From positions 1 to 37,575 of the forward strand of contig NZ_KB898502.1 in NCBI RefSeq assembly GCF_000377645.1: a stretch of DNA of 37,575 bases, written 5' to 3'. This document shows positions 1 through 37,575 of this stretch, piece after piece. Made by a program: the position numbers and the translations under genes. A model generated the notes under the pieces. The model saw only the letters and a program-made list of their open reading frames with translations, made no database searches and was not told where the DNA came from. The number at the start of each line of letters is the position of its first letter. Positions within the stretch are counted from its first letter, which is position 1. The DNA is from Thiomonas sp. FB-6. Its GTDB lineage: Bacteria; Pseudomonadota; Gammaproteobacteria; Burkholderiales; Burkholderiaceae_C.

Positions 1-1044
1 GAAACCGACGCCGTGATCGTGGGCGCCGGCCCGGTCGGGCTGTTCCAGGTGTTCGAGCTCGGGCTGCTGGAGATCAAGGCCCACGTCATCGACAGCCTGC
101 CCCACCTGGGCGGCCAGTGCGTGGAGCTGTACCCCGACAAGCCCATCTACGACATCCCCGCCGTGCCGGTGTGCACCGGCCAGGAACTCACCGACAACCT
201 GCTCAAGCAGATCGAGCCCTTCCACCCCACCTTCCACCTGGGGCAGGACGTCACCGAACTGCGCAGGCTCGACGACGGGCGCTTTTTCGTGGCCACCAGC
301 AAGGCCACCCGCTTCGTCACCAAGACCGTGTTCATCGCCGCCGGCGTGGGCTCCTTCCAGCCGCGCCTGCTCAAGGTCGAGGGCCTCGAGCGCTTCGAGG
401 GCTCGCAGCTGTTCTACCGCGTCAAGGACCCGGCCCCCTTCGCCGGCAGGAACCTGGTGGTGGTCGGCGGCGGCGACTCCGCGCTGGACTGGGCGCTGCA
501 CTTCGCCACCACCGACCAAGCCCAGCGCGCCGAAAGCGTGGTGCTGCTGCACCGCCGCGACGGCTTCCGCGCCGCGCCCAGCTCGGTGGCGCGCATGCGC
601 GCGCTGTGCGAGCAGCACGAAATGCAGCTCCTGGTCGGCCAGGTCAGCGGCTTCGACGAGCGCGACGGCAAACTCAGCGAAATCAAGGTCACCGGCAACG
701 ACGGCATCACCCGCCGCCTGCCGCTGGACATGCTGCTGGTGTTCTTCGGCCTGAGCCCCAAGCTGGGCCCCATCGCCGACTGGGGCCTGGCCCTGGAGCG
801 CAAGCAGATCGTGGTCGACACCGAGAAGTTCCAGACCAGCGTGCCCGGCATCTTCGCCGTCGGCGACATCAACACCTACCCCGGCAAGAAAAAGCTCATC
901 CTCTCGGGCTTCCACGAAGCCGCGCTGGCCGCCTTCGGCGCCGCCCCCTACGTGTTCCCCGAGAAAAAAATCCACCTGCAGTACACCACCACCAGCCCCA
1001 AGCTGCACAAGGTGCTGGGCGTCGAAACCCCGGTGTTCGACTGA
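1..1044 (+). CDS. Ferredoxin--NADP(+) reductase, thioredoxin-reductase-like type (5' end cut by window)
   Basis: FAD-dependent enzyme that passes electrons between NADPH and ferredoxin or flavodoxin in the cytoplasm. The reading frame is open from base 1 ([13 protein letters not shown]), so the start lies just outside the window. An FAD dinucleotide motif GAGPVG stands at the very N-terminus, followed by HLGGQC. A second dinucleotide motif [11 protein letters not shown] precedes an RR pair (LLHRRDGF) that fits NADPH binding. A C-terminal FAD motif [13 protein letters not shown] is present. The redox CxxC of true thioredoxin reductase is absent, which separates this FNR family from TrxR. The stop lies 20 bases before the likely rfbG start on the same strand. 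It may be housekeeping, or it may supply electrons for the RfbH dehydration two genes downstream; that link is inference. Confidence 0.9.
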
Positions 1045-1064
1045 GTTCCGCCCCGGTGCCTTGC

Positions 1065-2138
1065 GTGGACAGCCCGGCCGTCACCGCTGATTTCTGGACC
1101 GGCCGCAAGGTCTTCGTCACCGGCCACACGGGCTTCAAGGGCTCCTGGCTCAGCCTGTGGCTGCAGGCGCTGGGCGCGCAGCTGAGCGGCTACGCGCTGG
1201 AGCCGCCCACCCGCCCCAGCCTGTTCGAGCAGGCCCGCGTGGCCGAAGGCATGCGCTCGGTGAGCGGCGACGTGCGCGACGCGGCGCGGCTGCGCGCCGA
1301 GTTGCTGCGCAGCCAGCCCGAGGTGGTGATCCACATGGCCGCGCAGGCCCTGGTGCTGCGTTCCTACGAGGATCCGGTGGAAACCTACGCCACCAACGTG
1401 ATGGGCACCGTGCACCTGCTGGAAGCCGTGCGCGCCTGCCCCTCGGTGCGCGCCGTGGTGGTGGTCACCAGCGACAAGTGCTACGAGAACCGCGAGTGGG
1501 TCTGGGGCTACCGCGAGAACGAGGCCATGGGCGGCTTCGACCCCTACAGCAACAGCAAGGGCTGCGCCGAACTGGTGAGCGCGGCCTACCGACAGTCGTT
1601 TTTCTCGGCCGGGGGCCCGGCGCTGGCCACGGCGCGCGCCGGCAACGTGATCGGCGGCGGCGACTGGGCGGCCGACCGCCTGGTGCCCGACATGATCCGC
1701 GCCTTCGGCGCGCGCCAGCCGGTGCGCATCCGCCGCCCGCAGGCGGTGCGGCCCTGGCAGCACGTGCTCGAACCCGTGGGCGGCTACCTGCAACTGGCGC
1801 GCGGCCTGGTCGAGCGCGGCCAGGAACTGGCCGAGGCCTGGAACTTCGGCCCCGCCGACGAGGACGCGCGCCCGGTGCGCTGGCTGGTCGAGCGCCTGGC
1901 CGCGCAATGGCCTGGAGGCGCCGCCTGGGAAAGCGACGAAGCCCCCGCGGCGCACGAAGCCGCCACGCTGCGCCTGGACTGCTCCAAGGCCCGCACCCGC
2001 CTGGGCTGGCGCCCGCGCTGGGGCCTGGCCACGGCGCTGGAACGCATCGTCGAATGGCATGCCGCGCAGCAGCGCGGCGAGGACATGCGCGCGCTCACGC
2101 TGCGACAGATCGAGGACTACCAGACATGGACAAGCTGA
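1065..2138 (+). CDS. rfbG: CDP-glucose 4,6-dehydratase
   Basis: Extended short-chain dehydrogenase that converts CDP-D-glucose to CDP-4-keto-6-deoxyglucose, the first committed step to CDP-3,6-dideoxyhexoses. Visible are the NAD motif TGHTGFKG near residues 18-25, NMAAQ-like HMAAQALV, the catalytic VTSDKCYEN segment, and the YxxxK pair in YSNSKG. About 357 residues, normal for RfbG. The start is a GTG at 1065; an in-frame GTG at 1056 is an alternative, and there is no ATG near. Translation further upstream in this frame only shadows the reductase gene. The 3' end overlaps rfbH by 13 bases. The cytidylyltransferase (rfbF) that should make its substrate is not in the window. Confidence 0.9.
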
Positions 2139-3472
2139 TCGCCCCCGCCGCGGCCGCCGACAAGCAGGGCCTGCGCGACGAGATCCTGCGTCTCGTGGAC
2201 CGCTACGCCGAACTCGAGTTCGCGCCCCGCTCCTTCGTGCCCGGTCAATCCGTGGTGCCGCCCTCGGGCAAGGTGATCGGCGCCGCCGAACTGCGCAACA
2301 TGGTCGAGGCCTCGCTGGACGGCTGGCTGACCACGGGCCGCTTCAACGAGCGCTTCGAGGCCCGTCTGGCCGAGTTCCTGGGCGTGCGCCATGTATCCAC
2401 CGTGAACTCCGGCTCCTCGGCCAACCTGGTGGCCTTCTCGGCGCTGACCTCGCCCAGGCTGGGCGAGCGCGCGATCCGCCCCGGCGACGAGGTGATCGGC
2501 GTGGCCGCGGGCTTCCCCACCACGGTCAACCCCATCCTGCAGTTCGGCGCCGTGCCGGTGCTGGTGGACGTGGAACTGGGCACCTACAACGTACGCGCCG
2601 AGTTGCTCGAAGCCGCCATCTCGCCCAGGACCAAGGCCATCATGCTGGCCCACACCCTGGGCAACCCCTACAACCTGGAGGTGGTCGCCGCGCTGTGCCG
2701 CAAGCACGGGCTGTGGCTGGTGGAGGACTGCTGCGACGCGCTGGGCGCCACCTACCAGGGCCGCAAGGTCGGCACCTTCGGCGACATCGGCACCCTGAGC
2801 TTCTACCCCGCCCACCACATCACCATGGGCGAAGGCGGCGCGGTGTTCACCAACCACGACGAGCTCAAGCTCATCATGGACTCGTTCCGCGACTGGGGGC
2901 GCGACTGCTACTGCCAGCCGGGCAAGGACAACACCTGCGGCAAGCGCTTTTGCTGGAAGCTGGGCGACCTGCCCTACGGCTACGACCACAAGTACACCTA
3001 TTCGCACCTGGGCTACAACCTCAAGATCACCGACATGCAGGCCGCCTGCGCGCTGGCGCAGATGGACCGCGTGGAGGAGTTCATCGCCGCCCGGCGCGCC
3101 AACTTCCGCTGGCTGCACGAGCGCCTGCGCTCCTGCGAGGAATTCCTGATCCTGCCGCACGCCACCCCGGGCTCGGATCCCTCCTGGTTCGGTTTCCCCA
3201 TGACCCTGCGCGAAAACGCCCCCGTGTCGCGCGTGGACCTGCTGACCTACCTGGACCAGCGCAAGGTCGGCACGCGCCTGCTGTTCGCCGGCAACCTGCT
3301 GCGCCAGCCCTACATGGCCGGGCGCAACGTGCGCGTGGCCTCGACGCTGGCCAACACCGACACCATCATGAACCAGACCTTCTGGGTCGGCGTCTACCCC
3401 GGACTCACCGAGGAGATGCTCGAGCACGTGGCGTCCAGCATCGAGAGCTTCCTGGGCGTGCGCTTCGACTGA
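2126..3472 (+). CDS. rfbH: CDP-4-keto-6-deoxyglucose 3-dehydrase (E1-type, PLP and [2Fe-2S])
   Basis: PMP/PLP enzyme of the aminotransferase fold that removes the 3-hydroxyl of CDP-4-keto-6-deoxyglucose, giving the 3,6-dideoxy precursor. In [14 protein letters not shown] the usual PLP lysine is replaced by His230, the hallmark of this dehydrase. The iron-sulfur ligands fit the E1 pattern C-X57-C-X1-C-X7-C exactly: Cys203, Cys261, Cys263, Cys271. 448 residues, full length. The ATG at 2126 has GAGGA about ten bases upstream. The dedicated reductase E3 that normally completes the reaction is not in the window. Final 4-ketoreductases or epimerases for abequose, paratose or tyvelose are also not recognisable here. 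Confidence 0.93.
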
Positions 3473-3581
3473 GCGCGCCCGGCCCCGGCCCGCGCGGCCG
3501 CCCCCGGCGCTCGTGGGAGCCGCGCGGCCCCCGCGATCCGGCACAATGCACCTTGTTCTCGTGCCTGGATCGGTCCGTGCC

Positions 3582-3606
3582 CGCCCCGCGGCCCTCCCGC
3601 GGGGCG
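3582..3606. repeat. GC hairpin in the leader before the truncated capK
   Basis: Perfect 10-base inverted repeat (CGCCCCGCGG / CCGCGGGGCG) with a 5-base loop, lying in the 165-base gap between rfbH and the next gene and about 30 bases before its ATG. There is no T-run after it in either direction, so it is not a classical terminator. It could be a weak terminator for rfbH, a leader structure, or chance in GC-rich DNA. Confidence 0.35.
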
Positions 3607-3637
3607 CCGCACGGCTACCCGACGCTTCCCGACCCCC

Positions 3638-4387
3638 ATGAAATTCAGCGAGTTCCTCGACTCCGTCTCGGCCAAGCCGCCCGTGCGCCAGCTTCGCGGC
3701 CTGTTCAGCGCCCACGTGGCCTACCCGGTGGCCGAGCGCATGGAAAAGCGCCACATCCGCGGCAAGGTTGCGGATCTTCGGCGCCATTACGCACGCCCCT
3801 TCTCCGAGCGCCTGGCCCTGGCGCAACGCCGCACCCACGAGATCGTGGCGTACGCGGGCGCGCAGGTGCCCTACTACCGCGACCTGTTCAAGCGCATCGG
3901 CTTCGATCCGGCCAAGCTCGCCTCCGACCCGCGCTACCTGCAGGATCTGCCCTACCTGGACAAGGAGATCATCCGCGCCGAGGGCGAGCGCCTGCTCAGC
4001 GACGAACTCAAGGGCGGCCCCCGGCATGAACGCAAGACCGGCGGCTCCACCGGGCTTTCCTGCATGATCTACTACGACCAGGAAGGGCTCGACCACAGCG
4101 CGGCCGTGGTGTTGTACGCGCGCGAGGCCGTCGGCCACACGCGCAGCCGTTCGGAATTGCACTTCGCCTGCCGTTTCCCGGACGCGCAGCCCGGGCGCTG
4201 GCCCACGCGCGAGGACCTCAAGCCTCCCACGCTGCGCATCGTGCCCGAGCCGGGCGCCTCCGAGGAGCAGATCCGGCAGCGCATCGAGCAATTCTGGCCG
4301 GAGGGCTTCCTGGTCGAATTCGTCAGCGCCGACGACTTCGTGCGCGTCGGCCGCCACCAGAAATTCCGCCACCTCGTGCATCCATGA
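3638..4387 (+). CDS. CapK/PaaK-like adenylate-forming protein with a large in-frame internal deletion
   Basis: Belongs to the phenylacetate-CoA-ligase-like CapK family found in polysaccharide loci, but only 249 residues against 430 or more. Residues 1-182 match the N-terminal part of the family, including the nucleotide-binding loop KTGGSTGLS at 133-141. Residues from about 196 to the end match the extreme C-terminus (DDFVRVGRHQKFRHLV). Against the full-length paralogue at 13480-15297, roughly 225 residues of the core are missing. The lost part carries the RYGNAE-type and YATGDEG motifs that bind adenylate. The frame is kept and there is no internal stop. The stop overlaps the ATG of the deacetylase (ATGA). 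Probably inactive as an adenylating enzyme; a decayed gene kept for coupling, or a remodelled binding protein, are both possible. Confidence 0.8.
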   Translation: MKFSEFLDSVSAKPPVRQLRGLFSAHVAYPVAERMEKRHIRGKVADLRRHYARPFSERLALAQRRTHEIVAYAGAQVPYYRDLFKRIGFDPAKLASDPRYLQDLPYLDKEIIRAEGERLLSDELKGGPRHERKTGGSTGLSCMIYYDQEGLDHSAAVVLYAREAVGHTRSRSELHFACRFPDAQPGRWPTREDLKPPTLRIVPEPGASEEQIRQRIEQFWPEGFLVEFVSADDFVRVGRHQKFRHLVHP

Positions 4388-5958
4388 TCCACGTTCTCTG
4401 CCCGGGCGACCGGGAGGCGGCCGCGTCCGTCGTCGTGGCCGCGCTGCGGCGCAGCTGCGGCCGGGCCCAGGTCCAGCGCATCAGCCCGGGCTTGTGGCAG
4501 GCCCGGCAAGCCCTGGAAGCCGGGGGCGTGGTGGTCCTGATCGACCCGCCGGCGCATTGGACCCCGCTGGTGGCGGCGGCGATCCGCGGCGCACGCCACA
4601 AGGTCGTGCTGTTCGGCAGCCTCCCGGCCGAGCTGGCCGGGCTGCTCGGCGCCCGTGCCTGCGAAGCGCCCGCCGGCTGGGCCGAAGGCGGCGCCAGCGA
4701 GCCCGCCCCCACGGGCGGCATGGCGCGCAGCGCGTTGCAGATCGACTACCGCGAAGCCGCGGGCTGGCGCCGCGTGCCCATCGCATCGCGCCCGCTGCTG
4801 CGCTACGACTTCACCGACGAGTGGAACAACCTGGGCTACGGCGCGGTGCGTTGCGACGGCGGCATCTGGTCCCTGGCGCAGCCGCTGCGCTGGGACCGGG
4901 CCCACGCCATCGCCGCCGTCACGCGCGACGGCCGGGAGTTGTTCGACTACGCGGCCTGCTGGAACGATCTCGTGCTGTGGTTCAACCGCCCGGTGGGCCC
5001 CGTGGACTCCGCGGAGTGGCTGGTCGTGGAGGACTTCCTGGCGCATGCCGGCGCCCCCGCGCTGGCCTGCCAGCCCGTGCTGGGCGAGGTGCCGGCGGGC
5101 TACGGCGCGGCCGCCACCATGCGACTGGACTGTGACGAGGACATCGAATCCGCGCGCGCGCTGTGGCAGACCTACCGCAAGCTGGGCGCGCCCTTCTCGC
5201 TGGCCCTGCACGCGCGCATCCTCCAGGAGGGCATGTCGCCCGCGCTGGCCCGCGACGTGCTGGACGGCGGCGGCAGCCTGCTGTCGCACACGGCCACCCA
5301 CGCGCCCGACTGGGGCGGAAGCTACGAGGCCGCGCTGCGCGAGGGCCTGGTGTCGGCCGAGGTCATCGAACAGGCCACCGGGCATCGCGTGCGCTACGCC
5401 GTGTCGCCCTTCCACCAGACCCCCGACTACGCCCGCGCGGCCCTGGCCGACGCCGGCTACTCCGGATGCATCGGCGGCATCATCCGCAACGATCCGGACT
5501 TCCTGATGGCCCGTTCCGGCCCCGCCCCCGGCTCCGCCCCCGGATTCATCGGCCACAGCCAGCAATGCATGCTGCACGGCGACTGCCTGCTGCGCGACGG
5601 AGACCCCTTGCGCGTGTTCCGCCAGGCCTTCGACATCGCGCGCGCCAGCTTCACCCTGTTCGGCTACCTGGACCACCCCTTCTCGGCACGCTACCAGTAC
5701 GGCTGGCGCGACGAGGCCCAGCGCATCGAGGCCCACGAGAATTTCCTCGGCTGGATGCGCGAGGCCGAGCCGGGGCTGCTGCTGCTGAACGAGCAGGACG
5801 CCATGGACTTCCTCGGCGACCGCGCGCGCGTGGACGTGCGCGATCAGGGCGGCCGCTACGCCCTGGCGCTGCCCGAGGCGCGCCAGAGCGCCTTCGAACT
5901 CGTGGTTCGCCACGCGGGCGCGGAGCACACGCTCGGCGCCGGAGGGCTGGAGCTTTGA
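4384..5958 (+). CDS. Polysaccharide deacetylase family (NodB fold) protein with long N-terminal region
   Basis: Carbohydrate-esterase-4-like protein, 524 residues. The C-terminal half has NodB motif 1 as RLDCDED (about residues 246-252) and motif 2 as SHTATH (about 301-306), which supply the base and metal ligands for removing acyl groups from sugars. The first 240 residues are not recognised. No signal peptide is seen, so it probably acts in the cytoplasm on a nucleotide sugar or lipid-linked intermediate. The start is set by the ATGA overlap with the truncated capK, and the stop overlaps the TTG start of the epimerase. An N-acetyl sugar substrate is suggested by the neighbouring UDP-GlcNAc epimerase, but this is inference. 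Confidence 0.75.
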   Translation: MIHVLCPGDREAAASVVVAALRRSCGRAQVQRISPGLWQARQALEAGGVVVLIDPPAHWTPLVAAAIRGARHKVVLFGSLPAELAGLLGARACEAPAGWAEGGASEPAPTGGMARSALQIDYREAAGWRRVPIASRPLLRYDFTDEWNNLGYGAVRCDGGIWSLAQPLRWDRAHAIAAVTRDGRELFDYAACWNDLVLWFNRPVGPVDSAEWLVVEDFLAHAGAPALACQPVLGEVPAGYGAAATMRLDCDEDIESARALWQTYRKLGAPFSLALHARILQEGMSPALARDVLDGGGSLLSHTATHAPDWGGSYEAALREGLVSAEVIEQATGHRVRYAVSPFHQTPDYARAALADAGYSGCIGGIIRNDPDFLMARSGPAPGSAPGFIGHSQQCMLHGDCLLRDGDPLRVFRQAFDIARASFTLFGYLDHPFSARYQYGWRDEAQRIEAHENFLGWMREAEPGLLLLNEQDAMDFLGDRARVDVRDQGGRYALALPEARQSAFELVVRHAGAEHTLGAGGLEL

Positions 5959-7088
5959 AGCTGCTGGTCGTATTCGGCACCCGCCCCGAGGTCATCAAGC
6001 TCGCGCCGCTGATCGACGAGGCGCGCCGCCATGCCGACGCCATCGAACTGACGGTGTGCTCCACCGGCCAGCACCGCGAGATGCTGGACCAGGCCATGGC
6101 GGTGTTCGGGCTGCGCGCCGACGTCGAGCTGAAGGTCATGCAGGAACGCCAGGGCCTGGCCGGGCTGACGGCCCGGCTGCTCCAGGGCCTGGACGAAGTC
6201 ATGGCCGCGCACCGCCCCGACGTCGTGGTCGTGCAGGGCGACACCACCTCGGCCTTCGCGGCCGGCCTCGCGGCCTTCTACCGCCAGATTCCGGTGGCGC
6301 ACGTCGAAGCGGGCCTGCGCACCGGCGATCTGGCCAGCCCCTTTCCCGAGGAACTCAACCGGGTGCTGCTGGGCAGGCTGGCGCGCTGGCATTTCGCGCC
6401 CACCCCGCGGGCCGCGCAAGCGCTGCGCGACGAAGGCGTGGCGCCCGAGCGCTGCGTGGTCACCGGCAACACCGTGGTCGACGCCATCCGGTTGATCCGC
6501 GACCGCTGGGCCCAGGCCGGCGGCGCCGGCGACGAGCAGCCCTTTGCCGGGCGCGAACTGGTGCTGGTGACCGCGCACCGGCGCGAGAACCAGGGCCAGG
6601 CCCTGCGCAACATCTGCGCCGCCGTGCGCCAGTTGTGCCTGCAATACCCCGATCTCGGCTTCGTGTTCCCGGTGCACCTGAGCCCCCAGGTGCGCGACAT
6701 CGTGTTCGCCGAACTCGGCCGGGACATCCCCAACCTGCGGCTGTGCGACCCGGTGGACTTCGAGACCAACCTGCGTCTGCAAAGCCGCTGCCGGCTCATC
6801 GTCACCGATTCCGGGGGCATCCAGGAGGAAGCCCCCTCCTTCGGGGTACCCGTGGTGGTCACGCGCGAACACACCGAGCGCAGCGAGGGCATCGAGGCAG
6901 GCTTCGCCACGCTGGCCGGCACCTCGACCGAGGCCATCGTGCGCGCGGCGCGCACATGGCTGGACCAGGGTGACGCTCGCCGCGCTCTGGCCAGCCGGCC
7001 CAACCCCTACGGCGACGGCCACGCCGCCCGCCGCATGGTCGAACTCCTGCTGGGCGATCCCGAGCTGCGGCGCGACCATGCAGCCTGA
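5955..7088 (+). CDS. wecB: UDP-N-acetylglucosamine 2-epimerase (non-hydrolysing)
   Basis: Interconverts UDP-GlcNAc and UDP-ManNAc in the cytoplasm. The family signatures are all visible: FGTRPEVIKLAPL at the N-terminus, STGQHREML, VQGDTTSAFA, HVEAGLRTGD, PFPEELNR, TAHRRENQG, and TDSGGIQEEAP with the catalytic glutamates. 377 residues, full length. The start is a TTG at 5955 that overlaps the deacetylase stop by four bases; no ATG lies close enough to keep the FGTRP motif. No UDP-ManNAc dehydrogenase (wecC) is present, so the product is probably ManNAc itself. The 3' end overlaps the next gene by 11 bases. Confidence 0.93.
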   Translation: MKLLVVFGTRPEVIKLAPLIDEARRHADAIELTVCSTGQHREMLDQAMAVFGLRADVELKVMQERQGLAGLTARLLQGLDEVMAAHRPDVVVVQGDTTSAFAAGLAAFYRQIPVAHVEAGLRTGDLASPFPEELNRVLLGRLARWHFAPTPRAAQALRDEGVAPERCVVTGNTVVDAIRLIRDRWAQAGGAGDEQPFAGRELVLVTAHRRENQGQALRNICAAVRQLCLQYPDLGFVFPVHLSPQVRDIVFAELGRDIPNLRLCDPVDFETNLRLQSRCRLIVTDSGGIQEEAPSFGVPVVVTREHTERSEGIEAGFATLAGTSTEAIVRAARTWLDQGDARRALASRPNPYGDGHAARRMVELLLGDPELRRDHAA

Positions 7089-8310
7089 GCGGACCGAGGA
7101 GACGGTGGACTTCGCCGCCGTGCCGCGCGACTGCGTGCTGTTCTCCACGGCCGACTGGCGTGCCCCTTACTGGACCAACAAGCAGCACACGGCGCGCCAG
7201 CTCGCCGCCACCGGCCGGCGCGTGCTGTACGTGGAAAGCATCGGACTGCGCACGCCCGGCGCGAACGCGCGAGACTTCAAACGCCTGTGGCTGCGTCTGC
7301 GGCGCGGGCTGGCACCGGTGCGCGAGGTCGAGCCGGGCGTGTGGCTGCTGTCGCCGTTGGCCGTGCCCTTCAAGCAGCACTGGGCCGCGGTGCGCCTGCT
7401 CAACCAGGGCCTGCTGGCCCTGCGCATCCGCTGGGCCATGCTGCGCATCGGCATGCGCCGCCCGCTGGTGTGGACCTACCACCCCTTCATGCTTCAGGCG
7501 CTGGACCTGCTGCCTCACCGCGGGCTGGTCTACCACTGCGTGGACGACCTCGCCGCCGTTCCCGGCATTCCGGCCGAACCCTTCCGCGCCGAGGAACGCA
7601 AGCTGCTGGCCCGCTGCGATGCCGTGTTCGTCACCAGCGCCGCCCTGCTGGACCTGTGCAAGCCGCACAACCCGCACACCTGGTATTTCCCCAACGTGGT
7701 GGACGCCGAGCACTTCGGCAAGGCGTTGCAGCCGGGCCCCATTCCCGAGGACCTGGCCCGCATCCCCGAGCCACGCCTGGCCTACATCGGCGCGCTGTCC
7801 GACTACAAGGTGGACTTCGCGCTACTGCATGCCTGCGCGTCCGCCCACCCCGAATGGCAATGGGTGCTGATCGGCGAGGAACGCGAAGGCCAGCACGACC
7901 CCTCGCTGGCGGCCATGCTCGCACTGCCCAACGTGCACTTGCTCGGGCATCGCGACTACGCGCGTCTTCCCGACTATCTGCGGGGCATCTCCGTGGGCCT
8001 GCTGCCCACGCTCGTGAACGAGTACACGCGCTCGATGTTCCCGATGAAGTACTTCGAATACATCGCGGCCGGGCGCCGCGTAGTTTCCACGCCGCTAGAG
8101 TTCACGCGCCATGAGGGTACGGCGCTGGAGATCGGCGGAGAAGACGAGGCCTTTGCCGGCGCCATTGCCCGAAGCCTCACGCGCCCACGCCTCAGCGCGA
8201 CCGAGGCCGACGCAGCCGTCGGCGACAACACCTGGGCGGTGCGGCTCGACAAGATGATCGCTCTGGTCGCCACGGCGCTGCGTGATGCAGACTCGGGAAC
8301 CGCAGCGTAA
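7078..8310 (+). CDS. Glycosyltransferase, GT4/TuaH-like
   Basis: GT-B-fold glycosyltransferase of 410 residues resembling the TuaH group of polysaccharide loci: FSTADWRAPYWTNKQH and RVLYVESIGLRTP near the N-terminus, VYHCVDDL in the middle, a linker HTWYFPNVVDAEHF, and a nucleotide-sugar-binding half with MFPMKYFEYIAAGRRVV. Start ATG 7078 lies inside the end of wecB (11-base overlap); the ribosome binding site is poor, so coupling to wecB is likely. Last gene of the plus-strand block; it ends 38 bases from the converging rmd-like gene, with no hairpin terminator between. Donor and acceptor cannot be told from sequence. Confidence 0.8.
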   Translation: MQPERTEETVDFAAVPRDCVLFSTADWRAPYWTNKQHTARQLAATGRRVLYVESIGLRTPGANARDFKRLWLRLRRGLAPVREVEPGVWLLSPLAVPFKQHWAAVRLLNQGLLALRIRWAMLRIGMRRPLVWTYHPFMLQALDLLPHRGLVYHCVDDLAAVPGIPAEPFRAEERKLLARCDAVFVTSAALLDLCKPHNPHTWYFPNVVDAEHFGKALQPGPIPEDLARIPEPRLAYIGALSDYKVDFALLHACASAHPEWQWVLIGEEREGQHDPSLAAMLALPNVHLLGHRDYARLPDYLRGISVGLLPTLVNEYTRSMFPMKYFEYIAAGRRVVSTPLEFTRHEGTALEIGGEDEAFAGAIARSLTRPRLSATEADAAVGDNTWAVRLDKMIALVATALRDADSGTAA

Positions 8311-8348
8311 TCCGCAGCGCGCGTACCAAACATCGGCGCCCGCCTTCC

Positions 8349-9194
8349 CTACCGCGAGTACATCCAGCGCAAGGTCTCGTCCAGCGGCGGAGTGTGCCAG
8401 TCGCCGATCAGCCTGCGCAAACGCGATGGGTCGCCGCACAGCCTGCGCACCTCGCTTTGCCTGACGTACTCGGCGTTCACTGCAACCTCAATGTCGTAAC
8501 CCGCGATCCCTTCCATCAGGGCCAGGATCTCACGAAGCGAATAAGTCCTGCCAGAGCACACGTTCACAGTCTGCCCCGCCGGGCACTCCTCCAACAGGCG
8601 TCGATACGCGCGCACGACCGACCGCACGTCCGACAAGTCGCGCCAGACATCGAGGTTGCCCAGTTCGATCACTGCGGCCCGTGCCCGGAAATGGGCCACG
8701 ATCTTCGGCACGAGAAACGCCTCGCTCTGACCTACGCCCGTGTAGTTGAACGGGCGCGCGATCACCAGCGGAAGCCGGTCATGCCACAAGCGCGCCATGC
8801 GTTCCATGGCCATCTTACTCACGGCATAATCATTTGCCGGATGTTCGGGCGACTCCTCCGAAAGCACCCCCTCCAAGCTGTTGCCGTAAACATTCGAACT
8901 GCTCGCCAGCAGCACGCACGACGGACGTCTGGCGCAGCCAGCGAGCGAGGACAGCAGATTGCGTGTGCCCAGCAGATTGACCTTGTAGAAATCGTTCTGG
9001 TCACCGTGCCCGACGAAAGCGATGCCAGCTAGATGTACGACCCATTCTGGCTGAATCCGCCCGATCTCGGCCGCGACCGCCGAGGCGTCCGTCAAGTCCG
9101 CCTCAAGCCCCGCCACTTCGTGCCCGGCGCGCCCCAATTCTTCGCGCAGATACTTGCCGGTGAAGCCGCCAAGCCCGGTAACCAGTGTCCTCAT
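8349..9194 (-). CDS. rmd: GDP-6-deoxy-4-ketohexose reductase (RMD-like SDR)
   Basis: Extended SDR that would reduce the 4-keto group made by Gmd. It carries TGLGGFTGKYL at the N-terminus, HLAGIAFVGHG, ASSSNVYG, and the catalytic YxxxK in YAVSKMAM. 281 residues, normal for RMD. Start ATG at 9194 is two bases after the gmd stop; reading further upstream in this frame only shadows gmd. Directly follows gmd and the C-methyltransferase, so its substrate may be a 3-C-methylated GDP-4-keto-6-deoxyhexose rather than the plain one. Stereochemistry of the product cannot be predicted from the sequence. Fcl-type epimerase/reductase for GDP-L-fucose is less likely. Confidence 0.8.
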   Translation of the reverse strand: MRTLVTGLGGFTGKYLREELGRAGHEVAGLEADLTDASAVAAEIGRIQPEWVVHLAGIAFVGHGDQNDFYKVNLLGTRNLLSSLAGCARRPSCVLLASSSNVYGNSLEGVLSEESPEHPANDYAVSKMAMERMARLWHDRLPLVIARPFNYTGVGQSEAFLVPKIVAHFRARAAVIELGNLDVWRDLSDVRSVVRAYRRLLEECPAGQTVNVCSGRTYSLREILALMEGIAGYDIEVAVNAEYVRQSEVRRLCGDPSRLRRLIGDWHTPPLDETLRWMYSR

Positions 9195-9196
9195 GG

Positions 9197-10234
<1,038 letters not shown>

Positions 10235-10263
10235 CTAGATCCCCTATTACCAATTCCGAAAAT

Positions 10264-11502
10264 TCAAACAATTTCAATTTCCGGGAACGGAAAGATAAAC
10301 TTACCGCCGCTCGCAAGGTATTCTTTTTCTCGCCGCAGGATTCCGTCCTTGAAGTGCCACGGAAGCACCAGGAAATAATCTGGTTTCATAGCCTTCGCAT
10401 CTGCCTCCGAAACAATCGGAATATGGCTTCCAGGCGTCATGCGGCCATACTTCTCGGGATTCACCTCTGCGATCGCAGGGATATCCTCCGCCGTCAACCC
10501 GCAGAATTGAAGCACGACGTTTCCTTTGGTCGACGCACCATAGCCAAGGACCTTCTTTCCGTCGGCCGTCAGCATGCGAATCAATCGGGTCAGATCCTCG
10601 CGATGGCGAAACACCCGCTCCTCGAAATCGCGATAGGGTCGCGGCGTGTTCAGCCCCATTCGATCCTCTTGGCCCAGCAGCCAATCGATCACAGCTTGGT
10701 TCGTTTTGATGGAGGTGTTAGAGCGCTTGGCGGCGGTGACGGCGAAGCTGCCGCCGTTCACAGCATTCATCACGACATCCACGAGGCGCAATTCAGCACT
10801 CTCAAGAATAGTCTTAACAACGCCAAGCGAGTAATACTCAAGATGCTCATGACAGATTGTGTCATAGGAGTTGAGCCGCAGCATCGACGGCATATAGCTC
10901 TGCTCGAAATGCCACACACCATCATCCGCCAAAATTGCCTCGATTTCCCGCGCGAACTGGATCGGCGCATCGAGATCATAGAACATGGCAATAGACGTCA
11001 CGATTTTTGCCGGCCGCTTTTCCACCGACCGGTAGGCATCCGCCGAAAAGAAATCTGGCACCAATGCAATGTCCGTCGGATAATATTCCCGGAATTTTCG
11101 CCCTGTGGGGTCGATACCGATCCGCCGAACACCCTTCGCCTGGTACGCCTTGAGAGTCGTACAATCGTTGCTGCCAATATCTAGAACCACGTCCCCGCCA
11201 TTCAGCGGATTGAGTCTTTCCAGGTAGGTCACCTTGTCCGAAAGGTGGTTCACCATCGACTGGTTCAACCCCGACCGATAGCCGTAGTTGTCACCGTACA
11301 TCTCCGAGGGCTCGTAGGAGTGCGCCAGCTGCAGCAGTCCGCTGTCCGGGCACCAAACCAGTTCCAATGGACCCCGCGTGACATTTTCCTCGGCAGACCT
11401 AGGGAAAACACCCGTCAACGCTTGCTGCCCCAGGTTCAACACCGATACCAGGTGCTCGCTGCCTCCGACTCGGCATTGAGAAATCTTGCGATAAGAAGCC
11501 AT
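10264..11502 (-). CDS. Sugar C-methyltransferase (TylC3-like, SAM-dependent)
   Basis: 412-residue protein with the three-part build of NDP-ketosugar C-methyltransferases: an N-terminal metal-binding module, a Rossmann SAM domain with VLDIGSNDCTTL at 107-118, and a C-terminal domain with GYGASTKGNVVLQF. Such enzymes add a methyl branch next to a keto group, usually at C-3. The N-terminal module normally binds zinc through two CxxC pairs; here these read C10-R-V-G13 and C51-P-D-S54, so one cysteine of each pair is lost. The start has AGGAG upstream, 17 bases after the previous gene. With gmd and rmd next to it, a GDP-linked 3-C-methyl-6-deoxyhexose is the likely product. This part is among the least GC-rich of the window. 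Confidence 0.85.
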   Translation of the reverse strand: MASYRKISQCRVGGSEHLVSVLNLGQQALTGVFPRSAEENVTRGPLELVWCPDSGLLQLAHSYEPSEMYGDNYGYRSGLNQSMVNHLSDKVTYLERLNPLNGGDVVLDIGSNDCTTLKAYQAKGVRRIGIDPTGRKFREYYPTDIALVPDFFSADAYRSVEKRPAKIVTSIAMFYDLDAPIQFAREIEAILADDGVWHFEQSYMPSMLRLNSYDTICHEHLEYYSLGVVKTILESAELRLVDVVMNAVNGGSFAVTAAKRSNTSIKTNQAVIDWLLGQEDRMGLNTPRPYRDFEERVFRHREDLTRLIRMLTADGKKVLGYGASTKGNVVLQFCGLTAEDIPAIAEVNPEKYGRMTPGSHIPIVSEADAKAMKPDYFLVLPWHFKDGILRREKEYLASGGKFIFPFPEIEIV

Positions 11503-11519
11503 TCATCACTCCTGGAAAA

Positions 11520-12206
11520 TTACTGAATCCTGTAAACGATCTGACGCTCGGCGATCGCTCGCACCGGACCGAAATCGGGAGCCGCCATGACGAAACCCTG
11601 ACCACCTGCTTTGAGCAGGAGAATCCGTTCGAATACCCTGCTCCGAAAATCCTCGTGGCACGAGAACAATTGCGCGTCGAGAAGGGTCAACCGCGCGCTG
11701 GAGAACAAGCCCAGTGTGATCGCGCAGCGCACCCTTTCATGAAACGACAGTTTGCCCATGCTCAAGTTTGCCTGTCCTAGCAGGTCCGCGAAGAGGAGAA
11801 TCCTTTCTAGACCCACGTCGGTCGGGGGCCGGCAACCGGCATCGAGGCATCGAATCGAACGCAAGAATTGTATCAGCGTCCTACGCCCCGTCATCGATTC
11901 CCAGCGTATCGCAATAGAGGAAATCGACGGGGTCACCTGCACCGACTCGACCGCGGCGTCGCGCGCACCCGCGACGGCCCCGAGAAATCGCTTATGCACG
12001 AATCCCTCGGAGCCGCAAATCGCATAGCAATTTCCGGCGGGCATCGAGAAGCTTCGTAACTCGGCGCGAATGCCTTGGCGTTCTGGAAGGAATCCTTCCT
12101 GATTTCCGAGTTTCGCGAGCCCCGGCGCCAGCCAGCGCCCGAGCGCCGTTGCCTGGTATTCCAGGGGCAACGACAGGGCTCTTATCGACAACAGCGCATC
12201 ACTCAT
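11520..12206 (-). CDS. Degenerate ABC-ATPase-like (Wzt/KpsT-fold) protein without catalytic motifs
   Basis: 228 residues. It aligns, without gaps through the key segments, to the Wzt encoded at 23266-24015, yet every ATPase motif is changed. Walker A GHNGAGKST is GSEGFVHKR (65-73), with His71 where Lys should be. The signature SSGM is SFHE (154-157). Walker B keeps Asp177 but has Ala178 for the catalytic Glu. The D-loop GD is CH. The H-loop His is Pro210. Flanking residues such as the segment before Walker A, RVR after the signature, and the C-terminal helix are kept. The frame is open, and the ATG overlaps the stop of the beta-helix gene as ATGA, so it is translated by coupling. Function unknown: a structural partner of Wzt, an adaptor, or an early pseudogene. 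Confidence 0.7.
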   Translation of the reverse strand: MSDALLSIRALSLPLEYQATALGRWLAPGLAKLGNQEGFLPERQGIRAELRSFSMPAGNCYAICGSEGFVHKRFLGAVAGARDAAVESVQVTPSISSIAIRWESMTGRRTLIQFLRSIRCLDAGCRPPTDVGLERILLFADLLGQANLSMGKLSFHERVRCAITLGLFSSARLTLLDAQLFSCHEDFRSRVFERILLLKAGGQGFVMAAPDFGPVRAIAERQIVYRIQ

Positions 12207-13369
12207 TCCGCTACTGGCTCCAGATTATTGGCAACGAGAGCCGTCCGCGGCATCGTCGACAAGGTCCCCTCGCGATTCAATCCAAAAACGTTACCGGTAA
12301 TAATCGACCTACCTGTGTGCTCGATGCCGGCGATCGCATAGGCTTGGCTGTTCCCGAAACCGGCCGCGCAGCCGATGTTACCGTTTCGCACGGCCAACAC
12401 CTCGCACGCGCCGTGCACGTCGATCCCGGACGACACGCCGTCGCGCCCATTGCCGGCGATGCTGCAATTGTCGGCCATCACCGATGCGGCCTTGGCGATC
12501 GCAAGCCCGCTTCCGCCATTTCCATAAAGTCGCGTACCGAGCAGCTTGATGTCGTCGACCGCTCCCTGCGAGGCATCCAGCAGGACGCCATGGCCCTCGT
12601 TGCTGGCGCACCAATCGCCGGTGGACTGCACACGGCGCACGGTAGCGCCGGGGCCCGCATTGATCAGAAGCCCGTGGTGGGCGCAGGTATCGATGGCGTT
12701 GTCCGACAGAAATCCATGCTCCAGGGTCCTTCCGGTGGTCGCCGTGAGGTGCAAGCCCACGCCACAATGAAAGATGCCGCATTGCTCGACCCAGAATCCC
12801 TGAGAATTCGCGATCCTCAGACCGACCTCGCACGGCGCGCTCTGCTTGCGGCACTGCACGAACACCCTTGAGAAGTACTGGTCGTTATGCACTCCCTCGC
12901 CATGCACCAGGATCCCAACCCCGCCCATGGCCCGCGGATCGCAGATCTCGCAATCGGTCACATAGACGAAGCTGGAATCGGCAATTTCGATCCCGCAGTT
13001 CAGGTTTGCGAGCAGGCAGTTGCGGATGTGCACATCGTACGACGAATAGATCCGAACGCCGGCACCGTGCTCCAGAGTTCTGCGCGTATTGATCGAAAGA
13101 TCGCATACCTGCACCCGCGAGACCTGGTTGTGCGGACTACCGATGATCAAGCCATGGCCGTCGTCGGAAGCGATCATCAAGCGGGTGATCTCACGCCCGA
13201 TGCCGCGCAGCATCACCTGTCCACGCTCGACGCGCAATGGCTGGCGCAGAAGGATCTCCCCAGCCGGCAGCAAGATCTCCCCGCCTGCGGGCGGCAGGAG
13301 CGCCAGCGCCCTGTTGATGGGCGCCGAGCAGTCCGTATAGCCGTCAGCAATCAACCCAATTGGCTGCAT
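12203..13369 (-). CDS. Right-handed beta-helix repeat protein (pectate-lyase-3-like N-terminus)
   Basis: 388 residues. The N-terminus IADGYTDCSAPINRAL followed by GGEILLPAGEILLR matches the opening of pectate-lyase-3/tailspike-type beta-helices. The rest is a run of short strands with N/C/G-rich turns (CSIAGNGRDG, NSQGFWVEQC, SSFVYVTDC), typical of parallel beta-helix coils. No signal peptide or membrane segment is seen, so the protein is expected to be cytoplasmic unless exported by another route. Start ATG 13369 is chosen because upstream residues only shadow the capK 3' region and its 110-base spacer. The stop overlaps the next gene (ATGA). Possible roles are a glycan-modifying epimerase or lyase, or an acyl/sulfo-group handling enzyme; the sequence does not decide. 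Confidence 0.7.
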   Translation of the reverse strand: MQPIGLIADGYTDCSAPINRALALLPPAGGEILLPAGEILLRQPLRVERGQVMLRGIGREITRLMIASDDGHGLIIGSPHNQVSRVQVCDLSINTRRTLEHGAGVRIYSSYDVHIRNCLLANLNCGIEIADSSFVYVTDCEICDPRAMGGVGILVHGEGVHNDQYFSRVFVQCRKQSAPCEVGLRIANSQGFWVEQCGIFHCGVGLHLTATTGRTLEHGFLSDNAIDTCAHHGLLINAGPGATVRRVQSTGDWCASNEGHGVLLDASQGAVDDIKLLGTRLYGNGGSGLAIAKAASVMADNCSIAGNGRDGVSSGIDVHGACEVLAVRNGNIGCAAGFGNSQAYAIAGIEHTGRSIITGNVFGLNREGTLSTMPRTALVANNLEPVAE

Positions 13370-13479
13370 GTTTTCAAATCTCGGTTCATGACTGGAAACC
13401 GTCTGTCGCTCGACGCGCCCTGGGTGCGTACCGCTCGATACGCGCTGCCCAGGCGGCAACGTCCGGCGCAGAGGCCTCG

Positions 13480-15297
13480 TCAGGCTTGCAGTCGAAGGGC
13501 ATGGACCTTTAGCCCGAGTTCGCGAGCGTCGTTCGGCACCCGGTATACGTGGCTGACCTCGAATTCCAGAATCCTCGGCGCGCCCTCGGTCACTTCGTCC
13601 AGTTCCAGTTCCATGACCTGTGGCCCGCCATGGACCTGCAGGCAACTCAGCAATTGCCCCCTCTCGAACGCACGGAGATCGGGGAGCGCGTCCGCGGTCG
13701 CCGGATAGTCGAACTCGACGAGCACGCGCTTGGCCGGCCACTTCGGGTTGATGGCGATCGTCCCGCGCCGAGCCATCCAGCGAAATGAGACCTCACCATA
13801 GGTTTCCAGCGCATTCCATCCGGTCAGGTAGAGAAGCGGCGACGATTTCGCCTCGCCGACGAATTGCGGGACAAGTTCTGTGGGGGTCACGGGCGGCGCC
13901 TCGGCTTCCCCGGTCAACTCGACTAGGTAGCGGAATTTCTGCTGCTGTCCAACCCGCACGAAGTCGCTTCGTCGGACGAAACGCAAATCGAACGCCTGGC
14001 GGGGAAACAACTCTTCCAAGCGACTTCGCATGGCTGCTGCGCCCGCGTCGTCGAGCAGGCACAGACGCAGTTGCAGCGCCTGGTCCGCGGCCCTCACGAA
14101 CTGGAAATCGTCGACGTTGCCAAGACGCGTGAACAGGTCCTGAAACCAATGCGTGGGATAGCTCTTTGCGTCGATGACGATCTTGTCGTGCACGCGCCCG
14201 GCGACATCCTCCAGGTAGAGCCCTTCGGTTCCGCACACCACGTTGCCTTCATCGCCCGTCGCATAGCGGATCAACGGCGACGAGAAGTTAGTCAGATCCG
14301 TCACCACGAGCGCACCACGTTGGTTCGAGTTCAGCCCGACCGACTCGACCCAAACATACGGATCCATGACCTGCATGTAGCGACACGCCGCAGCACCCAT
14401 AGGGGTCAACGGACCATCGTGTTGCACCGCGTCCGTCCCACCTGAGCCTTCAACGAACCGATCATGCGCCATGATCCCGAATTCCGCGTTCCCGTAGCGG
14501 TTCGCGGCCCGGCAACCGAACACACGTTCTATGGCATTGCGCTGCTGCTCCGCCAGCGCCTCGCCCGTGGAGACAAATACCTTAAAGACGCCATGGCTCC
14601 TCCCCTGTCGTCTCTCCACATGCCGTGCCAGCGCATACATCGTCGACGGGTGGCCCTGAATGAGGTAGGCGCCGGCGTCGCGCACGCTTGCCCACAGCGA
14701 ATCGAGGCCCTGCTCGGTCCAGGCCTCGACCTCTACGCTCAATCGATTCGTTGCCTGCCTGCGCCACCACTCCTGCCTCTTGGCAATGGCCGGGGTCTCG
14801 CCGGGAAAAGCCGACGAGATATGCATCTGTAAGTCTCCGGGACCGAAGCCGACCCATCGCTGGCTGATCCGTGTCACCGCCGCGGACAGATCCTTGGCAG
14901 CGGGGGTGTAATAGATCGGCAGCGCACTCCCAGTCGACCCGTTGGTGCGGTGCACCGAGACCGTGAGGAACTGTCGCGCGCGAGGACTCAGGAGCCGGTC
15001 CCCGGCTTCGCGAATGTCTTCCTTAGTCAAGATGGGAAGCTGCTCGAAATACCGAATGTCCTTCAAAACCTTCAGGGGATCGAAGCCGACCTTCCGGAAA
15101 AGTTCCCCGTAGAACGGTATTTCGTGCATAGCGTTCTGCAGGACTTCCACCAAGCGCACCCGGTTGCGTCGCTTGCGCTCGTCCCACGGCACATCGAATT
15201 CGCGCAGGAGCAGCTCAACGCGACGGTTCACGTCACGCCCGGAAAGCCTTTCCGCGACGGGAAACAGGACTCGCGAACGGAGATAAGGAATCAACAT
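13480..15297 (-). CDS. CapK/PaaK-like adenylate-forming enzyme with extra C-terminal domain
   Basis: 605 residues. The first 460 form a complete CapK-type adenylating domain: ATP loop RTNGSTGSALP (117-127), RYGNAEFG (267-274), YATGDEG with Asp349, GRVHDKIV, and the C-terminal lysine region FVRVGQQQKFRY. Residues 470-605 are an added beta-rich domain (SFRWMARRGTIAI, VLVEFDYPA, ELELDEV) that I do not recognise; it resembles carbohydrate-binding or modifying modules in pattern only. CapK homologues in O-antigen and capsule loci are proposed to activate an acid for acyl or amide decoration. Start ATG 15297 shares one base with the stop of the triple glycosyltransferase (TGATG) and has AAAGGAG upstream. 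It is the full-length paralogue of the truncated gene at 3638-4387. Confidence 0.85.
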   Translation of the reverse strand: MLIPYLRSRVLFPVAERLSGRDVNRRVELLLREFDVPWDERKRRNRVRLVEVLQNAMHEIPFYGELFRKVGFDPLKVLKDIRYFEQLPILTKEDIREAGDRLLSPRARQFLTVSVHRTNGSTGSALPIYYTPAAKDLSAAVTRISQRWVGFGPGDLQMHISSAFPGETPAIAKRQEWWRRQATNRLSVEVEAWTEQGLDSLWASVRDAGAYLIQGHPSTMYALARHVERRQGRSHGVFKVFVSTGEALAEQQRNAIERVFGCRAANRYGNAEFGIMAHDRFVEGSGGTDAVQHDGPLTPMGAAACRYMQVMDPYVWVESVGLNSNQRGALVVTDLTNFSSPLIRYATGDEGNVVCGTEGLYLEDVAGRVHDKIVIDAKSYPTHWFQDLFTRLGNVDDFQFVRAADQALQLRLCLLDDAGAAAMRSRLEELFPRQAFDLRFVRRSDFVRVGQQQKFRYLVELTGEAEAPPVTPTELVPQFVGEAKSSPLLYLTGWNALETYGEVSFRWMARRGTIAINPKWPAKRVLVEFDYPATADALPDLRAFERGQLLSCLQVHGGPQVMELELDEVTEGAPRILEFEVSHVYRVPNDARELGLKVHALRLQA

Positions 15298-18200
15298 CAA
15301 CCAATCTCCTTTCCGAAATTCAGCAGGTCGTAGCCGCTGAACAGCTTCCACGGCGATTCTTGGTCTCCCACGACTCGCCCCTGCACGAAGGCGACCTCAT
15401 AGACCTTACGCAACGCCTCGACCTGCGCCTGGAATTCGGGGATATGCTTACAGCGCTCGATCAGACGCCCCATCGAGAACATCTCCGGCAGCGCGGCGTC
15501 CTGCCCGTAATAGACGGCTCTCGCCCAGTTGACGACGTCCGCACAGTGGTTCCTGCGGTACGGCGCCAGCATCGCCTTGTTGACGCCCTGCCTTTCGGCC
15601 AGATCGAATAGATCGGGCATGCGCTCCATGTGCCAGATCAGGACCCATCTGCGCCACGAAACGTTCATGTTAACGATTACGTAGGGATCGGCAATCCAGT
15701 AACCTGGTCGATTCACCATATGCTCAAGCACATACACTGAGGTCGGAATACAGGTCATCAAGTCCGAGAATGGCGAACCCGACGTATCCTGCGTGTACGC
15801 GGCGATCGCATGATCGCGCCGAAACACGCAAGCATAGATCGCGGTAAACAGGTTCTCGTTATAACCTGCGAAGTACCGAACCTCTTCGGCGAAATGACTG
15901 ATCGATCCGGATGCGATGGGGGTCGCCTTGGCCACGATCTCCTCGACATCCTCGAGCTCTTCTGGTCTATCGAAATGCGTATAGGCATAGTTCAGATAGA
16001 TGATCTCGCTGCGCGGGAAGTCCCGGATGACGTCCAGGATGCGCGCAACCGCCCCGCCCTGGATCAGATCGTCATCCCCCAGGATCCAGACGTAGTCCCC
16101 GCGCGCCAACTTGCTGGTTACAGCCAGGTTGCCGAGCATGCCGACGTTGGCTTCATTGCGGTGATAGCGCAGGGTCGCGCATAGCGCGAACTCCTGCATC
16201 ACCGCAGGGGTATGATCGCTTGAGGCATTGTCGACGACGAGTATCTCCACGCCACTAGCACACAACTCGACGCTCCGGATGATCTGTCGCAGCGAGTGTC
16301 TTAGCCACTCCGCCCGATTGTAGGTAGACACGCAGACCGAAAGCCGCAGCCCCGCGCCAGGCCTCAACGCGCCGGCGCGCCAGACAGGGAAATTCCTCTC
16401 CAGGATCGCCGGGAACGTGGGCTGCTCGGCGCGCAGCAACCAAGTGAGACCTCGTGCATACTCATCCCACGATCTCAGCGGGCGCTGCACCGCCTGGGCC
16501 GATAGTTCGGTGAGGCTGCCGGGATCCCCGGCCAATCTGGCGATCGCCGCACCGAATTCCTCCCAATTATTGGGGTCCACGGTGACGCAGCCACCTCCCC
16601 GCGCCACCTCTGCAATCGCGCCTGTGTTGCTGCATATGCAGGGACGCCCGTGCCAGAGGCTCTCGAGGACCGGCAGACCGAAGCCTTCGAGAAGGGACGG
16701 GAACAGCGTGAAGTCACACGCCCTATACAAATCGGCCAGCGCCTCGTCCGAGGGTAGCTCGACAATGCGGAAACCTTCGTCTCCGGCTATTTCCTGAAGC
16801 ACGTCCTCCGCGTAGACCGAGTGGTCCTTCGTCGAGCCCGCGAAAACAAGTTCCACGCGGATATTACGCAGCCTGAGAATCTGCCGGGCGGCTCGCACGG
16901 CGAAGATTGCCGCCAGATGATTCTTGCGGGGCTCGAAAGTACCTACCATCAAAATCGAAACCGCCTTGGCGTCGACATTAGTGGTCCTAACTTCCCGATT
17001 TCTCGCGAACTCGCGCATCTCGCCGGGCAACGGCAGCGGGTGGATCCTCTGCTTCACCGTAGTCAGACGATCCAAACGATTACGGCAATAATTCCATAAA
17101 TCGCGGCCCACCGTTTCTGAGATTGGCAGCAGCATATCTGCCTCTGTAATCATCTTGAAAAACAGATGGTAGCCTTCCTGAGCCTCCGGCGAATACAAAT
17201 CGGTAAGCGTCACCGGAATCAAGTCGTAAAACACAATGGCAACGCGCATGCCGCGCGCCCTAGCCGCTTGAATGACCTGCTGCGCGTTGGGATTCGGCAG
17301 CACCAGCTCCGGAACGATCAGCCAAGCGTCGGTGAGGTCCTGCGCCAGCGAAAACGGCGTGAAACGCGCGGGACCGTTCCACAGCGACAAGTGCTGTTGC
17401 TCGGACTCATCGATCGGGCGGAAGTCTGATCGCTCGACATCCCAGGCCACGAAAGACAGGTCGACTCCGATGCGCTCGAGGGTGCCGGCCAACTGACGCA
17501 CCACGCGCTGCACACCGCTGTTACCGTGGTAGGAAACCGTCGAATGCACCCACATCATCGCGCGCGTGATTCCGGGCGCGCCATGCAGCACCCCCAACAG
17601 ATCGCGGGCGTAATCCTGCCAGCGCAGCAAGGCACGCGAAGCCGCCTGCTGCCGCAACTGGCGGCGCAGCGGAGCGTCCAGCATCATGCGCTTGAAGCCT
17701 TCGTAAAGGGTCCGGGGATCTCGCGTGTCAACGCACCACGCGCCGCCGCCGGCCGCAATCTCCGCCATCGATCCGTGCTGCGCGCACAGGCACGGAACCC
17801 CAAGCCAGAGACTCTCGGCGATCGGCAGTCCATAGCCTTCTTCCACCGACGGGAATACCGAGAAGGCCGCCTCGCGATAAAGCTCAACCAGTCGATCGTC
17901 CGGTACGAAATGCATGACCTCGACGTCCGGGATGCCCGTCGAAAGCTGCTGCAACGACTCCTGCACTAACGGATGAACGTTGCCGACAATTTTCAGCTCA
18001 CAAGCGATGTCCGGATATTCGCGCTTGAAGCGGCCGAAGGCCTCAATCAAGGCCAGTTGGTTCTTGCGCGGCTCTACGGTCCCCACGCACAGCACCATCA
18101 GCGGCTCGCCGCTCGTTGGCTCCGCGAATGCCTGGCGCTCCACCTTGGCCAGTTCATGGGGCAGCAGGACATGCCGGATCGACGGGAACATATAATCCGC

Positions 18201-18749
18201 CTGCTTGCCGGTGTTACGCAGGAAATGACGAATATCGTCCGCCACGCTCGCGCTGATGGCGACAATGACGTCCGACAGTGCCAGGTGCTGCAAGTATCGG
18301 GAGTGCGTTTCGCGGATCGCCGCATACTCGTCCCGCTTCAGCGGAATGGCGTCGTAAGCCAGCGCCGCAGTTTTCAGCCGAAAGCGTCGCGCGTAAAGCA
18401 GCACGTCCTCCGTCACGGGCTGCTCGTGAAACGTCAGGTGTGTCACCTCGGGAATGACCAGCCACGCGCCCTCGAGATCGCGCTTGTCCCTGCTATCCAG
18501 GTGCAACGGCTCGACGCCGGCCGCTCCCTCGTCACAAACTGGGCCGTCCCACTGCTCCAGATGCCGCAATTGCTGCACGTCGAGGCGCTTCAATGCGCGC
18601 GAATCGACACACCAGCGCACGAAGACGACTTCGTCGACCACCTCCTGAAACGCGCGTCCTAGGCCCCGCACCACGCGCTGGACACCGGAATTCGCCTGGG
18701 ACTGCGCCGTATGTTCGGCGTAAATGAATATTTTGTTATGCATGCTCAT
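15297..18749 (-). CDS. Three-domain glycosyltransferase, GT4-GT4-GT2
   Basis: 1150 residues with three catalytic modules. GT4-A spans about 1-390 and GT4-B about 396-790; both begin with the same NSGVQRVVR segment (Asn20 and Asn410), so they are a tandem duplication. Each has the donor-site E-X7-E motif: EEGYGLPIAES near 300 and LEGFGLPVLES near 685, preceded by VEPRKN / FEPRKN loops. The GT2 module starts near 800 (LSVCVSTYNRAEWL), with VVDNASSD and a DDD metal site (ILGDDD) near 890. Such fusions in O-antigen loci act as processive polymerases making a multi-sugar repeat. Start ATG 18749 is used; ATG 18743 (MHNKIF) is close. No membrane segment, so probably peripheral on the inner face. Confidence 0.88.
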   Translation of the reverse strand: MSMHNKIFIYAEHTAQSQANSGVQRVVRGLGRAFQEVVDEVVFVRWCVDSRALKRLDVQQLRHLEQWDGPVCDEGAAGVEPLHLDSRDKRDLEGAWLVIPEVTHLTFHEQPVTEDVLLYARRFRLKTAALAYDAIPLKRDEYAAIRETHSRYLQHLALSDVIVAISASVADDIRHFLRNTGKQADYMFPSIRHVLLPHELAKVERQAFAEPTSGEPLMVLCVGTVEPRKNQLALIEAFGRFKREYPDIACELKIVGNVHPLVQESLQQLSTGIPDVEVMHFVPDDRLVELYREAAFSVFPSVEEGYGLPIAESLWLGVPCLCAQHGSMAEIAAGGGAWCVDTRDPRTLYEGFKRMMLDAPLRRQLRQQAASRALLRWQDYARDLLGVLHGAPGITRAMMWVHSTVSYHGNSGVQRVVRQLAGTLERIGVDLSFVAWDVERSDFRPIDESEQQHLSLWNGPARFTPFSLAQDLTDAWLIVPELVLPNPNAQQVIQAARARGMRVAIVFYDLIPVTLTDLYSPEAQEGYHLFFKMITEADMLLPISETVGRDLWNYCRNRLDRLTTVKQRIHPLPLPGEMREFARNREVRTTNVDAKAVSILMVGTFEPRKNHLAAIFAVRAARQILRLRNIRVELVFAGSTKDHSVYAEDVLQEIAGDEGFRIVELPSDEALADLYRACDFTLFPSLLEGFGLPVLESLWHGRPCICSNTGAIAEVARGGGCVTVDPNNWEEFGAAIARLAGDPGSLTELSAQAVQRPLRSWDEYARGLTWLLRAEQPTFPAILERNFPVWRAGALRPGAGLRLSVCVSTYNRAEWLRHSLRQIIRSVELCASGVEILVVDNASSDHTPAVMQEFALCATLRYHRNEANVGMLGNLAVTSKLARGDYVWILGDDDLIQGGAVARILDVIRDFPRSEIIYLNYAYTHFDRPEELEDVEEIVAKATPIASGSISHFAEEVRYFAGYNENLFTAIYACVFRRDHAIAAYTQDTSGSPFSDLMTCIPTSVYVLEHMVNRPGYWIADPYVIVNMNVSWRRWVLIWHMERMPDLFDLAERQGVNKAMLAPYRRNHCADVVNWARAVYYGQDAALPEMFSMGRLIERCKHIPEFQAQVEALRKVYEVAFVQGRVVGDQESPWKLFSGYDLLNFGKEIG

Positions 18750-18759
18750 CCTGCGAGAC

Positions 18760-19773
18760 TCATGGGCGTCCGGCGAAATTCGCGGGTTGCATTTCGACGT
18801 ACAAGTGCAGCAGGTCCCGTGTGACCGTCGACCATGAGTAATCATCGACGATGCGCCGCTGCAGGCGTCCCGTCGCCTCCGAGGCCAGCGCCTGCCTCAG
18901 CGCGAAAATCACCGAGTCTTGATCGCACGGGTCGACGTAGAAAACCTCATCACCGAAATATTCCCGCGCACTCCCTTCAGCCGTTATCACGATCCGCGCA
19001 CCGGCGGCGGCCGCCTCGAGCGCGGCGATGCCGGGGGTCTCCAACGTGCTGGGAAGAACAAAGGCCTCGCATGCCCCATACGCGGCACGAAGCCGGAAAT
19101 CGCTCTGCGGCAGGGCACCGAGGTGCCTGAAATAGCCGCCAACTCCCGCCCTTACGCATTCCTCAAAATACGCCGGGTCGCGAACGCGCCCGATCGAGAC
19201 AAGCGGCAAGCCGACGACCCGTGCCGCACGAATCGCCGCCAACTGGTTCTTTCTGGGCTCGATATTCGCGACATTTAATAAGAAGCGACCGTCAATACCC
19301 GACCAGCGGCGAAAGATGGACGATTCTAGCCCCTCAGCGAACCATGGATCGACCCCATTGCGCAAGACACGCGCCTTTTCCCTGGGGAGCCCGGAATGCA
19401 CGCAAAGATTCTCGATCTCGGAAAATGAATTGCAGATGATCACGTCCGCCTGCTCGTAGTAGATACCGATCTCTCGCTCGTTGACGTGCGCCCGATTCGT
19501 ATCGTTGATCCACAGATTCGGGCTCATCAGAACCTTCATTCCAAGCTTCCGGACGTAATCCACGAACGGCACGCCGCCGGAAACCAGATGAAAGTGGTGA
19601 AACAACGCAGCCTCGTCCAGACGTGGGCGCCAAATGTCGTGCAGTATGACATCGCAACCATGCCCCTGGAGATATTCGTAATACTTAAGCAATTGCACTT
19701 CGCCACCGCCCGGCAAGTGCATGGCGTAGGGGTGGATGTTGTAGACAACCTTGGGGATGCTTGGTGATGTCAT
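18760..19773 (-). CDS. Glycosyltransferase family 4
   Basis: 337-residue GT-B enzyme. The N-terminal half has YNIHPYAMHLPGGGEVQLLKYYE and NLWINDTNRAHVN. The C-terminal half has the donor-side loop NIEPRKNQL, then SDFRLRAAYGACEAFVLPS and TLETPGIAALEAAAAG with the E-X7-E spacing. ATG 19773 is taken as start; a GTG three bases upstream is possible. Ten bases separate its stop from the triple glycosyltransferase start. Sugar specificity is unknown; it is likely to add one residue of the repeat or the adaptor region. Confidence 0.85.
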   Translation of the reverse strand: MTSPSIPKVVYNIHPYAMHLPGGGEVQLLKYYEYLQGHGCDVILHDIWRPRLDEAALFHHFHLVSGGVPFVDYVRKLGMKVLMSPNLWINDTNRAHVNEREIGIYYEQADVIICNSFSEIENLCVHSGLPREKARVLRNGVDPWFAEGLESSIFRRWSGIDGRFLLNVANIEPRKNQLAAIRAARVVGLPLVSIGRVRDPAYFEECVRAGVGGYFRHLGALPQSDFRLRAAYGACEAFVLPSTLETPGIAALEAAAAGARIVITAEGSAREYFGDEVFYVDPCDQDSVIFALRQALASEATGRLQRRIVDDYSWSTVTRDLLHLYVEMQPANFAGRP

Positions 19774-19902
19774 CACAATGGAAACAAATCAATCACGGGG
19801 TGGGCCCCGAATATCGCGGCGTAACGCACGCGCCATGTTCCGCGCCCGCCAGCGCACCTGGAATTCCGTCCTGAGCAGTGCAGCGGCGGTCTCGTGGAAT
19901 CA

Positions 19903-21384
19903 CTAACGGCGAGGCTTTCCTGGATTGGAATCCCCCCCTGCCCGCCCGTAGAGATCCGCCAGGCGCACGATATCATCCTCTCCCAAGTAATCGCCACACT
20001 GGACCTCGACCAGAATGAGATCATCCGCCCCGGTATTGACCAATCTGTGTCGCTCGCCGAGCGGTACGTAACGATATTCCCCGGCGCTTGTAGGGTATTC
20101 CAGATCCCCGATCTGGACAATTCCCTGGCCCCGCACTAAGACCCAATGCTCAGCGCGCCGATGGTGGTACTGAAGGCTCAAGCTTTGGCCCTTGCGCACG
20201 ACAATTCGTTTGACCTTGTAGCCGGACTCCTCGCGCAATGTGGCGTAGGTCCCCCATGGACGGATGACCTCAGCGGGAAGCAGGGTGCTCTGATGCTGGG
20301 GGCTGTCGATGTGGCGCTGCGTCAAGGTATTTACCACCTTCTTCACATCCTGCGCCTGCCACTTGTTCGCTACGAGCAGCGCGTCAGGCGTATGGACCAC
20401 CACCAGATCCTTCACGCCGATTGTCGCCACCACCCTCTTTTGTCCGTGACTTTCCACGTGCACGTGGGTGCCCGTCGTGTCGACCGCCACCCAGTCGATC
20501 GCCTCCTGGCACGCCAGCGTGTTGCCATTAGCGTCGGCCGTGTGCGCATCGGCAACTGCCGACCAGGCTCCGACGTCGCTCCAGGGGAATTTGGCGGGAA
20601 TCACCGTCACATTGTCCGCGCGCTCCATCACCGCGTAATCGAGACTGATATCGGGCTGAAGACAAAATGCTTCCGCACTAAAAGACAGAGAATCGGCGCG
20701 CGCCTCGGCAGTCGCCATAGATTCCTTGGCCGCGTCCAGCACATCGGGCGCATGTTTCCGGAATGCGCCAAGAATGGTGCTGGCGGTGAAGCAGAACATC
20801 CCGCTGTTCCAGTAGAAACGCCCTGTCGCAAGGTACTCCTGCGCGATGGCTAGGTTGGGTTTCTCGACAAAGCGCAAGACAGTTTGCGGTTCCTGACCGA
20901 CCTTGCTGACTTCGATGTAGCCGAACCCAGTCTCGGGTGACGACGGCTGAATTCCGAATACGACCAACCTGCCCTTTCGCGCCAGCTCGACGGCCCGCAG
21001 CGCGTCCGCTACGAACGCCTGCGCGTCGGCGATTAGGTGGTCTGCGGGAAGAACCAGCAACACGACGTCCTGGCCATGGGCCTCGGCTGCCGCTAGCGCA
21101 GCCAGCGCGACGGCGGGCCCCGTATTGCGTCCCTTCGGCTCCAGCAGGTAGCGTGTGCGCGGCTTGTTGGCCATGGCTGCGATGACCGCCTGGGTCAGGA
21201 CCAAGTGATCCTGGTTCGCGACGATCATCGTCTCCACCGCACCGCAGCCTTGTCCCCGTACGATTGCCTGCTCCAGCAGGGTCCTGCCGCCCAGCACCAT
21301 GAACGGCTTGGGGTGAGCTCTGCGGGAGACTGGCCACAATCGCGTGCCTGCACCGCCCGACAGAATGACTGACACCAACTTCAT
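19903..21384 (-). CDS. manC: Mannose-1-phosphate guanylyltransferase / mannose-6-phosphate isomerase
   Basis: Bifunctional type II enzyme, 493 residues, that makes GDP-mannose. The N-terminal nucleotidyltransferase has GGAGTRLWP at 10-18, HPKPF, LPADHLI, and the FVEKP signature. The C-terminal cupin domain carries the isomerase metal site (LQYHHRRAEHWVLVRG). Start ATG 21384 has GGAAG upstream; the 78 residues that could be read further upstream show no homology. It feeds gmd in the same operon. No phosphomannomutase is in the window. A 126-base spacer without clear signals separates it from the next gene. Confidence 0.94.
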   Translation of the reverse strand: MKLVSVILSGGAGTRLWPVSRRAHPKPFMVLGGRTLLEQAIVRGQGCGAVETMIVANQDHLVLTQAVIAAMANKPRTRYLLEPKGRNTGPAVALAALAAAEAHGQDVVLLVLPADHLIADAQAFVADALRAVELARKGRLVVFGIQPSSPETGFGYIEVSKVGQEPQTVLRFVEKPNLAIAQEYLATGRFYWNSGMFCFTASTILGAFRKHAPDVLDAAKESMATAEARADSLSFSAEAFCLQPDISLDYAVMERADNVTVIPAKFPWSDVGAWSAVADAHTADANGNTLACQEAIDWVAVDTTGTHVHVESHGQKRVVATIGVKDLVVVHTPDALLVANKWQAQDVKKVVNTLTQRHIDSPQHQSTLLPAEVIRPWGTYATLREESGYKVKRIVVRKGQSLSLQYHHRRAEHWVLVRGQGIVQIGDLEYPTSAGEYRYVPLGERHRLVNTGADDLILVEVQCGDYLGEDDIVRLADLYGRAGGDSNPGKPRR

Positions 21385-22044
21385 GACTTCCTTCCTGTCG
21401 CGTGAAACCGCTTGTCTGTCAACCGCAGGCGCACGAGACCGCCGCAAGGATCGCTTGTGTGCGCGAGCGAGCTGCGCACTCGACACATTCGCGCAGCATC
21501 CGACTCCGACTTGCCGCCCCCTAGCGTCCCGCCCTGGTTCGGCGTGATCAGGCGGCGACGGATGCTCCCATCCAACGGGGCGGTCGGCGTATCGATGGCG
21601 TTCACCATGCTGTTCCAAGAGCTCGGAAGGCCGGGCGGTGCAAAGCTTGCCCGATCGACAACAAAACCGTGCGCATCCGGTGCGGCCGGGCTTCGCACGA
21701 CGAGAAACGTTACGTATCGCAATCGAGAGCCTTAACGCGCTTGCGCCGGCCTGCGAACGTCGTCACCGGCCAGCTGACCCGCCTGGGCCGCACGCGCCGG
21801 ATGGCTCTGGCACTCGCCTCGGCACGCGCCGGACCAGCCCGTAGCGCGGGGGCGGCATCCCCGCCCGTGCGATGGCCCCGCCACGCAGCAGGCAATGGCC
21901 GCCGCGCGCAGGGTCGGGCGGGGCCACGAGTCTACTACGCGGTCGCCCCCCGGGACGGCCCTGACAGCACGCCAAACGGCGGTCGATGTCGACCTTGACC
22001 ACGACGGCATCGCAAACCTCGGATACGCGAGCAAGGGCATGCGT
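21385..22044. other. 660-base gap without a convincing gene
   Basis: Lies between the manC start and the stop of the next GT4 gene, the only long non-coding stretch in the locus. Open frames on both strands give Arg/Pro/Ser-rich translations without recognisable domains. It contains a 10-base inverted repeat (21873-21926), a short dyad GGTCGA-TG-TCGACC (21980-21993), and a less GC-rich patch with TTACGTAT near 21708. No JUMPStart/ops element (GGCGGTAG) was found on the minus strand. It could carry an internal promoter for the manC-distal genes or the remains of a lost gene. Confidence 0.6.
21873..21926. repeat. 10-base perfect inverted repeat in the gap downstream of the GT4 gene
   Basis: TGGCCCCGCC and GGCGGGGCCA are exact reverse complements separated by 34 bases. 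A smaller 6-base hairpin (GCGGGG/CCCCGC, 7-base loop) lies just beside it at about 21846-21864. Both are downstream of the minus-strand GT4 stop and could weaken transcription there, but there is no T-run. Confidence 0.35.
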
Positions 22045-23226
22045 TCAGGGCTTCGCATCGCGGCGGAACTCCCGCCAGGCCACGTCGATCGCTGCCGCGA
22101 AACTGGCGCGGAACCGGGGCGCGCCGAAGCGCTCCGCCCACTTCGTGCAGGCAACGCAGTCGAACGGCGTGGACTGCGCCTCGAAGCGTCGCACCGCGTC
22201 GACCACGGCATCCGCGCTCTGCTGATCAAAGAACAGCCCTGTGCCGCCCGCGGATGGTTCCCGAGCCGACACGGACTCCAGCGCTCCGCCGCGACCGAAA
22301 GCGATCACCGGCGTTCCAGCGGCTTGGGCCTCAACCGGTGCGATGCCGAAGTCCTCCTCCGCGGCGAACACGAAGGCGCGAGCCTCAGCCAGCATACGTG
22401 TCATGGAGGATCGCTCGAGATGCCCGAGCAGTTCGATGTTCGCGTGCCCCTTCGTCAAGGCACGCAGCTTAGCCATCTCGGGGCCATCTCCAATAACCAG
22501 CAGGCGCCGCTGGGGCATGCGCACAAAGGCATCTACCAAGACGTCCACGCGCTTGTACGGCACGAGCCGGGACGCCGTCACGTAGAAGTCTTGCTTTTCG
22601 CGCAACGGCGCGAAGGCGTCCGATGAAACTGGCGGGTACACTACCGACGCCTCGCGTCGATAGGCTTTCCGGATGCGCCTCACGATGAAATACGAGTTCG
22701 CAAGGAAAACATCGACACCAAATGCGCTGCGTAAATCCCACATCCGCATCCTGTGCAGCATCCAGCGCGCAGCCCAGCCTTTGAAACCCTTGTCCAGCCC
22801 GGATTCACGCAGGTACTGATGCTGCATGTCCCAAGCGTAGCGCATCGGGGAGTGCACGTAGCTGACATGCAGCTGGTCCGGCCCCGTCAGCACGCCCTTG
22901 GCCACGGCATGCGAGCTCGACAGGACGATGTCATAGCCGGAGAGGTCGAGTTGCTCGATGGCCAGAGGCATCAGCGGCAGGTACGAGCGATAGTGCTTGC
23001 GCGCACCGGGCAGGGTCTGGATGAAGGTCGTGCGCGGCACCCTCCCCTGCAGGAAGCCTCTCTCACCCGGCGGCAGGAAGTCGCAGACGCAGTACAGATC
23101 GGCGTCCGGATAGACGGCGAGCATCTGCTCCAGCACGCGCTCGGCCCCGGCATACACCGTGAGCCAGTCGTGCACGATGGCGATGCGCGCCTTCGTCGGG
23201 TTCGAAGCGGACGCTGCCATGCGCAT
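22045..23226 (-). CDS. Glycosyltransferase family 4, mannosyltransferase-like (WbaZ/WbdB type)
   Basis: 393-residue GT-B enzyme. IVHDWLTVYAGAERVLEQ and YVHSPMRYAWDMQHQYL are typical of O-antigen mannosyltransferases of the WbaZ/WbdB group. The donor half has ASRLVPYKRVDVLV, VIGDGPEM, and AAEEDFGIAPVEAQAAGTP with E-X7-E. Start ATG 23226; a second ATG at 23220 gives almost the same protein, and neither has a clear ribosome site. Gap of 39 bases to wzt. Being next to the transporter and initiating enzyme, it may add the second or an adaptor sugar; mannose as donor fits manC but is inference. Confidence 0.87.
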   Translation of the reverse strand: MRMAASASNPTKARIAIVHDWLTVYAGAERVLEQMLAVYPDADLYCVCDFLPPGERGFLQGRVPRTTFIQTLPGARKHYRSYLPLMPLAIEQLDLSGYDIVLSSSHAVAKGVLTGPDQLHVSYVHSPMRYAWDMQHQYLRESGLDKGFKGWAARWMLHRMRMWDLRSAFGVDVFLANSYFIVRRIRKAYRREASVVYPPVSSDAFAPLREKQDFYVTASRLVPYKRVDVLVDAFVRMPQRRLLVIGDGPEMAKLRALTKGHANIELLGHLERSSMTRMLAEARAFVFAAEEDFGIAPVEAQAAGTPVIAFGRGGALESVSAREPSAGGTGLFFDQQSADAVVDAVRRFEAQSTPFDCVACTKWAERFGAPRFRASFAAAIDVAWREFRRDAKP

Positions 23227-23265
23227 CAGGTCGCGCGAAGCGACCTCCGTGGCCCTTGGCGGGAT

Positions 23266-24015
23266 TCAGCGAGCGGCGTCGTAGGCATCGACCACCTCGT
23301 TCACCTCGCCGCACATGCGCACCTTGCCGCGCTCCATCCACAGCACCTTGGTGCAGGTCTTGCGGATGGTCTCGCTGGAGTGGATGGCCAGCACCACGAT
23401 CTCCGATCGGTCGTGCAATTCCTTCAGGCGCCGCTCGGCCTTCTCCTGGAAACTGGCATCCCCCACACCCAGCACTTCGTCGAGTAGCAGGATGTCGGCG
23501 TCCACCGCAGTGGACACGGCGAAGGCCAGGCGCACGCGCATGCCGCTGGAGTAGGTGCGCAGCGGCAGGTCGAGGTAGTCGCCCAGTTCGGTGAAGTCGG
23601 CGATCTCGTCGGTCTTGCGACGGATCTCGGCGTCGCTCATGCCCAGCAACAGACCGCGCAAGCGGATGTTCTGGCGCCCCGTCGACTGCTCGTCCATGCC
23701 CAGGGAGATGTCCAGCAGAGGCACGGCCTTGCCCTCTACTTTGATGCTTCCGGCTGTGGGGGGATAGATCCCCGCCATCACACGCAGCAGGGTGCTCTTG
23801 CCGGCGCCGTTGTGGCCGATCAGGCCCAGGCGGTCGCCGGCGCGCAGTTCGATGCTGAGGTCGTCGATGGCACGAACGATCACGACGCCGGTGTTGTCCT
23901 CGGCGATGCGATTGCGGCGTCCCATGCGCAATACGCGCTTCTTGAGCGACTGCGAGGACACGTCGAAGATCGGCAGGTCCAGGTGGATGTTCTGCAGGCT
24001 GATGCTGGAAGACAT
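23266..24015 (-). CDS. wzt: ABC transporter ATP-binding protein for O-antigen/polysaccharide export
   Basis: 249-residue ATPase that drives flipping of the finished lipid-linked glycan through Wzm. All motifs are intact: Walker A GHNGAGKST (67-75), signature SSGM (156-159), Walker B ILLLDE (175-180, Glu180), D-loop, and H-loop His212. It ends shortly after the nucleotide-binding domain, so the C-terminal carbohydrate-binding domain found in chain-terminator-recognising Wzt proteins is absent. The start follows an AAGG site about ten bases upstream. The degenerate paralogue at 11520-12206 aligns to it. Confidence 0.93.
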   Translation of the reverse strand: MSSSISLQNIHLDLPIFDVSSQSLKKRVLRMGRRNRIAEDNTGVVIVRAIDDLSIELRAGDRLGLIGHNGAGKSTLLRVMAGIYPPTAGSIKVEGKAVPLLDISLGMDEQSTGRQNIRLRGLLLGMSDAEIRRKTDEIADFTELGDYLDLPLRTYSSGMRVRLAFAVSTAVDADILLLDEVLGVGDASFQEKAERRLKELHDRSEIVVLAIHSSETIRKTCTKVLWMERGKVRMCGEVNEVVDAYDAAR

Positions 24016-24043
24016 GGATCGGGCCTTGAGGTCGGCAGTCTGT

Positions 24044-24826
24044 TCAGACCCAGTAGGGGATGCGGCGGTGGAAACGGCCGGTGATGGCCAGCGCCAGTGT
24101 CCAGCCGAACACGGCCATGCCGGCGCCCACCCCCCAGGTCAAGGCGTCGGGGATCTGACCCAACAGCGGTGCGCGCACCAGTTCGATCAGGTAGGCCAGC
24201 GGGTTGTAGACCACGACCCAGTGGTGCTTGCCCGCCAGCATGTCCCCGCTGAACAGGATGGGCGTGACGTAGAAGGTCACCTGCAGCAAGGCCGCCACGA
24301 TCTGCGGAAAATCCCGGAACCTCGCGGCGACCACACCCGAGAATGCCGCGATCCACACGGCGTTGAGCATGAACAGCGCGAAGCCCGGCACGAACAGCAG
24401 CAGCGCGGCCCAACTGTGCACACCGAACACCGCCATCACGATGATCACGATCAGAAAATTGTGCGCGAAGATCACCGTGTTGCGCCACGCGGCCTGCAGC
24501 ACGTAGATCAGCCGGGGCGTGTTGACCTGGCGGATGTAGTTGGCGCTGACGATGTAGGAATTGCACCCCTCGAGGACCACGCTCGAGAACAGGGTCCAGA
24601 ACACCAGTCCGTCGGCCACCATCGGAAGGTATTCGCCCAGCGGCCGGCCGAGCAGCGTGCCGTAGACCAGCCCCAAGGTGCCCACCAGCACACCCATGCT
24701 GATGGTCAGCCAGAAGGGGCCCAGCTTGGAGCGCGCGTAGCGCTGGCGGATTTCCAGCCAGCCCAGCAGGGTCCACAGGCGCCACGAGCGCAGGCTCGCG
24801 AACAGGTCGTTGATCGCAATTCCCAT
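24044..24826 (-). CDS. wzm: ABC transporter permease for polysaccharide export
   Basis: 260-residue ABC-2-type inner-membrane protein with about six hydrophobic segments. YARSKLGPFWLTISMG is the characteristic N-terminal interface of the Wzm/KpsM family, and NPLAYLIELVRAPLLG lies before the last membrane pair. Start ATG 24826 is chosen over a TTG just before it. Twenty-eight bases separate it from wzt and 37 from the initiating transferase upstream, consistent with one transcript. Confidence 0.94.
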   Translation of the reverse strand: MGIAINDLFASLRSWRLWTLLGWLEIRQRYARSKLGPFWLTISMGVLVGTLGLVYGTLLGRPLGEYLPMVADGLVFWTLFSSVVLEGCNSYIVSANYIRQVNTPRLIYVLQAAWRNTVIFAHNFLIVIIVMAVFGVHSWAALLLFVPGFALFMLNAVWIAAFSGVVAARFRDFPQIVAALLQVTFYVTPILFSGDMLAGKHHWVVVYNPLAYLIELVRAPLLGQIPDALTWGVGAGMAVFGWTLALAITGRFHRRIPYWV

Positions 24827-24863
24827 CAAGTTCGTTCCGGGGATGCCGGCAGTGTCGAGAAGG

Positions 24864-26270
24864 TCAGTAGGCGTTCTTGTTCGCCAGACCCTTGAACAGG
24901 GTCAGCGCGAGGATCTTCAGGTCCAGCCACAGGGACCAGCGCTGGATGTAGGCAAGATCGTATTCGACGCGGCGCTGCATCTTCTCGCAGGTATCGGTCT
25001 CGCCGCGATAGCCGTTGATCTGCGCGTAGCCGGTGATGCCGGGCTTGACCTTGTGGCGCACGGCGTAGCTGGGCACCTGGTCGAGGTACAGGCGGTGATG
25101 CTCGACGGCGTGGGGGCGCGGGCCCACCAGGGACATGCGCCCCTGCAGCACGTTGATCAGTTGGGGCAATTCGTCCAGGCTGCTGCGCCGCAGGAAGCGC
25201 CCGATGGGCGTGATCCGCGGATCCTCGCGCGTGGCCTGCTGCAGTTGCCCGTCGCCTTCGGGAGCATGCAGGCGCATGCTGCGAAACTTGTAGATCGTGA
25301 ACTCGCGCCCCGACCAGCCGACGCGGCGCTGGCGGAACAGCACCGGGCCCTCGGAGCTGAGTTTCACGGCGATGGCGATCACCAGCATCAGGGGCAGCAC
25401 GGGCACCAGGAACAGGATGCCCAGCAGCAGGTCCTCGCTGCGCTTGAGCAGGCGGTTGAGCCCCTCCATGGGCGACACCGACAGGTCCAGCATGGTCACG
25501 CCGCCGATCTCGCTGACGGCATGGTTGAGCAGTTCGTAGTCGTACAGGTCGGGCACGTAGCGGATGTTCGGGGTGCTGTGGTGCAGCACGCGGAACACCC
25601 AGCGCAGGTGCGCTTCCTCGCGCAGCGGCACCGCCACCCACACTTCGTCGACCTGGGAACGCTCGGCGTAGGGCTCGAAATCGGCGAGCCGGCCGATGGT
25701 TTCGAGTCCCTCCACCTGCGGCGCTTCGTGCACGCCGAACCAGGAAACCACCTTGAAACCCAGGCTTCCGCGAGCGCCCACGTTGTCCCACAGGCGCTGC
25801 GCGGCCTCCCCGTCGCCGACGAGGCACACGGTGCGTACGTTGTAGCCCTTGCGCCGCGCCCAGCGCAGGCCGAAGCGCAGGGCCACGCGGCTGAGCGCGA
25901 GGATCGCGGCGGCCAGGCCGAACCAGTTGGCCACCCACAGGCGCGAGTAGTAGGCGCCGAGCTTGAGCGCGAACAGCAGGCCGGCGAGGATCAGGAAGGT
26001 GGCCGCCCAGCCCAGCCAGAGCCGGCCGATCTCGCGCGCGATGCTGCCGGTACGCCAGGAGCCGTACAGCCCGAGTTCGACGAAGGCGAAGTTGGCCAGC
26101 AGCAGGGCGATGACCACGCCCAGCGCCTCGGCCTGGGACAGCTCCAGGGAGCCGAAGCGAAACCACGCCGCGGCGAAGGCCGAAGCCAGGATCACCACGG
26201 CATCGGCCAGACGCTGCAGCAGGATGAACCCGCTGGCGTACTGCTTCAGGCGGCCGCGTTGATCGAGCAT
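24864..26270 (-). CDS. Undecaprenyl-phosphate glycosyl-1-phosphate transferase (WbaP/WcaJ-type)
   Basis: Polyprenol-phosphate hexose-1-phosphate transferase that starts glycan assembly at the inner membrane. 468 residues: four N-terminal hydrophobic segments (about 15-130), a CoA-binding-like soluble domain (VCLVGDGEAAQRL), a membrane hairpin near 275-297, and the catalytic C-terminal domain with GPVLFRQRRVG, FTIYKFRSMR, SLDELPQLINVL and GRMSLVGPRPH. Start ATG 26270 has AAGGA upstream; reading further upstream adds an unrelated Arg/Pro-rich tail. First gene of the minus-strand export block. The sugar moved is probably glucose or galactose, but cannot be settled from sequence. Confidence 0.92.
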   Translation of the reverse strand: MLDQRGRLKQYASGFILLQRLADAVVILASAFAAAWFRFGSLELSQAEALGVVIALLLANFAFVELGLYGSWRTGSIAREIGRLWLGWAATFLILAGLLFALKLGAYYSRLWVANWFGLAAAILALSRVALRFGLRWARRKGYNVRTVCLVGDGEAAQRLWDNVGARGSLGFKVVSWFGVHEAPQVEGLETIGRLADFEPYAERSQVDEVWVAVPLREEAHLRWVFRVLHHSTPNIRYVPDLYDYELLNHAVSEIGGVTMLDLSVSPMEGLNRLLKRSEDLLLGILFLVPVLPLMLVIAIAVKLSSEGPVLFRQRRVGWSGREFTIYKFRSMRLHAPEGDGQLQQATREDPRITPIGRFLRRSSLDELPQLINVLQGRMSLVGPRPHAVEHHRLYLDQVPSYAVRHKVKPGITGYAQINGYRGETDTCEKMQRRVEYDLAYIQRWSLWLDLKILALTLFKGLANKNAY

Positions 26271-26346
26271 CGGGCAGGGTCCTTGGGGGGGCGATTGGCG
26301 CGGCGGGCTTCGCACGCGGCTGCAGGCCCGCAAATTGCAACCCGCA

Positions 26347-26376
26347 AGCATAACGCCTTGTTCGGGAAAATCCCAA
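26347..26376 (-). promoter_or_regulatory. Possible promoter of the O-antigen block B
   Basis: On the minus strand a -35-like TTGGGA (26376-26371) and a -10-like TATGCT (26352-26347) are 18 bases apart and lie about 77 bases before the initiating transferase ATG. The -35 overlaps a small palindrome GGGA-TTT-TCCC. This is the only AT-richer stretch in the 192-base gap behind the upstream operon. Judged by eye only. Confidence 0.35.
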
Positions 26377-26423
26377 AAATCCCCCACCGGATCCGGGCGA
26401 TGCTCGGGCCCCACTCTACTCGC

Positions 26424-26455
26424 AAAAACCCTCGCCCAGGGCGCCTGAGGCGCCC
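26424..26455 (-). terminator. Likely terminator of the DGC-FHA operon
   Basis: A perfect 7-base stem GGGCGCC/GGCGCCC with a 3-base loop (26439-26455) lies just past the FHA gene stop on the minus strand. It is followed about ten bases later by TTTTT (26428-26424). The T-run is rather distant, so efficiency is uncertain. It would separate the signalling operon from the O-antigen block. Confidence 0.5.
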
Positions 26456-26462
26456 CGCCCGC

Positions 26463-27380
26463 TCAGCTCTGCGGCGCCGTCCACGGCGGCGGCGTGACGC
26501 TGAACAGCAGGTCCGGCGCCCGCCAGCCGCGGGGCGGGCGCCCCAGGCTGAGCGAGCCGGAGTGGCCCAGCAGGCACACGCCCTGGCGCACGAACACCGG
26601 ATCGGGGCTGGCGCGCTGGCGCACCCAGGTGCCGTTACGGCTGATGTCGGCGATCATGTAACTGCCGTTTCGCCAGACGATTACTGCGTGCTGACGCGAG
26701 ATTGCCGGATTATCCACGGCGATGTCGGCATGGGCGTCGCGGCCCAGGCGGATCGGCCGGTCGGGCGTGAAACTCAGGTGCAGGCGCCCGTCCGGGCTGC
26801 GCAGGTTCAACCACAGCGCCGGCGCGGCCTCGGGCTGGGGTTCGGAAGGCTCCTGCTCGAAAGCCCAGGCCTTGCCCACGTGGGAAAACCCGATGGGCGG
26901 CAGCGTGGCGCGCGCGCGCAGCGCGAGCTGCGGCGGCAGGGCCGCCACCACCCCCTGGTCGAGCAGGGTTTCGCCGCCCTGCGCCGCGGCCGCCAGTGAG
27001 GAAGCGCGCAGCAGGGTCTCGCCCTCGAAGTGCGGCGGGCGGCACAGCACGGCCCCGCTGCTCAGGCCCATGTCCAGCGGCATCTGGAAGCCGGGGTCGA
27101 CGTCCAGGCACCAGGTGCGCAATTCCTGGCGCAGTGCGCCGGCCGCCTCCAGCGCCTGCTCGGGTTTCTCGAACAGCGCCAGCAGCGAGGTGCTGTCCGA
27201 ACGCACCACCAGGCCGCCACGGGCCGAGGCGCGGTGCGAAAGCCGGTTGATGGTGTGTTCCAGGAACTGGCGCGCACGGGACTCCCCGAGGCTGACGAAC
27301 AGCTCGTGGGTGCCCGCCAGGGCGGCGTGCAGGGCCACCAGGTTGGAAGGGGGCTGCAGGCCGAGCCAACGTCGCAGCAT
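26463..27380 (-). CDS. FHA-domain protein with degenerate nucleotide-cyclase-like N-terminus
   Basis: 305 residues. The C-terminal FHA domain (about 205-285) shows IRLGRDAHADIAVDN, ISRQHA and RNGTWV, the phosphothreonine-binding core. The first 170 residues follow a class III cyclase pattern (ARGGLVVRSDSTSLLALF, DMGLSSGAVL, GETLLRASSL), but the metal and ribose residues expected at FxD, GD and NxxxR are not kept. So it is probably a non-catalytic sensing module. Last gene of a minus-strand operon, four bases behind the His-rich gene. It may read phosphorylation by a Ser/Thr kinase encoded elsewhere. Confidence 0.8.
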   Translation of the reverse strand: MLRRWLGLQPPSNLVALHAALAGTHELFVSLGESRARQFLEHTINRLSHRASARGGLVVRSDSTSLLALFEKPEQALEAAGALRQELRTWCLDVDPGFQMPLDMGLSSGAVLCRPPHFEGETLLRASSLAAAAQGGETLLDQGVVAALPPQLALRARATLPPIGFSHVGKAWAFEQEPSEPQPEAAPALWLNLRSPDGRLHLSFTPDRPIRLGRDAHADIAVDNPAISRQHAVIVWRNGSYMIADISRNGTWVRQRASPDPVFVRQGVCLLGHSGSLSLGRPPRGWRAPDLLFSVTPPPWTAPQS

Positions 27381-27384
27381 GGCC

Positions 27385-27867
27385 TCAGGCTCCGTCGGCG
27401 GGGGATGCGGGGCCGGCGCCCGCGGCCGGCACGGGGGCCTGCGCCGGGTGCTGCGGGCTCAGCACGCTGATCCAGCAGGCCTGGCCTCCGTCCTCGGGTC
27501 GGTTGCCCGGGCGGCAGCCGAGCAGCAGGTATTCGCGGCCATGGGCATGGCCGTGCCCGTGGGCCGCGTGCTCCTCGCGATGCGCGTCGCCGCCCACGAG
27601 GAAGACCTGGCCCGGCTGCAGGGGCTCGGACGTGACCACGCTGATGCTGCCGTCGGCCTGCTCGGCCACCTGCATGACCAGCAGGTCGTCGGCGCCGGCG
27701 GCGCCGGCCTGGCGCAGCGTGACGGGGCGCGGCCGGAAACTCCCGCGCGGATCCAGCAGCAAGGCCTCGACCTGGATGCGCAGGCTCAGCGGGTCGCGCC
27801 CGGGCACGGCGCTGCCCGAAGCGGCGCCTGCCGTTCCCGCCGGCGAGCGGATGGTGCTGTTTTTCAT
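27385..27867 (-). CDS. Hypothetical protein with a His-rich loop
   Basis: 160 residues, not recognised. A compact central part (LSLRIQVEALLLDPRG, VTLRQAGAAGADDLLVMQV, EPLQPGQVFLVGGD, EYLLLGCRPG, ACWISVL) suggests a small beta barrel; a PilZ-like fold is conceivable, but the canonical RxxxR and DxSxxG motifs are not seen. It is interrupted by HREEHAAHGHGHAHG, a stretch that could bind metal. The tail is Pro/Ala-rich and probably disordered. Start ATG 27867 is the first after the diguanylate cyclase stop (79-base gap). The FHA gene follows after four bases. Confidence 0.6.
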   Translation of the reverse strand: MKNSTIRSPAGTAGAASGSAVPGRDPLSLRIQVEALLLDPRGSFRPRPVTLRQAGAAGADDLLVMQVAEQADGSISVVTSEPLQPGQVFLVGGDAHREEHAAHGHGHAHGREYLLLGCRPGNRPEDGGQACWISVLSPQHPAQAPVPAAGAGPASPADGA

Positions 27868-27946
27868 CGCCCAGCGGCCCTTGGCTCGTTGGATCCGTGA
27901 TGGTTCATCGCGCGCGCCGCCTCTCGGCGATGCTCCCCCCTTGGCC

Positions 27947-29218
27947 TCACGGTGACACCCGATTGCGGCCGCCGCGCTTGGCTTCGTAAAGCGCGCGGTC
28001 GGCACGCTCCAGCAGGTCGGCGCTGCGCCGGTCCTCGGGCAGCGCATGGGCACAGCCGATGCTCACCGTCAGTCGCAGGCTCGATTCTGCATGAATGTGA
28101 AACGCGGTGGCCTCGACGGCCTGGCGGATGCGCTCGGCTAGGTGCCGCGCGCCGCCGGCGTCCGCCCCCTGCAGCATGAGCAGGAATTCCTCGCCGCCCA
28201 GGCGGCCGAACTGGTCCTCGCCGCGGCGCGAGCCGTGCACCGTGGCGACGAACTGGCGCAGCACCAGGTCGCCGGCGGCGTGGCCGTGGGTATCGTTGAT
28301 CTGCTTGAAGTGGTCCAGGTCCAGCAGCAGCACGGCCAGCGAGGACTGGGTGCGCCGGTCGCGCCGGCGCTCGAGTTCCTCGTCCAGCAGTTCCAGGATG
28401 CGGCGGCGCCCGTACAGGCCGGTGAGGTGGTCGCGGGTGGCCAGGCGTTCGAGCTCACGTTCCATGGCTTTGCGCTCGGAGATGTCGCGCCAGATGCCTT
28501 CGACCCCTGCGTACTGTCCGCGCTCGTCGCGCAGGGCCTGGGTACTGATGGAAATGTCGATGATCACGCCGTCCTTGCGGCGCATGCGTCCGGGGAAGTC
28601 GCGCACGAAACCGTGTTCGCGGATGGCCGCGACCAGCGCGTCGCGCTCGGCGGGGTCGGGGTAGAAGGCGGCGGCCGGCAGGCCGATGATCTCCTCGGCG
28701 CTGTAGCCGAGCACGTTCTTCACCGCGGGACAGACGTAGCGCGTGATGCCCTGCGCGTCGGTGCGGTAGAACACGTCCTGCATGGTGTCCATGATGCGCC
28801 GGAAGTCCTCGTCGGTGCGGCGCAGGCGCTGCTCCATGGCGGCGCGCTCGGTCATGTCCAGGCAGGTGGCAAGCACGCCATGCTCGCCATCGCAGTCGAC
28901 CGGGGCGCTGGTCATCACCAGCGTGAGTTCGTGGCCCTTGCAGTCGAACACGCGCACGCTGGTGGGCGGGTTGACGCCCTCGCCCGCCTCGGCGCGGCGC
29001 AGGCGCGCGAGCACGCGGTGGGCGTCCAGCGGATGCGCGAAATCCTGCACGCTGCGCCCGAGCAGTTCGCCCGCGGACCCGGCATTGAGCAGGCCGACCG
29101 CCGCGGCATTGACGTAGCGCAGGCGCTCGCCCACCACCACCAGCACGGGAGCCGCGAGCGCGTCGATCCATGCGGCCTGCGCGGGCAGCATGGAGGGAAT
29201 CGGCTTGGGGCTGGACAT
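27947..29218 (-). CDS. PAS-PAS diguanylate cyclase
   Basis: 423-residue soluble protein. Two PAS domains (about 15-130 and 135-260) are followed by a GGDEF domain with the active-site GGEEF at 341-345 and an intact inhibitory I-site RxxD (Arg332, Asp335) five residues before it. It should make c-di-GMP and be product-inhibited. No membrane segment or EAL domain. Start ATG 29218 (MSSPKP) is preferred; ATG 29287 or 29191 are possible and no strong ribosome site decides. First gene of the signalling operon, divergent from the GGDEF-EAL gene. Confidence 0.88.
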   Translation of the reverse strand: MSSPKPIPSMLPAQAAWIDALAAPVLVVVGERLRYVNAAAVGLLNAGSAGELLGRSVQDFAHPLDAHRVLARLRRAEAGEGVNPPTSVRVFDCKGHELTLVMTSAPVDCDGEHGVLATCLDMTERAAMEQRLRRTDEDFRRIMDTMQDVFYRTDAQGITRYVCPAVKNVLGYSAEEIIGLPAAAFYPDPAERDALVAAIREHGFVRDFPGRMRRKDGVIIDISISTQALRDERGQYAGVEGIWRDISERKAMERELERLATRDHLTGLYGRRRILELLDEELERRRDRRTQSSLAVLLLDLDHFKQINDTHGHAAGDLVLRQFVATVHGSRRGEDQFGRLGGEEFLLMLQGADAGGARHLAERIRQAVEATAFHIHAESSLRLTVSIGCAHALPEDRRSADLLERADRALYEAKRGGRNRVSP

Positions 29219-29287
29219 GGCGGACAAAGGCTGGGGCGTGGCGGCGGAAACCGAGGATTCGAGTGTAAAGGGGCCCCGTGGCGCCAC

Positions 29288-29326
29288 GCGTGACGGAATT
29301 CACGCTGCGGCGCGAATTCGGCGTGA
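29288..29326. repeat. Three GCGTGA/TCACGC hexamers in the divergent promoter region
   Basis: GCGTGA at 29288-29293, its reverse complement TCACGC at 29300-29305, and GCGTGA again at 29321-29326, with GAATTC flanking two of them. They lie in the 169-base space between the two divergent c-di-GMP genes and could be binding sites for a shared regulator. Short motifs in GC-rich DNA can recur by chance. Confidence 0.3.
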
Positions 29327-29387
29327 GCGCGACGCCGCGCGGATGCCTCTCGCGGGGCGGGTACCGTGTCGGGTACGCTGTACGGTC

Positions 29388-32300
29388 ATGACATCGCCCG
29401 CCCCCCGGACCCTGCTCGACGACGGCCCCATGCGCCGGCACAGCCTGCTGCCCTTCGCGGCGGTGCTGCTCACGCTGGTGTTGATCACGAGCTGGTTCCT
29501 GGTGGCGTCGTGGACCGAGCAGATGCGCAATCGGCGCGCGGAACTCGCGGAAACCGCGCAGATCGTGCAGGTGGCCGTGCAGAACCACCTGAACCGCTAC
29601 TCGCGCGGCCTGGCCTTCCTGGCCGCGCAGATCCGCTCGCGCGGCTGGCTCGGGCATGGGGACGACGACCTGGCGCAGGCCTTGCGGGATTTCCGGAGCA
29701 CGGAACCGAGCGTGGCCGAATTGACGGTGGTGGACTGGGACGGCAGCGCGCCCGCGGATCTGCGGGAGGTGCAGGCGCTGGCCCGCGCCCATCCGGGTTC
29801 CCTGCAGGTAGGGCGCCCCCTGCTCAGCGGCCCGGCACGCCGCGCGCTGGTGCCCATCGCCTGGGCCCAGGCGCCGGCCGGCGGGCATGCCGGCTTCATG
29901 GTGCTGGGCGCGCTGGACCAGAAGGCGGAAAACGCGATGTACCGTTCGTTGGTGCAGGAGGGGGCGAACCCCCATCTGACCTTCGGGGTGCTCGAGTCCG
30001 ACGGCTACCTGCTGGGGCGCTGGCCCCTGCCGCAGGCCGAGGACCTCAAGGCCTTCTACACCGAGCGCCGCACGGGCCTGATCATGCAGGCGCTGCAGCA
30101 CAACCCGGGACGGCACTGGATGCCGGCCGAGGGCACGGCCAACGCCGACCCCAGCGGGCGCGTCTACGTGGGCGCGCTGCACCGGCTGGACGGCTACTCC
30201 CTGGTGGCCTTCGTGGTGACTCCGCGCAGCGCGGTGGTGGCCGACTGGTGGAGCCGCGCGCGCCTGCCGCTGGCCGGCGCGCTGCTGCTGGCGCTGATGG
30301 TGGGGGTGCTGCTGCGGCGCGACCTGCTGCTGCAGCGCGACTGGCTGGGGCGCCTGCGCCTGCTGCTGCGCAGCAGCGAGCAGGCGCGCGACGAGCAGCG
30401 CAGGGACGCCGGCCTGTTCGCGCAGATCCTGGACAACCTTCCCGGCGGGCTGATCGTGTTCAACGCCGCGGGGCTGGTGCAGTACTGCAGCGCGGGCTTC
30501 GTGCGCATGACCGGCATCACCGTGCCGCCGCGCGAACTCCTGGGCAAGCCCTGGCGCGCCGTGTGGGCGTTGATCGAGCACATGCATGCCGGCGGGCGCA
30601 ATTCCCTGAACCAGGTGAAGATCCTGTTCAACGAACACCAGCCGGCGGTGGACGAGGTGTGGCTCAAGGACGGGCGGATTTTTCTGCGGCATTACACGCC
30701 GCTGCAGGGCACCGATCAGGAATCGGCGGGTGCGCTGTGGACCATCCAGGACGTGACCGAGCGCAAGCTGCAGGAGCAGCAGATCCGCGAACTGGCCGAA
30801 CGCGACTCGCTGACCGGGCTGAGCAACCGCGGCGCCTTCGAGAAACTCCTGGCCGAGACCCTGGAGCGGCGCGACGACGTGGCGCTGGGCATCGCCGACC
30901 TGGATGACTTCAAGGCCATCAACGACCGCTTCGGCCACGCCGCCGGCGACGCGCTGCTGGTGGAGGTGGCGGCGCGTCTGCGCGGGGCGCTGCGCCTGTC
31001 GCCGCAATCGCGCCAGGGGCGCGACAGCGACATCCTGGCGCGCATCGGCGGCGACGAGTTCGCGCTGCTGCTGCCGGTGGGCAAGGACCCGCGGCGCGCG
31101 CAGCGCATCGCCGAGCGCGTGATGGCGGCGCTGCGCCCGCCCATCGAGATCGAGGGCCAGATGCTGTCGGCGCGCCTGTCGCTGGGCCTGGCGCTGCGCA
31201 TCGGCAACGAGGACGCGCAGACCCTGATGCGCCAGGCGGACATCGCGCTGTACGCGGCGAAGGCTCGCGGACGCAACCAGGCCTGCCTGTTCGACCAGCA
31301 CATGCAGGCCGAGGTGGAGGCACGCCAGGGCTGGCTCAGCGCCATCGAGCGCGCGCTGGAACAGGGCCGGCTGCAGATGCACGTGCAGCCCATCCTGAGC
31401 GTGCCGCGCCAGCGCAACGGCCTGCCCGCGGTGAACCAGGTGGAAGGCCTTCTGCGCCTGCTGGACGAGGACGGGCGGCTGCACAACGCCGGCAAGTTCG
31501 AGCATGTGCTCGACGAGCCGCGCGTGGCCGTACCGGTGGGGCGCTGGGTGCTGGAGCAGGCGGCGCATTGGATCGAGCGCTGGCGCGCCCGCGGCGTCGA
31601 GCTGGGCATGAGCGTGAACATCAGCCCGCGGCATTTCCTGGGTCCGCATTTTCTCGACGACTTGCGCGAACTGCTGGGGCGCCACCCGCGCATGCGCCCC
31701 GGCAGTCTCACGCTGGAACTCACCGAGCACGGCGCGCTGCTGGACGGCGACGCCACGCGCCGGCGCGTGGAGGAATGCCACGGGCTGGGAGTGCAGGTCA
31801 GCCTGGACGACTTCGGCACCGGCAGCGCCTCGCTGACCCATCTGCAGGCCCTGGCCGTGTCCACCCTGAAAATCGAGCGACGCTTCGTCAAGGACCTGAT
31901 GCACGACGCGCGCGACCTGAGCATCGCCTACGGCATCCTGCGCACCGCGCAGCTCATGGGGGTGCGGGTGGTGGCCGAGGGCGTGGAAACCCCCGAGCTC
32001 GCGCGCGTGCTGGTGGCCATGGGCTGCCAGCACCTGCAGGGCTACGCCGTGGCGCGCCCGATGCCGGCGGCGCAGCTGCTGGAGTGGCTCGCCGACTGGC
32101 CGCAGCGCCTGGCCTGGAGCGCCGACCTGGGCAAGCCCGGCGGCCTCGGCCCCGACGGCATCGAGGCCATCGTCTCGGTGGGCACGATGCTGCGCCAGCT
32201 GATGCAGGGCGCGCTGGACGCCGAAACCGAGGCCCTGCTGCGCCAGCCCGACGCCGCGATGCGCTGCCCCATCGGCCAGTGGTGCCAGCACCATGCCGGG

Positions 32301-32516
32301 CGCTGGCGCCACCAGGCCCGCTTCGAGGATCTGGTGCAACGCCAGTCCGAGTTGTACGCACTGGTGCGGCGCTGGCTGGACGAGCCGCTGGCGCGCCCGG
32401 CACTGGAAGTGGAATTGCACATGGCCAGCGACGAACTGCGCGAACGCTTCTGGGCCCTGACCCTGCAGGGATCACCCGGCGGCGTGTTCGTGCTGCAGCC
32501 GCCCGAAGCCACCTGA
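29388..32516 (+). CDS. Membrane GGDEF-EAL (c-di-GMP synthase/phosphodiesterase) protein with C-terminal extension
   Basis: 1042 residues. One membrane segment near 20-40, a periplasmic sensor region to about 290, a second membrane segment near 294-310, then a PAS domain (about 340-460). The GGDEF domain has GGDEF at 554-558 with I-site RDSD (545-548). The EAL domain has EGL at 686, NISP, ELTE, DDFGTG with Asp807/808, LKIERRF, AEGVET and HLQGYAVARP, so catalytic residues for both activities look intact. The last 120 residues contain CPIGQWCQHH and resemble a CZB-type zinc module with some ligands replaced. Start ATG 29388; ATG 29430 (MRRHSLLPF) is an alternative. The SDR gene follows after 14 bases. 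Confidence 0.88.
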   Translation: MTSPAPRTLLDDGPMRRHSLLPFAAVLLTLVLITSWFLVASWTEQMRNRRAELAETAQIVQVAVQNHLNRYSRGLAFLAAQIRSRGWLGHGDDDLAQALRDFRSTEPSVAELTVVDWDGSAPADLREVQALARAHPGSLQVGRPLLSGPARRALVPIAWAQAPAGGHAGFMVLGALDQKAENAMYRSLVQEGANPHLTFGVLESDGYLLGRWPLPQAEDLKAFYTERRTGLIMQALQHNPGRHWMPAEGTANADPSGRVYVGALHRLDGYSLVAFVVTPRSAVVADWWSRARLPLAGALLLALMVGVLLRRDLLLQRDWLGRLRLLLRSSEQARDEQRRDAGLFAQILDNLPGGLIVFNAAGLVQYCSAGFVRMTGITVPPRELLGKPWRAVWALIEHMHAGGRNSLNQVKILFNEHQPAVDEVWLKDGRIFLRHYTPLQGTDQESAGALWTIQDVTERKLQEQQIRELAERDSLTGLSNRGAFEKLLAETLERRDDVALGIADLDDFKAINDRFGHAAGDALLVEVAARLRGALRLSPQSRQGRDSDILARIGGDEFALLLPVGKDPRRAQRIAERVMAALRPPIEIEGQMLSARLSLGLALRIGNEDAQTLMRQADIALYAAKARGRNQACLFDQHMQAEVEARQGWLSAIERALEQGRLQMHVQPILSVPRQRNGLPAVNQVEGLLRLLDEDGRLHNAGKFEHVLDEPRVAVPVGRWVLEQAAHWIERWRARGVELGMSVNISPRHFLGPHFLDDLRELLGRHPRMRPGSLTLELTEHGALLDGDATRRRVEECHGLGVQVSLDDFGTGSASLTHLQALAVSTLKIERRFVKDLMHDARDLSIAYGILRTAQLMGVRVVAEGVETPELARVLVAMGCQHLQGYAVARPMPAAQLLEWLADWPQRLAWSADLGKPGGLGPDGIEAIVSVGTMLRQLMQGALDAETEALLRQPDAAMRCPIGQWCQHHAGRWRHQARFEDLVQRQSELYALVRRWLDEPLARPALEVELHMASDELRERFWALTLQGSPGGVFVLQPPEAT

Positions 32517-32530
32517 AGGAGCCCTCGCCC

Positions 32531-33277
32531 ATGCAGACCTGCGCCATCGTCACCGGACACTCCCGCGGCCTGGGAGCCGCGATCCTGCGGGAGCTGCTGG
32601 GCCGCGGCATCGCCACGCTGGGGCTGGCGCGCGGCGCCTCGCGCACGCCCGTGGAGGCGCCGGCCGGGCTGTTCGAGGAACGCACGCTGGACCTGAGCGA
32701 CCCCACGGCGCTGCGCGCCTGGCTGGCCGGGCCGCAACTGGCGAACTGGGTGCTGGGGCGCCAGCGGGTGCTGCTGGTGAACAACGCGGGCACGCTGGAA
32801 CCCATGGGGCCGCTGCCCACGCAGGACCTGGCGGCGGTGGCCGACGCGGTGAACCTGAACGTGGGCGCTCCGCTGATGCTCAGCGCGGCGCTGTGCGCGG
32901 TGGACGGCGCGGACCAGGAACAGCGCATCGTGCACGTATCCAGCGGCGCCGCGCGCAGCCCCTACCCCGGATGGAGCATCTACTGCGCCACCAAGGCGGC
33001 GCTGGATCAGCACGCCCGCGCGGCCGCGCTGGACGCCACGCCGGGGCTGCGCATCTGCTCGCTGGCGCCGGGCGTGGTCGACACCTCCATGCAGGCGGCG
33101 CTGCGCAAGGTGGACCCCGCGCGTTTCCCGATGCGCGAACGCTTCGAGAAGCTGCAGCGCGAAGGCCAGCTGAGCAGCCCCGAGGACTGCGCGCGCCGCC
33201 TGGTGGACTACCTGCTCAGCGAGGGTTTCGGGCGGGACCCGGTGGCCGACCTGCGCAGCCTGGCGAGCGCAGCCTGA
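32531..33277 (+). CDS. Short-chain dehydrogenase/reductase (benzil/sepiapterin reductase-like)
   Basis: 248-residue classical SDR. NADP motif TGHSRGLG at the N-terminus, NNAG, catalytic Ser in HVSSGAARS, and YxxxK as YCATK; CSLAPGVVDTSM follows as in sepiapterin-reductase-like members. AAGGAG lies about 11 bases before the ATG, just after the GGDEF-EAL stop, so the two are probably co-transcribed. The substrate is unknown. It converges on copA with only 19 bases between stops. Confidence 0.87.
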   Translation: MQTCAIVTGHSRGLGAAILRELLGRGIATLGLARGASRTPVEAPAGLFEERTLDLSDPTALRAWLAGPQLANWVLGRQRVLLVNNAGTLEPMGPLPTQDLAAVADAVNLNVGAPLMLSAALCAVDGADQEQRIVHVSSGAARSPYPGWSIYCATKAALDQHARAAALDATPGLRICSLAPGVVDTSMQAALRKVDPARFPMRERFEKLQREGQLSSPEDCARRLVDYLLSEGFGRDPVADLRSLASAA

Positions 33278-33296
33278 GCGCCGCCGGGCGCGGGGC

Positions 33297-33512
33297 TCAG
33301 GCCGCCGCCTGCGCGGTGGCCGTGTAGCCGGCGCGGCGCACCGCGTCCACCAGAGCCTCCTTCGGCGCGTCGCCGCGCACTTCGGCGGCAGCCGCGTCGA
33401 GGCTGACCTGCGCCGACTCGACGCCGGGCACTGCCAGCAGCGCCTTGGTGACGCTGCCCACGCAATGCTGGCAGCTCATGCCCTCGATGGACAGGGTGGT
33501 GGATGGGCTCAT
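33297..33512 (-). CDS. Possible internally initiated CopZ-like copper chaperone (3' part of copA frame)
   Basis: Within the copA frame, an ATG at 33512 is preceded by AGAGGAG (core AGGAG, 33524-33520) at the ideal seven-base distance. Translation from there gives 71 residues: one HMA domain with GMSCQHC. CxHC is usual for free CopZ chaperones, while the two N-terminal HMA domains of the pump have CASC. Either the same DNA makes both the fused pump and a free chaperone, or a former copZ gene lost the stop that separated it from copA. Separate translation is inference. Confidence 0.5.
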
Positions 33513-36128
33513 GGTGGAACTCCTCTCAGAGGGATGGGAAACCGTGGGCGTGGGCGTCGGGGTCGGCACGCGCGTGGGCGCGGGCTCCGGGGCCGGCGGC
33601 GCCGTGGCGGCAGCCGGCGCGCTCCAGGCGCGCAGGCCCCGCAGGCGCAGGCTGTTGCCCAGCACGAAAACGGAGGACAGGCCCATGGCGATGCCGGCCA
33701 GCATCGGGCTCATGAACAGGCCCCAGGGCGCGCCGGCTCCGGCCGCCACGGGAATCAGCAGCACGTTGTAGCCGAAGGCCCAGAACAGGTTGCCGCGGAT
33801 CGTGGCCATGGTGCGCGACGCGGCCCGCAGCGCGGCCACCAGCGCGCCGAGGTCGCCGCGGGTGAGGGTGACGTCGGCGGCCTGCATGGCGATGTCGGTG
33901 CCGCTGGCCAGGGCCATGCCCACGTCGGCCTGCGCCAGCGCCGGCGCGTCGTTGATGCCGTCGCCGACGAACAGCACCTTGCGGCCCTGCGCCTGCAGCG
34001 CGCGCACCACGTCGGCCTTGCCCTGCGGCAGCACCTCCGCGTGCACGGAGTCGATGCCCACGATGCGCGCCAGGGCCTGCGCCGCGCGGGTCGAATCGCC
34101 ACTGACCATGTGCACCGCCAGGCCCAGCTCGCGCAGCCCGGCCACCACGGCGGCGGACTCGGGGCGCGGCGGATCGGACACCGCGAGCACGCCCAGGGCC
34201 TGCGTGTCGCGCGCCGCGTACACCACCGTGGCGCCCTGTTCCAGCAGGCCGGTGGCGGCGTCGTCCAGCGCGCGCGGGTCCACGCCCAGTTGTTCCAGGT
34301 AGCGCCGCGTGCCCAGCGCGATCATGGCGCCGTCCACCCGGGCGCGCGCGCCGAAGCCGGCGCGGGCTTCGAATTGCGTCACCTCCGGCCAGGCCAGGCC
34401 GCGCTCGCGCGCGGCGGCCACCACCGCGAGGCCCAGCGGGTGCTCGGAGCCCGATTCCACCGCGGCCGCCACGCGCAGCAGATCCTGTTCGCCGACGCCT
34501 TCGCCCGGACGCAGGGCGGTGAGCCGGGGCTGGCCGCGCGTGAGCGTGCCGGTCTTGTCCAGCAGCACGGTGTCCACGTGCGACAGCGCCTCCAGCGCCT
34601 CGCCCTTGCGAAACAGCACGCCGAGTTCGGCGGCGCGGCCGGTGCCCACCATGATGGCCGCGGGCGTGGCCAGCCCCATCGCGCAGGGGCAGGCCACCAC
34701 CAGCACGGCCACCGCCGCGAGCAGCGCGTGGCTCAGCGCCGGAGCCGGTGCCAGCAGCATCCACGCGCCGAAACTCAGCAGGGCCACCAGCAGCACGGCC
34801 GGCGTGAACACGCGCACCACGCGGTCGGCCAGGCCCTGGATGGGCAGCTTGCCGCCCTGCGCCTGCTCCACCAGGCGGATGATCTGCGCCAGCATGGTGT
34901 CGGCGCCCACCGAGGTGGCGCGCACCACCAGCAGGCCCTGCTGGTTCACCGTGCCCGCGCGCACCGGGCTGCCGGGCTGCTTGTCCACCGGCATGGGCTC
35001 GCCGCTGAGCATGGATTCGTCGACGTGCGATGCGCCTTCCAGCACCTCGCCGTCCACCGGCAGGCGCTCGCCCGGGCGCACCACCACCTCGTCGCCGGGG
35101 CGCACCTGGCCGATGGGGACGTCGCGCTGTTCGCCGTCCACGCGCACCCGCGCGTCGCGCGCCTGCAGGCGCGCCAGCGAGCGGATGGCCTGGGAGGCGC
35201 GGCCCTTGGCCAGTTCCTCCAGGTACTTGCCGAACAGCACCGCGGCGATCACCACCGCCGCCGAGTCGAAATACACATGCCGCGAATGCGCCGGAAACCA
35301 GCCCGGCACCAGCAACACCACCATGCTGTACAGCCAGGACACGCCGGCGCCGGTGGCGACCAGGGAGTTCATATCCGGCGCCAGGTGGCGCCATGCCGTC
35401 CAGCCGCTGCGGAAGAACCTGCGCCCGGGCCCGGCCACCACCACCGTGGCCAGCACGGCCTGCAGCCAGTCGCTCGCCGAGCGGCCGCCCGGCAGGGGCA
35501 GCAGGCTGTCCAGCGCATGCGCGAAGCCCGGAAACAGCATGCCGCCCATGGCGATGGCCGCCACCGCGGCGCCGAGCGCGGCGGCCAGCCAGGCGTCGCG
35601 CCGCATGGAACGCAACTGTGCCTGCTTGTGCACATCGGCGTCGGCGGCGGCACGGGCGGCGTCGGCATCGCGCAGCCGCGCGCCGTAGCCGGCCTCGGCC
35701 ACGGCATCGAGCATCGCCTGCGCCTGCACGCTGGCGGGAAGGTAGCGCACCGAGGCCGTCTCGGCGGCCAGGTTGACCTCGGCACCGAGCACGCCCGGCA
35801 CGCCGCGCAGCGCGCGCTCGACCCGGCCCACGCAGGAGGCGCAGGTCATGCCCTGCACGTCCAGCATGAGCTCGGCGGTGCGCGCGGAATAGCCGCTGGC
35901 GTCGACCGCGTGGACCAGCGCTGCGGCGTCGAGGCGAGAGGGGTCGAAGCGCACCTGCGCGCGCTCGGTCGCCAGGTTCACGCTGGCCTGCACCCCGGGC
36001 AGCGCGTTGAGCGCGGATTCCACGCGGGAACTGCAGGAGGCGCAAGTCATGCCCTCCACGTCCAGCGCGAGTTCGCAACTGGGGCCGGCGGCGGGCGCCT
36101 CGCGGCTGGGGACGGCGGGTGCGTTCAT
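33297..36128 (-). CDS. copA: Cu(+)-exporting P-type ATPase with three metal-binding domains
   Basis: 943-residue P1B-type ATPase that pumps cytoplasmic Cu(I) out across the inner membrane. Two N-terminal HMA domains each have GMTCASC (Cys29/32 and Cys96/99). The core has LSGEP, the membrane copper site CPC (480-482), DKTGT (phosphorylated Asp524), [15 protein letters not shown], and the last-helix copper ligands in GYNVLLIP and GIAMGLSSV. Unusually, a Pro/Thr-rich linker (about 837-872) leads to a third HMA domain at the C-terminus with GMSCQHC (Cys886/889), a CopZ-type motif. Start ATG 36128 has GAGGAGG upstream and overlaps the cueR stop (ATGA). Confidence 0.95.
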
Positions 36129-36547
36129 GACGGTTCCTCCTCGGAACACAGCGCGGCGAGGATGGGGCACTCGCCCAGCGCGCCGTGCCCCGGGCAGGCC
36201 TGGACCAGTTGCTCCAGGCCCCCGCGCAGGCGTTGCAGGTCGGCCATGCGCTGTTCGATCTGGCGCAGGCGCTGCTCGGCGACGGCGCGCACCTGCGCCA
36301 TGTCGCCCTCGCCCTGGCGATGCAGGTCCAGCAACTGGCGGATCTCCGGCAGGGAGAACCCCAGCGTCTGGGCACGCCGGATGAAGCGCAGGCGCTGCAG
36401 GGCCTGGGCGCCGTACAGGCGGTAATTGGACGGACTGCGCCGGCTGGGTTCGATCAGCCCCAGGCGCTCGTAGTGGCGCAGGGTCTCGGTGGCCAGCTCG
36501 GCGCGCTGGGCCAATTGGCCGATGGTGAAGTCGTTTCGGGCATCCAT
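36125..36547 (-). CDS. cueR: MerR-family copper-responsive regulator (CueR-like)
   Basis: 140-residue activator expected to switch on copA when Cu(I) rises. The N-terminal winged helix reads [20 protein letters not shown]. The dimerisation helix is followed by a metal loop with Cys118 and Cys127 ([10 protein letters not shown]), then Cys134. The position matching the zinc-specific Cys79 of ZntR is Met83, which favours monovalent copper. However, the loop spacing C-X8-C is that of ZntR rather than C-X7-C of E. coli CueR. Start ATG 36547 fits family length; upstream residues in the frame are unrelated. Overlaps copA by four bases. Confidence 0.85.
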
Positions 36548-36553
36548 GGGAGA

Positions 36554-36577
36554 AAGTTTACAGCCGGTTGTAAGCTT
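36554..36577. promoter_or_regulatory. Dyad operator before cueR-copA
   Basis: AAGTTTACA and TGTAAGCTT form a 9-base dyad with one mismatch around a 6-base centre, the size and symmetry of MerR-family operators. It lies only seven bases before the cueR ATG. A -35-like TTCAAG overlaps the upstream arm, but no good -10 fits the usual 19-base spacing without placing the transcript start at or after the ATG. Confidence 0.5.
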
Positions 36578-36717
36578 GAATCCTTGAGCTGGCGCAAATC
36601 CCTGCCACGAACATGGCATACTGCGCCTTGGGAACCCGTGGATTCCCGTAGGGCCCATGCCCGCCCCACGCCCGCCTCGATCCGCCCCGACGTCCGCCCG
36701 CCGCCCTCCCCGCTCCC

Positions 36718-37362
36718 ATGACCCTGCACACCTGGTTGCTCTACGTCCTCACCGTTTGTGTGATTTCCGCGATTCCCGGCCCGAACATGCTGCTGGTGAT
36801 GAGCCACGGCGCGCGCCACGGCCTGCGCCGCTCCACGGCGACCATGGCCGGCTGTCTGTGCGCGCTGTTGTTGATGATGGGTGTTTCCGCAGCGGGCCTG
36901 GGGGTGTTCCTCAAGGCCTGGCCCACGCTGTTCGACGGGCTGCGTCTGGCCGGCGCCACGTACCTGGTGTGGCTGGGCGTGCGCACCTGGCGCAGCGCGC
37001 GTCATGCCAGCGAGCAGCCGGCCGACCAGGCGCCGCAGCAGGCTTTCGCGCTGCCGCAGCGCAGCCAGTGGGCCCTGTTCCGCAACGGTTTCGCGGTGGC
37101 CAGCAGCAACCCCAAGGCCATCCTGTTCGCCGCCGCCTTGCTGCCGCAGTTCATCGACCCCACGGCGCGCGCACTGCCGCAGTTCACAACCCTGCTGGGC
37201 AGCTTCGCGGTGATCGAACTGAGCTGGTACCTGGTCTACGCCGGCAGCGGGGCCCAGCTCGGCCGCTGGCTGCGCCGCGCCAGCGTGGCCCGCGCCTTCG
37301 CCCGGGTCACCGGCGGTCTGTTCGTCGGTTTCGGCGCCGCGATGGCGCTGCTGCACGAGTAG
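36718..37362 (+). CDS. LysE/RhtB-family amino-acid exporter
   Basis: 214-residue inner-membrane protein with about six hydrophobic segments. The family motif IPGPNMLLVMSHGARHG is at the N-terminus, and FRNGFAVASSNPKAILF marks the middle. Such proteins export amino acids or homoserine lactones; the substrate is not predictable. Divergent from cueR with a 170-base space, and followed by a hairpin terminator. No evident functional link to the copper genes. Confidence 0.9.
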   Translation: MTLHTWLLYVLTVCVISAIPGPNMLLVMSHGARHGLRRSTATMAGCLCALLLMMGVSAAGLGVFLKAWPTLFDGLRLAGATYLVWLGVRTWRSARHASEQPADQAPQQAFALPQRSQWALFRNGFAVASSNPKAILFAAALLPQFIDPTARALPQFTTLLGSFAVIELSWYLVYAGSGAQLGRWLRRASVARAFARVTGGLFVGFGAAMALLHE

Positions 37363-37368
37363 CCCTCA

Positions 37369-37395
37369 CGGGCAGGCGCCCGCAGTGCCTGCCCG
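37369..37395. terminator. Bidirectional hairpin between converging genes
   Basis: Perfect 9-base stem CGGGCAGGC/GCCTGCCCG with a 9-base loop, placed seven bases after the LysE-family stop and four bases after the end of the converging gene at the right edge. No T-run follows, but the position supports a shared terminator. Confidence 0.6.
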
Positions 37396-37398
37396 ATG

Positions 37399-37575
37399 TC
37401 AGGCCAGGGCCACCGAAGCTGCCGTGGCGCCCGGCACCGCCACGCGGAACTTCACCCCTTCCAGCAGCCGGTCCCACAGTTCCACCGCCTGCTCCTCGCT
37501 GATCGCGCTGGTGCGCGCATCGCCTACCCGGTTGTTCTCCACCCGCGTCATCAGGCTGATGTCCAGATGCGCCGG
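37399..37575 (-). CDS. C-terminal end of an unidentified protein (5' part outside window)
   Basis: The minus strand is open from the right edge to a TGA at 37401-37399, giving 58 residues that begin PAHLDISLMTRVENN and end RVAVPGATAASVALA. Codon use is typical for the flank, and the SEEQAVELWDRLLEGVKF segment looks like a real amphipathic helix. The family is not recognised. The hairpin just beyond the stop supports a genuine gene end. Confidence 0.6.
   Translation of the reverse strand, partial: PAHLDISLMTRVENNRVGDARTSAISEEQAVELWDRLLEGVKFRVAVPGATAASVALA

Follow-up and report, generated by a model that had tools for sequence, protein, structure and literature searches.

For ABC-dependent pathways, it is a long-standing question by what means the synthesis and completion of a polysaccharide chain are linked to its export. 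In the sandwich mechanism of ABC proteins, each ATP site needs the Walker A motif of one chain and the signature motif of the other. The TarH and TagH NBDs of teichoic acid exporters are active ATPases paired with TarG and TagG (for the TarGH system, see PMC7078476). In the Wzm-Wzt exporters, the gate helix of Wzt lies at the Wzm interface (PMC6379404). NBDs with lost motifs that are fused to another NBD are already known, since the second NBD of RbsA and NupO lacks the Walker A Lys and has an altered signature (PMC11466899). PhnK and PhnL represent a different arrangement, in which proteins of ABC fold sit on an enzyme complex, the C-P lyase, and not on a permease; the titles of entries 7z15-7z18 indicate that they bind nucleotide. 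In the part of the literature searched, we found no description of an inactive Wzt paralogue that exists as a separate protein.

Here, we analysed a 37,575-nucleotide stretch of the Thiomonas sp. FB-6 genome, hereafter the window, harbouring a polysaccharide locus that also includes a mannose-1-phosphate guanylyltransferase gene. The gene of interest, orf228 (11520-12206, minus strand), starts with ATG, has no internal stop and codes for 228 residues. Its start codon overlaps the stop codon of the beta-helix ORF upstream in an ATGA (4 nt), and both the intact frame and this coupling, pointed out in an earlier sequence-only reading of this DNA, were thus recovered. Similarity to the Wzt of the same locus, a profile comparison with the PDB, an AF2 model and the loss of motifs together point to a stand-alone, ATP-dead Wzt-like NBD protein, or pseudo-Wzt.

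Homologues were sought through the neighbouring CapK-like ligase, whose alignment (A1) retrieved 114 relatives from an 84,980-species genome collection; the best 80 of these, corresponding to 79 distinct loci, were examined. Two of the 79 loci carry an orf228 homologue, of 228 or 218 residues, namely a Legionellales MAG (L045, CANJVW010000001.1; 27% identity, E 1.5e-31) and Pseudomonas sp. EpS/L25 (L046, NZ_LNUP01000011.1; 34%, E 4.8e-40). The three genomes share the cassette order glycosyltransferase, multi-domain glycosyltransferase, long CapK-like ligase, beta-helix protein, orf228, and the upstream glycosyltransferases of the window are 55-67% identical to their orthologues in L045 and L046. 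The beta-helix and orf228 genes are separated by -4, 0 and +1 nt, and the ligase and beta-helix genes by 110, 82 and 3 nt. The link to beta-helix and CapK genes that had been put forward as a check is therefore found at the same place in two distant genomes. Among the 79 loci, no homologue with intact Walker A, signature and H-loop occupies that place, both syntenic homologues having lost these motifs. At the other 77 loci, neither the beta-helix protein nor orf228 was matched (ORFs of at least 100 aa, E <0.05), and a Wzt was matched at E 1e-30 in 52 of the 79, with two of these matches truncated where the stretch ends.

With regard to the neighbouring genes, all on the minus strand, the GT4 glycosyltransferase of the cassette (18760-19773; Pfam) has orthologues at 65% and 55% identity, and the multi-domain GT4-GT4-GT2 glycosyltransferase (15297-18749; Pfam, start set by eye) at 67% and 61%. 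The CapK/PaaK-like adenylate-forming ligase (13480-15297, about 605 aa) resembles a DVU_1553-type AMP-dependent CoA ligase and PaaK in NCBIfam, at scores below cut-off. Of the 79 loci, L045 and L046 are the only ones to match it over its full length (57%), and it carries a C-terminal extension outside the region that most other CapK-like relatives match. This extension (13480-13860, approximate) carries a conserved SFRWM motif, recognised by eye, and a similar FRW-containing stretch seems, also by eye, to begin a methyltransferase-like ORF of another locus (L041, 7241-8653).

The adjacent gene (12203-13369) codes for a right-handed beta-helix protein of the pectate-lyase/NosD-like type, with 388 residues when its start is set, from the alignment of orthologues, at the Met of ORF residue 125. 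It matches Pfam Beta_helix at 1.9e-13 when scanned with the longer ORF, and its orthologues are 60% (L046) and 55% (L045) identical. No signal peptide was seen by eye at the N-terminus in any of the three genomes, so that the protein is most likely cytosolic. Many of its Cys, His, Asn and Asp residues are invariant at this 55-60% level of conservation, and it looks like a cytosolic enzyme of a polysaccharide locus. Downstream of orf228 lies a C-methyltransferase gene (10264-11502; Pfam Methyltransf_13/14), followed by genes that appear by eye to be GMD-like and SDR-like; its 84% identical orthologue in L046 directly follows the orf228 homologue there.

The window also codes for a Wzt (23266-24015; 249 aa), putatively the active NBD, which matches NF050108 at 2.6e-91 with 305 bits, below the model cut-off of 400. 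It possesses all ATP motifs and is too short for the C-terminal carbohydrate-binding domain. The Wzm permease (24044-24826) was aligned with four Wzm proteins and is 39-41% identical to the genes at the Wzm position of three further loci (L039, L040 and L041). Wzm is present in all three cassette genomes, and a separate intact Wzt in the window and the L046 genome, at about 11 kb and about 7 kb from orf228, respectively. In the readable sequence of the L045 genome, a MAG assembly that may be partial and consists partly of N, Wzm was found and no Wzt at E 1e-20, a weak negative given the state of the assembly. A PfkB-type kinase gene, not a Wzt, directly follows Wzm there (14878-16718).

Taken alone, orf228 matched no family in Pfam and PADLOC (E up to 1) or NCBIfam (0.1), and in the PDB only a Wzt, at E 1.8. 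It gave no match to PF00005 (ABC_tran) at E up to 1 and did not reach its gathering cut-off of 25 bits, and its two homologues score 20.4 and 20.1 bits against this cut-off; NCBIfam ABC models match two of the three family members. In an ungapped register with the Wzt of the window, at offset +2, 34 of 160 positions are identical (BLOSUM62 score +36), whereas the 14 other offsets tried all scored negative, with no more than 19 identities. The alignment had been called gapless, which holds as a register; the best gapped alignment contains two compensating 4-residue gaps. Its local score of 62 was equalled by none of 1000 shuffles (mean 32.3, s.d. 5.0, maximum 50). Against the Wzts of related loci, shuffles scored as high in 0/1000 (L039), 2/1000 (L040, N-terminally cut) and 52/1000 (L041) cases, so that single-sequence evidence of kinship to more distant Wzts is weak.

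A profile (A3) was built from the three family members alone, with no Wzt included. Among 177,635 PDB sequences, it placed four Wzt chains on top (5.2e-11 to 3e-10) and TarH/TagH next; it had 195 matches up to an E of 10, and the best 60 of these are all ABC proteins by name. Among 3210 ORFs from 147 loci, 16 of the 20 best non-family matches, including the top seven, are Wzt-type (SSGM); the Wzts from the family's own genomes come low in the ranking, and overall there is no difference between Wzt and other ABC matches (p 0.21). A tree did not place the orf228 clade. The AF2 model has ABC topology (pLDDT 80.0, pTM 0.77), from an input alignment that contained Wzts, and the proposed AlphaFold check thus bears out the fold with that dependence; a run on the three family members alone reached pLDDT 34.9 and was set aside. 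Judged in this way, the orf228 family can be assigned to the ABC NBD superfamily, and its nearest kin are probably the Wzt/TagH class, as ranked by the profile in the PDB.

Between strands 1 and 2, orf228 carries an extension that corresponds in place and length to the gate helix of Wzt and finishes in the block LGN[QR][DE]G. In the model, based on the alignment with Wzts, a helix at 21-31 lies between strands 6-15 and 46-55, with a pLDDT of 54-67 per block; by eye, the pocket tyrosine is absent. With the A. aeolicus WzmWzt NBD (6m96/7k2t/8dku), the protein has in common the best profile match, the ABC fold, the length, the strand 1-2 extension and the type of locus. It differs from Wzt in that its ATP-site residues are lost and replaced by conserved others, a separate intact Wzt being present in two of the genomes, and in that, in the window, it is not beside Wzm and is coupled to the beta-helix gene instead. 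TarH/TagH, the next-best profile matches with a high structural match to orf228, differ by their ATPase activity and their TarG/TagG partners. The degenerate second NBD of RbsA and NupO shares a chain with another NBD, whereas orf228 stands alone, with neither Walker A nor the signature preserved. The likeness to PhnK/PhnL is one of fold.

The ATP motifs of the three family members were compared with those of 26 Wzts, comprising that of the window and 25 of the 52 found, the other 27 (near-duplicates, cut and fused ones) being left out. Every ATP-motif residue compared is kept in 26/26 Wzts. In all three family members, in contrast, Walker A has lost its Lys, its Ser/Thr and its third Gly, the signature its Gly and Met, and the H-loop its His; two of the three also lack the Walker B Glu and the D-loop Asp. 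The Walker A pattern GxxGxGK[ST] is thus absent, the members reading GSEGFVHK, GRDSFVGL and GNDHFVQD, as is the signature Y-S-S/T-G-M, replaced by LSFHE, LSWVE and LSFIE. The Walker B Asp-Glu pair is kept in one of three (DA in the window copy, DE in L046, ES in L045), and the H-loop His is Pro in each. The four substitutions reported for orf228 itself are as described, with the Walker A Lys replaced by His71, the signature Gly by His156, the Walker B Glu by Ala178 and the H-loop His by Pro210. The wider statement that every catalytic motif is replaced applies to orf228 except for Walker B Asp177 and signature Ser154, which are retained, and does not extend to the Pseudomonas copy, whose Walker B is intact, so that loss of the Walker B Glu is not family-wide. 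The question of whether motif loss is conserved among homologues can be answered positively for the Walker A Lys, the signature Gly and the H-loop His. It is near certain that orf228 is a pseudo-ATPase.

Some of the replacements are themselves identical in the three members, namely Val70, Glu157, Pro210 and the cysteines 60, 64 and 183; among the 26 Wzts, Cys occurs at the latter positions 1, 0 and 0 times. Of 37 family-invariant positions, 11 fall within the 33 ATP-motif positions and 26 within the other 195 (Fisher p 0.007). Eighteen of these invariants occur in none of the 26 Wzts, with 8/33 at ATP motifs versus 10/195 elsewhere (Fisher p 0.0013, from three sequences), and four of the ten non-motif ones (34, 35, 38 and 40) form the end of the gate-helix region. 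Because the family-specific invariants are concentrated at the ATP motifs, the former ATP site looks remodelled and then kept, rather than simply drifting, as far as a modest statistic on three sequences can indicate.

In place of the Ka/Ks ratio suggested beforehand, a comparison of synonymous sites and residues speaks against a pseudogene. Identity at fourfold sites between the three genomes is 0.22-0.29 against an expected 0.23-0.27 (31-36 sites per pair), which is at chance, while amino-acid identity of orf228 is 26-35% between pairs and none of the three frames contains an internal stop. In simulated neutral decay of Wzt by substitutions only, frames stayed open in 0/300 cases at 20% identity, 7/300 at 35% and 11/300 at 50%. 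Since synonymous sites are saturated while residues and frame are kept, the family is under purifying selection as a protein. It diverges faster than its neighbours (beta-helix protein 55-60%, ligase 54-58%, large glycosyltransferase 61-67%). The available sequences thus show small conserved NBD proteins that have lost ATP-site residues and are kept in one polysaccharide cassette, and the notion of a conserved Wzt-type pseudo-ATPase is well supported by the two syntenic homologues, the motif loss, the A3 profile and the selection. It exemplifies a pseudoenzyme that derives from an ABC ATPase and stands as a protein of its own, with new conserved residues in the former ATP site.

Three roles had been offered for it. 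The loss of both Walker A and the signature argues against an engine formed jointly with Wzt, since neither composite site of an orf228-Wzt hetero-dimer would be complete; orf228 should be neither engine nor half-engine. Substitution for the missing Wzt C-terminal domain finds no support: orf228 has no extra domain, and Wzts of 244-308 residues, judged too short for that domain by length only, occur among the loci with no orf228 match (0/77 loci), so that its absence needs no replacement. Tethering of synthesis enzymes to the exporter would fit best of the three. Apart from using ATP, Wzt offers a surface that fits Wzm and the gate-helix extension, and orf228 keeps an extension of this place and length, with a conserved end block. 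We therefore tentatively read orf228, at somewhat under an even chance, as a stand-alone, ATP-dead Wzt-like adaptor that would dock modification enzymes at Wzm-Wzt. It and the beta-helix protein, whose genes overlap or lie 0-1 nt from each other in the three genomes, would be translated jointly and bind to each other. The preserved NBD scaffold and the strand 1-2 extension would seat orf228 on Wzm or Wzt, so that modification by CapK and the beta-helix protein would take place where the chain is exported; the exporter itself would continue to run on an ordinary Wzt homodimer. ATP binding would have been exchanged for a conserved surface (F69, V70, L153, E157, F181, C183, A209 and P210, with C64 beside) as the likely docking site. 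That a catalytically dead Wzt-like third subunit of some ABC exporters docks a cytosolic beta-helix/CapK complex onto Wzm-Wzt in this precise manner seems possible, and rather doubtful. If true, chain modification and export would be physically coupled via an NBD whose ATP site became a protein-binding site. A conserved NBD that should not use ATP and is tied to modifying enzymes may in any case provide a handle on the coupling of making and export.

The alternative that comes next, which we judge somewhat unlikely, would have orf228 serve as a scaffold subunit in a beta-helix/CapK enzyme complex, like PhnK/PhnL, never touching Wzm or Wzt. The tightest and conserved coupling is indeed to the beta-helix gene, Wzt lies kilobases away in both the window and L046, and structures of C-P lyase PhnK are among the fold matches of the orf228 model, together with many other ABC NBDs; the best profile matches, however, are exporter NBDs, and Wzm is present in all three genomes. 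An unlikely possibility is that of a regulatory half, in which orf228 would replace one Wzt in some exporters (Wzm2-Wzt-orf228) and act as a brake, or keep the pump parked for substrate loading up to completion of the chain. Its Wzt-type profile and register would suit such a place, as would the precedent of ABC proteins with a degenerate second NBD, such as RbsA/NupO (PMC11466899). Walker A and the signature are, however, lost in the same chain in all three members, leaving no complete composite site, and the changes include residues (signature, D-loop) that usually make up the dimer face.

A role as ligand or redox/metal sensor, in which the remodelled site with Cys 60, 64 and 183 would take up a different small molecule or a metal and pass a signal to the exporter, is improbable; the cysteines are invariant and nearly absent from Wzts at these positions, but this concerns three sequences and no metal motif was recognised in them. 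Still less credit can be given to a NosDFY-type module, with the beta-helix and ABC proteins as a NosD-NosF-like pair. The beta-helix protein does match Pfam NosD at 8.3e-10 next to an ABC-like gene, but A3 ranks Wzt/TagH first with NosF not among the best 60 of 195 PDB matches, no NosY-like gene occurs among the neighbours scanned (part of the ORFs), and the beta-helix protein lacks a signal peptide by eye in the three genomes. A recent pseudogene derived from a decaying Wzt duplicate, to which lost catalytic residues and fast divergence might have pointed, deserves almost no weight, given that the frame is open and undisrupted in three distant genomes despite synonymous saturation, that no neutral decay stayed open at 20% identity, and that some replacement residues are themselves conserved.

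The cassette is rare, with three genomes found in the samples searched. No close relative with orf228 turned up (0 of 27 congeners). Searched alone, orf228 had no relative in genome contigs and viral contigs and no match in plasmids, and it gave seven weak non-self matches in 100 genomes (own included) and four in 399 members of the order (own included, at most the best seven candidates per genome scored), one being common to both sets. These ten distinct non-self loci hold ordinary ABC ATPases: in nine, the best ORF has intact Walker A and B, the signature pattern being not found in one (L004) and another being an intact Wzt (L042), and the remaining match (L006) lies inside an ordinary two-NBD ORF. 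The L046 homologue had no match in E. coli genomes. A3 reached family-level scores only in the source genomes, among 398 genomes of the L046 family (at most the best seven candidates per genome scored), 94 around that of L045 and 13 from the L046 genus (sources included), and neither A3 nor the beta-helix protein was matched in viral contigs. In 369 genomes of the class, the beta-helix protein was found in its own genome only (at most the best five candidates per genome scored).

The three further Wzm-Wzt loci that also carry CapK (L039, L040 and L041) have no beta-helix or orf228 match, their best orf228 match being a Wzt at E 0.25. In L041, a 232-aa ORF between Wzt and CapK was considered as a counterpart of orf228 and discarded, its sequence being not ABC-like by eye. 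The window itself harbours a second CapK-like gene (3683-4384, plus strand), followed by a deacetylase gene, a UDP-GlcNAc 2-epimerase-like gene and a glycosyltransferase gene (4384-8268); the middle of this CapK, corresponding to about residues 186-392 of the L039 CapK, is missing in frame from the sequence as assembled. Wzm, Wzt, CapK, deacetylase and epimerase genes form one run in L039 and L040, continued by a glycosyltransferase gene in L039; in L041, Wzt and CapK are separated by one further ORF. In the window, the CapK-deacetylase-epimerase module (3683-8268, plus strand) is parted from Wzm-Wzt (23266-24826, minus strand), with the orf228 cassette lying between them.
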